The notes under the pieces were generated by a model. The model did not search any database and had not been told where the DNA came from. It saw only the letters and a list, made by a program, of their open reading frames with translations. Below are positions 1 to 64,000 of a DNA stretch of 64,000 nucleotides, in pieces (position 1 is the first letter of the stretch; every line of letters starts with the position of its first letter). The translations under genes were made by a program, and so were the position numbers. Origin of the DNA: Marinigracilibium pacificum (GTDB lineage Bacteria; Bacteroidota; Bacteroidia; Cytophagales; Cyclobacteriaceae); NCBI RefSeq assembly GCF_012926615.1, contig NZ_JABBNU010000012.1:1-64000 (forward strand), in the 5' to 3' direction.

Positions 1-24
1 GTAGGTCATCGCCATTTTATTATC

Positions 25-57
25 AAAACCCTTATCGGATTCCGGTGAGGGTTTTTT
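25..57 (+). terminator. Rho-independent terminator
   Basis: An 8-bp perfect stem (AAAACCCT at 25-32 with AGGGTTTT at 48-55) runs into a T tract on the + strand. It probably ends a transcript whose gene lies left of the window. From here to the first gene at 261 I see no coding frame; the sequence is AT-rich leader DNA. Confidence 0.6.
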
Positions 58-260
58 TATGCCCTGATTTTTATAGTACTAATCGCCTCAATACTCACTC
101 TCACTCTTACTCCTTTACTACTTTCATGGAACCATTTAAATAGATTACCTATTTATTAAACTGAATTGGGCTTCCTTATATCTATAATAAACAATTGTAT
201 TTCATTTTTTTCTTAATTTTTTTTAGCGTTATTCTGGTTTTATTAATAATTACGATTCTT

Positions 261-1457
261 ATGAAGAACTTTTTTTTATCAATTATTTTATTGCTTTTTT
301 TCGGTTGTAATCCAAGTTCAAAAGAAAATTCTGACACTTCAGAAGTTAAGATAGATAAGCCTGGTGTATCAGCCCATGATTTTTTGATAGTTGATACACA
401 TATAGATCTACCTTATAGATTAGCATTCGAATCTGGACCGGTTGATATTACTAAGGACTTACCCCTAGGTCATTTTGATTATGTTAAGGCTAAAAATGGA
501 GGATTGGATGTTGCTTTTATGTCTATTTATACTCCACCTTCTGAGGAAGGAATAAAAGGATTTAATACAGCAAATCAACTTATAGATATTGTAGATAGTA
601 TCTCGGTCAATTATCCAGAATATTTTGATAAAGTCGTTTCACCAGAAGAGGTTCTTTCTAATAGAGAAAGTGGGATTATTTCCTTACCATTAGGTCTGGA
701 GAATGGTTCTCCAATTAATAATGATTTAAGTAATTTGGATCATTTTTATAATAGAGGAATAAGATATATCACGTTATGTCATTTTAAATCAAATGAAATT
801 TGTGACAGCAGTACAGATATTGATCAACCTCATGGAGGGCTAAGTAATTTTGGTTTTAAGGTCGTAGAGAAAATGAATGATCTTGGAATTATGATAGATG
901 TGAGTCATGTGTCTGATGAAACTATTTCAGATGTTTTAAAGGCTTCTAAAGCTCCGATTATTGCATCTCATTCAGGTTGTAGGTCATTAACCCCTTCTTT
1001 CCCACGAAATTTACCTGATTCACTTTTAGTAGGTATAAGAAAGAATGGAGGTGTCATTATGGTAAATTTTGGTAGTATTTTTCTTAATGACATTTCATCT
1101 TCTAATTTCATGAAGATCTATGACATAATAGAAGATGAAGGATTAGAAGTAGGATCAGATGAAGCTGAATTACTTATGACAAAATTATTAAATCAATACC
1201 CTGTTGAAAGTTCTTTATCAGATATTCTAGATCATATTGACCATGTAGTGAAAATTGCAGGAATTGATCATGTTGGATTTGGTTCAGATTTTGATGGTGT
1301 TTCCAATTTACCAAAGGAAATTCAAAGTGTTGCTGATTATCCATTAATTATAGAAGGATTACAGAATAGAGGGTACACAAATGATGAAATTAATAAAATA
1401 TGTGGTAAGAATTTTATGAGAGTTTGGAATGCAGTTTCAAAATCTAAGGGTATTTAA
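261..1457 (+). CDS. Membrane dipeptidase (peptidase M19), lipoprotein
   Basis: A zinc-dependent M19 (renal-type) dipeptidase of 398 aa, expected to cleave dipeptides at the cell envelope. The ATG at 261 is preferred over the TTG at 195 because it gives a clean lipoprotein signal (hydrophobic run ending LLLFFGC, acylated Cys16). Family metal and active-site motifs appear in order: DTHID (His47, Asp49), LGLENGS (Glu147, the bridging ligand), LCHF (His174), DVSH (His216), ASHSG (His237) and a C-terminal GSDFDG. Length fits the family. The YceI-like gene follows about 50 bp downstream on the same strand; no function link is evident. The family call is secure; the substrate is not predictable (M19 members also take D-containing or beta-lactam-like dipeptides). 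Confidence 0.88.
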   Translation: MKNFFLSIILLLFFGCNPSSKENSDTSEVKIDKPGVSAHDFLIVDTHIDLPYRLAFESGPVDITKDLPLGHFDYVKAKNGGLDVAFMSIYTPPSEEGIKGFNTANQLIDIVDSISVNYPEYFDKVVSPEEVLSNRESGIISLPLGLENGSPINNDLSNLDHFYNRGIRYITLCHFKSNEICDSSTDIDQPHGGLSNFGFKVVEKMNDLGIMIDVSHVSDETISDVLKASKAPIIASHSGCRSLTPSFPRNLPDSLLVGIRKNGGVIMVNFGSIFLNDISSSNFMKIYDIIEDEGLEVGSDEAELLMTKLLNQYPVESSLSDILDHIDHVVKIAGIDHVGFGSDFDGVSNLPKEIQSVADYPLIIEGLQNRGYTNDEINKICGKNFMRVWNAVSKSKGI

Positions 1458-1505
1458 TATATGCTTTATGAAGTGAATAGGCTAAATTATTATTTAATTT
1501 GTTAA

Positions 1506-2201
1506 ATGAATATATACTTTTTAAATATTGAAATTTACTTTGGTAGGATTGTAACATATTCATTACTTATTGTATTGCTCACTTTTTTGCAAAGTTTCAT
1601 AAACCCCATCTATGGACAAACATATAATGGTGCTGAAGAAGGTGTATCTCCATTACTTGATATAAAATTAACTTCAAATAGTAACCTTGGAATTTTTGTT
1701 GAAACTAATGTGAATAGTTTCGTTTGTGAATTTCAAGATGGAGATACATATGCGAAAACATTGTTTAAAGGCAAAGTTTATAATGGAACTGAGGTCTTTT
1801 TTAAAGATGGAGAAATTGACCTTCCAATAGTTAAGTTTGACTGTGGGAAGTTTATGATGAATAATGATTTTAGAGAATTGTTAAAGTCAGAAGAGTATCC
1901 AAATATCCAACTGGAGTTTATAAAAGCAATTTGGTATAGCCACAAGTATTTGAATTCGAAGCATAATAATGGGAAGGAGATTGGTTACTTTATGGTAAAT
2001 CTGACTGTTGCAGGTAAAACTAAAAAGGCAAAAGTTAATATTTATACAACTGAAGCAGAAGAAGGGCAGCTTAAATGTAGTGGTAAAATCAAAATAAATA
2101 TGAAGGAGTTTGGTTTAGAACCTCCTGTCAAATTTATGGGGACTGTCAGAGTTAAGGAGGATATTGAGGTCAGATTTAACTTGCAGTTTATTAGAATTTA
2201 A
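1506..2201 (+). CDS. YceI-like periplasmic protein
   Basis: A 231-aa secreted protein with an N-terminal hydrophobic segment (about residues 14-35) ending in a likely signal-peptidase site near YGQ. The body has YceI/lipocalin-fold hallmarks: a segment resembling the FDCGKF...MNNDFRELLKSEEYPNI block, where YceI proteins define mature-length strands before a conserved DxFxxxxYP element, and a late VNLTVAGKTKK block. YceI proteins bind isoprenoid or other amphiphilic ligands in the periplasm, but the ligand here is unknown. Its end overlaps the open frame of the next gene, although that gene's real start lies 37 bp downstream, so the two are probably co-transcribed. Confidence 0.7.
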   Translation: MNIYFLNIEIYFGRIVTYSLLIVLLTFLQSFINPIYGQTYNGAEEGVSPLLDIKLTSNSNLGIFVETNVNSFVCEFQDGDTYAKTLFKGKVYNGTEVFFKDGEIDLPIVKFDCGKFMMNNDFRELLKSEEYPNIQLEFIKAIWYSHKYLNSKHNNGKEIGYFMVNLTVAGKTKKAKVNIYTTEAEEGQLKCSGKIKINMKEFGLEPPVKFMGTVRVKEDIEVRFNLQFIRI

Positions 2202-2238
2202 AAAAATAACTCAAGCTTGTAAAAAAAATCGAACATTA

Positions 2239-2574
2239 ATGGCTGAAACAAATCTAATTGAATGTTTTCGAAAATTGGAAATCAGGACTGGGACGATAAT
2301 TAGTGCGAGAGTATTTAAAGAGGCCAGGGTTCCGGCTTATGTATTAGAAATTGATTTCGGGGATTATGGTGTTAAAAAATCTTCAGCACAAATTGCCGAT
2401 AGATATGCTCCGGATCAGCTGGTTGGCAAGCAAATAGTAGCAGTGATTAATTTCCCTTCAAAACAAATAGCTAATTTAATGAGTGAATGTTTAGTATTGG
2501 GAGCTATAAGTGAAGAAGGAGTGAGTTTGTTGAATATTGACCATAAATTGCAAAATGGATTAAGAATTGGGTAA
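2239..2574 (+). CDS. csaA: CsaA-like tRNA-binding domain protein
   Basis: A 111-aa stand-alone tRNA-binding (OB-fold) domain, the size of CsaA, a dimeric cytosolic protein with reported chaperone/export-related and tRNA-binding activity. The core reads KLEIRTGTI, then AYVLEIDFGDYGVKKSSAQI, a hydrophobic VVAVINFPSKQIA-like strand, and MSECLVLGA, all typical of the family. I chose the ATG at 2239 because it begins just before the domain; the frame is open further upstream into the end of the YceI-like gene but that part has no family match. Confidence 0.85.
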   Translation: MAETNLIECFRKLEIRTGTIISARVFKEARVPAYVLEIDFGDYGVKKSSAQIADRYAPDQLVGKQIVAVINFPSKQIANLMSECLVLGAISEEGVSLLNIDHKLQNGLRIG

Positions 2575-2770
2575 AGTGAGTTAAAATTTATTTGACATTT
2601 TAAAGGAATAAATGTTATTTCGTGTGGATATTTGAAAGAGGGGAGATTAACGATTTTTTTGTAAAGAGTGTGTTAAAATACCATCGGTATATCTAGTTTT
2701 TTTAATTAATAGCTATAATTGTAGCTGCTTAAAAGGAATATATTTTTAGGAATTTATCTAAAATTTACCA

Positions 2771-3301
2771 ATGAAAAATTTAATTAGAAGAGGGCCATTA
2801 GGCTTTCTGATGTTTTTTTGTCTGGTTTTTGGTTCTTGCACAGAAGAAGAAATAATAGTCAGGCAACAACCTCAGTCTAACAGTCCGATTGTTGGAGAAT
2901 GGACAGTGACTTCCATAACCCAGGAGGAAGTACAAACTACCTACGAAGATGATGTATTAGTTTATGAAAACATAATAACAGGCTATGCATATGATCTGGA
3001 TTACAATATGAAATTTAACTCAGATGCAACTTTGGAATACTGGGGAGTTTATAGTTACTCAACGACATTTTCCTGGGGTACATATACCAATGAGAATATT
3101 GAATTTGATCAGGTAGGAAAGTGGCTGCATGAAGGAGATAGGCTTGCTATTTCAGATCCTGAAGTTGTCGGGGTTTATCAAATAGACAAGATAACAGAAA
3201 CTGAACTGGAAATTAGACTGGAACAGGTTAAAAAGGGCTCAAGTGATGGCAGAGTTTCAGAAGTACATTCTATCCATGAAATGAAATTGATAAAGAAGTA
3301 G
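2771..3301 (+). CDS. Lipocalin-like lipoprotein, first of three tandem paralogues
   Basis: A 176-aa predicted lipoprotein: basic start, hydrophobic segment and lipobox VFGSC. After a short linker comes the pattern IVGEWTVTSI, the usual entry strand of Bacteroidota lipocalin-like domains, then alternating beta-strand-like segments ending in HSIHEMKLIKK. The following two genes share this plan (lipobox, EEII or similar acidic stretch, I(V/I)G(E/Q/N)W). Function unknown; lipocalin-like domains often bind small hydrophobic ligands. The first of three co-directional genes with gaps of 18 and 6 bp. Confidence 0.6.
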   Translation: MKNLIRRGPLGFLMFFCLVFGSCTEEEIIVRQQPQSNSPIVGEWTVTSITQEEVQTTYEDDVLVYENIITGYAYDLDYNMKFNSDATLEYWGVYSYSTTFSWGTYTNENIEFDQVGKWLHEGDRLAISDPEVVGVYQIDKITETELEIRLEQVKKGSSDGRVSEVHSIHEMKLIKK

Positions 3302-3319
3302 ACAATTAAAGAAACGGAA

Positions 3320-3841
3320 ATGAAATATTTATATCAATTATTCATTTGTCTTGTGGTAATGTTATTCTCATTATCATGTACTCATGAAGAAATAATAACT
3401 ACTGTAAATTCTGAAAATCCATTAATAGGACAGTGGAAAGCCACAGAAGTGAATACAATAAATACTCTTAATATTTACTATAACGGAGTTTTTATGGATA
3501 AACAAATAGCTTATGGAGAGGGGATAGATTTATCGCTATATTTTGATATTGAGGAGAATCCAAATGATTTAATTTCTTCGGGTAGCTATGGTATAGATTA
3601 TTCAAGTGATAATGAAAATTACACAATTAAAGGAATTCATCTATTTAATGCCGCTTTATGGCAGATGAATGGTGACTCATTGATAGTTAGATCAGGTGAT
3701 CAATGGATTGCTTTTTTTGTTGAGGAATTAAATTCAAATTCCATGAAACTTACTGTAGATGAAGACTTGCATACCGTTAGATGGGGGTATGATTACTTTG
3801 AAAATGCAAAGGTGAATTACACATTTACTAAAATTAAATAA
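3320..3841 (+). CDS. Lipocalin-like lipoprotein, second of three
   Basis: A 173-aa predicted lipoprotein with lipobox FSLSC followed by THEEIITTV, closely echoing the CTEEEIIV start of the preceding gene. The PLIGQWKATEV motif marks the first strand of a lipocalin-like domain, and the protein ends VNYTFTKIK as a final strand. It sits 18 bp after its upstream paralogue. No catalytic residues are apparent, and the specific role is unknown. Confidence 0.58.
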   Translation: MKYLYQLFICLVVMLFSLSCTHEEIITTVNSENPLIGQWKATEVNTINTLNIYYNGVFMDKQIAYGEGIDLSLYFDIEENPNDLISSGSYGIDYSSDNENYTIKGIHLFNAALWQMNGDSLIVRSGDQWIAFFVEELNSNSMKLTVDEDLHTVRWGYDYFENAKVNYTFTKIK

Positions 3842-3847
3842 TCTGAC

Positions 3848-4372
3848 ATGAAAAAATATTTACTACTTTTTACTGCCCTGATTGCTTTTATTTCATGTGA
3901 GAGTACCGAGGTAATTGAAGATGCCGAATTAAGGATTGTTGGTAACTGGAAATTGATAGATTATCGATATGAGATGACCCAGATTAACCGCACTGATTTT
4001 TTTGGTGAGATCAGAAATGATACGGCAAGATCTACAATTGAAATTTTTAATAATAATTTAATAGCTGAGTTCAAGTATAATCCTCAGTTTATTATAGAAT
4101 CTGGAAATGCATCCTATGTTATTACAAGGCAAAACAAGGATGGTGTAATAACAAAAGATACCCTTCATTATGAAAGTTTAATTGCAGGGGGGGAATGGAA
4201 TTACGTTGATGACCAGATCCATCTCTGGATGGAAGATTATGTAAGGATTGGTAAGGTGAACTTTTCTGGTGACAGGATGATAATTGATGTGGATATGGAA
4301 ACATCGCTTGAATATGAAGGTGATTACGATTATAAGAATGAAATTGTTCATTTTGAATACCAGAGATTATGA
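3848..4372 (+). CDS. Lipocalin-like lipoprotein, third of three
   Basis: A 174-aa predicted lipoprotein (lipobox AFISC) with RIVGNWKLIDYRYE as entry strand and HFEYQRL as last strand. It begins 6 bp after the previous gene stops, so the three are one transcription unit that closes with a strong terminator just downstream. The paralogues are quite diverged from one another, so the duplication looks old. Function unknown. Confidence 0.58.
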   Translation: MKKYLLLFTALIAFISCESTEVIEDAELRIVGNWKLIDYRYEMTQINRTDFFGEIRNDTARSTIEIFNNNLIAEFKYNPQFIIESGNASYVITRQNKDGVITKDTLHYESLIAGGEWNYVDDQIHLWMEDYVRIGKVNFSGDRMIIDVDMETSLEYEGDYDYKNEIVHFEYQRL

Positions 4373-4408
4373 AATATTGAATTGCAACAAGAAATAAAAC
4401 TAAAAGAA

Positions 4409-4440
4409 GGGAAATAGCGTTTAGCTATTTCCTTTTTTTT
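4409..4440 (+). terminator. Strong Rho-independent terminator after the lipoprotein operon
   Basis: A perfect 9-bp stem (GGAAATAGC at 4410-4418, GCTATTTCC at 4424-4432) with a 5-nt loop is followed by eight T. It closes the three-gene lipoprotein operon. Confidence 0.85.
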
Positions 4441-4441
4441 A

Positions 4442-4484
4442 TTTTAATGAAATACTTAATTAGTCTTTAAGTATTTCATTAAAA
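4442..4484. repeat. Perfect 18-bp inverted repeat upstream of the TauE/SafE gene
   Basis: TTTTAATGAAATACTTAA at 4442-4459 is exactly reverse-complemented at 4467-4484 around a 7-nt loop. It begins directly after the lipoprotein operon terminator and ends 10 bp before the TTG start of the permease. It could be an operator for a dimeric regulator, an mRNA hairpin that controls the permease, or a second terminator-like structure. The sequence alone does not decide. Confidence 0.7.
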
Positions 4485-4494
4485 TCATATTGAG

Positions 4495-5226
4495 TTGTTT
4501 AGAGACCTTAATCTTATTTTCTTACTTCTTGCATTAATTGCTGAAGTTATTGGTACTGTTGGTGGATTTGGTTCATCAGTATTCTTTGTTCCAATAGCTA
4601 ATTTTTATTTTGATTTTTATACTGTATTAGGTTTGACTGCAGTATTTCACTTATCTAGTAACCTTTCAAAAATTGCATTATTTAGAAAAGGGCTTGATAA
4701 GGAGTTATTGTTATACCTTGGGCTGCCATCAGTTTTGTTTGTAATTATTGGTGGTGTTCTATCGGATAAGCTAGACTCAAAAATTCTTGAAATTCTACTT
4801 TCTGTTTTCCTGATTAGCCTTTCGCTATTATTTCTGATTAAAAAAAACTTAAAGGTAGAACCAACTAAGAACTCATCAATTATTGGCGGAGGACTTTCCG
4901 GGTTTGTTGCCGGACTATTGGGAACTGGAGGTGCTATCAGGGGGATAACAATGAATGCATTCAACTTAAAAAAGGAAGTATTCATTGCAACCTCTGCAAT
5001 GATTGATATGATGATTGATAGTACAAGAACTGTTGTATATTATAATAATGGATATATCACAAAGGATATATTTATTTATATTCCCTTCCTGTTTGTTATC
5101 GGGTACCTAGGAACTCATATTGGGAAATATGTTTTAAAATATATTCCTCAGGAAAGATTTAAGTCTATTTCACTCATTCTTATTCTTGTAATTGGTTTAG
5201 TAACCGGGATAAAATTTATCATATAG
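4495..5226 (+). CDS. TauE/SafE-family membrane permease
   Basis: A 243-aa inner-membrane protein with two homologous halves of hydrophobic helices: GTVGGFGSSVFFVP in the first and GLLGTGGAIRG in the second, the glycine-rich signature of TauE/SafE anion or organosulfur exporters. The only plausible starts are TTG at 4495 or ATT at 4489, since a stop lies at 4480; I take TTG. The start is 10 bp after the perfect inverted repeat at 4442-4484, so translation may be structure-controlled. Substrate unknown (sulfite, sulfoacetate, taurine breakdown products in characterised relatives). Confidence 0.78.
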   Translation: MFRDLNLIFLLLALIAEVIGTVGGFGSSVFFVPIANFYFDFYTVLGLTAVFHLSSNLSKIALFRKGLDKELLLYLGLPSVLFVIIGGVLSDKLDSKILEILLSVFLISLSLLFLIKKNLKVEPTKNSSIIGGGLSGFVAGLLGTGGAIRGITMNAFNLKKEVFIATSAMIDMMIDSTRTVVYYNNGYITKDIFIYIPFLFVIGYLGTHIGKYVLKYIPQERFKSISLILILVIGLVTGIKFII

Positions 5227-5257
5227 ATTAAACCTTTAGATCTAAAATAACTCAAAG

Positions 5258-5298
5258 GTGTATAATTAGAATTTTTAGAAAAACTAAAGTTTATACAC
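5258..5298 (+). promoter_or_regulatory. Leader hairpin before a small secreted protein
   Basis: GTGTATAA (5258-5265) and TTATACAC (5291-5298) pair, and TTTAG/CTAAA inside them can stack further. The hairpin ends one base before the ATG at 5300 and would hide the ribosome entry region. Regulatory role is inferred only. Confidence 0.35.
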
Positions 5299-5299
5299 G

Positions 5300-5614
5300 A
5301 TGAAAAATTTATTTGTATTCAGTTTTTTAATGTTATTGTTTTTTGGAGTTAATGCTCAGACCTCAACTCCCGGGGTTTCTGATAGACAATTAAATCAAAC
5401 AGGTCGGATAATGGAAGGGGTTAAAGATGGAGATTTGACACCAGGGGAAACCAGACAATTAAGACGTCAGCAAAGGGATATTCAAAGAACAAAAAAAGAA
5501 GCAAAGGCTGATGGAAAGGTGACCAGACAGGAAAGAAGAGAAATTAATAGAAAGCAAAAACATGCTAGCAGAAATATTAAAAGAAAGAAGAATAATCTAA
5601 GGAATGTAAAGTGA
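5300..5614 (+). CDS. Small basic secreted protein, unknown function
   Basis: A 104-aa protein with a clear cleaved signal peptide (hydrophobic stretch to FGVNAQ) and a very basic mature part: repeated TRQLRRQQRDIQRTKKEA, GKVTRQERREINRKQ and a Lys/Arg-rich C terminus, likely helical. The DGDLTPGETRQ and DGKVTRQERRE segments repeat a D-G-x-(L/V)-T-x-x-E pattern twice, reminiscent of the EF-hand-like small secreted proteins of Bacteroidota, though full calcium loops are not present. The IS256 element lies immediately downstream. No specific function can be given. Confidence 0.5.
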   Translation: MKNLFVFSFLMLLFFGVNAQTSTPGVSDRQLNQTGRIMEGVKDGDLTPGETRQLRRQQRDIQRTKKEAKADGKVTRQERREINRKQKHASRNIKRKKNNLRNVK

Positions 5615-5671
5615 TTTGTTTTTTAACATATAAAAGGAAGGAGGGGTAGTATCTAAAAAACTGTGTAAGTG

Positions 5672-5705
5672 AGGTTCGGGTAATTTAAACTCGGACCTTT
5701 TTTTA
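5672..5705 (+). terminator. Terminator-like hairpin inside the left end of the IS
   Basis: AGGTTCGGGT (5672-5681) pairs with ACTCGGACCT (5689-5698), allowing two G-U pairs, and a T run follows up to 5704. It lies between the left terminal repeat and the transposase ATG, a position where insertion sequences often block read-through transcription from outside. Confidence 0.6.
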
Positions 5706-5720
5706 TTAACTTATACAGGA

Positions 5721-6923
5721 ATGAAACCTGAAGATTTTATCAATGATGCTTTTCTTAAGCAGTTTAAGGGTGGCAAAGAATTCATGCCCTTCATGGATCA
5801 AATGTACAAGCGTGGTGTTGAAAAGATGTTGGAGGGAGAGCTTGATGCTCATTTAGGTTATGAAAAGCATTACAAGCAAAGAAAAAACACAGTAAACTCT
5901 CGAAATGGGTTTACTGAAAAAGCTGTTAAAACTGAGCATGGAGAACTGTCCATTAAGGTGCCCAGAGATCGTGATGCAAGCTTTGATCCACAGATTCTTC
6001 CAAAGCGAAGCAAGATGTCTGAAGGAGTAGAAAAACTTGTAGTATCTCTTTATGCTAAAGGAATGTCTAATTCAGACATTGAAGAACAACTCAGAGAACT
6101 TTATGATTTTAGATTACCTCCCAGTACTATATCAACAATAACAGCTAGAGTTTCAGAAGATATTATTGCCTGGCAACACCATCCATTGGATCAGTTATAT
6201 TTTATTGTGTGGATGGATGGGATAGTCTTCAAAGTCAGAGAAAATAGTAAAGTAATAAATAAAACCATTTACCTAGCCGTAGGACTCAATAATCAAGGCA
6301 AGAAAGAAGTATTAGGCATGTGGCTGGGAAAGAATGAGAGTAGCTCTTTTTGGATGACAGTACTCACTGATTTACAGGCAAGGGGTGTAGAAGACATCTT
6401 AATTACTTGCACTGATAACCTAAATGGATTTACCCAAACTATTCGGTCTGTTTTTCCTCAATCCACCACTCAGGTATGTGTTGTTCATCAAATCCGTAAT
6501 GCGTCAAGATACGTTGTCTGGAAAGATAAAAAAGCATTTACTGCTGATATGAAGTTAATTTATACGGCACCAAACAAAGAAATGGCATGGCAAGAGTTTA
6601 ATTCTTTTAAGCAAAAATGGAATAGCAAGTATGCTTATGCGGTCAAAAGTTGGGAATCAAATTGGGATGACTTAACTGCTTTCTTTGAGTTCCCAATTGA
6701 TATCAGAAAAATCATTTACACAACTAACCTGATTGAAAACTTAAATGGGAAAATTAGAAAGTACACTAAAAATAAACTGTCCTTCCCAACCGATGAGGCA
6801 GTTAAAAAATCAGTTTATCTGGCATTGATGGAGGCAACAAAAAAATGGACGATGCCAATTCATAATTGGGGCATCGTCCTTAATCAATTTATAATTATAT
6901 TTGAAGATAGGGTTAAAGTCTGA
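5721..6923 (+). CDS. IS256-family transposase
   Basis: A full-length 400-aa transposase of the IS256/MULE group. The catalytic triad is visible: Asp166 in IVWMDG, Asp232 in TCTDNLNG, and Glu339 in [19 protein letters not shown], the last with the family C-terminal signature. The N-terminal [25 protein letters not shown]-type segment and the PRDRD...[11 protein letters not shown] block are also typical. No frameshift or stop is seen, so it is probably active. It sits inside inverted repeats behind a terminator-like hairpin. Confidence 0.95.
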
Positions 6924-6986
6924 TACCCTAACTCGAATTCTCATTTACACAGATTACTGGATAGTGTCCCCTCCTTTTGTAATTGT

Positions 6987-7580
6987 CTATTTATTTATTG
7001 ATCTTCTATCTGTAGTTTCTCTTCTTACATCCTCAATAACTCTATCGGTTTCTTTAGTCTGATCTGCGGTTGGATCTGATTCAGATTCAATAATTACTTT
7101 TCTTCGCTCTTCTAATCTTTCTTTTAGGGTATTTATTCTTCTTGATACAGTTTCGATTTCCTCTTCTTTTTCCTTATACTCTCTATCAGATATTTGTCTA
7201 TCTCTTTGTCTTCTTTCAAGAATTTGTCGAGCTTCTCTTATATTCCTTTCAGTCTCATTAATTTCAACTTCAGCATCATCAATTTCTTTTAAAGCCTTGT
7301 TCCTGGCTTCAGAAGATCTTCTTTGACCGAATTCTCTTCCACTTAGATCTCCTTTATTTTTTCCATAAGCATTTCCTTTGCCTTTGTGCTTGTCATGATC
7401 ATGATTTTTATGCTTATCATGGTCATGATCGTGGTCATGATCATCGTGGTCATGCTTATGATCGTGTTTCTTCTCAGTCTTATCCTTATCCTTATCTTTT
7501 TTTGATTTACCCTGAGCAATTCCTTCAGAAACTGAAAATGACAGGAATAATAAAGCAATAACAAGTAGTCTTCTTTTCAT
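6987..7580 (-). CDS. Secreted His/Asp/Lys-rich protein with coiled-coil tail
   Basis: A 197-aa exported protein. The signal peptide ends near GIAQG. Residues about 25-70 are a low-complexity block of H, D and K with repeated HDHD and DHDK units, a likely divalent-metal binder. The rest, about 85-190, is highly charged and predicted helical/coiled-coil (NETERNIREARQILERRQR, then EEEIETVSRRINTLKERLEE). The stop lies just inside the right flank of the IS256 element, which has not truncated it. It begins 4 bp after the small lipoprotein gene, so both form an operon. Function unknown; a metal-buffering role is only a guess. Confidence 0.6.
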   Translation of the reverse strand: MKRRLLVIALLFLSFSVSEGIAQGKSKKDKDKDKTEKKHDHKHDHDDHDHDHDHDKHKNHDHDKHKGKGNAYGKNKGDLSGREFGQRRSSEARNKALKEIDDAEVEINETERNIREARQILERRQRDRQISDREYKEKEEEIETVSRRINTLKERLEERRKVIIESESDPTADQTKETDRVIEDVRRETTDRRSINK

Positions 7581-7584
7581 TTGA

Positions 7585-7815
7585 TTAGTTATTAAGTTCT
7601 TCTAAAATCTTGTTTGATTCCTCTTTTAAATCTGAGGCTTCTTTTGACAGTTGATTTGTGATTGAATCTGTAGTAGAGTATTCATTTTCGCTTGATTCTA
7701 CAGGGATGCTATCATAAGTATTAGCATCCGATGCTATCTGTTGCTCTGAATTTTTAGTATTGCAGGCAAAGAATAATCCAACAAAAACTATTAATAAAAA
7801 AATATTCTTTTTCAT
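7585..7815 (-). CDS. Small lipoprotein
   Basis: A 76-aa predicted lipoprotein: MKKN start, hydrophobic segment, lipobox LFFAC. The mature part is short and acidic, with Ser/Glu/Asn-rich sequence and a C-terminal amphipathic helix (KEASDLKEESNKILEELNN). It is the first gene of a two-gene operon with the His-rich secreted protein. No family recognised. Confidence 0.55.
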   Translation of the reverse strand: MKKNIFLLIVFVGLFFACNTKNSEQQIASDANTYDSIPVESSENEYSTTDSITNQLSKEASDLKEESNKILEELNN

Positions 7816-7942
7816 AAAAGGACTTTTTATTTCAAGCTGTAAACATTTAATTTAAATTGCAAGAAGGAATATCTTGTCTATTCAATAGATAGTGTAAGGT
7901 ATTCAATCAAATAGCAGAATATTCAGGGTTCAATTCTATCTT

Positions 7943-9925
7943 ATGCAATTTTTGTATCCATCAGTTTTTTGGTTTTTGTTAGCTCTGGCTATTCCGGTAA
8001 TAATTCATTTGTTCTCTTTTCGGAAAGCAAGGAGGTTGAATTTCAGTAGCTTAAAAAATCTTAAGCTCATTAAGAAGCATTCTGATACTCGTAATAATTT
8101 GAAGAAGTATCTAGTTTTAGCATCGAGAATAATGTTTTTGATGTTATTGATCTTTTGCTTTGCCGGACCCTATATTCCTTCTGACTCTGATAAGAAAAAA
8201 AGTAATAAGGTTGTGTTATTTATCGATAATTCACCATCGATGACTATTGAAGGTGATGATGGGATTCCTTTGTTGGATAAAGCTGTAGGTTTAGGCAATG
8301 AAGTGATTAGTCGATATGAACCAAATACTAATTTTTTTATTGTTACTGCAGATGAAAAATTTAGCCCTTATAATTCTTTAGGCAAAGAAGCAGCATTGAA
8401 TTTTCTGTCAGGTATTCAGGTCACTGATAATTCCATAAAGCTTTCTGGTTTGATTGATTCATTTGATGATCAGCGGATATCTGATGCTGATATATACCTA
8501 ATTTCTGACTTTCAAAATAATTTTATTGATAGCAAACTATCGGATACCAATCAAAATTACATTTTGATACCAATGTTTTATGGCCCTGTTGCAAATGTAT
8601 CTGTTGATAGTGTTTATTTAGATAAACCTGTATTGGGATTGGCCGATGGTGTTAGTATCAATGTTGCATTATCTAATAAAGGAACTATTAGTAAAGAAAA
8701 TATTCCAATTAGAGTAGAACTTAATGGTAGTCAGGTTGGTGTAGCTGAAGCAAGTTTAAATATTAATGATACTGAGGTGATTTCTTTTGATATCAAAACT
8801 GACCTCCAGGAATTAAATAGAGGTAAGGTTATTGTAGAAGATATGCCGGTGAGTTATGATAATGAATTTTTCTGGTCTTTAAATAATATAAAAAAGGTTG
8901 GTATTGATATAGTGTCATCAACTGATAAAGAAGTTTTTGATGCTTTGTTTGTAGGGAATCCATTATTTGATTACAATTATTTTGGTTATGGGAGCATTGA
9001 TTATCAATCAGCTACAAATTCAGATTTACTTGTTGTAAATGGTCTAAAAGATATTTCCACTACACTTTTGTCATTAATTGAGTCTCGTTTAAATGACGGG
9101 AGCTATGTGCTAATTATTGCTGACAATTTATCTGGCTCATCAAGCCAAATCAGGCAGTTTTTAACTCAGTTTGGATTCAGTCAGGTACAAGTAAATGATC
9201 GAATATTAATTAGTAAATCTTCATTTTCAAATCCCTACCTTGATGACGTTTTTGAAAATATTCCAGATAATTTAGATGTACCATGGGTTAAACCAAGAAT
9301 GACATGGAGGCCTGCAGAGTCAATTTTGACTCTTAATAATGGTATGCCTGTCTTTGGGAAAGCAGACTTTAATAAGCCTTTATATATTTTGTCTACCGGA
9401 TTGACCGATAGCTTGACAAACCTTCATAAGCATGGGTTATTTCTACCATTAATGTATAAAACTGCATTTTATAGTAGTAATTCTATGCAAAAACTATATT
9501 TCAGAATAGAAGAGGCTGCTCAGGGTGTAGTTGTTGATAAGAAAGTTGCTAAGGGAGATGTAGTTAAGTTATCAAATGGAAGCAGCATAATTATTCCGGA
9601 GGTTCGGGCTGCAGGAAACGCAACAACTCTCTTTCTTCCAATAGAAGCAAATATTGAAGCGGGACATTATGAAGTGTATTCGGATGAAAGTAATAAAAAT
9701 TTGATTGCCTTTAATCTTGGAAAGGAAGAAAGTGATCCCTCCCAATTAAGTGTTGATTCCTTAAAGAGTGTGTTTTCCGGAACTACGGTCCTTAATGAGC
9801 CTGATGTTGCTTCCGTTAAGGCAACAATTACCAAAATGGATTACGGGACAGATATTTGGCAGTGGTTTTTGATAGGAGCGTTATTATTTTTACTTATTGA
9901 AATCTTATTAATAAGAATGATTTAA
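7943..9925 (+). CDS. BatA-type membrane protein with von Willebrand A domain
   Basis: A 660-aa inner-membrane protein. The N terminus FLYPSVFWFLLALAIPVIIHLFSFRKARRLNFS is the BatA (aerotolerance regulator) N-terminal signature, followed by a second helix (about 55-75) and a VWA domain with a MIDAS-like DNSPSM motif. The large remaining part is periplasmic, and a last transmembrane helix (about 638-657) closes the protein. Such proteins are widespread in Bacteroidota, usually near MoxR ATPases; here the nearest AAA/VWA pair is at 33599-36228. It is followed 10 bp later by the dihydroorotase-like gene, a pairing probably transcribed together. Exact role unknown. Confidence 0.78.
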   Translation: MQFLYPSVFWFLLALAIPVIIHLFSFRKARRLNFSSLKNLKLIKKHSDTRNNLKKYLVLASRIMFLMLLIFCFAGPYIPSDSDKKKSNKVVLFIDNSPSMTIEGDDGIPLLDKAVGLGNEVISRYEPNTNFFIVTADEKFSPYNSLGKEAALNFLSGIQVTDNSIKLSGLIDSFDDQRISDADIYLISDFQNNFIDSKLSDTNQNYILIPMFYGPVANVSVDSVYLDKPVLGLADGVSINVALSNKGTISKENIPIRVELNGSQVGVAEASLNINDTEVISFDIKTDLQELNRGKVIVEDMPVSYDNEFFWSLNNIKKVGIDIVSSTDKEVFDALFVGNPLFDYNYFGYGSIDYQSATNSDLLVVNGLKDISTTLLSLIESRLNDGSYVLIIADNLSGSSSQIRQFLTQFGFSQVQVNDRILISKSSFSNPYLDDVFENIPDNLDVPWVKPRMTWRPAESILTLNNGMPVFGKADFNKPLYILSTGLTDSLTNLHKHGLFLPLMYKTAFYSSNSMQKLYFRIEEAAQGVVVDKKVAKGDVVKLSNGSSIIIPEVRAAGNATTLFLPIEANIEAGHYEVYSDESNKNLIAFNLGKEESDPSQLSVDSLKSVFSGTTVLNEPDVASVKATITKMDYGTDIWQWFLIGALLFLLIEILLIRMI

Positions 9926-9935
9926 CTTTACCCAC

Positions 9936-11198
9936 ATGAATTTCATAATTAAATCAGCTTTGTTATTAAACCCTGGGCACGGATTTAACGGGGAGAAGGT
10001 AGATGTACAAATTAAAAATGGAAAGATAGAAAATATCGGTACCGATCTATCAGACGATAAAGCAGAAGTTATTAATGCTGAAAATTGTATCCTTTCAATG
10101 GGATATGCAGATTTAAGATCAAGTTTCTGTGATCCAGGTTTGGAACATAAAGAAACACTTGCTTCAGGTCGTGAGGCAGCCGTCTCCGGTGGATTTACTC
10201 ATGTAATGGTTATCCCTGACACTAATCCTCCGATTCAGTCAAAGAATGATGTTAATTACATATTGAGTGGGAATAAATCTTCATTAGTGCAATTATATCC
10301 AATGGTTGCTGTGACATTAGGTTTAAAAGGCGAGGAGTTAACTGAAATGCTTGACCTTAATAATGCCGGAGCAAAAGTATTTGGAGATGGAGATCATCCT
10401 GTTTGGAATACAGATATTTTGGTTAAATCACTTCAGTATCTTCAAAAAGTAGATGGCCTTCTCGTTAACAAACCTTGTGATCAATGGTTGTCTAAATTTG
10501 GCCAGATGCATGAGGGGAAAGTAAGTACAAGCCTTGGGATGAAAGGAATTCCTGTTTTGGCTGAGACTCTAATGATAAACCGGGATATTGAATTGTTAAG
10601 ATATGCTGGTGGAAAATTACATTTCTCTACCATATCGAGTAAGGAAAGTGTAGAGATTATTCGTGAGGCTAAAAAAGATGGGTTGAATATTTCTTGCGAT
10701 GTAGCTGTTCATAATCTTCTATATACTGATGAAGAGAATGTGTCATTCGATTCGAATTATAAAGTAGATCCTCCATTAAGGTCTGAAGAAGATCGAAAAG
10801 CTTTAGTCGAAGGTGTAAAAGATGGTACAATAGATTGTATTGTTACAGATCATCATCCGCATGACCCGGAATCCAAGAATTTAGAGTATGATCTTGCTGA
10901 TTTTGGAATTACCGGACTTCAGACTGCTATTTCACAATTGTGGCAAATAAAAGAAGAGATTGGAGAAGAAAGACTAATTGATGCCATTACTATTCAGCCA
11001 AGACGTTTAATGTCAGTGGAGAATACAGGTTTGGAAATTGGAGCTGTTGCAGATTTGACAATATTTGATCCCAATTTTGAATGGGAATTTGATGATGCAT
11101 CAAACAAGAGCCTAAGTAAAAACAGTCCATTATTTAACACATTAGTGAAAGGTAAGGTGAGAACTGTTATTTTTGGGAAACAAATTTATCAAGCATAA
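9936..11198 (+). CDS. Dihydroorotase-like amidohydrolase lacking the HxH metal motif (PyrC'-type)
   Basis: A 420-aa class-I dihydroorotase homologue, the pyrimidine-pathway enzyme closing carbamoyl-aspartate to dihydroorotate. The overall fold is recognisable: KNGKIENIG start, DPGLEHKETLASGREAAVSGGFT, MVIPDTNPPI, the LHFSTISS block, and VTDHHPHDPESK near the end. However, where active enzymes have DxHxHxREPG, this one reads DLRSSFCDPG, losing both histidines, and the usual EVTPHH is DVAVHN. It is therefore probably non-catalytic, like the PyrC' subunits that support aspartate transcarbamoylase; an active pyrC should be elsewhere. Annotation as an active dihydroorotase would be misleading. Confidence 0.8.
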   Translation: MNFIIKSALLLNPGHGFNGEKVDVQIKNGKIENIGTDLSDDKAEVINAENCILSMGYADLRSSFCDPGLEHKETLASGREAAVSGGFTHVMVIPDTNPPIQSKNDVNYILSGNKSSLVQLYPMVAVTLGLKGEELTEMLDLNNAGAKVFGDGDHPVWNTDILVKSLQYLQKVDGLLVNKPCDQWLSKFGQMHEGKVSTSLGMKGIPVLAETLMINRDIELLRYAGGKLHFSTISSKESVEIIREAKKDGLNISCDVAVHNLLYTDEENVSFDSNYKVDPPLRSEEDRKALVEGVKDGTIDCIVTDHHPHDPESKNLEYDLADFGITGLQTAISQLWQIKEEIGEERLIDAITIQPRRLMSVENTGLEIGAVADLTIFDPNFEWEFDDASNKSLSKNSPLFNTLVKGKVRTVIFGKQIYQA

Positions 11199-11206
11199 TA
11201 TTTTTG

Positions 11207-11710
11207 ATGATTAAGTTAGCTTTACGTTACGGGGGATTTGCCATTCTGGTATTGATAATTTCATTTGTATCACTATACTATTTGGGACAAAAACCATTTT
11301 TGAATTTTAATACTATTTTCATTGATGGATTATCGTTACTGGCTTTAATAGGTGTTGCTGTTTATGAGTTTAAGCGATATAAACAGAACGGCGAATTAAG
11401 GTTTTGGCAAGGAATGTCAATGGGAATGATTATTTATATAATGGCAGCTCTGGGGTTTGCATTATTTCTGTTTATCTTCATGAGTTATATTGAGCCGGAA
11501 AGTTTAGCTATATATAAATCCGATTCAATTGAATTTTATAAGCGAACTATAGAAATGTATCCTGATAAGCACCCAAAAGAGCAGCAGGAGGCATATTTTA
11601 AAAGTATACAAGAGGTAACTATTAGTGGAATAGTTATTAAAGAATCCTTTAAGAAATTACTTTTAGGATTATTGGTAACTCCAGTTATCGCTATTTTTAT
11701 GAGAAAATAA
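11207..11710 (+). CDS. DUF4199-type membrane protein
   Basis: A 167-aa membrane protein with about four hydrophobic helices and a soluble loop between the third and fourth. The plan YGGFAILVLIISF, then YEFKRYKQNGELRFWQGMSMGMIIYIMAAL, matches the DUF4199 pattern in which a helix pair is joined by a basic segment and a G-F/FW-F turn. I start at ATG 11207 rather than the TTG one codon earlier. A paralogue follows 27 bp downstream, then two glycosyltransferases, suggesting a membrane-glycosylation operon. Function unknown. Confidence 0.65.
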   Translation: MIKLALRYGGFAILVLIISFVSLYYLGQKPFLNFNTIFIDGLSLLALIGVAVYEFKRYKQNGELRFWQGMSMGMIIYIMAALGFALFLFIFMSYIEPESLAIYKSDSIEFYKRTIEMYPDKHPKEQQEAYFKSIQEVTISGIVIKESFKKLLLGLLVTPVIAIFMRK

Positions 11711-11737
11711 TCTGTTAAACCAAAAACCAATTTTAAA

Positions 11738-12280
11738 ATGAAAAACACTTTTTTGTCAGAGGGAATAAAAGATGGCTTAATTATGGGCCTAGTATTTACT
11801 CTTATCACAGTAGTGATCTACATTATTGATGTATCTATGTTTGGTGGAATGACATTTGGATTGTCGATTTTTGCCATATATCTAATTTTAATTATTGTAT
11901 TTAACATCAGGTTTAGAAAGAGCCTGGGTGGTTTCTGGAGTTTTAAGGAAGCTTTTATGTATAATTTTTCACTTCTACTTTGTGCTGGTCTGATAAGCGT
12001 AGTGGTAAATATTGTACTTTTTAACATAATTGATCCGGAAGCGCCTAAGTTGATTGCAGAAAATACTGTTGAATCAACGATAAATATGGTAGAGAAGATG
12101 GGAGGAGACCCTTCAGACATTGAAGATCAACTAGATGAAACATATGATAATACAATAAATCAGTTTTCTACTGTTGGTCAATTAAAAGGATTTGGTTTTG
12201 CTTTAATAGCCTATGCCATATTTGGTGCTATATTTGCAGCAATATTTAAAAAGAACAAACCTCAAGAGGAGTATATATGA
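11738..12280 (+). CDS. DUF4199-type membrane protein, paralogue
   Basis: A 180-aa protein with four predicted transmembrane helices and a large acidic loop between helices three and four (VESTINMVEKMGGDPSDIEDQ region). The segment RFRKSLGGFWSFKEAFMYNF corresponds to the basic loop and helix of the preceding gene and marks DUF4199. Its stop overlaps the next start as ATGA (12277-12280), so it is translationally coupled to the glycosyltransferase. No activity is known for the family. Confidence 0.7.
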   Translation: MKNTFLSEGIKDGLIMGLVFTLITVVIYIIDVSMFGGMTFGLSIFAIYLILIIVFNIRFRKSLGGFWSFKEAFMYNFSLLLCAGLISVVVNIVLFNIIDPEAPKLIAENTVESTINMVEKMGGDPSDIEDQLDETYDNTINQFSTVGQLKGFGFALIAYAIFGAIFAAIFKKNKPQEEYI

Positions 12281-13269
12281 TAGGAAAAGAGGGGATTGAT
12301 GTATCCTTGGTTATTCCAGCTTATAATGAGGCCGATTCGTTACCGGAATTAGTACAATGGATCGACCGTGTAAATAAAGAAAACAATCTGGAATATGAAG
12401 TAATTATTGTCGATGACGGATCAACCGATGGTTCCTGGTCTGTCATCGAGAATATTGCTGAAGGTAATGCATGTGTTCGAGGCATTAAGTTTAATAGAAA
12501 CTACGGAAAATCTGCAGCACTTGATACAGGGTTTAAAGCATCTTCCGGAAGGGTTGTTATTACAATGGATGCCGATCTTCAGGATAGCCCGGATGAAATA
12601 CCTGAGCTTGTTGCCATGATTCGCGATGAGGGCTATGACATGGTTTCCGGATGGAAGAAGAAGCGTCATGATCCGATAACTAAAACTATTCCTTCAAAAT
12701 TTTTTAATAAGGTAACTTCTGTAATTTCCAAAATTGACCTTCATGACTTTAACTGTGGGCTTAAGGCTTATGATAGAGATGTTGTCAAGTCTGTAGAAGT
12801 TTATGGAGAAATGCATAGATATATCCCTGTAATTGCAAAGTGGAAAGGCTTTGACAAGATCGGAGAAAAAGTTGTGCAGCATAGGGCACGGAAGTATGGA
12901 ACAACAAAATTTGGTTTAGAAAGGTTTATCAATGGTTTTCTTGATTTACTGTCGATAACCTTTGTGATGAAATACAAGAAACGACCAATGCATTTTTTTG
13001 GAACTTTGGGATCGTTATCTTTTATGACCGGGTTTATAATTACCTGCTGGATTATTCTGGAAAAATTATATAAGGTCTGGTTTTTAAATGTTGAAACCAG
13101 AGCAGTTACCGACCAACCATTATTTTTTCTTGCGCTTATTGCGTTGGTAGTTGGAGTTCAATTGTTTTTAGCTGGGTTTCTTGGTGAGATGATCACCCAA
13201 ACTGACAGGTATAAAAATGATTATTTGATTTCAGAAAAGAAAGGTTTTGAAGAGCGTGAAAATGCCTGA
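12277..13269 (+). CDS. Family-2 glycosyltransferase, polyprenyl-phosphate sugar transferase type
   Basis: A 330-aa GT2 enzyme of the GtrB/CsbB/dolichol-phosphate-mannose-synthase type. The GT-A domain begins VSLVIPAYNEADSLPELV; DDGSTDGS and MDADLQDSPDEIP carry the nucleotide- and metal-binding aspartates; FNCGLKAYDRDV is the usual acceptor-side motif. Two C-terminal transmembrane helices (about 242-265 and 285-308) anchor it to the inner membrane. It likely loads a sugar on undecaprenyl phosphate for lipid or surface-glycan modification. Coupled upstream by ATGA to the DUF4199 gene and overlapping the next glycosyltransferase by 8 bp. Confidence 0.85.
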   Translation: MIGKEGIDVSLVIPAYNEADSLPELVQWIDRVNKENNLEYEVIIVDDGSTDGSWSVIENIAEGNACVRGIKFNRNYGKSAALDTGFKASSGRVVITMDADLQDSPDEIPELVAMIRDEGYDMVSGWKKKRHDPITKTIPSKFFNKVTSVISKIDLHDFNCGLKAYDRDVVKSVEVYGEMHRYIPVIAKWKGFDKIGEKVVQHRARKYGTTKFGLERFINGFLDLLSITFVMKYKKRPMHFFGTLGSLSFMTGFIITCWIILEKLYKVWFLNVETRAVTDQPLFFLALIALVVGVQLFLAGFLGEMITQTDRYKNDYLISEKKGFEERENA

Positions 13270-14254
13270 AACAAATAGATTCTATTCTCTTATTATTCCC
13301 GTATACAATAGGCCTGATGAAGTAGATGAGCTTCTTGAAAGCCTTACAAAACAAACCTATACAAACTTTGAAGTTCTTGTAATAGAAGATGGATCTTCCC
13401 TGCCTTGTGACGATGTTGTCTCCAGGTATACTTTAAGTCTTGATATTAGGTATTTTGCAAAAGAGAATGAAGGTCAGGGGTTCACCCGTAATTATGCTTA
13501 TGAAAGAGCATCAGGAGACTATTTTATTGTTTTTGATTCCGATTGTATTATTCCTTCTCATTACCTAGAAACAGTAAATAGTCATTTAAATACTGAATGG
13601 TTAGATGCTTTTGGGGGTCCTGATAAATCTCATGAATCGTTTACCGATGTTCAGAAAGCCATTTCATATTCAATGACTTCTCCATATACTACAGGTGGAA
13701 TTCGTGGTAGTAAAAAACATGCTGGTACATTCCATCCCCGAAGTTTTAATATGGGGATTTCGGCTGAAGTGTGGAAAAAAACAAAGGGGTATGTAATCAC
13801 CAGAATGGGTGAAGATATTGAATTCAGTATCCGAATTATAAACTCAGGATTTAAAGTCGGTTTAATTGAAGATGCGTATGTCTATCATAAAAGAAGAACC
13901 GATTTCAGGCAGTTTTATAAGCAGCTTTTCTTTTTTGGTCGGGCAAGAGTCAATATAGGCAGGTTCTATTCCTCAGAAATCAAATTTTTTCATTTATTCC
14001 CGGTGTGTTTTTTTCTAGGCTTTTTATTCTGGTTACTTATTCTTCCGTGGTTAATGCCTGGGTTATTTATTTTTGGTGCAGGAATGTTATTGGGCTATTA
14101 TATGCTGATATTTTTTGATTCGTTTTTTAAAAATGGTAAAAGCCTGAGTATTGCTTCAAAATCATTGATAGCTTCTTTTATCCAATTATTTGCCTATGGT
14201 CATGGATTCGTTAGTGAGTGGTTAAAATTCATTAAAGAACCATATAGTGGCTAA
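13262..14254 (+). CDS. Family-2 glycosyltransferase with C-terminal membrane helices
   Basis: A 330-aa GT2: FYSLIIPVYNRPDEVDELLESL N terminus, VIEDGSS, and the metal-binding VFDSDCIIP. The MGEDIEFSIRI motif is the usual catalytic ED region. Hydrophobic segments at about 245-268 and 272-295 suggest membrane attachment. I use the ATG at 13262, which overlaps the previous gene by 8 bp, rather than the TTG at 13247. It ends convergently against the methyltransferase gene with no spacer, where a weak AT-only hairpin (14251-14263) and T run may serve as terminator. Confidence 0.85.
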   Translation: MPETNRFYSLIIPVYNRPDEVDELLESLTKQTYTNFEVLVIEDGSSLPCDDVVSRYTLSLDIRYFAKENEGQGFTRNYAYERASGDYFIVFDSDCIIPSHYLETVNSHLNTEWLDAFGGPDKSHESFTDVQKAISYSMTSPYTTGGIRGSKKHAGTFHPRSFNMGISAEVWKKTKGYVITRMGEDIEFSIRIINSGFKVGLIEDAYVYHKRRTDFRQFYKQLFFFGRARVNIGRFYSSEIKFFHLFPVCFFLGFLFWLLILPWLMPGLFIFGAGMLLGYYMLIFFDSFFKNGKSLSIASKSLIASFIQLFAYGHGFVSEWLKFIKEPYSG

Positions 14255-15028
14255 TTAAATTAGTTTTTTACACAAATAAATTATCTCTTCCTCAGGCAAA
14301 GCATATTTTGCTACCAATTCAGACTGTAATTGTTTTGGGTAAGGAATTTCCTCGACATCAAACCCTCCTTGTTGAAGTCTTTCACCATAATCTTTACCAT
14401 AAATCCTGAAATGGTCAGATTGTTTGAAATGTTCTTCCCTGTCTTTGGGATCAGTGATGTTAGGGTCTTCATAAGTGCTATCCATGTTCATGTCTTGAGG
14501 AGACTGAAGAATTGCCCATCCCCCTGGTTTTAACACTCTATATACCTCTTTCATGGCGTGGACATCATCCGGAATATGTTCCATAACATGGTTACAAAAA
14601 ACCATATCAAAAGAATTTTCTTCAAAAGGGATGTCGTTAATATCCATTTTAACCTTGGCTAAAGGAGACTCGAGGTCACCTGTTATATAATCAAGGGTTT
14701 TAATTTTATCAAACCTGTTAATAAAACACAATTCAGGTGCGATATGAAGTAATTTTGCTTCCTTAGTGAAGAAATCAGTTTCGTTTTTTAGATAAAGCCA
14801 AAGTAACCTGTGTCTTTCAAGTGCCAGACAGTTTGGGCATAATGCATTTTTACGTGGTGGTTTTCTTCCGTAAGGAACAAATTCCCTGAAATTTGAATCA
14901 CATACCGGGCACTTAACATTATTTCCACTGTAGAAAACTTTCATTCCTTTCAATACAAAATGACTGAAAAGCTGAAGATATTTTCTAGGCACCTTTCTTA
15001 TAACAAAACTGATAATGTGTTTAACCAT
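14255..15028 (-). CDS. SAM-dependent class-I methyltransferase with N-terminal CxxC motifs
   Basis: A 257-aa protein. Residues about 35-75 carry KCPVCDSNF and ALCPNCLALERHRLLW, two CxxC pairs that could hold a zinc. The catalytic half follows the Methyltransf_11 pattern: LLHIAPE, the acidic DITGDLESP-like segment, MDINDIPFEENSFDMVFCNHVMEHIPD, and EVYRVLKPGGWAILQSP. Family members modify small molecules, lipids or glycans; the adjacent convergent glycosyltransferases make a glycan or lipid target plausible but not shown. Confidence 0.8.
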   Translation of the reverse strand: MVKHIISFVIRKVPRKYLQLFSHFVLKGMKVFYSGNNVKCPVCDSNFREFVPYGRKPPRKNALCPNCLALERHRLLWLYLKNETDFFTKEAKLLHIAPELCFINRFDKIKTLDYITGDLESPLAKVKMDINDIPFEENSFDMVFCNHVMEHIPDDVHAMKEVYRVLKPGGWAILQSPQDMNMDSTYEDPNITDPKDREEHFKQSDHFRIYGKDYGERLQQGGFDVEEIPYPKQLQSELVAKYALPEEEIIYLCKKLI

Positions 15029-15123
15029 TTTACAAAAATAGAAATCAAAGGACTATTATGTCGATTTTCATTGGTATTTTTATTTCTTTTATCGTTTATT
15101 TTGTCTTATAAAGAAGATCCAAT

Positions 15124-15708
15124 ATGATCAGAGACGTAGGAATATCAAAAAGAGATAATGTAATAAAGCAGGCAACAAGACTTTTTAGAGAAAAAGGTTA
15201 TGCAAGTGCTTCTATGCGTGATTTGGCTAAAAAATTAGGTATTGAAGCTGCCAGTCTATACTCACACATTAAATCAAAAGAGGAAATCCTTCAGCAGATA
15301 TGCTTTGAAAAGGCAGATGCATTTAATGAAAAGTTAAATGAACTGGACAACGTCGAAGATGATTATGAAAAGAAGTTAGAGCAATTTTTGATCGGGCATA
15401 TTGAAGTGCTTTTGTCTGATACTGACAGTAGTGCGGTCTTTCTAAATGAGTGGAAGCACCTTAGCGAACCATTTTATTCAAAACTCAATAGGATGAAAGA
15501 TGAATATGAATCGAAATTGGTAGAGATTTACCGTCAGGGAATTAATGAAGGGAAATTTATTGATCTTAATGAGAAATTAAGTGTGCTAACAATGTTGTCT
15601 TCAGTAAATTGGGTAATAACCTGGTACAAGCCTACTGGATCTTTAAATCCACATGAATTGTCGAAGGCACTTGCTCACAGGATTATTCACGGAATAATGA
15701 CCAAATAG
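15124..15708 (+). CDS. TetR-family transcriptional regulator
   Basis: A 194-aa regulator. The N-terminal helix-turn-helix is typical: VIKQATRLFREKGYASASMRDLAKKLGIEAASLYSHIKSKEEILQQI, positions about 13-60, with the ligand-binding helical domain after it. It overlaps nothing but is followed 4 bp later by the DUF1232 gene, so they are likely one unit. TetR proteins usually repress neighbouring genes, but no operator palindrome is obvious in the 95-bp gap upstream. Ligand unknown. Confidence 0.88.
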   Translation: MIRDVGISKRDNVIKQATRLFREKGYASASMRDLAKKLGIEAASLYSHIKSKEEILQQICFEKADAFNEKLNELDNVEDDYEKKLEQFLIGHIEVLLSDTDSSAVFLNEWKHLSEPFYSKLNRMKDEYESKLVEIYRQGINEGKFIDLNEKLSVLTMLSSVNWVITWYKPTGSLNPHELSKALAHRIIHGIMTK

Positions 15709-15712
15709 TATT

Positions 15713-16138
15713 ATGGATATTAACGAAATTCTTGATTCGAAAGCAATGAAGCTTGCACAAAAGCAAGCAAGAAAAATAGCGTCAAGCAGAAGTAAAACTG
15801 CTCGAATTGCCGGCCTTGCATTTAGTAAACTTGATAAGGGGTTATTAAATAAAAATACATTTAAGGCAATTAAAGATGATCTTCTGGCTGCATTGAGAAT
15901 GCTTAGGGCTTTTGCTAAAAGAGAATATAAAGCTATCCCATCAAAGTCATTGACAGCTTTTGTTGCCGGGCTAGTCTATTTTCTTATTCCAATTGACTTC
16001 ATGCCTGATTTTATCCCATTGGTTGGTTTTGCAGATGATATTGCCTTATTAGCCTGGATTTTTGCACGCTTCAAAAATGATATTGATGATTTTAAAGCGT
16101 GGGAAAAAGGTCATGAATACGTCAAACCCACAAATTAA
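15713..16138 (+). CDS. DUF1232 (YkvA-like) membrane protein
   Basis: A 141-aa protein with the DUF1232 signature YFLIPIDFMPDFIPLVGFADDIALL at about residues 91-115, preceded by a charged helical region. The family is small, with one or two short membrane segments, and is uncharacterised. It begins 4 bp after the TetR gene, so it may be co-expressed with or controlled by it. Confidence 0.82.
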   Translation: MDINEILDSKAMKLAQKQARKIASSRSKTARIAGLAFSKLDKGLLNKNTFKAIKDDLLAALRMLRAFAKREYKAIPSKSLTAFVAGLVYFLIPIDFMPDFIPLVGFADDIALLAWIFARFKNDIDDFKAWEKGHEYVKPTN

Positions 16139-16204
16139 CTGCATTTTTTCCTAACCTTTTTTTTCGTTGTAAGTATAATCATTGTAAAAACAGTTGTTTA
16201 AACA

Positions 16205-16816
16205 ATGGAGAAATTGCAAGTTATTAATCACGCATTGATACAAAATGCGATGTCATTTGAACAATATTTTGAATTATCTCAAAAGCTTGTAGATGAAGGT
16301 AGGACTACCGGTGATAATCAATCGGAATCAATGATTGAATTTACCAGGCTTAATTTAAGCAGGTTAAAAAAGTGGATTAAGACCGGGCAAATATCATCGC
16401 AACTTGAAGAAACTATCGCAAAAGTAAATAAGCCTGTTACATGGCTAATGCTGGTGGAGCCTTGGTGTGGTGACGTCGCACAAAATTTAGCATTTATTTA
16501 TAAAGCAGCTTCTCTAAATACTAATATTCAGTTAAAGCTTATTTTAAGGGATGAGAATCTGGATATTATGGACCAATACCTTACAAATGGCGGAAGATCT
16601 ATCCCAAAAATGGTAGCATTCGATTCTGATTTAAATGAATTGGCAATCTGGGGACCACGTCCTGCATCAGTTCAAAGAATGCTAGATGAGGGCAAAGCAA
16701 GTGGAGATTTCGATTATCAGGTGTTTGCAATTTCTGCCCATTCATGGTATGCTCAAAACAAAGGTAAAGAGCTTAACGATGAGTTAGTCGATTTTGTAAA
16801 GCAAAGTATTAAGTAA
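16205..16816 (+). CDS. Thioredoxin-fold protein with a single active-site cysteine
   Basis: A 203-aa cytosolic thioredoxin-family protein. The motif at the active-site position is PWCGDVAQNLAFI, so only the first Cys of a CxxC is present; a cis-Pro-like SIPKMVAF follows as in the thioredoxin fold. It may act as a monothiol oxidoreductase or bacilliredoxin-like partner, a thought made plausible by the presence of bshA at 38057-39190, but this is inference. A hairpin with T run at 16839-16869 ends the gene. Confidence 0.7.
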   Translation: MEKLQVINHALIQNAMSFEQYFELSQKLVDEGRTTGDNQSESMIEFTRLNLSRLKKWIKTGQISSQLEETIAKVNKPVTWLMLVEPWCGDVAQNLAFIYKAASLNTNIQLKLILRDENLDIMDQYLTNGGRSIPKMVAFDSDLNELAIWGPRPASVQRMLDEGKASGDFDYQVFAISAHSWYAQNKGKELNDELVDFVKQSIK

Positions 16817-16838
16817 CAATATTATTTATTATTAACAG

Positions 16839-16869
16839 GCCGCAATTAATTAATTGGCGGTCATTTTTT
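16839..16869 (+). terminator. Rho-independent terminator overlapping the next gene's leader
   Basis: GCCGCAATT and AATTGGCGGT pair with one bulged base around a short AT loop, followed by a run of eight T. It lies between the thioredoxin-fold gene and the hydrolase ATG at 16872, which argues for the later ATG over the TTG at 16854 inside the stem. Confidence 0.65.
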
Positions 16870-16871
16870 TT

Positions 16872-17894
16872 ATGGATTCATTAACACAAGCAGTATTAGG
16901 TGCCGCAGTCGGCGAATCGGTTTTAGGACCAAAGATTGGAAGAAAGGCTTCTATACTAGGGGCACTTGCAGGTACTTTACCCGATCTTGATGTTTTTATT
17001 CAATCAGGTTTAAACACAGTTGATGGATTACTTTTTCATAGAGGTCCTTCTCACAGTTTACTTTTTGCATTAATAGCCTCTTTGCTACTGGGCTGGATAG
17101 CCTATTATTTTCAAAAGCAAAAATCAGTTTCTTATCAGAATTGGTTCATATTTTTCCTGCTGACGATTTTTACTCATCCATTGCTGGATGCGTTTACAAA
17201 TTATGGGACAGAGATATTTTGGCCTTTCCTGGATACCAGAATAGCATTCAGGACAATATTTGTAGTTGATCCGATGTATACGATCTGGTTAGTAATGGCA
17301 GTGGTGTTCCTATTATTTTACAAAAAGGCAACAGTTATAAGGAGAAAGATTGCCTTAGGGTCACTCATAATTTCGTCAATGTTTTTGATGCTTACTGTGT
17401 ATCATAAATATCATGTTGATAAGAAAGTAGTTGAAAAGCTACAAGAGCAAAATTATAAATATGAAAGAATAATGACTGTTCCATCTCCACTGTGCAACTG
17501 GTTGTGGACTGTTATAATTGATGAGGGTGATCAGTATACAGCAGGTTATTACAGTATGTTAATAGCTGATCAAGACTTTAAAGATGTAACAATAAAGAAA
17601 AGTGAAGTTCCTGAATGGCTTAAAGATAGTGAGGAATATGAAGGCCTGGAGCATTTTTCGGATGGATGGATAATAGTAAAAGAAAATAGCACTGGTAGTT
17701 TAACAGTCGATGATATTCGATTTGGGCCACTATTAGGATGGTATAATCCTGATTCAGGCTTTATTTTTTCATTCGATGTGAAAAACGAAGGAGATGCTAT
17801 TGATGTTAAAAAGATTGAAGAAGAACCAGATGGTGAATTGACATCAGAGTTGGGTAAATTATGGGATAGAATCTGGACAACCGACAGGTCATAA
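16872..17894 (+). CDS. YdjM-like membrane-bound metal-dependent hydrolase
   Basis: A 340-aa protein of the YdjM/DUF457 group. The N-terminal MDSLTQAVLGAAVGE and KASILGALAGTLPDLDV, followed by FHRGPSHSLLFAL and FFLLTIFTHPLLDAFTNYGTEIFWPF, carry the Asp and His ligands of the family, interleaved with four to five transmembrane helices. The C-terminal part (about 190-340) is soluble. The ATG at 16872 is preferred since the TTG at 16854 falls in a terminator stem. Related E. coli YdjM is LexA-regulated, but I see no LexA box here. Substrate unknown. Confidence 0.8.
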   Translation: MDSLTQAVLGAAVGESVLGPKIGRKASILGALAGTLPDLDVFIQSGLNTVDGLLFHRGPSHSLLFALIASLLLGWIAYYFQKQKSVSYQNWFIFFLLTIFTHPLLDAFTNYGTEIFWPFLDTRIAFRTIFVVDPMYTIWLVMAVVFLLFYKKATVIRRKIALGSLIISSMFLMLTVYHKYHVDKKVVEKLQEQNYKYERIMTVPSPLCNWLWTVIIDEGDQYTAGYYSMLIADQDFKDVTIKKSEVPEWLKDSEEYEGLEHFSDGWIIVKENSTGSLTVDDIRFGPLLGWYNPDSGFIFSFDVKNEGDAIDVKKIEEEPDGELTSELGKLWDRIWTTDRS

Positions 17895-17908
17895 TAGAAT
17901 ATTGATTT

Positions 17909-18568
17909 ATGAAGAAGAAAACTGCTTTAATTTTGGGTTCGACAGGATTGGTCGGGCACCATTTACTTAATCAGTTATTAAGTGATGATAATTATAGTAA
18001 AGTTATTTCTGTAGTAAGGCGAAAATCTAATCTGGAAAACAAAAAACTGCATGAGGTTATCATTGATTTCAAAAACCTTGCTAAAGAACTGAAGCAGTAT
18101 TACGCTGATGATATTTTCTGTTGCCTGGGAACGACCATAAAAAAGGCAGGCTCTCAGGAGAAGTTTATTGAAGTGGATTATGATTACCCGATGGTAGCTG
18201 CAAATGCATTGAAAAAGTCCGGATCAATGCAACATTTTCTAATTGTCACTGCATTGGGTGCTGACCCTGATTCCAGAATTTTTTACAACAGGGTGAAAGG
18301 AGAAGTTGAAAGAGATCTTAAGCGTGTAAATTATGCTAAAACGTCTGTTTTCCAGCCTTCTTTATTATTGGGAGACAGGAATGAGTCAAGGTTAGGAGAA
18401 GACCTATTTAAGGGGTTTTCAAAAGTATTTGGTTGGATTTTCAATGGTCCACTAGCAAAATATAAACCTGTTGAGGCAAAAAAAGTAGCTAATGCAATGT
18501 TAAGTCGAGCGAATTCAGAAGTAAATGGATTTGAAATTATAGAATCAGAACAAATACAGAATTATTAG
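17909..18568 (+). CDS. NAD(P)-binding oxidoreductase, TIP30-like
   Basis: A 219-aa short-chain dehydrogenase-like protein. It opens with TALILGSTGLVGHHLL, a GxxGxxG dinucleotide site, followed by VVRR; CCLGTTIKKAGSQEKF, FLIVTALGADP and the NRVKGEVERDL helix match TIP30/HTATIP2-like proteins. Substrate unknown. It precedes dtd by 6 bp, and the mazG-like gene follows, so these may be a small housekeeping operon. Confidence 0.78.
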   Translation: MKKKTALILGSTGLVGHHLLNQLLSDDNYSKVISVVRRKSNLENKKLHEVIIDFKNLAKELKQYYADDIFCCLGTTIKKAGSQEKFIEVDYDYPMVAANALKKSGSMQHFLIVTALGADPDSRIFYNRVKGEVERDLKRVNYAKTSVFQPSLLLGDRNESRLGEDLFKGFSKVFGWIFNGPLAKYKPVEAKKVANAMLSRANSEVNGFEIIESEQIQNY

Positions 18569-18574
18569 TTATAA

Positions 18575-19030
18575 ATGAGAGCAACAATACAAAGAGTAAG
18601 CGAATCAAGCGTAACTGTTGAAGGTGAAATCATTGGTAAGATTGAAAACGGACTGATGGTTTTATTAGGTGTTGAGGAAGAAGATAATTCAGAAGATATT
18701 GATTGGCTTGTTCGCAAAATTACAAACCTGAGAATATTTAATGACGAAAACGGGGTAATGAACAAAAGCCTGTTAGATGTGGATGGTGAGATATTATTGA
18801 TAAGTCAATTTACCTTACATGCATCATATAAGAAAGGCAACCGTCCTTCGTATATACGAGCTGCCAAACCTGATAAATCAATTCCATTGTATGAAGAAAG
18901 TATCCAGGCATTCAAAAATGTACTTGGAGAAAATAAGGTTAAATCCGGAGAATTTGGTGCAGATATGAAGGTTGCACTGATAAATGATGGTCCTGTAACT
19001 ATTAATATGGATACAAAAAACAAGGAATAA
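18575..19030 (+). CDS. dtd: D-aminoacyl-tRNA deacylase
   Basis: A 151-aa Dtd, which hydrolyses D-amino acids (and Gly mischarged on tRNA-Ala) from tRNA in the cytosol. Clear matches: MRATIQRVSESSVTVEGE at the start, LMVLLGV, the active-site SQFTL block, and NDGPVT near the C terminus carrying the cross-subunit Gly-Pro motif. Length is standard. It lies 6 bp after the TIP30-like gene and 1 bp before the MazG-like gene. Confidence 0.95.
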   Translation: MRATIQRVSESSVTVEGEIIGKIENGLMVLLGVEEEDNSEDIDWLVRKITNLRIFNDENGVMNKSLLDVDGEILLISQFTLHASYKKGNRPSYIRAAKPDKSIPLYEESIQAFKNVLGENKVKSGEFGADMKVALINDGPVTINMDTKNKE

Positions 19031-19031
19031 T

Positions 19032-19376
19032 ATGTCTGAAGATAGAGATATATCGCTTAAAGAAGTACAGAATACCGTAGATGGCTGGATAAAGGAGTAT
19101 GGGGTTAGATACTTTAATGAACTGACTAATATGGCCATTCTTACTGAAGAAGTTGGGGAGCTCGCAAGAATTATTGCTCGTCGGTATGGAGAGCAATCTG
19201 AAAAAGAAAGTGATAAAAATAAGGACCTTGGAGATGAAATGGCTGACGTATTATGGGTATTGGCATGCCTTGCAAATCAGACAGGTGTAGATCTTGAAGC
19301 AGCTTTCAGAAAAAATATAGAAAAAAAGACTTCAAGAGATAAAGACAGGCACAAATCAAATCAAAAATTATTATAG
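19032..19376 (+). CDS. MazG-like nucleotide pyrophosphohydrolase
   Basis: A 114-aa single-domain MazG-like protein. The metal-binding helices read LTEEVGELARII (EExxE) and KDLGDEMADVLWVLACLANQ (ExxD), as in small dimeric all-alpha NTP pyrophosphatases. Such enzymes cleave non-canonical (d)NTPs for nucleotide-pool cleaning. It directly follows dtd. The substrate is unknown. Confidence 0.85.
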   Translation: MSEDRDISLKEVQNTVDGWIKEYGVRYFNELTNMAILTEEVGELARIIARRYGEQSEKESDKNKDLGDEMADVLWVLACLANQTGVDLEAAFRKNIEKKTSRDKDRHKSNQKLL

Positions 19377-19451
19377 CAGGAATCTGTTATTAAGAAATAA
19401 CGTTACAAGAAACTATAGATATATAATTAAAGCTGAGATAGCATTAAAAAT

Positions 19452-20534
19452 ATGAGTAAAACTCTAAAAAAAGGGTTGGCGTTGGCCATAATTCTAATCC
19501 TTGCAGCATTGTTTATCTTTTTTCAACAAGATTTTATTTCCGGTAATAAAAATGAAGAGCCCAAATTACAGGCTGCAAGAACAGCATCGAGAGCTTCAAA
19601 CGCGATACCAGTAAATTATATAATTGCTGAAGAAAAACTTTTTAGCAACCAGATTTCTGTAACAGGTAAAGTTTTAGCAAATGAGTCTGTAGAACTACGA
19701 GTCGAACGTGGTGGAAAAGTTGATAAAATTTTTTTCAAAGAAGGTGATTTTGTAAAAAAAGGTCAATTGTTGCTCTCAACCAATGTGGATGACCTGAAGG
19801 CACAGGTGTCAAAAGCTAAGTATAATTTAAAGCTGAAAGAACAGACAGAATACAGGCAAGATGAATTATTAAAGCGGGAAGCAATAAGTCAGGAGGAGTA
19901 TGATCTGGCTTTGACAGAATTAAATACTGCATTAGCTGATATTCAGCTTCTTGAAGCGGAGATTGCCAAGTCTGAAGTTAGAGCACCATTTAGTGGATAT
20001 ATTGGTTTGAGATATGTGAGTGAAGGAAGTTATATTGCTCCTACGACTCCAATTGCCAATTTGTACAGTCTTAACCCTGCGAAAATTGAGTTTGCCCTAC
20101 CTGCAAAATATATAGGAACATTAAATTCCGGCCAGACGGTCAGTTTTAATATTGACGCGGTTGATAAAGAATTTCAAGGTAAAGTTTATGCTATCGAGCC
20201 TGGTGTTGATCCTGCTACCGGAGCAATTACTGTAAGAGCAATTGCTGGAAATGATAATAAAATATTAAGGCCAGGGCAATTTACCAAAGTAATGATAGAC
20301 CTTGAGGCCAGAGAAAATGCTATTCTGGTTCCTAATCAGGCTGTAATACCTGAATTAGAAGGGCACAAGGTGTATGTTGTTAAAGATGGAAAAGCTTCAG
20401 TCAGAAAGGTAAACATAGGAATAAGAACTCCTACCGAGATAGAAATCATGTCAGGATTAAATGAAGGAGATAGTGTGATAACAACCGGTTTATTACAGAT
20501 TAATGAGGGTACCAATCTGGAACTGAAAAAGTAA
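19452..20534 (+). CDS. RND efflux periplasmic adaptor (membrane fusion protein)
   Basis: A 360-aa HlyD/AcrA-family adaptor with an N-terminal membrane anchor (about residues 9-27). The lipoyl half-motifs are VELRVERGGKVDKIFFKEGDFVKKGQLLL-like at about 82-106 and AEIAKSEVRAPFSGYIGLRYVSEGSYI at about 175-200, separated by a coiled-coil hairpin; the C-terminal beta-barrel follows. It links the inner-membrane pump (7 bp downstream) to the outer-membrane channel. First gene of a complete tripartite efflux operon. Confidence 0.93.
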   Translation: MSKTLKKGLALAIILILAALFIFFQQDFISGNKNEEPKLQAARTASRASNAIPVNYIIAEEKLFSNQISVTGKVLANESVELRVERGGKVDKIFFKEGDFVKKGQLLLSTNVDDLKAQVSKAKYNLKLKEQTEYRQDELLKREAISQEEYDLALTELNTALADIQLLEAEIAKSEVRAPFSGYIGLRYVSEGSYIAPTTPIANLYSLNPAKIEFALPAKYIGTLNSGQTVSFNIDAVDKEFQGKVYAIEPGVDPATGAITVRAIAGNDNKILRPGQFTKVMIDLEARENAILVPNQAVIPELEGHKVYVVKDGKASVRKVNIGIRTPTEIEIMSGLNEGDSVITTGLLQINEGTNLELKK

Positions 20535-20540
20535 TTTTTT

Positions 20541-23500
20541 ATGGCAAGTCTATCGAATATAAGTATAAATCGTCCGGTATTAGCTATAGTGATGTCTCTA
20601 ATGATTATCATTTTTGGCATTATCGGATTTAACCTTCTGGGGATACGAGAATACCCAAGTGTTGATCCTCCCATTATTACTGTAAGTACCAATTATATTG
20701 GTGCGAATGCCGAGGTAATTGAATCACAGATTACGGAGCCATTAGAAGAGGAAATCAATGGTATTTCGGGTATTAAAAAGTTAACTTCGGTAAGTAGAGA
20801 TGGTCGTAGTACAGTTACAGTTGAGTTTGAATTAGGAGAAGATCTGGAGGCCGCTGCAAATGACGTCCGTGACCGGGTATCCAGGGCAAGAAGGAATTTA
20901 CCTGCTGATGCAGATCCGCCAACAGTTATAAAAGCAGACGCAGATAGCGAACCCATCGTATTTCTAAACCTCAAAAGTGATGAGCGATCGCTTCTTGAGT
21001 TATCACAAATTGCGGAAAATACATTCAAGGAAAGATTTCAAACTATCCCAGGGGTTAGTCAGGTGGATATTTGGGGAGAAAAGAAGTACTCAATGCGACT
21101 TTGGATGGACCCAGATAAACTCTCTGCCTTTAAGATTACTCCATTAGATGTTTACAGTGCTGTCAGTGAGCAAAATGTTGAATTGCCTTCAGGTAGAATC
21201 GAGGGGTTGTTTTCAGAATTGTCAGTAAGAACTTTGGGCCGATTAACTTCTCCTGAAGATTACAATGACTTAATTATTAAAGAAACTGATAATTACATCG
21301 TCAAGTTCAGAGATATTGGATATGCTGAATTAGGCCCGGAAAATGAACGTACAATTCTAAAACGTGATGGTATTCCAATGGTTGGAGTGGTATTAAGACC
21401 TCAACCAGGATCAAATAACATTGAAATAATTGATGAATTTTATAGTCGTCTTGAGTCATTAAGAAAAGATGTTCCTGAAGATATTGAGCTTGGAATTGGT
21501 TTTGATGTAACCAAGTATATTCGTGAGTCAATCACTGAAGTAGAGCAGACAATTACAGTAGCTTTTACTCTTGTTTTTGCAATAATATTTTTCTTTTTAA
21601 GAGACTGGAGAACTACAATTATCCCTGTGATAACAATACCAATTTCATTGATTGGAACTTTTTTCATCATGTATGCAGCAGGATTCTCTATAAATGTATT
21701 GACATTATTAGGGATTGTTCTGGCTATTGGTCTTGTGGTTGATGATACCATTGTTGTTCTTGAAAATATTTACAAAAAGATAGAAGATGGGAAAGAACCA
21801 TTAGAAGCTGGCTTTGAGGGAGCTAAAGAAATATTTTTTGCAGTTATATCAACAACAGTTGCCCTTGCTGCAGTATTCCTGCCTGTTATTTTCTTACAGG
21901 GCTTAACGGGTAGATTGTTTAGAGAGTTTGGAGTTGTTGTTGCCTCATCAGTGATTATTTCTTCCTTCGTAGCACTAACACTTGCTCCAATGCTTTGTAC
22001 AAAATTGCTTAAAAAGCGGGAGGAGAAAGGGTACTTCTATAAAAAAACAGAAAAGTTCTTTGTAGGCTTAAACTCACTATATAATCGGTCGCTTGAGTGG
22101 TTCATGGGTTATAGATGGATTGCTATTTTGGTGTTGTTTGGGTTGGTTGGGGTTGTATATTTTCTATTTACCTCACTTCCTTCTGAATTAGCACCTTATG
22201 AAGATCGTAACGGATTTAGGATATTTGCCAGTGGCCCTGAAGGTACCACTTTCGAATACATGGATAATTATGTTGACGAAGTTATTGATTTAATTCAGGA
22301 AGAGATTCCGGAAACGGATGCAATTATTTCAGTAACATCACCTGGTTTTGGAGCAACATCATCTGTAAACTCAGCTTTTTGGAGAGCTATTTTAGTTGAT
22401 GCTGAAGACCGGGAAAGAAGTCAACAGGAAATTGTTGATGGCATAACACCAGAAGTAAGTAAGCTCACAGCAGCACGGCCGTTTGTATCGCAGGAGCAAT
22501 CAATTGGTGGTAGAGGAGGTGGTCTTCCTATCCAGTATGTTATCCAGGCAGGTGATGTAAACCAGCTTAAAGATGTTATTTCTGACTTTGTAGATAAAGC
22601 TAAAAACAGACCTGAATTCGTATTTGTTGATACAAATTTAAAATTTAACAAGCCTGAGCTTACTGTTGAGATTGATCGGGATAAGGCCCAGGTTCTCGGA
22701 GTATCAGTAAGAGATATTGCTCAAACGCTTTCACTTGCATTTTCCGGCCAGCGATTTGGATATTTTATTATGGAAGGAAAGCAATATCAGATAATCGGAC
22801 AGATGAGTGAGCAAAACAGGAATGCTCCGGTTGATTTAAGAACTTTGTATATCAGGAATAAAAGAGGTGAATTAATTTTGTTAGATAACCTCATTCGTGT
22901 TAAGGAAGGAGCTACTCCGCCTCAACTTTTCAGGTTTAACAGATATGCCTCAGCAACAATTTCAGCGGCTTTGGCGCCTGGAGTTACCATAGACAAAGGG
23001 ATTGCCGCTATGGATGAAATTAAAGCTGAATTACTAGACGAGAGATATTCTACTAGTCTCGATGGTCAATCTTTAGAGTTTATGGAAAGTTCAAACAGTC
23101 TGTATTTTGCTTTCTTGTTTGCACTGATATTAATTTATCTAGTATTATCTGCCCAGTTTGAGAGTTTTAGTGATCCAATTACCATAATTGTTACTGTTCC
23201 ATTAGCGATGGCAGGGGCATTAGGAGCCTTATGGTTGTTTGGAGAAACACTTAATATTTTCAGTCAGATTGGTATAATTATGCTTATTGGTCTGGTAACT
23301 AAAAATGGAATATTAATTGTTGAATTTGCAAATCAGAAAAAAGCAACCGGAATGAGTGTTAAAGACTCTATTATCGAGGCTGCCGAAGATAGATTCAGGC
23401 CAATTTTAATGACTTCCTTATCCACTATACTTGGTATTTTACCAATAGCACTGGCTTTAGGAGCAGGTTCTGAAAGCAGAGTTTCTATGGGAATTGCAGT

Positions 23501-23600
23501 AATTGGTGGAATGATTTTTTCAACAGTGCTGACCCTTTATATAATTCCTGCAATTTACACTTACCTGACAAGTAAAGAAGCAAGAGTTTCAAGAATGTAA
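20541..23600 (+). CDS. RND efflux pump, AcrB/HAE1-type permease
   Basis: A 1019-aa AcrB-like pump with twelve predicted helices in two halves: SNISINRPVLAIVMSLMIIIFGIIGF at the start and the second-half GYRWIAILVLFGLVGVVYFLF. Helix 4 carries the proton-relay pair in GIVLAIGLVVDDTIVVLENI. Two large periplasmic loops hold the porter domains. Gene spacing (7 bp from the adaptor, about 11 bp to the channel start) shows a single operon. Likely substrates are hydrophobic toxins, bile-like or detergent molecules; specificity is not predictable. Confidence 0.95.
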   Translation: MASLSNISINRPVLAIVMSLMIIIFGIIGFNLLGIREYPSVDPPIITVSTNYIGANAEVIESQITEPLEEEINGISGIKKLTSVSRDGRSTVTVEFELGEDLEAAANDVRDRVSRARRNLPADADPPTVIKADADSEPIVFLNLKSDERSLLELSQIAENTFKERFQTIPGVSQVDIWGEKKYSMRLWMDPDKLSAFKITPLDVYSAVSEQNVELPSGRIEGLFSELSVRTLGRLTSPEDYNDLIIKETDNYIVKFRDIGYAELGPENERTILKRDGIPMVGVVLRPQPGSNNIEIIDEFYSRLESLRKDVPEDIELGIGFDVTKYIRESITEVEQTITVAFTLVFAIIFFFLRDWRTTIIPVITIPISLIGTFFIMYAAGFSINVLTLLGIVLAIGLVVDDTIVVLENIYKKIEDGKEPLEAGFEGAKEIFFAVISTTVALAAVFLPVIFLQGLTGRLFREFGVVVASSVIISSFVALTLAPMLCTKLLKKREEKGYFYKKTEKFFVGLNSLYNRSLEWFMGYRWIAILVLFGLVGVVYFLFTSLPSELAPYEDRNGFRIFASGPEGTTFEYMDNYVDEVIDLIQEEIPETDAIISVTSPGFGATSSVNSAFWRAILVDAEDRERSQQEIVDGITPEVSKLTAARPFVSQEQSIGGRGGGLPIQYVIQAGDVNQLKDVISDFVDKAKNRPEFVFVDTNLKFNKPELTVEIDRDKAQVLGVSVRDIAQTLSLAFSGQRFGYFIMEGKQYQIIGQMSEQNRNAPVDLRTLYIRNKRGELILLDNLIRVKEGATPPQLFRFNRYASATISAALAPGVTIDKGIAAMDEIKAELLDERYSTSLDGQSLEFMESSNSLYFAFLFALILIYLVLSAQFESFSDPITIIVTVPLAMAGALGALWLFGETLNIFSQIGIIMLIGLVTKNGILIVEFANQKKATGMSVKDSIIEAAEDRFRPILMTSLSTILGILPIALALGAGSESRVSMGIAVIGGMIFSTVLTLYIIPAIYTYLTSKEARVSRM

Positions 23601-23611
23601 TATTGAAGAAA

Positions 23612-24973
23612 ATGAATCAATTGAATATAATATTCGGGATTTTAAGCCTGCTGGTAATAAATAGTAATGCTTTTTCACAGGAGAGATATGAATCTATCGA
23701 TTCGACGGATTTTAAGGAACTTTCTCTTGCCGAAGCAGTCAGGATAGGGTTAGAAAATAATTATAATCTAAAAATCGAAAGTAACCTGAAGGAAATAGCA
23801 ACTAGGAATGTTACTCTTGGTAATGCAGGGTTTTTACCTACACTCGATGCTAATGCAAGTATGGTCTGGAGTAATGAAGATGTAGAACAGAAGTTTGTTA
23901 GCGGAGATAGTCAAACCAGAAATGGGGCAAAGAGTAATACTTTAAATGCCAGCCTTGATGCTGAGTGGGTTGTTTTTGATGGACTTGGAATGTTCAAAAG
24001 GTATGACCAACTGCAGCAGGTTGAAGAAACTGCCGGATATGCCTGGAAAAATAGTGTTGAAACGACCTTGTTGCAAATAGCAGAAGCCTATTATAACTTA
24101 AGATATACTGCTGAACAATTAAAGGTGTTAAGAGAAACATTGGCACTGAGCCGTTCCCGAATAACAATTGCATCAGATAAATATGAGGTTGGTAAAACTG
24201 CTAAAACTGAATTACTAACTGCAGAAACTGACTATAATGCAGATAGTTCAGCCTATATTCAAAATCTTAACCTATTTCAGCAGGCAGCCATAGATTTAAA
24301 CTTGTTATTAGGAAAGGATACGGAGGTTCAATATTATGCAGCAGATTCAATTAATACGATTTCATTTTTTTCGTATGAAGCTTTAAAAGAAGATGTGTTA
24401 ACTAAAAATAGTATCCTGAAACAAGCTGAATCTAATAAGTACGCAGCTTCATATGGGGTTGGAATTATCAAGTCAGAACGCTTTCCAAGAATCGTCGGTT
24501 TTGGTAGCTATGGATACAGTAACTTCGAATCTCAGGCGGGGTTTCTTCTCAGCAATCAATCTACTGGTTTTAATTACGGTGTGAGGGCTTCAATCCCTAT
24601 TTTTAATGGATTGAATATAAACCGAAGGGAACAGAATGCTAAAATAGAGCTAGATAATGCTGAATTATCTTATGAACAAGTCAAGTTGGAGGTTTTAGCT
24701 GATCTCGACCGTACCTACAGCTCTTATCAACGTGCTTTGGCATTGATTGAATTGGAAATTGATAACACAGCCATTGCACAAGAGAATATAGCCATAGCTT
24801 TTGATCGATATAAACTGGGGAGATCTACTTTTCTTGAGTTAAGAGAGGCTCAAAAAAATGCGGAGGAGGCCAAATTGAGATTGCTGGATGCGGCTTTTGC
24901 AGCAAAAATCCTGGAGTTAAGACTTAAGAGATTGAGCGGTAATATTTTAGAAGAAAGGGAGTCTATTAATTAA
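23612..24973 (+). CDS. TolC-family outer-membrane efflux channel
   Basis: A 453-aa outer-membrane factor; the ATG at 23612 gives a signal peptide cleaved after NAFSQ. Two repeats of OEP domains are seen: LSLAEAVRIGLENNYNLKIESNLKE near the start and ELDNAELSYEQVKLEVLADLDRTYSSYQ in the second half; coiled-coil helices include FDRYKLGRSTFLELREAQKNAEEA. It completes the adaptor-pump-channel set. Its stop overlaps the convergent lycopene cyclase gene by 8 bp, so there is no room for a separate terminator. Confidence 0.92.
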   Translation: MNQLNIIFGILSLLVINSNAFSQERYESIDSTDFKELSLAEAVRIGLENNYNLKIESNLKEIATRNVTLGNAGFLPTLDANASMVWSNEDVEQKFVSGDSQTRNGAKSNTLNASLDAEWVVFDGLGMFKRYDQLQQVEETAGYAWKNSVETTLLQIAEAYYNLRYTAEQLKVLRETLALSRSRITIASDKYEVGKTAKTELLTAETDYNADSSAYIQNLNLFQQAAIDLNLLLGKDTEVQYYAADSINTISFFSYEALKEDVLTKNSILKQAESNKYAASYGVGIIKSERFPRIVGFGSYGYSNFESQAGFLLSNQSTGFNYGVRASIPIFNGLNINRREQNAKIELDNAELSYEQVKLEVLADLDRTYSSYQRALALIELEIDNTAIAQENIAIAFDRYKLGRSTFLELREAQKNAEEAKLRLLDAAFAAKILELRLKRLSGNILEERESIN

Positions 24974-26129
24974 GAAAGGTCCGATAGAATAGCCTCTTAA
25001 AGAATGCATATATAAAAGGTGTTTGAGGACATGAATACATGATCTCAAGATCTTTCTGTATTGAGGTCTTTTCATCAAGAAATTCAAAAATTTCAACAGG
25101 ATTGTTTTTTCTAAAAAGCGAGCTGAATATTGATGATCCAATTTTATTGTTGTCAAAAAGTACGTCAATTAAAAGCATATCATAATATCTGTAACGGGAA
25201 TTGTTATGGTTGTTAAGGGTTGATTTTCCTTCGAGGAAAGAAATTATATCCTCAGTATTTTTCATGATTCGCTTAAAGGTAAATCCGGTAGATGCCTTAG
25301 TACTTCCACCTCTGGTACCTATGTTAATGATTGAATCTTTCTCTTTGACCTTGAATGGAAAAGATGTCATCGGGATAGCCCCTTTTTCTTTTTCAAGAAT
25401 ATTATAACTTGATATGTTTAATACATTGTTTATATAGTTTTCAATTTCATTTTCGTATTCAGAATCTTCTAACAATTCAGGAGAAAACAAGGTGTATTCT
25501 ACCAGTGCCTTTGTTTTAGATACCGGTAGTATATACATGAATCGGGTATTTTCTTTTTGGCTAACAGAAAAATCCATAAACGTAACTGCTGAATCATCAA
25601 ATACGCTCTTATCTGTTTCTATATACCAACCAATAAAATGCTGAAGAACGAGTGGGTATTTTTTGTTGTTGGTTAATTGTTGGAAGTCCGGTATACTATT
25701 AAAAACTAAACTTGATAAATATGAATTATCGGATGAAGTTATTACCCTGTTGTAATCACCCTCTTTTTCAATGGAAACTACTTCTTCTTTGAGTAAAGTA
25801 ACATTATCAAACTTTGCAATTCGTTTTTTTATATAGGTGTAAAAGTCAATTCCCCTAATCATTTTATACTTATAAGGGTCTAATTGAAATTCAATTGTAT
25901 TATTGTTGTCCTTGAATATTGCATTCTCCCATTTCTTAAAGACGATTTCATCCCAATAGCCATTATCATTCTCCCAAAAGCACCAGGTTCTGTCGTTTGA
26001 ACATTTATCATCTTTATCAATTATTAAAATTGATTTATTTTTCAATAAGTTACTCTCAAGAATCCTGTCAACAAGGATGAATCCGGCAGCACCGCCACCA
26101 GCAATTATGTAATCATACCTGGAGCTCAT
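24966..26129 (-). CDS. crtY: Lycopene cyclase, CrtY-type
   Basis: A 387-aa flavoprotein of the lycopene beta-cyclase family. It begins DYIIAGGGAAGFILVD, the dinucleotide motif, and RTWCFWENDNGYWDE is the CrtY-type segment; IGTRGGSTKASTGFTF is the later FAD-contact region. CrtY forms a beta-ionone ring on lycopene-type carotenoids, here probably one end only (myxol or saproxanthin style, given the CruF partner). It overlaps cruF by 4 bp and is last in the operon. Ends convergent with the efflux channel gene. Confidence 0.85.
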   Translation of the reverse strand: MSSRYDYIIAGGGAAGFILVDRILESNLLKNKSILIIDKDDKCSNDRTWCFWENDNGYWDEIVFKKWENAIFKDNNNTIEFQLDPYKYKMIRGIDFYTYIKKRIAKFDNVTLLKEEVVSIEKEGDYNRVITSSDNSYLSSLVFNSIPDFQQLTNNKKYPLVLQHFIGWYIETDKSVFDDSAVTFMDFSVSQKENTRFMYILPVSKTKALVEYTLFSPELLEDSEYENEIENYINNVLNISSYNILEKEKGAIPMTSFPFKVKEKDSIINIGTRGGSTKASTGFTFKRIMKNTEDIISFLEGKSTLNNHNNSRYRYYDMLLIDVLFDNNKIGSSIFSSLFRKNNPVEIFEFLDEKTSIQKDLEIMYSCPQTPFIYAFFKRLFYRTFLN

Positions 26130-26779
26130 ATAATAATATTTAGGAGCACAAAAAATAACGTTTGAACAACCAGAACGTTATTTGCGACATAAAAATTTTT
26201 ACTAAAATCAGAACGTTGAAAGACTATTTGAACAATCAAGCTTACAAAGAACCAACCAAAATAATTTTGTACTGGAGCAATACCAGCTTCAAAATACCAA
26301 TAATCTGTTTTTGGCGCAACTGGTTCAATGAATAGATCAATGCTTGTCATTAATAATGCGCCAGTAACTGCTTTTACAAATGTGTTGATTTTCATAAATG
26401 AGGTCATTGTAGCAGTACAATATGACAGAATAGCCCAGTTAATTCCAATGAGTGGAGGTACGCCTAATATCTTTGGTCCAAGATTATCTCCATAAGTATA
26501 TTTACCAAAAATCAACCCATAATTCACTCCCAAATACTCAGCAATAAAGCCGATTACGAAAGCTGTAGATATGCATATAATGGTTGTCTTGTTTCTATTT
26601 GGAATAGAATAAATGATAATTATAAAAGTGATCAGAATTGTCAATGGAGTAAGGTCCAGAAATGTCTCTCTGAAATCAGATAGAATACCTATTACACCAA
26701 AGAAGTGCATCACATACAAGAAGTAAATGAGAAACTTAATTGTTGTGTGTTTTTTTGTCTCTTTTGAGTCTTCTATCAT
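26126..26779 (-). CDS. cruF: Carotenoid 1',2'-hydratase, CruF-type
   Basis: A 217-aa integral membrane protein with six to seven helices. The segment AEYLGVNYGLIFGKYTYGDNLGPKILGVPPLIGINWAIL and its fixed spacing are characteristic of the CruF/DUF422 family, which adds water across the psi end of carotenes. A second conserved patch is DLFIEPVAPKTDYWYF. It lies between crtD-type and crtY-type genes with 4-bp overlaps each side. The chemistry of the cluster fits a hydroxylated monocyclic carotenoid. Confidence 0.85.
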   Translation of the reverse strand: MIEDSKETKKHTTIKFLIYFLYVMHFFGVIGILSDFRETFLDLTPLTILITFIIIIYSIPNRNKTTIICISTAFVIGFIAEYLGVNYGLIFGKYTYGDNLGPKILGVPPLIGINWAILSYCTATMTSFMKINTFVKAVTGALLMTSIDLFIEPVAPKTDYWYFEAGIAPVQNYFGWFFVSLIVQIVFQRSDFSKNFYVANNVLVVQTLFFVLLNIII

Positions 26780-28242
26780 GATTTCACTATAGATGAAACA
26801 ATTTTGGCACTATTTAGACATAGAGGAATCCCTCCTCCCGGATGCACACTACCACCGCAGAAATATAGGTTTTTGATTTTATTTGAAAAATTTGGGTGCC
26901 TTAAAAATGCCGAGTTTTTATTATTGCTTCCAGCGCCATAAAGGGCTCCTTTATAACTACTGGTTTTCTTTTCAATTTTGATAGGTGTCAAAAGATTTTC
27001 GGTATCAATATACTCTTCTATATTAGTGTTTAATGATTTATTAATCCTATTGATTACTGCTCTTCTGGTATCTTTCACCATTGTTTCCCAATCCTGACCC
27101 GAGTTAGGAGGAACATTAACCATTACAAACCAATTTTCACAGCCATCGGGAGCATGGTCAGCATCTTCTTTAGAGCTAATGTTTACATAGACTGTTGGAT
27201 CAGAGGGAACTCTTTGATGATCAAAAATATCCTTAAACTCCTCTTCATAATCACCAGAAAAGAAAATATTATGAAGGTCGAGCTGTTTAAATTGATTTTT
27301 TATACCCCAATAAAAAATCAATGCAGAACTTGATCTTTCCTGAGATAGTGTTTTTTCAGGAGCCTTTTCTTCTCTAAGTAATTTTCTATATGTGGGTACA
27401 ATATCCATATTTGAGATAACTGAATCTGCATAGTATTCATTTTCATGTGTTGATACTCCCTTAGCTGAATTGTTTTCTATCAGGATTTTAGTAACCGGAC
27501 AATTAAAGTGAAACTTTACTCCTTTTCTTTTTGCAAGTTCATATAGTTTCTCAACTATAGAATACATACCACCAGCTGGATAAAACGTTCCAATATTATA
27601 TTCTAAATGAGGTATCATAGACATAATACCCGGAGTTTTATAAGGGGATGACCCATTATAGGTTGCATACCGATTGAATAGTTGTACTAATCTAGGGTCA
27701 CTAAAATAAGACCTATTTAGCTCATCCAAAGTTTGAAATATATCCAAATCAGTAGTTGAAGCCAGTGCTTTAAGTGTTTTGAAATTTAGAAAAGTATCAA
27801 CTTTATGAAGAGATCGCTCTATAAATAAAGGTGAAGTTATTTCATATTTTCGTTTGCTGGACTGCAAATATTCAAGGACCGTTTTAGCATTAACTCTGAA
27901 TACCTCTGTTATTTCATCTATAAATTTGTTTTTATTATCCCACGCTGTAAAAATGGTGCCATCATCAAAAAAATACTTACAATGAACATCTTTCTTTAAA
28001 TAATTGAAATGGTCTCTTGGATTCTCTCCTGATATCTCAAAAAGTTCATCTACTAGCTGGGGCATTGTGAATAAGGAAGGTCCTGCATCAAAATAGAACC
28101 CATTTGATTGAACTCGTCCCAACTTTCCGCCTGGTGTGGAGTTAGCCTCAAAAACATCAACATCATACCCTTTAACGGCAAATCTGATAGCAGCAGCCAA
28201 TCCGGCAATCCCTGACCCTATAATTATTGCTCTTTTAGACAT
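26776..28242 (-). CDS. crtD: Carotenoid desaturase, CrtD/CrtI family
   Basis: A 488-aa FAD-dependent phytoene-desaturase-type enzyme. The N terminus ARAIIIGSGIAGLAAAI with VFEANSTPGGKLGRV is the FAD site, and the C-terminal YFCGGSVHPGGGIPLC is the family signature. Since its neighbour is CruF rather than phytoene synthase, I favour the 1'-hydroxycarotenoid 3',4'-desaturase role (CrtD) over phytoene desaturase (CrtI), which cannot be told apart by eye. No crtB or second crtI is in this window. Confidence 0.78.
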   Translation of the reverse strand: MSKRAIIIGSGIAGLAAAIRFAVKGYDVDVFEANSTPGGKLGRVQSNGFYFDAGPSLFTMPQLVDELFEISGENPRDHFNYLKKDVHCKYFFDDGTIFTAWDNKNKFIDEITEVFRVNAKTVLEYLQSSKRKYEITSPLFIERSLHKVDTFLNFKTLKALASTTDLDIFQTLDELNRSYFSDPRLVQLFNRYATYNGSSPYKTPGIMSMIPHLEYNIGTFYPAGGMYSIVEKLYELAKRKGVKFHFNCPVTKILIENNSAKGVSTHENEYYADSVISNMDIVPTYRKLLREEKAPEKTLSQERSSSALIFYWGIKNQFKQLDLHNIFFSGDYEEEFKDIFDHQRVPSDPTVYVNISSKEDADHAPDGCENWFVMVNVPPNSGQDWETMVKDTRRAVINRINKSLNTNIEEYIDTENLLTPIKIEKKTSSYKGALYGAGSNNKNSAFLRHPNFSNKIKNLYFCGGSVHPGGGIPLCLNSAKIVSSIVKS

Positions 28243-28266
28243 AATTGAGAGAACCTCTCAAAGCCT

Positions 28267-29151
28267 CTATTGTTTAGAGTTTATACGATTAATGTATTCT
28301 TCAAAATATATTTCAGGTTTACCTAGTTCTTTCCAGGTATTTTCTGATTCAAATTTCTCCGGGTAGTTATTTAAGGCTTTGATAATTTTATGAACGAAAT
28401 TCATTTTGGAAGAAAATATTCCCATGAACCAAAGAATCCATAAAGGTGTTTTCTTTATTTCCAGATTCTTCTTTTTGTAATTTTTTTTATAGATATCTGC
28501 TGCCTGATCAATTGTAAAAGCTTCCAGGCCCTGGACCGGATAATGTTTATTTTCATTAAGTAGCTTTTTAAATGAATAGGCTACTTGTCTACCATAATCT
28601 TCTCCAGCAACAAAATACATTGGATATTTGGAGGTTCCAACCAACATTATTTTTCCGTCCTGGACGTAATCTCCCTTGTCAAAGTTCTCCATAAAGGATG
28701 AAGGATAGAAAATTGAGTAGGGGATGCCACTTGTCTTTATAGCTTGTATGGCACTTTCTTTGATGTCAAACGCCCACCAATGGAATCCGGATGTTTTATT
28801 GTAATTTTTAACCAATGAGGAACAATAACCAATTCTTTTTATTTCATGAATCTTTGATTGTCGAATAATACTTTGAACGCCTTCTCTTTCAGCCATCCAA
28901 CTACCTTTTTTCTCATTAGCTTTAATGTTAAGATTCATATAGACAGCATCTGCTCCGGAAAGTGTGTTACTTATATCCTTTTCGTTTTTCAGGTCTCCGG
29001 AAATTAATTCCACAGAATCGGGAAGGAGTCTTTTTGCTTTATTTTCATCGCGAACTAAAGCTCTGATTTTAAACCCTTCCTTAATAAGTTCTTTTACAAC
29101 CGGTACACCAAGCATTCCAGTGGCACCAAATACTGCAATAGTTTTGATCAT
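28267..29151 (-). CDS. NmrA-like NAD(P)-binding protein, first gene of the carotenoid operon
   Basis: A 294-aa NmrA/atypical short-chain dehydrogenase: TIAVFGATGMLGVPVVKELI gives the GxxGxxG site, then ALVRDENKAKRLLP and the SGADAVYMNL strand. These proteins act as redox sensors or reductases. It starts the minus-strand operon, 24 bp before the desaturase, and so may be co-expressed with carotenoid genes, though it need not act on carotenoids. The 237-bp gap upstream carries a terminated hairpin (29222-29297). Confidence 0.7.
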   Translation of the reverse strand: MIKTIAVFGATGMLGVPVVKELIKEGFKIRALVRDENKAKRLLPDSVELISGDLKNEKDISNTLSGADAVYMNLNIKANEKKGSWMAEREGVQSIIRQSKIHEIKRIGYCSSLVKNYNKTSGFHWWAFDIKESAIQAIKTSGIPYSIFYPSSFMENFDKGDYVQDGKIMLVGTSKYPMYFVAGEDYGRQVAYSFKKLLNENKHYPVQGLEAFTIDQAADIYKKNYKKKNLEIKKTPLWILWFMGIFSSKMNFVHKIIKALNNYPEKFESENTWKELGKPEIYFEEYINRINSKQ

Positions 29152-29221
29152 AGATTTTCCTTTTCAGGAAGTTATCCCTTAATTATAAAAATACCAACAA
29201 GTAGGAGGGGGATAATAAAAA

Positions 29222-29297
29222 AAGCCTTCCGAAAGATTCTGCAGTATGAAGAGAAGTTACCAATGTCTATGAGGTACGAATCGGGATCGGAAGGCTC
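29222..29297 (-). terminator. Extended hairpin with U tract; terminator or structured RNA
   Basis: Outer arms AGCCTTCCGA (29223-29232) and TCGGAAGGCT (29287-29296) are perfect complements. GATTC/GAATC (29235-29239, 29278-29282) and TACC/GGTA pair inside. On the minus strand the structure is followed by TTTTTTT. It can end the 2-hydroxyacid dehydrogenase transcript, but 54 nt between the arms with nested pairing is large for a simple terminator, so a structured RNA is possible. Confidence 0.55.
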
Positions 29298-29387
29298 TCG
29301 TTAAATCTAAACCTATACTCAATGTAGAATTATTTATCTACCTATACATCCCCAAAATCGGGGGGTATTTGGTGATTAAAATGCCCA

Positions 29388-30326
29388 TTATTTGCCTGAA
29401 ATATAGGTTTCAAGGTTTTTAAGGCTCATTTCCATGATTCGTTTTCGTGATTCAATAGCTGCCCAGGCCATATGAGGGGTGATAATAATGTTATCGAGGT
29501 CTAATATAGGGTGATTTTTAGCTGGTGGCTCATTTTGGAGGACATCGAGAGCCGCCCCCGAAATAATATTTTCTTCAAGGGCTTGTTTAAGGTCCTTTTC
29601 GTTGATTAGACTACCTCGGGCTGTATTTATTAATAATGAGGTGGGTTTCATTTTTTTGAAAACCTCTAAGTTAAAAATATTCTCATTTTCTGCAGTTAGT
29701 GGTGCGTGAAGGGAGATTACGTCACTCTCTTTTACTAATGTATCAAAAGACACAAATTCAAACTCGCTATCTTTTTGAATTCTTGAATTATAACAAACTT
29801 TCATTCCAAGGGCAGCCGCTATTTTAGCAGTTTGTTTTCCAATGTTACCAAAACCATAGATGCCCATTACCTTATCTTTTAACTCGGTAACTGTGCCAAT
29901 AGTATAAGAAAAATCATCTTGGTTTGCCCATTCATTTCTCAACACACTAAGGTGGTGACCTGCAACTTTATTTGTAATGGCTAACAGTAACGCTATAGAA
30001 TGCTGCGCTACACCAAAAGTACCATACCCGGGAGTATTAGCTACTTTAATACCTTTTTTTTGGCAATGATCAAGATCTATATTGTTCATGCCAGTTGCGG
30101 TAACAGCAATAAATTCAAGGTTAGGAAGATTGTCGAGTACGTCTATGTTTAATATCGTTTTATTTACAACAAGGATATTTGCTTCTTTACATTTTTCAAT
30201 GATTTGATCATCCTTTAGTTTATCATAAACTTCTATTTGCCCAAAATTTTTCCAATCGTCCCAGGAGAGGTCTCCAGGATTAAGTGTTCGACCGTCGGTT
30301 ACAACTATTTTCAGGTTATTAGTCAT
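29388..30326 (-). CDS. D-2-hydroxyacid dehydrogenase
   Basis: A 312-aa NAD-dependent dehydrogenase. The ATG at 30326 is chosen (MTNNLKIVVTDGR) as it overlaps the upstream stop by 8 bp, while the longer frame to 30350 adds no family sequence. GIYGFGNIGKQTAKIAAALG is the Rossmann GxGxxG; SLHAPLTAENENIFN, INTARGSLINEKDL and ITPHMAWA hold the catalytic Arg, Glu and His regions. Likely substrates are glycerate/hydroxypyruvate or D-lactate-type acids; not resolvable. Confidence 0.88.
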   Translation of the reverse strand: MTNNLKIVVTDGRTLNPGDLSWDDWKNFGQIEVYDKLKDDQIIEKCKEANILVVNKTILNIDVLDNLPNLEFIAVTATGMNNIDLDHCQKKGIKVANTPGYGTFGVAQHSIALLLAITNKVAGHHLSVLRNEWANQDDFSYTIGTVTELKDKVMGIYGFGNIGKQTAKIAAALGMKVCYNSRIQKDSEFEFVSFDTLVKESDVISLHAPLTAENENIFNLEVFKKMKPTSLLINTARGSLINEKDLKQALEENIISGAALDVLQNEPPAKNHPILDLDNIIITPHMAWAAIESRKRIMEMSLKNLETYISGK

Positions 30327-31377
30327 AGTCGTTATAGGTATGGAATACAAATTTACAGGCTCTGAAGAAAAATAAGATTGTTGTTAAAAACAATATGAGT
30401 GATGCAGCTACTAGTGCCTGATGTTTTGGCTCATAATATCTGATATCATCTCTTTTCTTTATTCTTTTGAAGAATGGTTGCTGATCAAAAATAAATACAT
30501 CAAAAAAGAATTTCGTTCTGTCTAAGAACTCATTAAAGAATATACGAGTATTTATCTTTCCTTGTACTGAAACACTTAATGGTAAAATTTCATAATATCT
30601 GGCCATAATTATGAGTTTGTCCATCTGGTATTTACTTCCAACGAAAATCACACGTTTATTCCTATTGTATTTTATGAAATTTACCAGCCCATCATAGAGG
30701 GTTTTGTCCTCATGATTTAGTTTGATGTATTTTTCCTTTACTCCGGTTTTTTGAGAAATTTCTTTAATGACAAATTCTGTGAAAGTTGAATCTGTTAATG
30801 AATCACTGATAATGTAAAAGTATTTAACGTGGCTACTATCATAGACAGAAATCGCAGCATTTGTAATTTCTTTTATATTGTGCCATGTTTCTTCATCAGA
30901 TTCATTTAGTCCTTTTTTGATGGTGACAACTGTTGGATATCGGCCATTTTTTAATTCCTTATATTCATAACTTTTCTTAACCTCGTAAGCCATAAGAATC
31001 AGGTTACAAAAAATCAGGATAGCGAAAAATGTCAGAACTGAGGTAGTTAGTTTGTGTAGTAGCCAAAATCCAATTCTTTTACTTTGCTTGTTCGTAACAA
31101 TATGCTGCCTGAAAAACAATTCAGTAAAAATTGAAATCAATGACCACAATAATGTAATTCCACTTGCGATGGCAATAATTGCGAGGTTGTTCCAGGAATC
31201 GGCATGCTGGGAATAATTTGATATTCCTGACCATATCGAGAATTCATCAATTAACTCGCGTGGAACTGTAGAAATAGTGTCACTGGAATATAATATTACC
31301 AACAAAATCATCGTGGTAATGAATATGAAAACCAGATTAATAAAAAAGTTTAGGGCTATCTTGGGCAGATCAGACAT
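30319..31377 (-). CDS. Membrane protein with a large soluble domain, unknown
   Basis: A 352-aa protein not recognised. Predicted transmembrane segments at about residues 10-30, 65-85 and 105-128, then a soluble domain (about 130-320) and a last helix at about 323-343. The soluble part, with short motifs such as VKYFYIISDSLTDSTFTEFVIK, YNRNKRVIFVGSKYQMDKLII, looks like an alternating alpha/beta fold. It overlaps the 2-hydroxyacid dehydrogenase by 8 bp and so is translationally linked. No function inferred. Confidence 0.55.
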   Translation of the reverse strand: MSDLPKIALNFFINLVFIFITTMILLVILYSSDTISTVPRELIDEFSIWSGISNYSQHADSWNNLAIIAIASGITLLWSLISIFTELFFRQHIVTNKQSKRIGFWLLHKLTTSVLTFFAILIFCNLILMAYEVKKSYEYKELKNGRYPTVVTIKKGLNESDEETWHNIKEITNAAISVYDSSHVKYFYIISDSLTDSTFTEFVIKEISQKTGVKEKYIKLNHEDKTLYDGLVNFIKYNRNKRVIFVGSKYQMDKLIIMARYYEILPLSVSVQGKINTRIFFNEFLDRTKFFFDVFIFDQQPFFKRIKKRDDIRYYEPKHQALVAASLILFLTTILFFFRACKFVFHTYNDYD

Positions 31378-31436
31378 CTGTCAAATGTTTAAAAATATTG
31401 CTAAAATATAATTTTTTATTTAAAAATCAACATTAT

Positions 31437-32783
31437 TTAAAGTAACTCATTAGCTAAATTAGCTAATTCTGATCTTTCTCCTTTCTCCAGTGTAATATGA
31501 GCATATAAAGGATGATCTTTTAATCGATCAATCAAGTAACTCATACCATTACTTTGTGAATCCAGGTATGGAGTATCAATTTGTCTGATGTCACCGGTGA
31601 ATATAATTTTTGTGTTTTCTCCTGCTCTGGTAATAATTGTTTTAATTTCATGAGGAGTCAGGTTTTGAGCTTCATCCACGATAAAAATTATATTAGAAAA
31701 TGACCTGCCTCGAATATAAGCAAGAGGTGTGATCATTAGCTTTTCTTTATTAACCATTTCTGTGATTCTTATAAACTCCTTATCTGTTTCATTCCATTGA
31801 TTTTGAATGAATTTTAAGTTGTCCCAAAGAGGTTCCATATAAGGGTTTAGCTTACTTTTTATATCTCCAGGGAGGTATCCGATATCCTTGTTTGACAATG
31901 GAACAATAGGTCGGGCCAGATATATTTGCTTATAATCTCTGCGTGATTCTAATGCAGCAGCAAGAGCTAAAAGAGTTTTCCCTGTTCCGGCCATTCCTTG
32001 AATTGAAACTAGTTTAATTTCCGGATTTAGAATTGCATGGACAGCAAAAGTTTGTTCTGCATTTCTGGGTTTTATCCCATAGACAGGTCTTTTTTCTACC
32101 CTCTCAAGGCATTTGTCTATTGGGTTGTAATAGGAGAGGACTGAACCTGAATCACTTTTTAAAATTGAATATTCGTTATCTATTGGCTTTTTTTCGAAGA
32201 TGTCTTCCCATGGAATGCTTTCATTTTGATGTAAGGCATCGATAATTTTATTGTCTATTCCTTCGTAAGATTTTTTTCCGGTATACAATGTGTTTAAGTT
32301 AGATACCTTTCCTGTTTCGTAATCTTCAGCAACCAGTTCAAGAGATTTTGCTTTTAGTCGTAGGTTTATATCCTTGGTGATGAATATTACGTTCATGTCC
32401 TTTTCAGTTTCCTGTAGCTTTAATGCTGCATTAAGGATTTGATGATCGTGTTTATTGTCATTAAAAATTTTTAATGCGTTCACCTTACTATCCAGATCCA
32501 TCAACACCTTGAAACTTCCTTTTTTCGAGCCTTTACCAGGCTGAAGAGGTATCCATTCATCAAGTTTGTGCCCTTTAGCTAGTTTATCAAGTAGTCTAAT
32601 GAACTCCCGGGCTTCAAAATTTAAGGTATCATTACCCTTTTTGAAATTGTCAAGCTCTTCAAGCACGGTAATAGGAATAGCTACGTCATGTTCTTCAAAA
32701 TGCATTATAGCATCGTGGGCATATAAAATTACTGATGTATCAAGAACAAAAACTTTTTTTGGAGAAGGTTTCTTTTTAGCCAT
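31437..32783 (-). CDS. PIN-PhoH ATPase
   Basis: A 448-aa two-domain protein of the PhoH2/YlaK type. The N-terminal PIN nuclease-like domain reads VFVLDTSVILYAHDA and VLEELDNFKKG with acidic residues, about residues 10-150; the C-terminal PhoH ATPase has Walker A in QGMAGTGKTLLALAAALE and Walker B in IIFIVDEAQNLTPHE. Mycobacterial PhoH2 is an RNA helicase and ribonuclease, but the role in Bacteroidota is unclear. It lies on the same strand before the membrane protein. Confidence 0.85.
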   Translation of the reverse strand: MAKKKPSPKKVFVLDTSVILYAHDAIMHFEEHDVAIPITVLEELDNFKKGNDTLNFEAREFIRLLDKLAKGHKLDEWIPLQPGKGSKKGSFKVLMDLDSKVNALKIFNDNKHDHQILNAALKLQETEKDMNVIFITKDINLRLKAKSLELVAEDYETGKVSNLNTLYTGKKSYEGIDNKIIDALHQNESIPWEDIFEKKPIDNEYSILKSDSGSVLSYYNPIDKCLERVEKRPVYGIKPRNAEQTFAVHAILNPEIKLVSIQGMAGTGKTLLALAAALESRRDYKQIYLARPIVPLSNKDIGYLPGDIKSKLNPYMEPLWDNLKFIQNQWNETDKEFIRITEMVNKEKLMITPLAYIRGRSFSNIIFIVDEAQNLTPHEIKTIITRAGENTKIIFTGDIRQIDTPYLDSQSNGMSYLIDRLKDHPLYAHITLEKGERSELANLANELL

Positions 32784-32869
32784 AAGGAAAGACGGATCTA
32801 GTAAAAAAATTCTTTCCTTTTAAGTTATAAAAAGAGGTAGTAAAAGTATATTAATAATTGATGTTTTTT

Positions 32870-33544
32870 TTATCGTAATGCCTTCTCATTGGCTAGCTTT
32901 TGGTTGGCAAGTTTGTAAACATCCTCTTTATCAGAAGGATAGATCTCAAGAACTCCAGCAAGCACTAATGTGACTAAAATTTTTGATGCAGGCACTTTTG
33001 GTAATCCGGCCTCTCTCATGTATTCCCTAAGTGTTACTTTTTCATGATCAGCCAGGTAATTCATAAGTATTCGTTCATTTTCACCGTATTCAAACCATAC
33101 ATCTCTCTGGCTATTTTGCAGTTTAATTACTTCAAGTACCTCTCTGCTTGCCTGAATGCTTCTGTCTTCAACTCTGACATATGCACGTCCGAATTTTTGA
33201 CCAGGTTTTTCTAGTGCATAATGGGGTTTTCTTTTGCTCTCTTTTATATCATAGCATAAGATGGTTTTATTGTCAAAAGTAGAAACTGACTCCAGACTAT
33301 AGTTGAGCTTGGGGCGAATTAGTTTGGCGATCGCCCCTTCCATCTCATATATATCTTCTTCCGGATATTTCAACCCACTAAGTTCTTTCTCATCGCTAAC
33401 GCCAATAAATAATTTCCCACCTGAGGTATTGGCAAAAGCAACAATCTCTCTGATAATTTTCTCAGGGTGATTGACTTTCTTTTTAAACTCAATATGTTGT
33501 CCTTCTCCCTGACGGACAAGGTTTTTTAAGGTCTTAATATCCAT
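32870..33544 (-). CDS. AlbA_2 / Schlafen-like ATP-binding domain protein
   Basis: A 224-aa protein. The N-terminal GEGQHIEFKKKV...IVAFANTSGGKLFIGVSD pattern is the AlbA_2 (Schlafen-type) domain; the C-terminal half resembles a winged helix (EYMREAGLPKVPASKILVTLVLAGVLEI). Such proteins regulate transcription or act on nucleic acids; the biochemical role is not known. Located between phoH and the AAA/VWA pair, same strand. Confidence 0.72.
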   Translation of the reverse strand: MDIKTLKNLVRQGEGQHIEFKKKVNHPEKIIREIVAFANTSGGKLFIGVSDEKELSGLKYPEEDIYEMEGAIAKLIRPKLNYSLESVSTFDNKTILCYDIKESKRKPHYALEKPGQKFGRAYVRVEDRSIQASREVLEVIKLQNSQRDVWFEYGENERILMNYLADHEKVTLREYMREAGLPKVPASKILVTLVLAGVLEIYPSDKEDVYKLANQKLANEKALR

Positions 33545-33598
33545 CTTATAAATACCTGATTTAAAAAAGCAGGCGTAAATCTAAAATAAATAGCTCAA

Positions 33599-35119
33599 TT
33601 AGATGTCTTCATCGTCATCATATTTGTCAAGATCATCCATACTAAACATACTGCTTAACAGATCTCCAAATGTGTGTCCTTTGATCAGTTTTTTCTTGCT
33701 TAACATACTATATTCTGCAAGACCGTGAAGCGCAAATTCCATGAAGAGAAACTTTTCATCTTCTGAAAGTCCTTTTATATTATCATCTACTAATTTTTTT
33801 AAGCCCGGTACTGAGTTTAGTTTTTCTCTATAATCACTCTCAGATGCTTCATTAAGAATATCTATACTATTACCACCTCCAAACCATTCTGTCAGTGATT
33901 TGTAAGGGTTACCTTCTTTCAGTTTTCGAGTTTGTTCAGGATCAGGGAAATAATTTCTGAATTGTGTACGAATAGCTTTTCCTATCATGTTTTGAGCTAC
34001 AATTACTGGTCCTTCCTGTTCCCCTTCATAAACTAATTCAACCTTGCCGGTAATAGCAGGGATAATCCCATTAATATCGCTAATTCTGGAGGTAGCTTGT
34101 GATACTCCTGATCGTATTTTTCTGAGTTCGGCTGTGCTAACCAGATTTTCAAATGCTGTAATAGTTAATCGGGCTGAAACTCCACTTTTTACATCCACAT
34201 ATTCACTTTTTCTTGCTTCTACAGCCACTTGTTCTACCAAATCTTTAATTAACTCCGGAATTATAATGTCATTTTTCTGATCGTCTGCCAATCGTGCTTC
34301 CTGAGCAGTAATATGTTTACTTGTTTCAATCGAATCAGGATAGTGAGTTATGATTTGACTACCTATTCTATCTTTAAGTGGTGTTACAATGCTACCTCTA
34401 TTTGTATAATCTTCTGGGTTAGCAGTGAAGATAAATTGTATGTCTAAAGGTAGTCTTAATTTAAATCCTCTTATTTGAATATCGCCTTCCTGAAGGATGT
34501 TGAATAATGAAACCTGAATTCTTGCCTGGAGGTCAGGGAGCTCATTGATTACAAATATACCTCTGTGAGATCTTGGAATGATGCCAAAATGAATGACTCG
34601 CTCATCAGAATAAGGAAGCTTGAGAGTAGCTGCTTTAATTGGATCTACATCACCAATAAGATCGGCTACCGATACATCCGGAGTAGCTAGTTTTTCACTA
34701 TATCTGTCCTCCCTTTTGAGCCACTTTACAGGAGTATCATCTCCTTTTTCTTTGATAATATCTTTGGCCTTTTTACTTAACGGTGAAAGCGGGTCGTCAT
34801 TCATTTCACTTCCTTCAACTACCGGAATCACTGCATCAAGAAGGTTTATCATTTGACGGGCTATTTTAGTTTTAGCCTGTCCACGAAGTCCGAGAAGATT
34901 TATATTATGTCGTGATAATATGGCTCTTTCTATCTCAGGAATTACGGTATCTTCATACCCCCAGATGCCTTCAAATACATTTTCATTATTATTTAATTTA
35001 TTAATCAGGTTTGACCTGAGTTCATCTTTTATTGATCTCGGCGTATAACCGGATTTTTTTAATTCACCAAGAGTGGTGATCTTCATAAGTTCTTCAGGAG
35101 AAAGGTCAAAATAGGCCAT
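33599..35119 (-). CDS. BchI/ChlI-like AAA+ ATPase
   Basis: A 506-aa AAA+ protein related to magnesium-chelatase subunit I and MoxR. NLLGLRGQAKTKIARQM is Walker A; GIFVINELPDLQARIQVSLFNILQEGD is the Walker B region, with Asn in place of the usual Asp. The remaining helical lid and C-terminal part carry SVSARLTITAFENLVSTAELRK-like sensor regions. The VWA protein gene lies 12 bp upstream, so the pair probably forms a chelatase-like ATPase-plus-VWA remodelling complex. Substrate unknown. Confidence 0.8.
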   Translation of the reverse strand: MAYFDLSPEELMKITTLGELKKSGYTPRSIKDELRSNLINKLNNNENVFEGIWGYEDTVIPEIERAILSRHNINLLGLRGQAKTKIARQMINLLDAVIPVVEGSEMNDDPLSPLSKKAKDIIKEKGDDTPVKWLKREDRYSEKLATPDVSVADLIGDVDPIKAATLKLPYSDERVIHFGIIPRSHRGIFVINELPDLQARIQVSLFNILQEGDIQIRGFKLRLPLDIQFIFTANPEDYTNRGSIVTPLKDRIGSQIITHYPDSIETSKHITAQEARLADDQKNDIIIPELIKDLVEQVAVEARKSEYVDVKSGVSARLTITAFENLVSTAELRKIRSGVSQATSRISDINGIIPAITGKVELVYEGEQEGPVIVAQNMIGKAIRTQFRNYFPDPEQTRKLKEGNPYKSLTEWFGGGNSIDILNEASESDYREKLNSVPGLKKLVDDNIKGLSEDEKFLFMEFALHGLAEYSMLSKKKLIKGHTFGDLLSSMFSMDDLDKYDDDEDI

Positions 35120-35130
35120 ATCTATACTTC

Positions 35131-36228
35131 TTAAAACTGTTTTCTTTTATTTCGTCTGTAATCTTCAAAAATGAGGTCGCCCAATCCTTTCAAGCTTGAA
35201 TAATAGGCATTGCCTTGATTTGCCATTGTAAATTCCCTGACAAATTCCTGTAACCAGGGGTCAGTAGCAATCATAAATGTTGTAATTGGAATGTTTAATT
35301 TTCTGCATTGAACAGCAAGGTCGAGCGTTTTGTTTAGTATTTTTTTATCTAAACCAAAGCTGTTTTTGTAATATTTGATACCAACTTTCAGGCAGGTAGG
35401 CTTACCGTCAGTGATCATGAAGATCTGTTTATTCTTATTTTTTCGTCTTCTTAGGATGTCCATTGCCAGCTCAAGCCCCGCAACAGTATTGGTATGGAAA
35501 GGACCAACCTCCAGGTATGGTAAATCTTTAATTTCGATTTGCCATGCATCATTTCCAAATACGATAATATCAAGGGTATCCTTTTTGTATTTAGTAGTAA
35601 TAAGTTCTGCAAGAGCCATTGCAACTTTCTTTGCCGGAGTGATTCTGTCTTCACCATACAATATCATTGAGTGTGATATATCGATCATCAAAACTGTAGA
35701 TGTCTGAGTTTTATACTCGTTTTCTACAATTTCAAGGTCTCCTTCAGTTAACATGATATCACCGAAACCGTGATTGATTTGGGCATTTCTAAATGATCCG
35801 GTAAAGTCTATTTGATCAGGGGTATCTCCAAATCTGAATTCCCTTCTATCAGTTCCTCTTTCATCACCCTGTCCGGAATGAGGAGTATGGTGATTACCTT
35901 GTCCTCTCTTTTTGAGCTTTCCGAAAATTTCTTCCAGCGCATTTTTTCTAATAGATTGCTCTGATTTGCTTGTTAGGCTAATTCTACCAGTATTATTATC
36001 TTCAGAAATGTATCCTTTCTTTCTAAGGTCTTCGATGAAATCGCCCATTCCATAATCATCATCAGTTAAATTATAATGTTTATCAAGGTTATTCATCCAG
36101 TTTAAGGCTTCCGAAACATCTCCCGAGGTGTAGACCATCAATTCGAGGAAAATTTTCAGGAGCTGGTCAAATTTTTGACCGCCTTGAAGTGGATCAGGTT
36201 TATAGTCAGAAAATCGATACCCAAGCAT
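35131..36228 (-). CDS. VWA-domain protein partner of the AAA ATPase
   Basis: A 365-aa soluble protein with a C-terminal von Willebrand A domain: STVLMIDISHSM is the MIDAS DxSxS motif, with TDGKPT later. The N-terminal helical part (about 1-150) has no recognised domain. It is 12 bp before the AAA ATPase gene in the same operon; such pairs (chelatase or CoxE/MoxR style) act as metal-insertion or remodelling machines. Distinct from the membrane BatA protein at 7943-9925. Confidence 0.8.
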   Translation of the reverse strand: MLGYRFSDYKPDPLQGGQKFDQLLKIFLELMVYTSGDVSEALNWMNNLDKHYNLTDDDYGMGDFIEDLRKKGYISEDNNTGRISLTSKSEQSIRKNALEEIFGKLKKRGQGNHHTPHSGQGDERGTDRREFRFGDTPDQIDFTGSFRNAQINHGFGDIMLTEGDLEIVENEYKTQTSTVLMIDISHSMILYGEDRITPAKKVAMALAELITTKYKKDTLDIIVFGNDAWQIEIKDLPYLEVGPFHTNTVAGLELAMDILRRRKNKNKQIFMITDGKPTCLKVGIKYYKNSFGLDKKILNKTLDLAVQCRKLNIPITTFMIATDPWLQEFVREFTMANQGNAYYSSLKGLGDLIFEDYRRNKRKQF

Positions 36229-36470
36229 AGTAAATCAGTTTACTTAATTTAAACTAATAAAAAATCGAATAGTTACAAGAGGGATCTTTTTATTCAGAAA
36301 ATGTTCGAAATGCATAAAAACCTTATGTCTATTTGGAAAATGTAGAATATTCCTTTAATTAGAATATATTTTTTGACATTTTAGCGTTTTAATTACGACA
36401 CGATTAGAAATTTTTGTTTAATTACAGCCTCTTTCAATAGGAAGAGCAGCCAACAAAATTAGAGTTAAAA

Positions 36471-36611
36471 ATGAAGAGAGTAAAGAAAGTAGTCGCTCTT
36501 AGTGCAGCATTTGCATTATTTTTTATTAGTATGAGTTGCACTCAATATACTTGTCCTACTTATACAAAAGTGGATACTGAAAAGTCTGTGGAAAAGACAG
36601 TCGACGCTTAA
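36471..36611 (+). CDS. Small lipoprotein, 46 aa
   Basis: A 46-aa lipoprotein below usual ORF cut-offs: MKRVKKVVAL, hydrophobic AAFALFFIS, lipobox ISMSC, then TQYTCPTYTKVDTEKSVEKTVDA. The start is the ATG at 36471. The 242 bp upstream (36229-36470) hold no gene. Its stop overlaps the convergent SDR gene by 4 bp. The lipobox, codon pattern and position suggest a real gene, but no function is assigned. Confidence 0.62.
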   Translation: MKRVKKVVALSAAFALFFISMSCTQYTCPTYTKVDTEKSVEKTVDA

Positions 36612-37438
36612 TTTTTCCAGAATTCAACCGGGTCGGGATACATAAACTTATACCCCCATTCAGTAATTAGCTTATTACCGGATACTTTTCTGTGTTCGGA
36701 AATTTCTTCGCCATTAAATGGTGGAAGTGTAATGTTATTATCCCTGGCGCTGGATTTTAGTACTTCTATTCTTTCAGGATGTTGTGGTGACACTGCATTG
36801 TAAATACCTGAATGATCTTTTGTTATAGCTAACGAAATGATATTGACTACATCGTCTCTGTGAATATAGTTTACAGGAGAATGATCAATATTTAATGATT
36901 CCCTCTTGACATAATATTTGGCAGGAAACCTATCATACCCCATTAATCCACCTAAGCGTAAAATCAAATTGGAGCTATTGTCATTGCTGACTATTGATTC
37001 TGCGGTTTCGAGTATAATTTGTTTGTTACTCTCAGATTTGAATTTGCTATCCTCTGTCCAAATGCCATTTTCATCCGGATATATACCAATAGAGCTTAAT
37101 AAAATAATGCTTTTAAGCTTAGGACTTCTAGGTCTTATGTTTTTAGTCAGGTACTCAACAGATCTGATATAATTGTCTCCATTACCTGATTTTGTTCCTG
37201 CAGGAATAGAAATAATCAGAAAATCATTGCCAGTTAGAAAGTCAGTATTTTCAACCTCGGGGAGGTCTAGGATGTAGCCATTGATCCCATAGTCGGATAG
37301 TGAATGAATATTTGATTCGCTTCTGGTAGAACCTTTTACAATGTGACCTGATTTAGCCAGGCTGGCTCCTAAAGCTTTGCCAATCCATCCACATCCGGCA
37401 ATGGCTATGGTTAAATTATTTTTTTTCAACGGTTCCAA
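36608..37438 (-). CDS. SDR-type NAD(P)-binding epimerase-like protein
   Basis: A 276-aa atypical short-chain dehydrogenase of the YeeZ-like group. IAIAGCGWIGKALGASLAKSGH gives a GxGxxG site, with GSTRSESNI after it; IILLSSIGIYPDENGIWTED is the SDR active-site-like strand. The start overlaps the fatty-acid hydroxylase gene by 23 bp. Substrate unknown. Confidence 0.72.
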   Translation of the reverse strand: MEPLKKNNLTIAIAGCGWIGKALGASLAKSGHIVKGSTRSESNIHSLSDYGINGYILDLPEVENTDFLTGNDFLIISIPAGTKSGNGDNYIRSVEYLTKNIRPRSPKLKSIILLSSIGIYPDENGIWTEDSKFKSESNKQIILETAESIVSNDNSSNLILRLGGLMGYDRFPAKYYVKRESLNIDHSPVNYIHRDDVVNIISLAITKDHSGIYNAVSPQHPERIEVLKSSARDNNITLPPFNGEEISEHRKVSGNKLITEWGYKFMYPDPVEFWKN

Positions 37439-38027
37439 ATACGTGATCCCAAAAAGGAGATGTTACACCAAAATTCACTTTATCATTGTAATGGTGAACC
37501 AGGTGGTGCTTCCACCATATTTTTAGGAAATTTTTTGGTGGTTTATAAATATGAGTTATTGCATGAATTATTAAATATCCTGCATAAGACATTAAGAAAC
37601 CTGCCAAAAAGGAAAAACTATAATCATTTAAGATAAGCCTGAATAAAAGAAATAGTATTATCGCAGTAACAATACTCATAATTGGAGGCATTGCCAGAAA
37701 AGATTTTTGCTTTGGGTAGTCATGATGAAAAGTATGTCCCTGCTTAAGAATGGATTCAGACTTAGCATGATATACTTCCTTATGGACAACATATTCCACC
37801 AAGGTAAACACCACAACACCAGTAAGGAAAATCAGAGTAGTGGTAAGTACCGGGATGTCCGTTGTTCTGGCGGCATAAACTAATAGGCCTGCTGCGGTGA
37901 TGATGAAAATTGAAATTGGCACTGCAATATGAGACTTCCGTAATCTTTCCAGAATCGGGTTCTCAAACATTTTGGCAGTTTGTTGTTGATCCTCCAACTT
38001 ACTGCTTACTTTCAAGTTTTCCTCCAT
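37416..38027 (-). CDS. Fatty-acid hydroxylase / sterol desaturase family membrane enzyme
   Basis: A 203-aa integral membrane di-iron enzyme. The histidine motifs are VEYVVHKEVYHA, GHTFHHDYPKQ, HAITHIY and WWKHHLVHHYNDKVNFGVTSPFWDHVFGTV, as in fatty-acid 2-hydroxylases (Scs7-like) and related C-5 sterol desaturases. It could hydroxylate sphingolipid or other lipid acyl chains; a CrtZ-like carotenoid hydroxylase role is less likely from the motif spacing but is worth a test given the carotenoid operon. Followed by the overlapping SDR gene. Confidence 0.82.
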   Translation of the reverse strand: MEENLKVSSKLEDQQQTAKMFENPILERLRKSHIAVPISIFIITAAGLLVYAARTTDIPVLTTTLIFLTGVVVFTLVEYVVHKEVYHAKSESILKQGHTFHHDYPKQKSFLAMPPIMSIVTAIILFLLFRLILNDYSFSFLAGFLMSYAGYLIIHAITHIYKPPKNFLKIWWKHHLVHHYNDKVNFGVTSPFWDHVFGTVEKK

Positions 38028-38056
38028 GTGGTTGGTTTGATTGGTGTATTACAAAT

Positions 38057-39190
38057 TTATACGGCTGTCTTCTTATTCAAAAATTGTTTATAGAAATATT
38101 CATATTTTGGTAATATATTTTTTATTTCGAACTCTTTTGCCCTTTTCAATGCATTTTTCTTGAAAAGTCCGAGATTTTTAGGATCAAGTATCTCCAGAGC
38201 CTTTTTGGTCATTCCCTCAATATCACCAACATCACAAGTAAATCCCGTAACTCCATTGATATTTAATTCTGGAAGACCTCCAGCATTTGTACTTAAAACT
38301 GGTACTTCACAAGCCATAGCTTCAAGAGCTGCCAGGCCAAAACTTTCTTTTTCGCTAGGCATGACAAAAAGATCTGCAACGGAAAGAATTTCTTCAACAG
38401 CATCAAGTTTCCCTAAAAATCTGATGTCGTTACAAGCACCTAATTCTCTACATAGGTTTTCGATGCTAGTACGTTCAGGGCCATCCCCTACTAGTAAGAG
38501 TTTTGCAGGAATTACTTTTCTGACATTATCAAAGATTTTGACAACATCTTGAACTCTTTTTACTTTCCTGAAATTGGAAGTATGGATTATCAATGCTTCA
38601 TTTTCAGGGCAAATGGCCTTTCGGAAATGGTCTTTTTTCTGCTTTTTAAACCTTTCAAGATCAATGAAGTTAGGAATCACCTCAATTTCTTTAGTTATTT
38701 TAAAGTGAGCATAAGTATCTTCCTTCAGATCCTGAGATACTGCCGTAATTCCATCTGACTGATTTATAGAGAAGGTAACTACTGGCTCATATGTCGGGTC
38801 TTTACCAACTAAAGTTATATCAGTTCCGTGCAATGTGGTGATTACTGGAATGTGAATTCCTTCAGTTGCCAAAATTTGCTTTGCCATATATGCGGCAGAA
38901 GCATGTGGTATAGCATAATGGACATGGAGAATGTCCAGATTTTCATATTTAACCACATTTACTAGCTTACTAGCCAATGCAAGTTCATAAGGGGGATATT
39001 GGAATAAAGGATAAGCCCGGATATCAACTTCATGATAATATAGGTTTTCATTGAAGAAGTCCAGTCTTGTTGGTTGCGAATAGGTGATGAAGTGTACGTG
39101 ATGTCCTTCCTGTGCCAGTGCCTTACCCAGTTCGGTAGCAACTACTCCACTACCTCCGTAGGTCGGGTAACAAACTATTCCAATATTCAT
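38057..39190 (-). CDS. bshA: N-acetyl-alpha-D-glucosaminyl L-malate synthase
   Basis: A 377-aa GT4 enzyme, BshA, which makes GlcNAc-malate, the first step of bacillithiol synthesis. The N terminus NIGIVCYPTYGGSGVVATELGK, HFITYSQPTRLDFF, HVHYAIPHASAAYMA and TTLHGTDITLVGKDPTYEP are family-specific, and the C-terminal MPSEKESFGLAALEAMACEVPVLSTNAGGLPE holds the donor-binding Glu. Length matches. The gene for BshB/BshC is not in this window. The presence suggests a low-GC-Firmicute/Bacteroidota thiol biology. Confidence 0.92.
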   Translation of the reverse strand: MNIGIVCYPTYGGSGVVATELGKALAQEGHHVHFITYSQPTRLDFFNENLYYHEVDIRAYPLFQYPPYELALASKLVNVVKYENLDILHVHYAIPHASAAYMAKQILATEGIHIPVITTLHGTDITLVGKDPTYEPVVTFSINQSDGITAVSQDLKEDTYAHFKITKEIEVIPNFIDLERFKKQKKDHFRKAICPENEALIIHTSNFRKVKRVQDVVKIFDNVRKVIPAKLLLVGDGPERTSIENLCRELGACNDIRFLGKLDAVEEILSVADLFVMPSEKESFGLAALEAMACEVPVLSTNAGGLPELNINGVTGFTCDVGDIEGMTKKALEILDPKNLGLFKKNALKRAKEFEIKNILPKYEYFYKQFLNKKTAV

Positions 39191-39246
39191 GTTTATTGTT
39201 TTTTTAGAATAAACTTTAAAAGCTGCACAATGGTTACATGAATTTG

Positions 39247-42195
39247 TCAGCTTTTGTATTTCTCGTATGCAAATATAGATTCATAGATTACGTCTTGAAT
39301 GCGTGTTCTAATGTCGTTACGCATTAAGGTCCAGTTAGATGCATCGGGATAAATTCTGTTACTCAAAAAAATGTAAACCAGATCAAATTCAGGATCAACC
39401 CAAACGGTTGTTCCTGTAAAACCATTATGTCCATATGTTTTTAATGAGCAATATCTTGATGTCGGAGAATATTTTTCTTCTTCAGCCGGCTTATCCCATC
39501 CTAGTCCTCTTCTGTTATCTTCAAAATGTGGCTGACTAAATTCATTGATTGTATTACTTCTTAAATAGCGGTACCCGCCATATACACCTCCATTGAGATT
39601 CATTTGTAAAATTACAGCCAGCTCATGTGCTGTTGAAAAAAGACCGGCATGACCTGCAACTCCTCCCATAAGGGCGGCACCTTCATCGTGAACAAGACCA
39701 TGGATCTGGGTATTCCTGAAATTATTATCAAATGCAGTAGGAGCTATAATCTCTTTGTTAAGTGTTGTTGAAGCAAGATAACATGTCGTTCCCAGCCCCA
39801 TAGGTGTATAAAAGTTCTGATATAAAAAATCTTCAATCGGCTGGTTGATAATCGATTCGACAAGCCTATGCATGAAAATGAAAGTCAGATCACTGTATTT
39901 GTAATCATACTTTCCATCCTTTTTTTTTCTCATTTCAGAATCAATGGTCCAGTGCCAGATACTGTCGGGAAGTGATTTATGACCGTATAGTTTGTCTGAA
40001 ACCATCAGTGGGTAATCCTGACTTGGACGTTCAGAATAGAGTTCAGGTATGAGCTTTTTATCCTGCATGGTTTTTACCCAGTAGGGGATAAATGATTTTA
40101 ATCCTGCTTGATGAGAAAGCAGGTCCTTAATCACAATCTGACCTTTGTCCTTCCCCTGAAGCTCAGGTAAGTAGTTGTCAAGAGTGGCATTAATGTCAAT
40201 TAAGCCATAATCATGTAGAAGCATTACTGCTTGAAGAGTGGCTACCACTTTTGTAACTGAAGCGATGTCATAAACAGTTTCATTTGTTACGGGAGTTAAT
40301 GAATCATAGGTCATAAAGCCATAAGCTTTTTCAAATATGATCTTTCCCTTCCTTGCTACTAAAACCTGGCATCCTGGTGTAGCCTGGGTGTGGATTGCTT
40401 CTTTAGCTATGTCATCAATTTTAGCCAGAACTTTAGAGTCCATACCGGCATTTTCCGGAACATCAAAACCTAGCCTGTTTAATGATGTTGTTTTAACTCC
40501 GGTACCCTGTTTAAATTTTGGAGAAGCTGTAACCGGAAGTCGTCCTTCTGCGTCGATTGCTCCAAAAATAACCTGAGGTGCTATTTCCTGAGTCATGCTA
40601 TTGTCTTCATAAGTACAGATGACATTTTCGAAGTCTTCAAATTGACCAAGGGAATATGGAGAACCAAAAACTGTGACGATTACTTTAGTTTCTTTAGCTA
40701 TACTTTTGATTAATTCAAGGTGGTCACCGTAAATTCCGTAGTTAGAATTTTTTCTATCGCTTACCTCATGGTATCCAACAATAACTACGTCATATTTTGA
40801 TAATTCTGTCTTCAGCTCATTAAACAGGGTATTTCCACGGCCGGTTTTAGGTAGCTGGTAATGGTCTATTTTTGCGTATTTTGATAAATATCTCTGAAAG
40901 GTATTTTCTCTGGAAGGACCAACTACAAGTGATGCTATTTTAGTGTTTTCAAGTTGCTTAACCGGGATATTACCTTTTTCGTTAGAAGCAACAGTCATGG
41001 CTCCACTGTAGATTCTTCTTCTAACCTTGATGGCTTCAGCACTGAATAGCTTCTGATCCAGATTTTCTGTAGTTGCAGGAGTATAATTATTTAATCCCAC
41101 CAAATATTTAGCTTTTAGAACCTTTTTAACACTGTAATTAATTCTTTCTTCGGTTAGATCTCCTGAATTTATTGCTTCAACAATTTTTTTGATTCCAATT
41201 GCTACATCTTCAGCAAACAATAAAATATCATTTCCTGCCTGAAGCGCTTTTACTTCAACCTCACCAGGCTGATAAAATTTTGCCACACCTTGCATATTCA
41301 AGGCATCGGTAATGATAAGTCCGTTAAATTTAAGTTCTTCTTTTAACAGATTTGTAACAGTGTTTTTAGATAAGGTTGTTGGAGTATTGAGCGATGCTTC
41401 AAGTTCAGGTACTTGTAAATGAGCGACCATCACGCCCTGGGCACCTTCATTAATAAGTAGTTTAAAAGGAAATAACTCAACGCTATCGAGTCTGAACATG
41501 TCATGCTTGATGACAGGTAAAGTAAGGTGTGAGTCTTTGTCAGTGTCACCATGACCAGGGAAGTGCTTTGCAGTAGCAATAATATGGTTATCCTGCAGAC
41601 CTTTCATATAAGTCATGCTTTTCAAGGCTACATTTACCCTGTCTTCACCAAAAGCTCTTTTTCCGATTACCGGGTTGCCTGGATTATTATTAATGTCTGA
41701 TACAGGAGCAAAATTTATATGGACGCCTACGGCTTTACATTGACGGGCTATTTCAGCACCCATATCGTAAACATGTTGATTTTGACGTAATGCCCCGATC
41801 GTCATTTGTTTCGGAAATGTAAAAGTTGAATCCAGTCGCATGCTTAGGCCCCATTCATAATCTGACCCGATTAATAACGGGACTTTGGCTTCGCCTTGAA
41901 GCCTGTTAAGCATATGAATTTGTCTGCCAGGGCCACCTTGCATTGTAATCAGACCACCGATTTGATATTCTGTAACCATTTTGTCTAGAAATTTTTGATG
42001 GTCACCGCCCTTGTTTGAGTATGCGGCAATCATAAATAGTTGTCCAATGCGCTGCTCGAGCGTTAGCGAATTAAAGACACTATCAACCCATTTATCCTGA
42101 GCCTGGACGTCTTCAGCGGCAAGCGGATCCTGGGCTTTTAAAGAAAAAATAGTTAACAGACTTAGTAAAAAATACAATCGGAACTTTTTGCTCAT
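39247..42195 (-). CDS. GH3 beta-N-acetylglucosaminidase fused to a beta-lactamase-type serine hydrolase
   Basis: A 982-aa secreted protein. Signal peptide (residues 1-21). The N-terminal GH3 domain is NagZ-like: TAKHFPGHGDTDKDSHLTLPVI carries the His general-acid dyad and LIITDALNMQGV the catalytic Asp. The C-terminal domain (about 620-980) is a class-C beta-lactamase/PBP-like serine hydrolase with IASVTK (SxxK), YSDLTF and GHNGFTG. Bacteroidota use this fusion for peptidoglycan fragment turnover: one domain cuts GlcNAc-MurNAc, the other a peptide or ester. Located divergent to the mutL operon. Confidence 0.9.
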   Translation of the reverse strand: MSKKFRLYFLLSLLTIFSLKAQDPLAAEDVQAQDKWVDSVFNSLTLEQRIGQLFMIAAYSNKGGDHQKFLDKMVTEYQIGGLITMQGGPGRQIHMLNRLQGEAKVPLLIGSDYEWGLSMRLDSTFTFPKQMTIGALRQNQHVYDMGAEIARQCKAVGVHINFAPVSDINNNPGNPVIGKRAFGEDRVNVALKSMTYMKGLQDNHIIATAKHFPGHGDTDKDSHLTLPVIKHDMFRLDSVELFPFKLLINEGAQGVMVAHLQVPELEASLNTPTTLSKNTVTNLLKEELKFNGLIITDALNMQGVAKFYQPGEVEVKALQAGNDILLFAEDVAIGIKKIVEAINSGDLTEERINYSVKKVLKAKYLVGLNNYTPATTENLDQKLFSAEAIKVRRRIYSGAMTVASNEKGNIPVKQLENTKIASLVVGPSRENTFQRYLSKYAKIDHYQLPKTGRGNTLFNELKTELSKYDVVIVGYHEVSDRKNSNYGIYGDHLELIKSIAKETKVIVTVFGSPYSLGQFEDFENVICTYEDNSMTQEIAPQVIFGAIDAEGRLPVTASPKFKQGTGVKTTSLNRLGFDVPENAGMDSKVLAKIDDIAKEAIHTQATPGCQVLVARKGKIIFEKAYGFMTYDSLTPVTNETVYDIASVTKVVATLQAVMLLHDYGLIDINATLDNYLPELQGKDKGQIVIKDLLSHQAGLKSFIPYWVKTMQDKKLIPELYSERPSQDYPLMVSDKLYGHKSLPDSIWHWTIDSEMRKKKDGKYDYKYSDLTFIFMHRLVESIINQPIEDFLYQNFYTPMGLGTTCYLASTTLNKEIIAPTAFDNNFRNTQIHGLVHDEGAALMGGVAGHAGLFSTAHELAVILQMNLNGGVYGGYRYLRSNTINEFSQPHFEDNRRGLGWDKPAEEEKYSPTSRYCSLKTYGHNGFTGTTVWVDPEFDLVYIFLSNRIYPDASNWTLMRNDIRTRIQDVIYESIFAYEKYKS

Positions 42196-42329
42196 GGTGG
42201 CGTTTTACAAATTATGTATTCAACAAATTTAAACCTAGATTTGCATTTTGTGAATTTAGGCAATTGACAGCGTAGAAGAGAAATCTTTTACCTAAATTTA
42301 TTATCTAACGTAAGTGTTTAGACAGGATT

Positions 42330-42707
42330 ATGGCAAATATTCCTTTTTTTGGTAAGAAAAAGCCAAGATATAAGCGTTTTGACTATCAACCCCGGATTTA
42401 TGATCCTGTAAAGGAAAGGATAGAAAATAAACGAAAACAATATCTTGCTGATATAAATAACCCCGAGGTTTCTAAAAGGCCTGAAGACAGAAAAGCTTTC
42501 AGGTTACAATTAGAAGAAAATCTTCGTAGGCATAAACGAAATGAACTTAGAGCTCAGACAATTCGTTGGGTAATTATTTTATTAGTTATTAGTATCGGTT
42601 GGGCCTGGCTTGAATGGGGAAATAAGGTTTTTACTTATATTGGATGGGCAATTATACCTATTTATCTTATTTATAGGTTCAGAAATATTTTTAAAAGTAA
42701 AGAATAA
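42330..42707 (+). CDS. Small basic membrane protein upstream of mutL
   Basis: A 125-aa protein: a basic N terminus (FGKKKPRYKRFDYQPRIYDP), a charged helix, and two hydrophobic segments (about 78-98 and 100-117). It precedes mutL by 2 bp and so is in the same operon, as commonly seen in Bacteroidota. No function known. Confidence 0.6.
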   Translation: MANIPFFGKKKPRYKRFDYQPRIYDPVKERIENKRKQYLADINNPEVSKRPEDRKAFRLQLEENLRRHKRNELRAQTIRWVIILLVISIGWAWLEWGNKVFTYIGWAIIPIYLIYRFRNIFKSKE

Positions 42708-42709
42708 GC

Positions 42710-44611
42710 ATGTCAGATATTATTCAGCTTCTTCCTGATGCAATTGCCAATCAAATTGCAGCTGGAGAAGTAGTTCAACGACCTTCATCAGTAGTAAAGG
42801 AATTGTTAGAGAACTCGATTGATGCCGGTGCCGATCATATTACATTACATGTGAAGGAGGCAGGCAGGGCTTTAATCCAGGTTATCGATAACGGGTGTGG
42901 TATGACTAGTACTGATGCGAGGATGAGCTTTGAACGACATGCTACTTCAAAAATCAGAAAGTCTGATGATCTGTTTAATATCAAGACAATGGGGTTCAGA
43001 GGAGAAGCTATGGCCTCGATTGCTGCTGTTGCCCAGGTGGAAGTAAAAACCAAAACTCCTGACCAGGAAATTGGTACAATCATAAATATTGAAGGGTCGG
43101 AGATAAAGAAGCAGGAACCAACTGCTTGCAGTGAAGGAACGACAACTTCGGTAAAAAATCTGTTTTATAATGTTCCGGCGAGAAGGAATTTCCTGAAGTC
43201 AAATGCAGTGGAGATGAAGCATATCATTGAAGAATTTCAGCGTGTTGCTTTAGCTCATCAGGATAAAACCTTCGTATTGTATCAAAATGATATGGAGCTA
43301 TTTCACCTAAATGCCGGCAAATTATCTCAGCGTATAATTGGTATTTTCGGAAAGAAATATCAAGAGCAATTGGCTGCTTGTGAGGCAGAAACTGACTTTG
43401 TTTCGGTTAAAGGGTATGTTGGAAGGCCAGAAAGTGCAAAAAAGACCAGAGGAGACCAGTATTTTTTTGTTAATAAACGATTTATCAAAAGCCCTTACCT
43501 AAACCATGCGGTGACAAGGGCATTTGAGCAGCTTATCCCTGAAGGAAGCTTTCCATTTTTCGTGCTTTTCATGGATATCGATCCTAAGCATATTGATATA
43601 AATGTACATCCTACAAAAACTGAAATTAAGTTTGATGATGAGCGAGCAGTGTATGCTGTTATTCATGCGGCAGTAAAACAAGCTTTGGGGCTACATAATT
43701 TTTCTCCATCACTTGATTTTGATATCGATGTTAATTTTGATTCAGCTGCAGAAAGAAGAAGCTCCGGTCAATCAATATATTCAAGTAGTATAAATTCATT
43801 CTCCGGAAAGTCGACATCTTCCAGAGAGAGTAATAATCTCAAAAATTGGGATAAATTGTTTGACTCTGCCCAATCCGAGGCGATTCCTAAGCTAACAGAA
43901 GAAGAGAGAAAATTACAGGGAGATATCAGAAGGTCAGCATTAAATTTTGATGACTTTGATGATCGTGATGAGCAAATTGAGCAAACGCAAGCTATAACTT
44001 TTGAAAGTAAGGTCAGTAAAAATATCGAACAACAAAATGAGAAGTTTGAAAGTGTTTCAGTATTTCAGCTGCATAATCAGTATTTAATTACTCAGGTGAA
44101 ATCCGGAATGATGCTGATTGATCAACAGGCTGCTCATGAACGAATTTTATTTGAGAAATATCTATTGTTGGCAGAATCTGGAAATTCAGGTTGTCAGCAA
44201 TCGCTTTTTCCACAGACCATAGAGATGAATCCAGCAGATTTTTCTTTGTATCTTGATCTGGAGGAGGAAATAGCCAGACTTGGGTTTCAGATTGATGTCT
44301 TTGGTAAAAATGCACTAATAATCAGAGGAGTGCCAACAGATCTGGCTGATAGAAATGAAAAAGATTTGTTTGAGGGGATTCTTGAGCAATTTAAAAACTA
44401 TCAGGCAAAGCTCGATATTCCTGTAAGGGAAAAGCTGGCCAGGTCACTGGCAAAAAGATCTTGCTTAAAAAGAGGTAAGATGATGCAGAAAGAAGAGTGT
44501 GAATCATTGATAAACCAGCTTTTTGCATGTAAAAATCCTAACTTCACTCCTGATGGAAAGACAGTTTTCAGATTACTTTCCCTTGAGGAGATCGCACAAT
44601 TGTTAAACTAA
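42710..44611 (+). CDS. mutL: DNA mismatch repair protein MutL
   Basis: A 633-aa MutL. The N-terminal GHKL ATPase has KELLENSIDAGADHI, DNGCGM and GFRGEAMASI, with PARRNFLKS and HINVHPTKTEIKF following. A variable linker (about 330-440) leads to the C-terminal dimer domain, which contains DQQAAHERILFEKYL; this resembles the endonuclease DQHAxxExxxxE motif with His changed to Gln, and the later zinc-site Cys-rich motifs are degenerate. MutL bridges MutS to downstream repair factors. It is followed by two rhomboid genes and uvrB. Confidence 0.94.
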   Translation: MSDIIQLLPDAIANQIAAGEVVQRPSSVVKELLENSIDAGADHITLHVKEAGRALIQVIDNGCGMTSTDARMSFERHATSKIRKSDDLFNIKTMGFRGEAMASIAAVAQVEVKTKTPDQEIGTIINIEGSEIKKQEPTACSEGTTTSVKNLFYNVPARRNFLKSNAVEMKHIIEEFQRVALAHQDKTFVLYQNDMELFHLNAGKLSQRIIGIFGKKYQEQLAACEAETDFVSVKGYVGRPESAKKTRGDQYFFVNKRFIKSPYLNHAVTRAFEQLIPEGSFPFFVLFMDIDPKHIDINVHPTKTEIKFDDERAVYAVIHAAVKQALGLHNFSPSLDFDIDVNFDSAAERRSSGQSIYSSSINSFSGKSTSSRESNNLKNWDKLFDSAQSEAIPKLTEEERKLQGDIRRSALNFDDFDDRDEQIEQTQAITFESKVSKNIEQQNEKFESVSVFQLHNQYLITQVKSGMMLIDQQAAHERILFEKYLLLAESGNSGCQQSLFPQTIEMNPADFSLYLDLEEEIARLGFQIDVFGKNALIIRGVPTDLADRNEKDLFEGILEQFKNYQAKLDIPVREKLARSLAKRSCLKRGKMMQKEECESLINQLFACKNPNFTPDGKTVFRLLSLEEIAQLLN

Positions 44612-44620
44612 AATAAAACT

Positions 44621-45478
44621 ATGTTCGGAAGATTAACACCAGTTGTTAAGAACCTATTATTGATCAATGTTCTGGTATTTTTTGCCGCTATTGTGATCAA
44701 TTCATACTTCAGAGTTGATATAAATGACTACCTGGGGCTTTATTATATTAAATCAGATAATTTTAAGCCTTTTCAGTTTGTTACATATATGTTTGCTCAT
44801 GCCTTTATGAATGGCAATAGTATTTATCTATGGCATATCCTGGGTAATATGTTTGCATTATTCATTTTTGGTCCGAATCTGGAACGAACATGGGGGCCTA
44901 AAAACTTCCTGATCTATTATATGGTCTGCGGAATTGGAGCCGGTCTTATTCAAACAGGGGTAATGTACGCTGAGGTCAGACCAATAGAAAAAGGGTATGA
45001 AAATTTTATTAGTGCACCTACACCTGAGAATTTTGACTATTTTGTTCAAGAGCATGTGACGCTGGATACATATTTTAAAGAAGTAAGCAATGGGCGTGGA
45101 TTTCGGGTAGACAGGGTTAGAATATTTGATCTGAAAAATGCCTGGATGGATAACCCTGAAGAACTTGAATTTAGGAAACAAGCTATTGATGTTTCAAAAA
45201 TTGTTTATGAACAATACGCTAATATTCCAACAGTAGGTGCATCCGGAGCTGTTTTTGGTATATTACTTGCTTTTGGTATGCTATTCCCAAATGTGGTGTT
45301 GATGCTGATATTTCCACCGATACCAATAAAGGCCAAGTATTTTGTCATGTTTTATGGTGCGTATGAACTATATTCAGTATTTCAAGCAGCGCCAAATGAT
45401 AATGTAGCCCATTTTGCTCACATAGGAGGAATGCTTTTTGGCTATATTATGATCAAATATTGGAACCGATACGTATAA
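44621..45478 (+). CDS. Rhomboid-family intramembrane serine protease, first of two
   Basis: A 285-aa rhomboid. The catalytic Ser is in TVGASGAVFGILLAFG and the His in NVAHFAHIGGMLFG, with the first-loop WHILGNMFALFIFG (HxxxN) also present. A soluble insertion (about 120-190) between helices is unusual. It sits between mutL and a second rhomboid gene, an arrangement often conserved in Bacteroidota. Substrate unknown. Confidence 0.85.
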   Translation: MFGRLTPVVKNLLLINVLVFFAAIVINSYFRVDINDYLGLYYIKSDNFKPFQFVTYMFAHAFMNGNSIYLWHILGNMFALFIFGPNLERTWGPKNFLIYYMVCGIGAGLIQTGVMYAEVRPIEKGYENFISAPTPENFDYFVQEHVTLDTYFKEVSNGRGFRVDRVRIFDLKNAWMDNPEELEFRKQAIDVSKIVYEQYANIPTVGASGAVFGILLAFGMLFPNVVLMLIFPPIPIKAKYFVMFYGAYELYSVFQAAPNDNVAHFAHIGGMLFGYIMIKYWNRYV

Positions 45479-45506
45479 AAATCAGTAAATAATATTAAAC
45501 GACGAG

Positions 45507-46433
45507 ATGTTCAATTCATTTATAGATGATTTTAAGAATGCATGGAACCGCCCCAATAATGCGGTAATGCAATTGATATTCATTAATGTCATTATCTTTT
45601 TGGTAATGGCAGTACTTTGGGTATTGACTAGTATTACCGGTTTTGGAGATTTCGGTCAGAAAATTCTGATACAATTATTTTATATACCGGCTTCATTTGG
45701 GGAATTTATATATAGGCCCTGGACAATTATAACTTATGCATTTGCACATAACTTGGAGGATATATTCCATATTCTTTTTAATATGTTATTCCTCTACTGG
45801 TTTGGGAAATTGATTTTAGAATATTTGGGAAGCGACAGGGTAATTAGTATCTATATTAATGGTGCCATCGCGGGGGCTGTTTTATATCTTTTAGCATATA
45901 ATTTTATTCCTTTTTATATCGAACGAACACCAGGTTGGGGAATGATAGGAGCTTCAGCAGCTGTAGATGCTATTGTTGTTGCAGCAGCCACCTTATTACC
46001 TAATTATACCTTTCATTTACTATTACTCGGGCCGGTCAGAATTAAATATATCGCTGCCTTTGTAGTAGTGATGTCGTTTATACAATCAACAGGTGGAAAT
46101 GCGGGAGGAAATATTGCTCACCTTGGTGGGGCATTTATGGGATGGTTATATATAGTACAACTTCAAAAAGGAACTGATTTGGGCCGATGGGTATTTGCTG
46201 TAAGGTCATTTTTTATAGGATTGTTCAAGCCAAAACCTAAAATCAAGGTGACATATAAAAAGTCTGATACTACATCATCTTCTTCATCAAAATCAACATC
46301 TACATCAGGATCAAAAGCAGATAAAGCTTCTCAGGATGAAATTGATAGAATTTTAGATAAAATCAGTGAAAAAGGATATAGTTCATTATCCAAAGAAGAA
46401 AAGCAAAAACTATTTGACGCCAGTAAGAAATAA
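45507..46433 (+). CDS. Rhomboid-family protein, second of two
   Basis: A 308-aa rhomboid-like membrane protein: HILFNMLFLYWFG (HxxxN), GMIGASAAVDAIVVAAATLLPN carries GASAA in place of GASGA, and GNIAHLGGAFMGWLYI the His. The C-terminal tail (about 250-308) is Ser/Lys-rich then helical. Whether the SAA variant stays active is unclear, so it may be a reduced-activity or inactive family member. It follows the first rhomboid by 28 bp and precedes uvrB by 8 bp. Confidence 0.82.
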   Translation: MFNSFIDDFKNAWNRPNNAVMQLIFINVIIFLVMAVLWVLTSITGFGDFGQKILIQLFYIPASFGEFIYRPWTIITYAFAHNLEDIFHILFNMLFLYWFGKLILEYLGSDRVISIYINGAIAGAVLYLLAYNFIPFYIERTPGWGMIGASAAVDAIVVAAATLLPNYTFHLLLLGPVRIKYIAAFVVVMSFIQSTGGNAGGNIAHLGGAFMGWLYIVQLQKGTDLGRWVFAVRSFFIGLFKPKPKIKVTYKKSDTTSSSSSKSTSTSGSKADKASQDEIDRILDKISEKGYSSLSKEEKQKLFDASKK

Positions 46434-46441
46434 TAATTTCC

Positions 46442-48466
46442 ATGTCATTTAATCTTCAATCACATTACGAGCCCACGGGAGATCAGCCTACTGCTATTAA
46501 GCAATTGACTGAAGGGATAGTTAATAATGAACCGGCACAAGTGTTATTAGGTGTGACGGGTTCAGGAAAAACTTTTACTGTTGCGAATGTGATTCAGCAG
46601 GTTGATAAACCTACCCTGGTTCTGTCTCATAATAAAACTCTGGCAGCACAGCTATATGGAGAGTTGAAACAGTTTTTTCCTGAAAATTCTGTTGAGTATT
46701 TTATTTCATATTATGATTATTACCAACCGGAAGCATTTAATCCGGGAACGAATGTTTATATAGAAAAAGATCTGTCGATTAATGATGAGATCGAAAAACT
46801 TAGATTAAGTGCTACTTCAGCTTTACTTTCGGGAAGAAGGGATGTGATTGTAGTGGCATCTGTAAGCTGTATTTATGGTATTGGAAACCCTGATGAGTTT
46901 GGAAAGAATGTAATCAAGATAGCAGTTGGTGACAGGGTGCCACGAAGCCAGTTCCTATATGCTTTAGTCGATATTTTATATGCCAGGTCCGAAACAGAGT
47001 TTACTCATGGTAAGTTTAGAGTAAAGGGTGACACAGTAGATATTTTTGTTGCCTATGCTGATTTTGCTTACCGCATTTTGTTTTGGGGCGATGAGATTGA
47101 AGAAATTCAGCGTATTGATCCTCAAACAGGTAAGAAAATAGCTTCGGAAACCCGAATTACAATATTTCCAGCAAACCTGTTTGTAACCGGAAAAGATGTC
47201 TTGCAACAAGCCATCCATGAGATTCAGGATGACATGGTTAAGCAGGTTACATATTTTGAAAGGGAAGGACGATTTCTTGAAGCTAAAAGATTAAAGGAAA
47301 GAACAGAGTTTGATCTTGAAATGATTCGTGAACTGGGTTATTGTTCTGGAATTGAGAATTATTCAAGATATTTTGATAAGCGAAAGCCAGGTTCAAGGCC
47401 TTTCTGCTTGCTTGATTATTTTCCTGATGATTATTTAATGGTGATTGATGAAAGTCATGTTACTCTTCCGCAGGTAAGAGCAATGTGGGGAGGTGATAGA
47501 TCACGTAAGATTAATCTTGTGGAATATGGCTTTAGACTACCGTCTGCCATGGATAACCGGCCTCTTGATTTTAATGAATTTGAATCAATGATCAACCAGA
47601 TAATTTATGTTAGTGCAACACCTGGTGATTATGAACTTCAAAAATCAGAAGGAGTAATTGTTGAACAGCTTATCAGACCTACAGGACTTCTTGATCCTGA
47701 AATTGATGTACGCCCGAGTGGTGATCAGATTGATGATCTGTTGCATGAGATAATTGATCGGATAAAAATGAAAGACAGGGTTTTGGTTACTACTCTGACC
47801 AAGAGAATGGCTGAAGAGCTGACATTGTTTCTTGAGCGTGCCAATATAAAATGTAGATATATTCACTCAGAAGTTAAGCCTCTGGATCGTGTTGAGATTC
47901 TCAGGGAATTACGCTTAGGTGTTTTCGATGTTCTGGTTGGAGTAAACCTGTTAAGGGAAGGATTAGACTTACCGGAAGTTTCTTTGGTAGCTATTCTAGA
48001 TGCTGATAAAGAAGGGTTTTTAAGAAATCAGCGTTCTTTGGTGCAGACCATTGGTCGTGCTGCAAGAAACGTTAATGGTAAGGTGATTATGTATGCTGAC
48101 AAGATAACAGCAAGCATGCAATTAGCCATAGAAGAAACAAACAGAAGAAGAAGCATTCAGGAAGAATATAATAAAAAGCATGGGATCACTCCTCAAACAG
48201 TTGGTCGTGAGCGAGAGCAAGTACTAAACTCTACAAAAGTTGCTGATTCCAAGAAGGGAACCAAAAACTATTATTCAGGTCCTGAGGAGATGTCAGTTGC
48301 AGCAGACCCTGTTATTCAATACATGAATAAAGAACAGCTTGAAAAACAGAAGAATGCAACAATGAAAAAAATGGAGAAGGCAGCAAAAGAACTCGATTTC
48401 ATGGAGGCAGCCCTTTTGCGTGATGAAATGATTGAACTTGAAAAACTTCTGGCAGAGAAAAAATAA
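46442..48466 (+). CDS. uvrB: Excinuclease ABC subunit B
   Basis: A 674-aa UvrB of normal length. YEPTGDQPTAIKQLTEGI opens the protein; GVTGSGKTFTVANVI is Walker A; YYDYYQPEAF is the beta-hairpin; DYLMVIDESHVTLPQ is Walker B, and the VGVNLLREGLDLPEVSLV and QTIGRAARNVNGKVI helicase motifs follow. The C-terminal UVR domain is at about 628-672. UvrB works with UvrA and UvrC in nucleotide-excision repair. It is the last gene of the repair/rhomboid group. Confidence 0.97.
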   Translation: MSFNLQSHYEPTGDQPTAIKQLTEGIVNNEPAQVLLGVTGSGKTFTVANVIQQVDKPTLVLSHNKTLAAQLYGELKQFFPENSVEYFISYYDYYQPEAFNPGTNVYIEKDLSINDEIEKLRLSATSALLSGRRDVIVVASVSCIYGIGNPDEFGKNVIKIAVGDRVPRSQFLYALVDILYARSETEFTHGKFRVKGDTVDIFVAYADFAYRILFWGDEIEEIQRIDPQTGKKIASETRITIFPANLFVTGKDVLQQAIHEIQDDMVKQVTYFEREGRFLEAKRLKERTEFDLEMIRELGYCSGIENYSRYFDKRKPGSRPFCLLDYFPDDYLMVIDESHVTLPQVRAMWGGDRSRKINLVEYGFRLPSAMDNRPLDFNEFESMINQIIYVSATPGDYELQKSEGVIVEQLIRPTGLLDPEIDVRPSGDQIDDLLHEIIDRIKMKDRVLVTTLTKRMAEELTLFLERANIKCRYIHSEVKPLDRVEILRELRLGVFDVLVGVNLLREGLDLPEVSLVAILDADKEGFLRNQRSLVQTIGRAARNVNGKVIMYADKITASMQLAIEETNRRRSIQEEYNKKHGITPQTVGREREQVLNSTKVADSKKGTKNYYSGPEEMSVAADPVIQYMNKEQLEKQKNATMKKMEKAAKELDFMEAALLRDEMIELEKLLAEKK

Positions 48467-48519
48467 TCTTGGTTAGCTTCGATTTTTAAGTTATTTTGAA
48501 GAAAATCGAAAATCTAGCC

Positions 48520-50139
48520 ATGAAAAGACGAAATTTTTTAAAGAATACCTTATCAGGTTCAGCGCTGGCAGGTGCCTTAGCATTTTTACCGGGCGGTAAT
48601 ATCTTTGGATCATCGCAAAAAGGAGATCGATCTCAAATCAATAAGTATAACAATTTTGAATTTCTGGAGTGGGACATCGACCGGATGAAAAAGTCAATGG
48701 AAACCGGTGAGCTTACTTCTATTAAGCTAACTTCAGCATATATAAACAGAATAAAAGAACTTAACCATGACGGTCCTTCATTAAATGCTGTTATTGCTAT
48801 CAACCCTAAAGCAGAAGATCAGGCTCGCGAACGTGATGCTGAAAGAGTGGCAGGTAAGGTTAAAGGTCCAATGCATGGGATTCCGGTACTCATTAAAGAT
48901 AATGTTAATTGTAAAGGAATGGCCACAACTGGTGGTTCATTAGCCTTAAGTAACCATACAACTGATAACGCCTTTATTATAGATAAATTAGAGGAGGCCG
49001 GGGCGGTTATTCTTGGGAAGGCCAACCTGAGTGAGTGGGCAAACTTCAGATCAACACGGTCATCTTCAGGTTGGAGCGGTGTTGGAGGCCAGTGCAAAAA
49101 TCCATATTCATTAGACAGGAGCCCGTGTGGTTCAAGTAGTGGGAGTGGAGTTTCGGTAGCTGCAAATTTATGTGCGGTGGCTATTGGTACGGAAACCAAC
49201 GGATCGATTGTATGTCCGTCTGGAATTAATGGTATTGTTGGCATCAAGCCTACTGTAGGGTTATGGAGTAGAGAGGGTATTATTCCGATTTCACATACCC
49301 AGGATACAGCAGGGCCAATGGCCAGAACGGTGAAAGATGCAGCAACCTTACTGGCAGCGTGTATTGGTAAAGATTCAAAAGATTCAGTAACGGCTGAAAT
49401 TCCTGATAATATGGATATTCTTGGTGGCCTGGACCCTCTTTCATTAAAAGGTGCTAAGATAGGAATTGCAAGAAACTATATGGGTAGACACGGAGAGACT
49501 GATAAAGAAATTGAAAAGGCTATTCAAGTAATGAAAAATGCCGGAGCTGAGTTTATTGATATAGAAAATGTGCTTGGTGATGATGTTGGAGATGCAGAGA
49601 TGACTGTACTTTTATATGAATTTAAGCATGATTTGAACAAGTATCTTCAAACATATAATGCTCCTTATAAATCATTGAAAGAACTAATTGAGTATAATAA
49701 ACAACATGAGAGTTCCGAATTAAAGTGGTTTGGTCAGGAGATATTTGTGATGGCAGAAGAAAAGGGAGACCTTAATGAGCAGGAATATATTGATGCCTTA
49801 ACTAAAATCAGGACAATCAGTCAGAAAAATGGTATTGATAAGCATATCGATGAACATGATTTGGATGCAATCATAATGCCTACTAATGCACCTGGATGGA
49901 CAATTGACCTGTTATTAGGTGATCATGGGTATGCAGGGTCATCAGGTGTGGCTGCAATGTCAGGGTATCCGAATATTACCGTTCCTGCCGGTGAAGTAAA
50001 AGGAATGCCGATTGGATTATCATTTGTAGGCAAGGCCTGGACGGAGAAAAAGCTAATTGGACTGGCATACGCTTTTGAACAATTAACTAAAAAGAGAATG
50101 ATCCCACAGTTTATGACATCAGTAAATAAGCCGGAATAA
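48520..50139 (+). CDS. Amidase (amidase-signature family) with Tat-like signal
   Basis: A 539-aa amidase-signature enzyme. The ATG at 48520 gives KRRNFLKNTLSGSALAGALAFL, a Tat-like twin-arginine signal, so export in folded form is likely; the TTG at 48496 adds no signal feature. The Ser-cisSer-Lys triad region is visible: GIPVLIKDNVN (Lys), and CGSSSGSGVSVAANLCAVAIGTETNGSIVCPSGINGIVGIKPTVG in pieces. It hydrolyses an amide such as peptide- or aryl-amide; specificity unknown. Upstream neighbour is uvrB. Confidence 0.85.
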   Translation: MKRRNFLKNTLSGSALAGALAFLPGGNIFGSSQKGDRSQINKYNNFEFLEWDIDRMKKSMETGELTSIKLTSAYINRIKELNHDGPSLNAVIAINPKAEDQARERDAERVAGKVKGPMHGIPVLIKDNVNCKGMATTGGSLALSNHTTDNAFIIDKLEEAGAVILGKANLSEWANFRSTRSSSGWSGVGGQCKNPYSLDRSPCGSSSGSGVSVAANLCAVAIGTETNGSIVCPSGINGIVGIKPTVGLWSREGIIPISHTQDTAGPMARTVKDAATLLAACIGKDSKDSVTAEIPDNMDILGGLDPLSLKGAKIGIARNYMGRHGETDKEIEKAIQVMKNAGAEFIDIENVLGDDVGDAEMTVLLYEFKHDLNKYLQTYNAPYKSLKELIEYNKQHESSELKWFGQEIFVMAEEKGDLNEQEYIDALTKIRTISQKNGIDKHIDEHDLDAIIMPTNAPGWTIDLLLGDHGYAGSSGVAAMSGYPNITVPAGEVKGMPIGLSFVGKAWTEKKLIGLAYAFEQLTKKRMIPQFMTSVNKPE

Positions 50140-50140
50140 C

Positions 50141-51010
50141 TTATTTAAGCAGTTTATAATTGCGATATTCCCATAAATGATAGCCGGTTGTCTTTCTTAC
50201 AAATCGTTTGATTTTTTCTTTGAAGGACAATCGGCTATAACTTAAATCATGCTCAAATTTCCAGTTCTTTCTATTGATTCTGGATTCCATAACCTTTGGG
50301 TGAGTACCTTCGAATTTAGCCAGTGCATCTATTGTTGAATAATCAAATCCTTCATTTACAATACGTTTTTCAGATGCTTCTTTCCCCTTGTATAGTTTTA
50401 CAAAGTTTTCAATTTTGGCAAGCATTTTCTTTGGGTCTTTTACCCAGCCATAATGATAAATGTATGCGTCGATAAGCTTAACCCGTAGCTTCTCATTATC
50501 ATTTTTTCTAAACCCCTGTGCGTCTCTGTATGAATAAATCGAAGAGTCGTTTTTGATTATTCTAATTTCTCTTCTATACCAGTTTGATGATGTTCCGATA
50601 TAATCATAAGAAGCATAAAAGTGAAGGTAGTTGAAAAGAAGCCCGTCAACTTTAGGGTTGTCTTTCCATTTTAACATAGCTTCGCGTACTGCCGGAATAT
50701 ACTTTTCATGTAATATTTCATCACCCTGAATGTAAAAACACCAGTCAGTATCAGGAGAGATTTCCTTAAAAGCCTTATTCGTTTCCTCTGCAAGCACTTT
50801 CCCACCTGCAGTCAGGTCCGGATCCCATACTGTATCAACTATTCTGATTTTAGGATCAATATTTTCAATTAATTTACGTGTTTCATCTTCACAATCACCT
50901 ACGGCAACTACGACTTCATCACAAAGCGGAAGAATAGATCTTATTGCTTCCTCTATCGGATAGTCATATTTCACTGCGTTTTTTATGAATGTAAAACCAG
51001 AAACTTTCAT
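50141..51010 (-). CDS. Glycosyltransferase family 2
   Basis: A 289-aa GT2-like protein: VSGFTFIKNAVKYDYPIEEAIRSILPLCDEVVVAVGDCEDETRKLI is the GT-A opening in pieces, and CFYIQGDEILHE holds the metal-binding acidic site (an uncommon QGDE for DxD). The remaining part lacks clear membrane helices. Its end abuts the amidase gene convergently. It overlaps the upstream glycosyltransferase by 4 bp, so the two genes are one operon acting on surface glycans, by inference. Confidence 0.75.
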   Translation of the reverse strand: MKVSGFTFIKNAVKYDYPIEEAIRSILPLCDEVVVAVGDCEDETRKLIENIDPKIRIVDTVWDPDLTAGGKVLAEETNKAFKEISPDTDWCFYIQGDEILHEKYIPAVREAMLKWKDNPKVDGLLFNYLHFYASYDYIGTSSNWYRREIRIIKNDSSIYSYRDAQGFRKNDNEKLRVKLIDAYIYHYGWVKDPKKMLAKIENFVKLYKGKEASEKRIVNEGFDYSTIDALAKFEGTHPKVMESRINRKNWKFEHDLSYSRLSFKEKIKRFVRKTTGYHLWEYRNYKLLK

Positions 51011-52053
51011 AATCGTTTTTCTTTTATTCTTTTAATAGTCTTGAGAAGAATAGATGCAGAATTTTTAGATTGAAATTTAGTTTCAATTGTTTTTACTGCC
51101 ATTTTTCCGAGCATTAGGCCCATTTCGGGGTCGTTTTTTAATTCCCTTATCATCGAAGCTATCTTCTCTGCAGAGTTTTCGATTGCAATAATATCCTTCC
51201 CAGGTGTAAATACCTCTTTTATAGCCATTGAATTTTTAGAAATGATAGGTTTTCCACAAGCAGCATACTTTAATATTTCTTTAGGCACCCCCATATTAGA
51301 CCTTTTTGAATCACCAAAAATACCAATACATGCTGATGAATAATTAATGAATTTATTTAGTTCTTCATCAGTTTCGTAATTCATCATGTTTACATTTTTA
51401 AGATTTTTAGAGCTAATGAGTTTTAAGATTTTCACTTGTTCCGGGTGACTTCCCAAAAGATCAAATTTGAAGTTTTGACCATGAAGTAAGTTGGCAGCGT
51501 TGATAATTACCTCGATGCTATCCAGAGTAGCATTCTCTATAATCGTTACAATTCTAAAAAATTCATCAGGAGCAATGTTTTTTATTGGATGGTATTTAGA
51601 AGTATCTACCGCTGGAGGCATAACAATGATTTTTTGTGCTTTTACCCCCATTTTATTCATGAAATAGTGTTTGTATTGTTTGGTCTCGGTAAAAACCCTG
51701 TCAGCATATTTTAATGCCCGATAGTCTTTATAAAAACTATTTATTGCTCCAGGGGTGAATTTTATAGTTTCTTTTTCATCATATACTTTAGATAGGTATC
51801 TTGAAATTTCCGGATTGAACAAGACCGGTGCATTGCTGATTTTTTTTATTTGTTTAACATTATTGTGAGTAAACCCGGGTAGGAATACAGCGTCAACAGT
51901 TTTTGAAATTTCGGAGATCTTCTTTGCAGTATCCAGCTTTAGGGATTTGTAAGGTAGCGGGATGATTTTTGCTCCAATTTGCTTAAGTCCACAGATTAAA
52001 TCTCTTGTGCGTTCATTATCAGGATGATAGTTTCCGGTTATGAGTATTTTCAT
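51007..52053 (-). CDS. Glycosyltransferase (GT4-like)
   Basis: A 348-aa GT-B fold enzyme. The N-terminal KILITGNYHPDNERTRDLICGLKQIGAK is a GT4-type start, and the C-terminal GVPKEILKYAACGKPIISKNSMAIKEVF holds the E-x7-E-like donor-binding region. No signal or membrane helix. It is coupled to the GT2 gene by 4-bp overlap. Acceptor unknown. Confidence 0.72.
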   Translation of the reverse strand: MKILITGNYHPDNERTRDLICGLKQIGAKIIPLPYKSLKLDTAKKISEISKTVDAVFLPGFTHNNVKQIKKISNAPVLFNPEISRYLSKVYDEKETIKFTPGAINSFYKDYRALKYADRVFTETKQYKHYFMNKMGVKAQKIIVMPPAVDTSKYHPIKNIAPDEFFRIVTIIENATLDSIEVIINAANLLHGQNFKFDLLGSHPEQVKILKLISSKNLKNVNMMNYETDEELNKFINYSSACIGIFGDSKRSNMGVPKEILKYAACGKPIISKNSMAIKEVFTPGKDIIAIENSAEKIASMIRELKNDPEMGLMLGKMAVKTIETKFQSKNSASILLKTIKRIKEKRL

Positions 52054-52288
52054 TCAGTAAGCTTTATAAAAACTGGGGCAGAGCTTTACTTTAATATACA
52101 TCTTTTATTTGAATTGTGTAAATGGATTTTTTGCAATCAAGATGAATGAACAGGGAATAGTTCAATATGATTTTGAATGAATTATATTTTGATCATGATG
52201 TAATAAAATAGTGGTTTTTAACGTGCCGTGTATTGTGATTTCTACCAACTAAAAAATTATTTTGCGTGCTCAAAAAATCAAAACGATC

Positions 52289-52708
52289 ATGAAAAGAATT
52301 TTACTTTTTGGTGTACTTATTTTTTTAGGATTACAAGCTAATGCACAAAACACAAATTCATGGCTTCTTCATGCCGGACTAGATGTTATCAAAACTGATA
52401 ACTATGGCTTATTTGAAAAAGCACAGTTAGGTTTTGAAGCCGATTATTTCCTTCGTCAGAATTTCACAGTTTCGGGTGGTGTTGAATTGTGGAGAAACTC
52501 GACAAGAGTAGCTCTTGGATTAAGGTTTTATCCTGTTAAGCCTGTATATGTTAGATTCAGAGGGTTAATCGGAGACTATTCTGATGTAAACCTTGGATTT
52601 GGTTATGCTCATCCAATTGGAAGCAATCTGAAATGGGATTTCATAGGGGATTATTATTTCGACCAAAGCGCATTTGCACTAAGAACTGGAATAAGTATTA
52701 TATTATAA
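52289..52708 (+). CDS. Small outer-membrane beta-barrel-like protein
   Basis: A 139-aa protein with a clear signal peptide (KRILLFGVLIFLGLQANAQ) and a mature part of alternating strands rich in aromatic residues, ending in an aliphatic strand (LRTGISIIL). It is likely a small outer-membrane beta-barrel. The ATG at 52289 is preferred to the TTG at 52262, which adds no signal-like sequence. It ends before the bidirectional terminator at 52716-52740. No function inferred. Confidence 0.6.
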   Translation: MKRILLFGVLIFLGLQANAQNTNSWLLHAGLDVIKTDNYGLFEKAQLGFEADYFLRQNFTVSGGVELWRNSTRVALGLRFYPVKPVYVRFRGLIGDYSDVNLGFGYAHPIGSNLKWDFIGDYYFDQSAFALRTGISIIL

Positions 52709-52715
52709 GAAATTG

Positions 52716-52740
52716 AAAGCGGCTCAGGCCGCTTTTTTTA
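52716..52740. terminator. Bidirectional terminator between a beta-barrel gene and comM
   Basis: AAAGCGGC (52716-52723) and GCCGCTTT (52728-52735) form a perfect 8-bp stem around a TCAG loop, followed by T on the plus strand. It serves the plus-strand beta-barrel gene and can also end the minus-strand comM remnant, whose TAA stop lies at 52738-52740. Confidence 0.8.
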
Positions 52741-53426
52741 TGTTGTTACTCCCATCATTTTATCAAGAGAACGGTATTGAATAGCCTCGGCAAGGTGAGT
52801 AGGTAAAATATCCTTGCTTTCCTCGAGGTCAGCTATTGTTCTGGCTACTTTTAAGATCCTATCATAAGCTCTTGCAGAAAGACCTAGTCGCTCCATTGCT
52901 GTTTTTAGTAATTGCTTACCATCTTCATCAACATTACACATTTTTTTAATCAGCTGTGATGGCATCATTGCATTATTATGGATCCCTTCCATATCCTTGA
53001 ACCTTTCCAGTTGAATCATCCTTGCATTAATGACTCTTTCCCTGATCGAAGAACTGCTTTCGGCCTTTCTACGGGCGGTCATCTGGTCAAACGAAACTGG
53101 TGTTACTTCAATATGGATATCAATCCGGTCGAGCAATGGACCACTAACTTTATTAAGGTATCGCTGAACTGCCATCTCAGAGTCCGGGTGGTTTTCTTCA
53201 GGGTTGTAGAAATCACCGGAAGGGCTAGGGTTCATTGAAGCTATTAACATGATGTTAGCAGGAAAATCAACAGTTGCCTTGGCCCGGGATATTGTTACTG
53301 CACGTTCTTCCAGTGGTTGCCTCATTACCTCAAGGACAGTTCTTTTAAATTCCGGAAGCTCATCCAGGAAAAGGACGCCGTTATGTGCCAGAGAAATTTC
53401 TCCTGGTTGAGGGTGGCCACCGCCAC
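52738..53426 (-). pseudogene. comM: comM (yifB) 3' fragment, split by a Tn7-like transposon
   Basis: The C-terminal 230-odd codons of ComM, a MCM/Mg-chelatase-like AAA helicase of natural transformation. From 53426 downward the frame reads GGGHPQPGEISLAHNGVLFLDELPEF, with Walker B (VLFLDE), followed by EVMRQPLEERAVTISRA and ASMNPSPSG, RYLNKVSGPLLDRIDIHIE, and the C-terminal ARAYDRILKVARTIADLE helicase lid. Upstream of 53427 the homology ends at the transposon. The fragment lacks Walker A and the N-terminal Lon-like domain, which should lie beyond the distal transposon end, outside the window. No start codon precedes Walker B in frame, and any protein made from the ATG at 53325 would lack ATP binding. 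Confidence 0.9.
53422..53426. other. Candidate 5-bp target-site duplication in comM
   Basis: GCCAC lies directly outside the TGT terminus at 53427 and inside comM. If Tn7-like, a second copy should border the distal end beyond 64000. The same stretch contains ACCGC (53419-53423), which I recall as the duplication of AbaR-type islands in comM, so the exact break may be within a few bases. Confidence 0.45.
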
Positions 53427-53545
53427 TGTTAAATTCAAAAGTAAATAATAAAAAACTTAATCCATTAACACTTTTTACAAAAGTAGTTGCAAAAGCTGCC
53501 TTTGTAAATGGTGGGATTCCATATAAAAATTACAAAAGATGTTGC
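53427..53545. repeat. Transposon right end with three TnsB-site-like repeats
   Basis: Three imperfect direct repeats follow the TGT terminus: TTCAAAAGTAAATAA at 53434-53448, TTACAAAAGTAGTTGC at 53475-53490, and TTACAAAAGATGTTGC at 53530-53545. The last overlaps the tnsA start codon (53539). Spacing of about 41 and 55 bp and the shared ACAAAAG core fit transposase binding sites at a Tn7-type end. Identification rests on pattern only. Confidence 0.5.
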
Positions 53546-54222
53546 TAATATTTAAAAAACGAGTTCGCGAGATAGGAAATAGACACAGATCTCTATCTGG
53601 TTTTATTTCAAGTGAAAAAATTAATAAGGATGTCGTTTTTGAATCTTCCTTAGAGCGTGACTTTATAATTCTACAAGAATTTAATGATGCGGTATCTTGT
53701 TATTTAGAACAACCATTTAAAGTCAAACTAGCTAATGATTTATCATACACCCCAGATTTTATTATAGAATATTTTGATGAATCTCCTGAGGTTGTGGAAA
53801 TTAAATATAGTGATGATCCATTGCTAAAGGATAAAAAGTATTTGGAAAAACTAGATTTAATGAGGGAATTCTGCAAAAAGAATGATTTTAGATTCAGTTT
53901 ATATACAGATGTCGACATACGAGTATTGAATGATGAATATCTTAATAATTTGATGCATCTAATAAATTATCGAAATATCTACTCGTTTGATATTTATTCG
54001 CAGGATCAAATGAATAAAATGAAAAGAAAGATGTCCAAAATTCTTGACTTTTTGGTGGATGAAGGTGAAATGACGATAAAAAATCTTCTGTTTAAGTTAA
54101 AATTACTAGAGGAGTATCCCGGTGAATTATTATTTTACTTATGGTATCTTATTGCAAATAGATTTATTTCTTGCGATTTGCACTCGAAAATAAATTATGA
54201 CACTAAAATATGGAAAGACTAA
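53539..54222 (+). CDS. tnsA: TnsA-like endonuclease
   Basis: A 227-aa TnsA-type restriction-like endonuclease that cuts the 5' strands at transposon ends, allowing cut-and-paste. The core is FESSLERDFIILQEF (Glu35/Glu39), YLEQPFKV, LSYTPDFIIEY (Asp73) and VVEIKY (Glu87, Lys89), the E/D/ExK arrangement of the family; the C-terminal half (about 130-227) is the DNA/TnsC-contact winged-helix region by family analogy. The start ATG overlaps a repeat of the right end, so TnsB binding could repress the operon. The stop overlaps the tnsB start by 13 bp. Confidence 0.88.
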   Translation: MLLIFKKRVREIGNRHRSLSGFISSEKINKDVVFESSLERDFIILQEFNDAVSCYLEQPFKVKLANDLSYTPDFIIEYFDESPEVVEIKYSDDPLLKDKKYLEKLDLMREFCKKNDFRFSLYTDVDIRVLNDEYLNNLMHLINYRNIYSFDIYSQDQMNKMKRKMSKILDFLVDEGEMTIKNLLFKLKLLEEYPGELLFYLWYLIANRFISCDLHSKINYDTKIWKD

Positions 54223-56075
54223 ATATATATAAAGGTGCCAAAGTTAGTTTTAGAAATAAGCCTGCCATAATATTAAGGATAATCAATTTAGAAGAAGTTA
54301 CCATTGAAGAAGTTGATTCTTCTGTAATCCGGACCGTTCATTTGTCTGAATTAGCTTCAATTTCTAAAGAAAATAATATAAGTGAATCATCCACACCAAT
54401 TGATTTATTATCAGAAAAAAGGTCAATTATGGCTAAAAAAAGGTTTAATATAATTGAACCAATATTATCCGATAGACAGAACTTTTCATTGATTAAAGAA
54501 ATAGCTGAAAAACATAATGTTCACTTTACCACTATATATCGGTGGATTAAAATTTATGATAATTCAAAGACTATTTCTTCATTAGCCGGAAAAGTGCGAA
54601 GTGGGGGGAGAGGAAAATCAAGACTTGCAATTCATGTTGATGAAATAATAAAAGATGCTGTTGAAGAATTGTATTTGAGAAGTTCAAAGAAATCAATAAA
54701 TAGAGTAATTAGAAAAGTGATTTCTGAATGCAAACGATTAGAATATGATCCTCCCCATCCCAATACGATAAGGAATAGAATAAAGTCTGTTCCAGCTGAA
54801 GTAAAAATCAGGAAAAGACACGGAGCGTCAGCTCATAGAGATAAATTTCAACCAATAAAAGGTTCTTTTCCTGGAGCTGATTTCCCATTATCAATAGTTC
54901 AAATCGACCATACCAAGCTTGATGTGATTTTGGTAGATGAACATTATCGGAAGCCCTATTTAAGGCCTTGGATAACAGTTGCTATAGATGTGTATAGTAG
55001 AATGGTTTTAGGGTTTTATTTAAGTTTTGATCCACCTGGTGAAATTGGTACAGGTATGTGCATTGCAAAGAGCATTTTGCCAAAAGAAAAATGGTTGCAA
55101 AAATATAACCTTAAAACAACTTGGCCATGTTGGGGAATAATGAAAACAATTCATTTGGATAATGCAAAGGAATTTAAAGGAAAAATGCTAAAAAATGCTT
55201 GTGAAAATTATGGAATTAATGTGAGTTATCGGCCAGTTAAACGACCGAATTGGGGAGGTCATGTTGAAAGACTATTAGGGACATTATCTAAAGAGATTCA
55301 TGATTTACCAGGCACAACTTTTTCAGACCCTAAGTTACGTGAGAATTATAATTCTGAAAAGAATGCTGCATTAACCATTTCTGAATTGGAAAAGTGGTTA
55401 TTAATGTATATCACTGAAATTTACCATAAGAGAATACATAGTAGTATTCGATGCTCTCCAATTGAAAAATTTGAAGAAGGAATATTGGGTACAGAAAATA
55501 AAATAGGAGTAGGTCATTATCCTAGAATAAAAAATGAAAGAAGACTAATTTTAGACTTCATGCCATTTTTCGAACGGACTATTCAAGAATACGGGGTAGT
55601 AATTGACCATATTCATTATTATGATGAAGTATTAAGACGATATATTCATTCTGAAAAAAATGGATTAAAACGAAAGTTTATATTTAAAAGAGACCCTCGT
55701 GATATCAGTACCATATATTTTTATGATCCAGAATTTGAGGAATATTTTGATATTCCATATCGGGATACTTCAAATCCACCAATATCAGTATGGGAATACA
55801 ATTCAATTATTAAGTCCTTGGATCAGCAAAGAATAGATATTGATGAGGCTAAAATTTTTGAAGCTTATTCTTTAATGGAAGAAATCGAGCTTGAAGCAAT
55901 AAAGCAAACCAAACGATTGAAAAGAACCTCGCGATATGCTGATAAGCGGGATATAATAAATGCTGAAATAGAAAAAGAGAATGAGCCAGAGGAGAAAATT
56001 AGTTTATCAAATTTTGCTAAAAAACGTGATATAAAACCATTTGACGATATTGATTATGGATCATTTAAACTCTAA
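54210..56075 (+). CDS. tnsB: TnsB/TniA-like DDE transposase
   Basis: A 621-aa transposase that binds the ends and performs strand transfer. After an N-terminal domain and an HTH (IAEKHNVHFTTIYRWIKIY, about 99-117), the rve integrase core shows Asp233 in VQIDHTKLDV, Asp317 in IHLDNAKEF and Glu353 in HVERLLGTL, with exactly 35 residues between the last two. The Mu-type C-terminal domain follows. Overlaps with tnsA (13 bp) and tnsC (20 bp) show one polycistron. Length is slightly shorter than Tn7 TnsB and near TniA. Confidence 0.93.
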   Translation: MERLNIYKGAKVSFRNKPAIILRIINLEEVTIEEVDSSVIRTVHLSELASISKENNISESSTPIDLLSEKRSIMAKKRFNIIEPILSDRQNFSLIKEIAEKHNVHFTTIYRWIKIYDNSKTISSLAGKVRSGGRGKSRLAIHVDEIIKDAVEELYLRSSKKSINRVIRKVISECKRLEYDPPHPNTIRNRIKSVPAEVKIRKRHGASAHRDKFQPIKGSFPGADFPLSIVQIDHTKLDVILVDEHYRKPYLRPWITVAIDVYSRMVLGFYLSFDPPGEIGTGMCIAKSILPKEKWLQKYNLKTTWPCWGIMKTIHLDNAKEFKGKMLKNACENYGINVSYRPVKRPNWGGHVERLLGTLSKEIHDLPGTTFSDPKLRENYNSEKNAALTISELEKWLLMYITEIYHKRIHSSIRCSPIEKFEEGILGTENKIGVGHYPRIKNERRLILDFMPFFERTIQEYGVVIDHIHYYDEVLRRYIHSEKNGLKRKFIFKRDPRDISTIYFYDPEFEEYFDIPYRDTSNPPISVWEYNSIIKSLDQQRIDIDEAKIFEAYSLMEEIELEAIKQTKRLKRTSRYADKRDIINAEIEKENEPEEKISLSNFAKKRDIKPFDDIDYGSFKL

Positions 56076-56943
56076 GTTAATTGAATTTGTAAGAAAGGCA
56101 AGTGATCAGGAAAGGATTGAGTCGATTAGACAAAGTCATTGGATTGGTTATCCGGTAGCAAAATCGATATTAAAAGGATTAAATGATTTATTAAATTATC
56201 CTCAGGTGCATCGAATGCCCAATTTGCTATTGGTAGGTGATTCAAATAATGGTAAAACGGCCTTATTAAATCAATTTGGTCAATATCATCAATCATTTTT
56301 AAATAAAGAGACAGGTGAGTTAATTGTACCTGTTGTTCTAATTCAATCGCCACCGGAACCAGATGAAAAGCGCTTTTATAATTCAATATTAGAAACACTT
56401 TATGCACCCTACAAAACTTCTGAGAATGCAGAAAGAAGACAACAACGAGTCATCCACTTGTTAAGGAAGTTAAATACAAAATTATTAATTATAGATGAGA
56501 TACATCATATTCTAGCTGGGACTATCGGGAAACAAAGAACGTTTTTAAATGTAATAAAATATTTATCCAATGAGTTAAGGATTTCAATAGTGGGGGCAGG
56601 AACAAAAGATGCATTTAATGCTATTCAAACTGACCCACAGTTAGCTAACAGATTTATTCCTAAAGTATTACCTAAATGGACTAATGATGAAGATTTTCTA
56701 AGGTTGCTGTTGAGTTTTGAAACAGCTCTACCATTAAAGAAACCTTCAAATTTAATAGAAGGAAGCCTAAGTCAAAAGATTTTGTATATGAGTGAGGGCT
56801 TAATAGGTGAAATTTCAGCTATTCTAGAATTAGCCTCTATTTTAGCCATAGAATCAAAAATTGAAAAGATTAATTCAAATGTATTAGATAACATAATATA
56901 TATCAGGCCTTCAGATCGTAAAAAAATGATTCACCGGTTATGA
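56056..56943 (+). CDS. tnsC: TnsC/TniB-like AAA+ regulator
   Basis: A 295-aa AAA+ ATPase. The ATG at 56056 is chosen over the TTG at 56041, which lies five codons earlier. Walker A is RMPNLLLVGDSNNGKT (Gly61-Thr68), the very pattern of TniB-type proteins; Walker B is KLLIIDEIHHI (Asp147). TnsC-like proteins receive the signal from TniQ and activate the transposase at the chosen target. Size and motif spacing fit TniB rather than the 555-aa TnsC of Tn7. Coupled to tniQ by ATGA. Confidence 0.92.
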   Translation: MDHLNSKLIEFVRKASDQERIESIRQSHWIGYPVAKSILKGLNDLLNYPQVHRMPNLLLVGDSNNGKTALLNQFGQYHQSFLNKETGELIVPVVLIQSPPEPDEKRFYNSILETLYAPYKTSENAERRQQRVIHLLRKLNTKLLIIDEIHHILAGTIGKQRTFLNVIKYLSNELRISIVGAGTKDAFNAIQTDPQLANRFIPKVLPKWTNDEDFLRLLLSFETALPLKKPSNLIEGSLSQKILYMSEGLIGEISAILELASILAIESKIEKINSNVLDNIIYIRPSDRKKMIHRL

Positions 56944-57941
56944 ATTTCAATAATCCAAATAGAATTTGGCCAGGGTTTATTCCTCCGGAGGAAAATGAAT
57001 TATTTTCTAGTTGGCTAATGCGTTTAGCTAAAGAACACCATACAAAAACGTATACATTTAGTAAGTTTTATTTTGGCAATATGCCTATATGGAATCGTGA
57101 TATTGATTCACTTACATCAAAACCAATAATTGATCAAATTTTGAAGCATACTGTTTTGACAATTAACCAAGTCAAAAAGATGTTCCTTAGCTCATATAAT
57201 GAAAAATTATGTTATTATTTTAATGCAAATGGCTATTCTCCTGGAATATTAAATTTGGGTTTATATCATCGAAAGCGAATTAATAAAGGGTTGGTATGTT
57301 GCCCAAATTGCTTAAGACAAAATATTCCTTATTATAGGAAGGAATGGAGATTAGTTACTTCAATAATATGTTTAAAATGTAAATGTCATTTAATTGATCA
57401 CTGTCCAGAATGTGGAGCGGGTATTGCATTCCATCGGCTAGAATCAGGGTACAAAGAAGATGTGTTAAGGTACCCACTTAATTCTTGTTGGCAATGTAAA
57501 AGTAGTTTATGTGAAGATATTACCTGGGTAAAAAGTGAGGACTTAATTAAATATCAAACCTTTTTTAATCAAACAATAGAATTTGGATATAATAAATATT
57601 GTTCATATTCATTTTTGTATTTTCCGATATACTTATCATTAGTTCAAAAGCTCTTTTCCAGTTCAAGTATTTTTAAAAAATATCAAGATGCAATTGGATA
57701 TGAAATGAACGAAGAATTGTGTTTAGAAAAAGGTATAAATGTCCATAATTCTACTTTAGAGCAACGATTGCCAGCATTAATTGGGGTTTATCGTATAATG
57801 GATAATTGGCCAAATAATTTCATAATATTTAGAAAGAAATATCAAATTGGAAGGTGCTACCTAACCAAAGATATCAATTTATCATGTTGTGTTAACGCAA
57901 TACCGTATTGGTATGAATTAGGTTTTCAAGACTCTATTTAA
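56940..57941 (+). CDS. tniQ: TniQ/TnsD-like target-selection protein
   Basis: A 333-aa TniQ-domain protein. PPEENELFSSWLMRLAKEHHT is the opening TniQ motif; zinc-binding cysteines occur as CCPNC (120-124), CLKCKC (144-149) and CPEC (155-158), with a further CWQC about 187. In a Tn7-like element such a protein binds a conserved host gene; since this element sits in comM, TniQ probably reads comM sequence near the right end. It ends 24 bp past the stop of the convergent TnsE-like gene. The length is shorter than TnsD of Tn7 (508 aa). Confidence 0.88.
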   Translation: MNFNNPNRIWPGFIPPEENELFSSWLMRLAKEHHTKTYTFSKFYFGNMPIWNRDIDSLTSKPIIDQILKHTVLTINQVKKMFLSSYNEKLCYYFNANGYSPGILNLGLYHRKRINKGLVCCPNCLRQNIPYYRKEWRLVTSIICLKCKCHLIDHCPECGAGIAFHRLESGYKEDVLRYPLNSCWQCKSSLCEDITWVKSEDLIKYQTFFNQTIEFGYNKYCSYSFLYFPIYLSLVQKLFSSSSIFKKYQDAIGYEMNEELCLEKGINVHNSTLEQRLPALIGVYRIMDNWPNNFIIFRKKYQIGRCYLTKDINLSCCVNAIPYWYELGFQDSI

Positions 57942-59579
57942 TTTTTTATCTATTTTTTTTATTGTGTGATTTACTATTTCATCAATTGTTGAGTGCCCCA
58001 TAGTTTGATGTTTTATTGATTGGACAAATTTGACTTGGTGTTTATATAAATATGGGTCCTTCTTATCGTATATATTCACCCAATTGATTCTATCTTGTGC
58101 AATTGACCTTGTAATATTATAAATGTTTAAGCTGTCAATAGGGAAAAAATTGATATTGTGTAAAATGCCAGTAAATCCTTTTTGAAATTCAATCAAATAA
58201 AAATTTTTGTCTTTAAATACAATATGTATGGTGTAAAAGGAGTATTCAACGTTATCGATTATAATTCGATCTGGAGTTGGTTGATCAATTTCTTTTATTT
58301 TTACGAATTCAGCTTGATATTCTTTTATTTGATTCAGGTTATCGTTTAACAACTTGAGGTATTCATATCTGTTATAACTACTTATATTTTTATCGTTTTC
58401 TATTATCAATTGCTGAGAATTATTGTTTGAATCTTTATTTATATCTAATGAGAAATTATCAATGTCAATTTCTAGCGGAATCTTCTTGGTAGATATATTA
58501 TTTTCTTCAGCCAAATTTTTAATGAATTCAACTGGGATTTCATGCTCTGGTAACGGTTGCTGAAGTTTGACCTTCTTTGAGTTAATCAGACTGTTACTAT
58601 TTGTAGGCTCAGAAGTGATTTTGATAATTTTTTCTGGATCCTTTTTGTTTCCTTGTTTTTTTTCTCCAGAATTAGCTTTAGGTTTTCTCTTAGTTTGAGA
58701 TTTATATTTTGGAAGAATATTAATTCTATCAACTAAAATTGATTTTGCTACATTTTCATCACTAATAATATCATAAACTAGGAATAGCTTTCTGTTAGAT
58801 TGTTTTATAAATTTCCCTCTTACATTTAACAAACATTCATTATATGGCAAAAAAGAATTTAAATAGGTATTTAAATTACCGGTATTGATAAGCGTTTTTC
58901 TCAAATTAGACCCAATCATTGAAAGTGCTTGTTTTCCTAAATCATCTTTTGAGAAAAAATATGGTGCAAATGTTTTAATTGTATGTTTTTGAATAATTGA
59001 ATTATCATACAAAACTTCTCCAACTTTCTCTTCATTTTCAGTTAATGGGGGAGTAGACTCAATTATATCTGAAATTCTATTTTCAATAATGTACTGAGGA
59101 AATTGTGAATCTAGAAAAAAGTAGTATTTACAAATTGTATGAATTGGTAAAATGGCGGTATATTCATTAAAAACTGGATGCTCCCCATAAAACTTATAAT
59201 ATTTAAAACCTTCTGTATTATCCGGAAATGGATATTTTGTGTTTTCATCCAATTCTAAAGGCTTGGACGTAGCTTTATATCTGTTTGGGACATAAATTCT
59301 TAGTTTATAAGGATTCTCATATTGAGCAGGAACAGTTACCAATTCTCCATTATCATTAAAGATTGTTCCAATTGTCAGAAAATGTAAAAAGTTGACAGGG
59401 AGTAATAACTTGATTTGATGACCTAAATTGAAATCACTTATTTTATCTGAATTTTTAAATGAATTAGTGAAATAAAACTCATTCAGATATGCTCTTTCTT
59501 TATAAACCGTTTTGCCTATCCAGGATAGAAACCACCATTTTCCCTCACTATTAGGAAACCTTAATTGTATATCATTCAT
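57918..59579 (-). CDS. Divergent TnsE-like protein, inverted relative to the tns operon
   Basis: A 553-aa protein with no simple family motif. I read it as TnsE-like from layout and local patterns recalled from Tn7 TnsE (about 540 aa): an ILPIHTICKYYFFLDSQF segment (143-160), a LLNVRGKF...LFLVYDI segment (250-271), a Lys/Asn/Ser-rich linker (about 290-345), and a C-terminal domain (about 400-553). TnsE directs Tn7 to replicating or conjugating DNA via the sliding clamp; QIKLLL (55-60) weakly resembles a clamp-binding motif. Gene order (next to tniQ) supports this, but the opposite orientation is unusual. Third gene of the minus-strand operon. It could also be a cargo protein of unknown type. 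Confidence 0.5.
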   Translation of the reverse strand: MNDIQLRFPNSEGKWWFLSWIGKTVYKERAYLNEFYFTNSFKNSDKISDFNLGHQIKLLLPVNFLHFLTIGTIFNDNGELVTVPAQYENPYKLRIYVPNRYKATSKPLELDENTKYPFPDNTEGFKYYKFYGEHPVFNEYTAILPIHTICKYYFFLDSQFPQYIIENRISDIIESTPPLTENEEKVGEVLYDNSIIQKHTIKTFAPYFFSKDDLGKQALSMIGSNLRKTLINTGNLNTYLNSFLPYNECLLNVRGKFIKQSNRKLFLVYDIISDENVAKSILVDRINILPKYKSQTKRKPKANSGEKKQGNKKDPEKIIKITSEPTNSNSLINSKKVKLQQPLPEHEIPVEFIKNLAEENNISTKKIPLEIDIDNFSLDINKDSNNNSQQLIIENDKNISSYNRYEYLKLLNDNLNQIKEYQAEFVKIKEIDQPTPDRIIIDNVEYSFYTIHIVFKDKNFYLIEFQKGFTGILHNINFFPIDSLNIYNITRSIAQDRINWVNIYDKKDPYLYKHQVKFVQSIKHQTMGHSTIDEIVNHTIKKIDKKLNRVLKT

Positions 59580-59635
59580 GTTGATTGGTTGAAGTATTGA
59601 TTAAAAAAATGAGAGACAATTATTATAGGTGGATT

Positions 59636-60193
59636 TTATTCTAATTCACTTAGTAATTTTATTATTTCAGATATTTCATCTTGTTGAAAGTGAGTTTTAA
59701 TCATTTTAACCACACTCTTAGGCTGCTTGGTTGCTTTTATCCTAGGCTTAACAAAGCCGGCCTCAATAATTGCAGCATTAACACTCAATTCCTTCATTTC
59801 AATTTTATGTAATAGATCAGGACGTTCTTTTTCTAATCGCATCAATTGGCGTTGTTTCCCCGTTTTTTTAATTGAAGTATGATGGTCCGTCATACTTTGA
59901 TGGGATTTACCGCTTTCTCCTGTTAATGCTTTTGCTAATTCTAATTCAACTTCTTCATACCCTTTACATAAATCGTTAATGAATTTCCACTCACTCTGAA
60001 GACCCCATGGACGTGGAGCTTCGATAAAGTCAGGAAAAAAATTATATTCTCTAGTTTCCAATAGTCCGCTTTTAGGTTTTCTTATTCTCCACTTATCTTC
60101 TTTTAGAATTCGAAGAATCATATTAGGTACTTCATGTCTACTATAGCTAACATATTCTATTGCCTTTTGAATATTTTCAATTAACTCACTCAT
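59636..60193 (-). CDS. Basic 185-aa protein, possibly DNA-binding
   Basis: A 185-aa protein of unknown family. The C-terminal half (about 105-150) holds a short segment typical of mobile-element proteins, RLEKERPDLLHKIEMKELSVNAAIIEAGF, given here in pieces: RLEKERPDL, then ELSVNAAIIEAGFVKP. It resembles a helix-turn-helix-like or ParB-associated motif. The N-terminal half is mixed. The start overlaps the stop of the helicase gene by 1 bp (TAATG), so it is translationally coupled, and the TnsE-like gene lies 56 bp downstream. Confidence 0.5.
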   Translation of the reverse strand: MSELIENIQKAIEYVSYSRHEVPNMILRILKEDKWRIRKPKSGLLETREYNFFPDFIEAPRPWGLQSEWKFINDLCKGYEEVELELAKALTGESGKSHQSMTDHHTSIKKTGKQRQLMRLEKERPDLLHKIEMKELSVNAAIIEAGFVKPRIKATKQPKSVVKMIKTHFQQDEISEIIKLLSELE

Positions 60194-62103
60194 TATTTTT
60201 TATTCAATTTAAGAAACCATTGTTTACCATATTCAAGTTTTTTAATTAATTGTTCCTCAGTAGCCATATTACTATAAACTACACCTATTCGTTTATTTAA
60301 TTCATTATGTACAAATTTAATTACATCAGGAGTAGGCTTTCCTCTTTTAAGTTTATAGGCAATTTTTCCAACGATATCTTTTATTAGTTTTTTATTGTCT
60401 TGTTTCCTTTCGGTTATGCTTCTAAATTCATGAGGTCTTTCTTCGGGAGTTGATTTTCCTTCCATAATTTTCAACTCCTTCCATGCAGCTAGAATAATAT
60501 CTTTACTTGCACCAATTTTTGCAGCTACCTTTGTAGCAGTAAAGTCTTCATTTGCATCCCAAAAACTTGCATCATAGACATTTCCTGAATCAATACTTTC
60601 TGCTTCTAAAACAATGTCTTCTATTGAAAATAAAGGTGAGCCACCACCGATTCCATTTCTTTTTTCGGTTTCTTCAATAATCTCTTTGTAAATATGAGCG
60701 ATTTCATCTTTTACTAATTGAGCATTTTCCAGAAGAGGTTTGTAGTCAGCCATATAAAAATAGCAAACATCGTGATTATTTTCAAAGTGTTTTGGATTTC
60801 TAACACCTCTTCCCATTACTTGAATAAACCTAACTGTTGTTAAGGTATTACTGGCATAAAGAATGACTCTAATTCTAGGAATGTCGACACCTTCAGAAAC
60901 CATGTTTATACTTATTATCCACGGAACGGTTGAATGTGTGAATTTTTCTATTTTACGACTTGAATCTCGATCATCTGAGGTCACTATCTCAACAAATCCT
61001 GGGCCAAATTCATCATATATACGAGTATAAAGTTTTTCTGCATCAATTATTGAATTACAAACGATTAACCCTGCATAGTTTTCATTTCTAAAATCATTAA
61101 TTTCATTTAATTTTGCATTAGCCTTTATAAAGGATTGATAGACCCAACAATTTCCTTCGGGTTTTACACTAATAATTTGATTATAAAATTTTTTACCATC
61201 TATATCTGGAATTGTATTTTCATCTAGAATTGATGTTCCATCAATAGTTATTGCTGAAGCGCTTTGACGTTGGAAAATTGTAGGGCAAACTTCTTTATCA
61301 TTTACAGCTTGACCATAAGTATATGACATATTAATACCGACAAGCTTAAACTTTTTTATGCCATTCTCTTCAAACTCTTGATAATCTACGAATGGGATTG
61401 GGCTATTATCATTTCGATCCGGAGTCCCAGTTAATAGCAATTTAAAACCGCATAATTCACCAATCCTTTCTATTCCATCTCCCCATGCTTTACTATTACC
61501 AGCATGATGTACCTCATCCACTATCAATAATGTTCGTTCATTAATGAATTGGGTTAATAGTTCAATATTTCTTTCAGTAAGAATTTGATAGGTTATACTT
61601 ATGCCTTGACAATCTCTAGGCCAGTGATGTTTAAACTTATAATCGTGATCAACCCTTATTTTAAAAATCTGTTCCATTTTTGCTGCCCAATTTCTTTTTA
61701 TATTTTCCGTTGGACTAACAATTATTACAGAGTCGAAGTAATTATGACGTAATAAGTAGTTAAATAAATAAGATGCATAGATTGTTTTTCCACTTCCAAC
61801 GCCGGCAACACATAAAAATACAGTGCCTTGTTGATTATGATAAACTTCTTTGAAGCGTTCAAAGCCTTCCCTTTGCCAATTTCTTAATTTTAATTCTTTA
61901 GCCTTCATATTAATTAAGTTTGATTTTCTTTTGTTACAGTCTGGGCATAATGCTTGAGCATTATTCATATTTGTTTCCCCTCCTTTAGAATATGGGATAA
62001 TATGATCTGCCTCCATTTTATCTAATGGTTGCCCACAATTTTTACAAAACTCAGAGATATACAGTAGCGCATGGCGCTGTGAAGTGCTAAAAAACCGGTT
62101 CAT
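60193..62103 (-). CDS. HNH nuclease-SF2 helicase fusion
   Basis: A 636-aa protein. Residues about 20-60 are an HNH domain with zinc-binding CKNC and CPDC and catalytic EADHIIP (His34). An SF2 DEAD-type helicase follows: Walker A GVGSGKT (101-107), IVDEVHHAG (Asp196), LLTGTPDRND, SEGVDIPRIRVI and QVMGRGVRN (motif VI). The C-terminal part (about 480-636) is helical with no recognised domain. Such fusions look like phage-defence or restriction-type effectors, but here the gene leads an operon ending in the TnsE-like gene. Function not established. Confidence 0.8.
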   Translation of the reverse strand: MNRFFSTSQRHALLYISEFCKNCGQPLDKMEADHIIPYSKGGETNMNNAQALCPDCNKRKSNLINMKAKELKLRNWQREGFERFKEVYHNQQGTVFLCVAGVGSGKTIYASYLFNYLLRHNYFDSVIIVSPTENIKRNWAAKMEQIFKIRVDHDYKFKHHWPRDCQGISITYQILTERNIELLTQFINERTLLIVDEVHHAGNSKAWGDGIERIGELCGFKLLLTGTPDRNDNSPIPFVDYQEFEENGIKKFKLVGINMSYTYGQAVNDKEVCPTIFQRQSASAITIDGTSILDENTIPDIDGKKFYNQIISVKPEGNCWVYQSFIKANAKLNEINDFRNENYAGLIVCNSIIDAEKLYTRIYDEFGPGFVEIVTSDDRDSSRKIEKFTHSTVPWIISINMVSEGVDIPRIRVILYASNTLTTVRFIQVMGRGVRNPKHFENNHDVCYFYMADYKPLLENAQLVKDEIAHIYKEIIEETEKRNGIGGGSPLFSIEDIVLEAESIDSGNVYDASFWDANEDFTATKVAAKIGASKDIILAAWKELKIMEGKSTPEERPHEFRSITERKQDNKKLIKDIVGKIAYKLKRGKPTPDVIKFVHNELNKRIGVVYSNMATEEQLIKKLEYGKQWFLKLNKK

Positions 62104-62536
62104 AATAATTCGATTTAATCACCATTCAACTTTACTGTTGACCTTTGATTATCATTAATATAAATAAAAATTTGATTTTGGATAGATTTTTTGATCAATT
62201 ATTTTGTTTTTACTTCAAATTCGATATAAAGTGTGGGTATATCCCAATAGATGAAATATTTTATTTTAATAAATGAATTGGTTAGTCTGGAATTAGGATT
62301 TATTGAATGGTCCATTTAAAGTGTTAAATAAAATTATCTAAACGTAGAATATTTATTTAGCTTTTATTATTACAGTCAACACATATGTGGTAATTATTTG
62401 GTTTTCAATTTTTTGTAAACTTATTATTTCATGGTTTATTCTAGTTTTGGCTTTAAAGTGAAAATAAAATTAGAATTATTGAAACTATTATCGGTATATG
62501 TCGTAAAGGAAATATATGTCCTATTAAAAAAAATAA
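62104..62536. other. Intergenic AT-rich region between divergent cargo genes
   Basis: This stretch separates the helicase operon (minus strand) from the XRE-ImmA gene (plus strand). I find no coding frame beyond short shadows. It contains many AT runs and, at its right, TATGTC half-sites at 62497 and 62515. The control region of the minus-strand operon must lie here, though I could not identify a clear promoter for it. Confidence 0.5.
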
Positions 62537-62594
62537 TTGTATATATAGGACATTTTTATTATGTTTGCTAATAAGATTTTGTTTAATAGACATA
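62497..62594. promoter_or_regulatory. Operator-like repeats upstream of the XRE-ImmA gene
   Basis: TATGTC at 62497-62502 and 62515-62520, and its reverse complement GACATA at 62589-62594, plus a 9-bp inverted repeat ATGTCCTAT (62516-62524) / ATAGGACAT (62545-62553). The repeat straddles the -33 element of the promoter at 62537-62567. An XRE regulator binding here could silence its own gene. Confidence 0.6.
62537..62567 (+). promoter_or_regulatory. Bacteroidota-type promoter for XRE-ImmA
   Basis: TTG at 62537-62539 and TATGTTTG at 62560-62567 match the Bacteroidota consensus (-33 TTG, -7 TAnnTTTG) with a 20-nt spacer. Transcription would begin about 62574, some 58 nt before the ATG at 62632. 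Confidence 0.65.
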
Positions 62595-62631
62595 TTTGGC
62601 AATCTTCTTATTAGTGATAACAAAGAAAGAC

Positions 62632-63738
62632 ATGACAACTAAAGATAATATTGTAGTATTTGCTTCAAATCTTAGCTTGCTAAGAAGGAATGCTGGTTTG
62701 ACTCAAGCTCAATTAGCAGAGAAAATCGAAGTTAGTTCTAAAACAATTAGACGATATGAGAGTGGGGAAGCTTATCCTAATATGAAAGTTGTGTTATCAT
62801 TGTCTTCAAAATTGAAGGTGAAAATCGAAGATTTTTTTAATGAAAACCTAAAGCAACATTTGTTAGAAAATAATTTTTCGATCGTAGATACATATCATCA
62901 TAATCCAAAGTTCAATCTTAATCGAGTTAATTATCGAAGTGGAGTTGATTTACCAAGTGAGTTGACTGATAGTATTAAAAGTGCAACTGTTGATCGGTTA
63001 TTGAAGATTAATGAGCTTTATGATATTCTTAATGTTGATATAAAATTTAATAATCCACTAAAAAATGATAAGCCTATTAAATCAAGAGTTGATGCTGAAA
63101 AGGCAGCAATGAAGGTAAGGAAAAAATGGGGTTTAGGACAAAGTCCAATTGTTTCTGTAATAACTACTTTAGAGAATCATGGTGTTCATGTGATTGATTT
63201 TGATTCACCAGGTGAATTTCAGGGATTGAGTGCCTTTGTCAATGATATTCCAATCATAGTATTGAATAGTTCGGTGTCTGAGACAACCAGAAGAAGGTTT
63301 ACTGCAATGCATGAATTGGGACATTTAGTATTGAATATGGGTGTCGATGACTTTAATGAAATAGAAAATTTTTGTGATGCATTTGCTGCGACAATGTTGA
63401 TGCCCAGAAATTTATTATTGCTTGAACTGGGTGAAAAAAGAACGAGAATTTCAAAAGCTGAGTTAAGGACAATTAAAGAGAAGTATGGGATTTCTGTTCA
63501 AGCATTGTTAGTGGGGGCAGTTTTGTCTGATATTATTTCTTGGGTTCAATATCAGGAGATGAAGAATGAATATTCTTCTGATTTAGGTGAATATCTAGGC
63601 AATGAAAAATCAACACAATTTGAACAGTTTGTGTTTAGAGGTATTGTAGAAGGACATATTTCAAAAGATAAAGCAAAAGAATTATTGGGGATTGGTTATA
63701 AAAAGTTCAAACAAACCTTAGAAAGTGCACTTGGATGA
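62632..63738 (+). CDS. XRE-family regulator fused to ImmA/IrrE metallopeptidase
   Basis: A 368-aa fusion. Residues about 10-65 form an XRE helix-turn-helix (NLSLLRRNAGLTQAQLAEKIEVSSKTIRRYESGEAYP, in pieces). The C-terminal ImmA/IrrE domain carries HELGH (His227-His231), the zinc-protease HExxH. Such fusions act as antitoxin or phage-repressor-type regulators cut or cutting under stress. The ATG at 62632 is chosen, not the TTG at 62596, which lies among the operator repeats. The stop overlaps the next gene as ATGA, a typical toxin-antitoxin-like coupling. Confidence 0.85.
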   Translation: MTTKDNIVVFASNLSLLRRNAGLTQAQLAEKIEVSSKTIRRYESGEAYPNMKVVLSLSSKLKVKIEDFFNENLKQHLLENNFSIVDTYHHNPKFNLNRVNYRSGVDLPSELTDSIKSATVDRLLKINELYDILNVDIKFNNPLKNDKPIKSRVDAEKAAMKVRKKWGLGQSPIVSVITTLENHGVHVIDFDSPGEFQGLSAFVNDIPIIVLNSSVSETTRRRFTAMHELGHLVLNMGVDDFNEIENFCDAFAATMLMPRNLLLLELGEKRTRISKAELRTIKEKYGISVQALLVGAVLSDIISWVQYQEMKNEYSSDLGEYLGNEKSTQFEQFVFRGIVEGHISKDKAKELLGIGYKKFKQTLESALG

Positions 63739-64000
63739 TTGAGATTGTAGTTAACGATATTGATTTACTATTAAAACTTCGAAAGGGAGGATTTCTTTCA
63801 GAAGATCATAATTTTAAATTTATAGTACATCAAAATAAATGGGAAAAATCTGATAGAATTGATCAGTTGTACTTAGACCCTTATATCAATAAGGGTATTA
63901 TTTTGATTGATGAATGTGATAGGATGAATATTTCAGAGGTGTTTATTTTATCGGATAAATATAGTCTATTAAAATATACCATTTCTGACTTTATGTCAAT
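63735..64000 (+). CDS. PIN-like protein, cut by the window edge
   Basis: The first 88 codons are visible. The start overlaps the XRE-ImmA stop (ATGA). IEIVVNDIDLLLKLRKGGFL at the start, followed by DLYLDPYINKGIIL-like spacing and ISEVFILSDKYSLLKYTISDF, resembles PIN-domain toxins, in which an early Asp and a later Asp in a helix form the metal site. With the XRE-ImmA partner this looks like a toxin-antitoxin or defence pair, but the gene is incomplete and the call is tentative. Confidence 0.5.
   Translation, partial: MIEIVVNDIDLLLKLRKGGFLSEDHNFKFIVHQNKWEKSDRIDQLYLDPYINKGIILIDECDRMNISEVFILSDKYSLLKYTISDFMS

Follow-up and report, generated by a model that had tools for sequence, protein, structure and literature searches.

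A Tn7-like element in comM

In the window, the whole 64,000-nt stretch of contig C4 that was analysed, the C-terminal half of the comM gene is directly followed by a Tn7-like element of 29,121 bp (53427 to 82547 of C4), the far part of which lies beyond the window. The features of the locus are as follows:

52738 to 53426, minus strand: comM 3' half, the disrupted target gene
53427 to 53548, plus strand: left end of the transposon, with TGTTAAATTCAAAAG at the terminus and three spaced repeats resembling TnsB sites
About 53432-53451, 53474-53493 and 53529-53548: left-end repeats, putative TnsB sites judging from position and repetition
53539 to 54222, plus strand: tnsA (Pfam PF08722 and PF08721, 2.7e-12 and 3.7e-08)
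54210 to 56075, plus strand: tnsB transposase (Pfam Mu-transpos_C over the cut-off, rve below the cut-off; homologs)
56041 to 56943, plus strand: tnsC, TniB-type AAA+ ATPase (Pfam PF05621, 8.1e-73; alignment)
56940 to 57941, plus strand: tniQ, 333 aa, proposed comM target selector (Pfam PF06527, 3.1e-15)
57918 to 59579, minus strand: tnsE-like gene, 553 aa, convergent with tniQ (family spread and AlphaFold2 model)
59636 to 60193, minus strand: 185-aa ORF, cargo (no Pfam or PADLOC family)
60193 to 62103, minus strand: HNH and DEAD/ResIII helicase protein, defence-like cargo (Pfam, PADLOC)
62596 to 63738, plus strand: HTH and M78 peptidase protein, cargo (Pfam; RmrA-like in PADLOC)
63735 to 64000, plus strand: start of a 138-aa ORF, cargo, continuing past the window (ORF listing)
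C4:82547, beyond the window: terminus of the right transposon end, with three nearly abutting repeats

The comM 3' half, which reads GGGHPQPGEISLAHNGVLFLDELPEF... and runs from Walker B to the C terminus, breaks off at 53426, and the transposon starts with TGTTAAATTCAAAAG at 53427. Both junction positions had been given in the initial annotation and hold, the terminus being an inverted-repeat end; the gene order tnsA-tnsB-tnsC-tniQ read there agrees with the Pfam families. TnsA, TnsB, TnsC and TniQ are thus encoded together, as expected of a Tn7-like element, and the alignment shows that TnsA keeps the E/D/E-x-K positions that we take to be its catalytic motif. For the HNH-helicase cargo protein, PADLOC also returned weak Cas3 and DinG helicase models, ranked below PbeA. 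The distal end and the 5' half of comM, which the initial annotation had proposed to seek downstream, are both present: the right end TGTCAATTACAAAAG lies in inverted orientation at C4:82547 and adjoins the comM 5' half (C4:82548-83224, minus strand), about 29 kb away from the 3' half and beyond the window. The TGT...ACA ends with repeat arrays are a Tn7-like trait, and the repeats would be bound by TnsB. A pattern built from both ends had exactly two matches in the 4.96-Mb genome, one per strand, and its reversed control had none there, so the ends stand above chance. The results bear out that a Bacteroidota genome carries, within comM, an element of the Tn7-like (TnsABC-TniQ) kind.

The two halves had been expected to rebuild a whole comM, but they do not add up. 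The 5' half stops in Walker A (GPPGSG, nt 677), and with the comM of an intact relative as a ruler, about 58 codons (176 nt), from Walker A to VGGGG, are absent between the halves; a search for this stretch in the rest of the genome did not find it. A 5-bp target duplication, a Tn7-like trait and the usual trace of insertion, disappears when flanking DNA goes, and is absent from this copy. A duplication of GCCAC or ACCGC had been predicted, but the left flank reads GCCAC and the right one CCTGA, which rules out a simple insertion with either repeat. Interruption of the gene, together with removal of the Lys-Thr of Walker A, makes loss of ComM function likely, as was suggested at the outset. 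Cys-to-Ser changes in the 3' half (NPSPSG for NPCPCG) were dismissed as a mark of decay, since NPSPSG also occurs in two intact comM genes (L156 and L227). That gap and split are assembly errors is hardly credible: the genome is a draft of 37 contigs, but one 189-kb contig carries both junctions, the transposon ends are exact, and other assemblies show the same pattern.

Recurrent insertion into comM across Bacteroidota

The idea of a widespread comM-targeting lineage, put forward in the initial annotation, is supported. Among the matches listed in a TnsC survey, 25 of 29 Bacteroidota loci had a comM piece beside the element and four lay outside comM. TniQ was found in nine of 390 genomes of the host order, seven times in comM and twice elsewhere. 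Within the Chryseobacterium family, comM was broken in 26 of the 27 genomes with the TnsC, its 3' half starting at codon 276-287 in 25 of the 26 broken cases. The insertions of the relatives were nearly always located at one set of glycine codons, and the left (L) end lay 12-21 nt before common QPGE codons in 33 of 34 measured insertions from several genera, the exception being G409 (2 nt). The comparison thus shows repeated use of this site across Bacteroidota, in addition to the present element with both its ends and its disrupted target. Insertions flanked by duplications occurred at comM codons about 85, 287 and 365 only, and one genome (G416) showed double occupancy, a single comM carrying one element at codon 85 and another at codon 287. 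Open-access literature yielded no conspicuous report of Tn7-like elements that target comM in Bacteroidota.

If comM were dispensable, or its loss useful, insertions could accumulate there without the gene being recognised, and tyrosine-recombinase elements do also interrupt comM in the host order. The position of the L end relative to the QPGE codons, kept across several genera, makes such otherwise untargeted insertion highly unlikely. Among the hosts of proteobacterial sister elements (L085 and others), comM was split in three of the ten searched; in L085 and L100 the split was at a place not matching the element found.

Loss of comM DNA at the right end

Comparison of 38 insertions at the common site with both junctions read revealed 18 exact 5-bp duplications, 19 losses on the right (R) side, including the element described here, and one ambiguous case. 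In an R-side loss, the absent comM DNA is the part that would directly adjoin the R end. Five pairs of elements had transposition modules 94-97% alike in comM genes only 76-81% alike, and for near-identical elements in diverged hosts the losses differed, or one of the pair had none. Since near-identical modules sit in diverged comM genes, the losses are separate events. They are most likely adjacent deletions made by the transposase. Loss of TnsA was rejected as their cause: of the 19 truncated elements, 15 retain its catalytic positions, and elements with dead or missing TnsA occur in both classes (truncated G400, G515, G519 and G407; duplication-flanked G399, G444 and G408). The deletion endpoints showed a weak bias towards one reading frame (11 of 19).

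DNA could also be lost during insertion itself: the L end would go to the site chosen by TniQ, and the R end, free of the 5-bp stagger, could be attached as far as about 680 bp upstream. Every one of the 19 truncated cases has its endpoint within comM, at a distance of 55-678 bp from the position normally used, although this local range is partly due to the count being confined to cases that have a 5' half, which was looked for and not found in G398 and G405. This reading is also favoured by several recent insertions of near-identical elements, every one of which shows a loss; against it, close relatives of truncated elements make exact 5-bp duplications (G444 beside G400, G544 beside G394), so that a concerted join is possible. 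We regard loss at insertion as possible but rather unlikely. Less probable still is that two elements once occupied one comM and homologous recombination removed one copy together with the comM DNA between them. The double occupancy in G416 provides a precedent, but first insertions would be required at many 5' positions, and the duplication-flanked insertions do not lie at the 19 endpoints.

Truncation was found in 17 of 23 cases in this element's clade and in two of 13 in the rest (Fisher p 0.0014, relatedness ignored), with the ambiguous G478 counted as not truncated, G568 and G416 left out, and G409 placed outside the clade though absent from the TnsB-TnsC-TniQ tree used. We tentatively suggest, at somewhat less than even chances, that deletion of target DNA on the R side may belong routinely to the chemistry of transposition, at insertion or shortly afterwards, rather than being an accident, while TniQ alone would home the other side precisely. 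Such a system would erode its target on one side, and comM could never be restored by precise excision. Open-access literature likewise yielded no conspicuous report of Tn7-like elements making adjacent deletions, and the R-side losses (19 of 38) would be the first indication known to us that a Tn7-like element bearing TnsA regularly deletes the DNA beside it.

Target selection and relation to known systems

The AlphaFold2 model of TniQ (pLDDT 87) had TniQ/TnsD as its best PDB matches. The tnsE-like family was present in 35 of 38 genomes of the element set, and the seven best PDB matches of its model (pLDDT 72) were all the TnsE C-terminal domain (best E 0.011), whereas TnsE sequence profiles run against Pfam and PDB matched next to nothing; the 553-aa product is thus predicted to be TnsE-like by a mid-confidence structure match.

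A natural swap of tniQ bears on the choice of site. Two elements, G345 and G249, are both inserted at codon 365 and have tniQ genes 75% alike. TnsB and TnsC of G345 are closer to those of G300 (59/64%), an element at codon 287, than to those of G249 (46/49%). Because the site tracks tniQ, and not tnsB, tnsC or tnsE, in this swap, TniQ probably selects comM. The two codon-85 elements agree with this, but all their genes are common to both. TnsE as the selector is opposed by an identity of only 26% between G345 and G249, and none was found in G300. The swap is a single clear case, and the identities of TnsA of G345 (48% to G249, 42% to G300) point in the same direction as those of TniQ. At 333 aa TniQ is also short, and a small TniQ is described as a hallmark of elements employing a further selector (PMC10293859); a partner encoded elsewhere in the host is possible. 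The swap makes the idea of TniQ as selector directly testable.

A guide RNA was rejected as selector: in a comparison covering the two retained comM halves, neither had a 30-nt match in the element at up to seven mismatches, and no CRISPR-like repeat was found in the element. No cas family appeared among 20 element ORFs scanned with Pfam, small ORFs being partly covered. With TnsF from an Acinetobacter Tn6022-type locus as query, no homolog was found in the element or in the relatives' loci searched (loci before L297, most survey loci being 10 kb each side of tnsC); the query was positive only in two Acinetobacter Tn6022-type loci, with one weak zinc-finger match in L151.

Taken as a whole, a TniQ-homed Tn7-like element in comM, with comM DNA beside the R end removed later or during insertion, is in our view the probable explanation. 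The element would home to the Val-Gly-Gly-Gly-Gly codons just upstream of Walker B, where TniQ itself, rather than TnsF, a guide RNA or TnsE, would recognise comM and load TnsC, and TnsAB would then insert with a 5-bp duplication. In this copy, as in half of the insertions read, the transposase may have rejoined the R end further upstream in comM, later or during insertion, removing the intervening DNA (here about 176 nt) and the target duplication. The TnsE-like protein may act in another pathway aimed at plasmids, along the lines proposed for Tn7 and Tn6022.

comM is a known target of Tn6022 via TnsF, of Tsy elements and of a CRISPR-guided I-B1 element (PMC10293859, PMC11406308), and a Bacteroidota-wide lineage that reaches it by a short TniQ, and in which no TnsF is detectable, would solve the same problem in yet another way. 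The Tn6022/AbaR family has in common with the present element the TnsABC-TniQ core genes, the comM target and a TnsE-like gene that runs in the opposite direction (PMC10293859, PMC11406308), the latter recognised here by structure match on a mid-confidence model. TnsF, which carries zinc-finger and tyrosine-recombinase-like domains and directs Tn6022 to comM (PMC10293859), was not found next to tniQ, and TniQ appears to set the site instead. Target DNA is also often lost at the R end in the Bacteroidota lineage. The TnsB-TnsC-TniQ tree, built from loci with all three proteins without L137 (which later trees include) and rooted by choice on the Tn6022-type proteins, places these on a long branch, distant from the present element. 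An element of the Tn6022/AbaR family using TnsF is therefore very doubtful. Of the comparison with Tn6022/AbaR in the initial annotation, the glycine codons stand, being common to some proteobacterial elements; because TnsF was not found in the element or relatives, membership in the strict sense does not.

A Type I-B1 CAST with a comM att site likewise combines a single TniQ with a chromosomal comM target (PMC11406308), whereas a Cas effector with a guide matching the two comM halves was not found here. Tsy tyrosine-recombinase transposons share the comM target (PMC10293859) but use a different recombination enzyme, without a TnsB-kind transposase. A further candidate relative is clade 3 of the Tn7-like transposons of Benler et al. 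2021, which comprises Tn6022, Tn5053, V-K CASTs and Bacteroidetes elements; the available text names no comM target for the last (PMC8649781). As for the R side, in adjacent deletions by IS elements (for example IS150 in the Lenski experiment) the end is kept, the duplication is missing and flanking DNA is lost, as here, and the loss often grows over time (PMC11708052); those are IS elements, whereas here the deletion borders a Tn7-like element with TnsA.

The element and its ends

The transposon that the initial annotation had placed in comM was borne out: the 3' half of comM lies at 52738-53426 on the minus strand and is followed from 53427 by the transposon end TGTTAAATTCAAAAG (L end), and then by tnsA, tnsB, tnsC and tniQ in that order, with Pfam support. 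Past the window (G000:C4:1-64000, from a genome of 4.96 Mb in 37 contigs), both predicted parts were found: a ChlI-domain search located the 5' half of comM at C4:82802-83167, 29 kb downstream, and the distal R end, TGTCAATTACAAAAG, in inverted orientation, has its terminus at C4:82547. The two termini therefore give an element of 29,121 bp. A pattern written from both ends matched twice genome-wide, once per strand and exactly at the two termini, and its reversed control had no match in the whole genome. Repeats of 20-22 bp occur three times at each end, spaced apart at the left and almost abutting at the right, which fits the expectation for putative transposase-binding sites. The element carries the following cargo:

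HNH/helicase protein
RmrA-like HTH-peptidase
multiubiquitin-E2 fusion and E1-type ThiF protein pair (L005:12499-14480)
resolvase
deaminase, matching PADLOC dCTPase (2.5e-159)
two nucleotidyltransferase-like proteins
DUF6035/CoiA-like nuclease
large secreted esterase-like protein

The multiubiquitin-E2 and E1-ThiF genes form a ubiquitin-like defence-type pair; the cargo of Tn7-like elements is usually rich in defence genes (PMC8649781). By eye, a small lipoprotein-like cargo gene resembles a chromosomal gene that borders the element beside the comM 5' half (L006:1280-1804 and L006:14474-15043), and the cargo may include DNA acquired from this host.

Distribution of comM insertions

TniQ was present in 9 of 390 genomes of the order, and the comM 3' half was detected in 365. 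Seven of the nine have a comM insertion, located near codon 287 (M. pacificum, G310, G300 and, with the element inverted, G357), at codon 365 (G249, G345) or near codon 85 (G019, spread over two contigs); comM is intact in G144 and G065, and a second TniQ of G300 is located at a contig end. In three further genomes, G383 (L060), G342 (L065) and G347 (L066-L067), comM is split by elements in which Pfam places a tyrosine recombinase close to one edge, with imperfect ~20-bp duplications, identified by eye, at the Walker A or NPCPCG codons. Several kinds of element therefore target comM in this order.

Scanning GTDB genomes with a TnsC profile confirmed at least 450 loci, of which 80 were kept. 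Among the matches listed, 29 of the 80 were from Bacteroidota by their record titles, with hosts including Aquimarina, Tenacibaculum, Chryseobacterium, Ancylomarina, Marinifilum, Paludibacter, Mucilaginibacter, Hymenobacter and Marivirga; 25 of these loci contained a comM piece, and comM was intact elsewhere for the other four (L077, L096, L127, L137). At least four proteobacterial loci (L121, L128, L132, L133) shared the same comM site. In the family of Chryseobacterium, Weeksellaceae, TnsC was found in 27 of 320 genomes and comM was broken in 26 of them, with the 3' half beginning at codon 276-287 in 25; in G602 comM was intact, and the sole TnsC was a decayed one. The L end lay 12-21 nt ahead of the same QPGE codons in 33 of 34 measured insertions. 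One comM of G416 (contig C83, L297-L301) holds a pair of Tn7-like elements, one at codon 287 and one at codon 85 with the duplication TGCCC, and the outer one has tniQ and a tnsE-like gene at the opposite end from tnsABC.

Loss of target DNA at the R end

In M. pacificum, the comM 5' half stops at GPPGSG (Walker A; nt 677) and the 3' half restarts within the Gly codons of VGGGG, just upstream of Walker B. Aligned to an intact relative, the 5' half spans residues 1-227 and the 3' half residues 285-507, and the gap measures 58 residues, or 176 nt including broken codons. The expected target duplication was absent, as the flanking 5-mers differ, and a search of the genome for the missing piece with a 59-residue query gave nothing significant (best E 0.7). 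Since the halves are incomplete, the 5-mers unlike and the piece not found, this copy combines insertion with loss of target DNA.

Junction classes of the 38 insertions at the codon-287 site (the VGGGG codons) with both junctions read
Exact 5-bp duplication (18): G357, G310, G300, G444, G544, G408, G396, G435, G451, G399, G495, G448, G541, G406, G391, G410, G568, inner G416 (inverted)
Truncated (19): M. pacificum, G515, G519, G393, G499, G402, G403, G404, G477, G395, G518, G397, G400, G394, G411, G407, G401, G390, G409
Ambiguous (1): G478

In the truncated class, the comM 5' half ends against the R-end TGT at a position within nt 182-805, versus the usual ~857-866. The nine nt before TGT match the comM of an intact relative at eight or nine positions in 16 of 19; the match is lower in M. 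pacificum (6), G409 (6) and G401 (4), for which the set has no close relative and protein alignments reach the junction. In G403 the L-side DNA is also gone, to codon 442. In G409, and likewise in G406, the two junctions are on separate contigs. G398 and G405, in which the 5' half was not found, were left out of the count and may have lost that side completely.

Modules were 94-97% alike in hosts with comM 76-81% alike in five of seven compared pairs. An alignment of 15 kb that includes the comM 3' half shows 96% identity between G395 and G518, whose comM halves are 79-80% identical and whose endpoints lie at 755 and 626; G515 and G519 (module 97%, comM 76-77%) end at 608 and 740; and in G444 and G400 (module 97%, comM 80-81%) the former is duplication-flanked and the latter cut at 689. 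For G395/G397 and G393/G499, modules were 88-89% and comM 78-84% alike. Near-identical modules in diverged comM hosts indicate separate entries into different hosts, and the loss probably occurred during or soon after insertion.

Insertion sequences are known to make adjacent deletions (PMC11708052), and by analogy the transposase is implicated here, as the losses run right up to the terminal TGT. Plausibly, one end would pair with the end of a sister copy and insert into nearby comM DNA. Loss of TnsA was rejected as the cause, as TnsA-defective or TnsA-less elements occur in both the truncated and duplication-flanked classes. In a Chryseobacterium subclade, G515, G519, G400, G444 and G399 (L255, L256, L267, L268, L269), the catalytic Glu and Lys positions are missing from the best TnsA-like ORF in the alignment, although near-identical elements occur in diverged hosts; judged from sequence, the subclade may be a naturally TnsA-dead group. 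In the Marinifilum and Mucilaginibacter elements L274 (G407) and L277 (G408), tnsA was not detected.

Choice of comM as target

Tn6022 targets comM via TnsF, a protein that binds at the Walker B region (PMC10293859). With Acinetobacter Tn6022-type TnsF as query, the loci before L297 gave no homologs other than in L295, apart from a weak match to a zinc finger in L151. One type I-B1 CAST is known to have a guide RNA directed to comM (PMC11406308); 30-nt stretches of the two remaining comM halves had no match in the M. pacificum element at up to 7 mismatches, and a search of the element for CRISPR-like repeats found none.

A 553-aa protein adjoining tniQ belongs to a family present in 35 of 38 genomes of the element set (not found in G300, G407 and G391, the last read in part). 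Sequence profiles gave it hardly any match; the seven best PDB hits of its AlphaFold2 model (pLDDT 72) were all the TnsE C-terminal domain (E 0.011-0.097, probability 0.90-0.99). The 333-aa TniQ (pLDDT 87) matched TniQ and TnsD structures.

The codon-365 insertions of G345 and G249 have the duplications TGTGC and ATGCG. G345 is closer to G249 than to G300 in TniQ (75% and 46% identity) and TnsA (48% and 42%), and closer to G300 in TnsB (59% and 46%) and TnsC (64% and 49%). G345 groups with G300 and L137 in the TnsB+TnsC tree and with G249 in the TniQ tree, each with support 1.0, and the trees agree on a putative swap of tniQ in G345. TnsE of G345 and G249 share 26% identity over 278 residues, and no TnsE was found in G300. 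The codon-85 elements (G019, outer G416) are mutual nearest in TnsB, TnsC and TniQ. The best reading of these comparisons, drawn from one swap, is that TniQ would set the insertion site.

Part by part, this is a Tn7-like transposon of the ordinary sort; what is new is homing to comM without a detectable TnsF, and that target DNA is frequently lost at one end.
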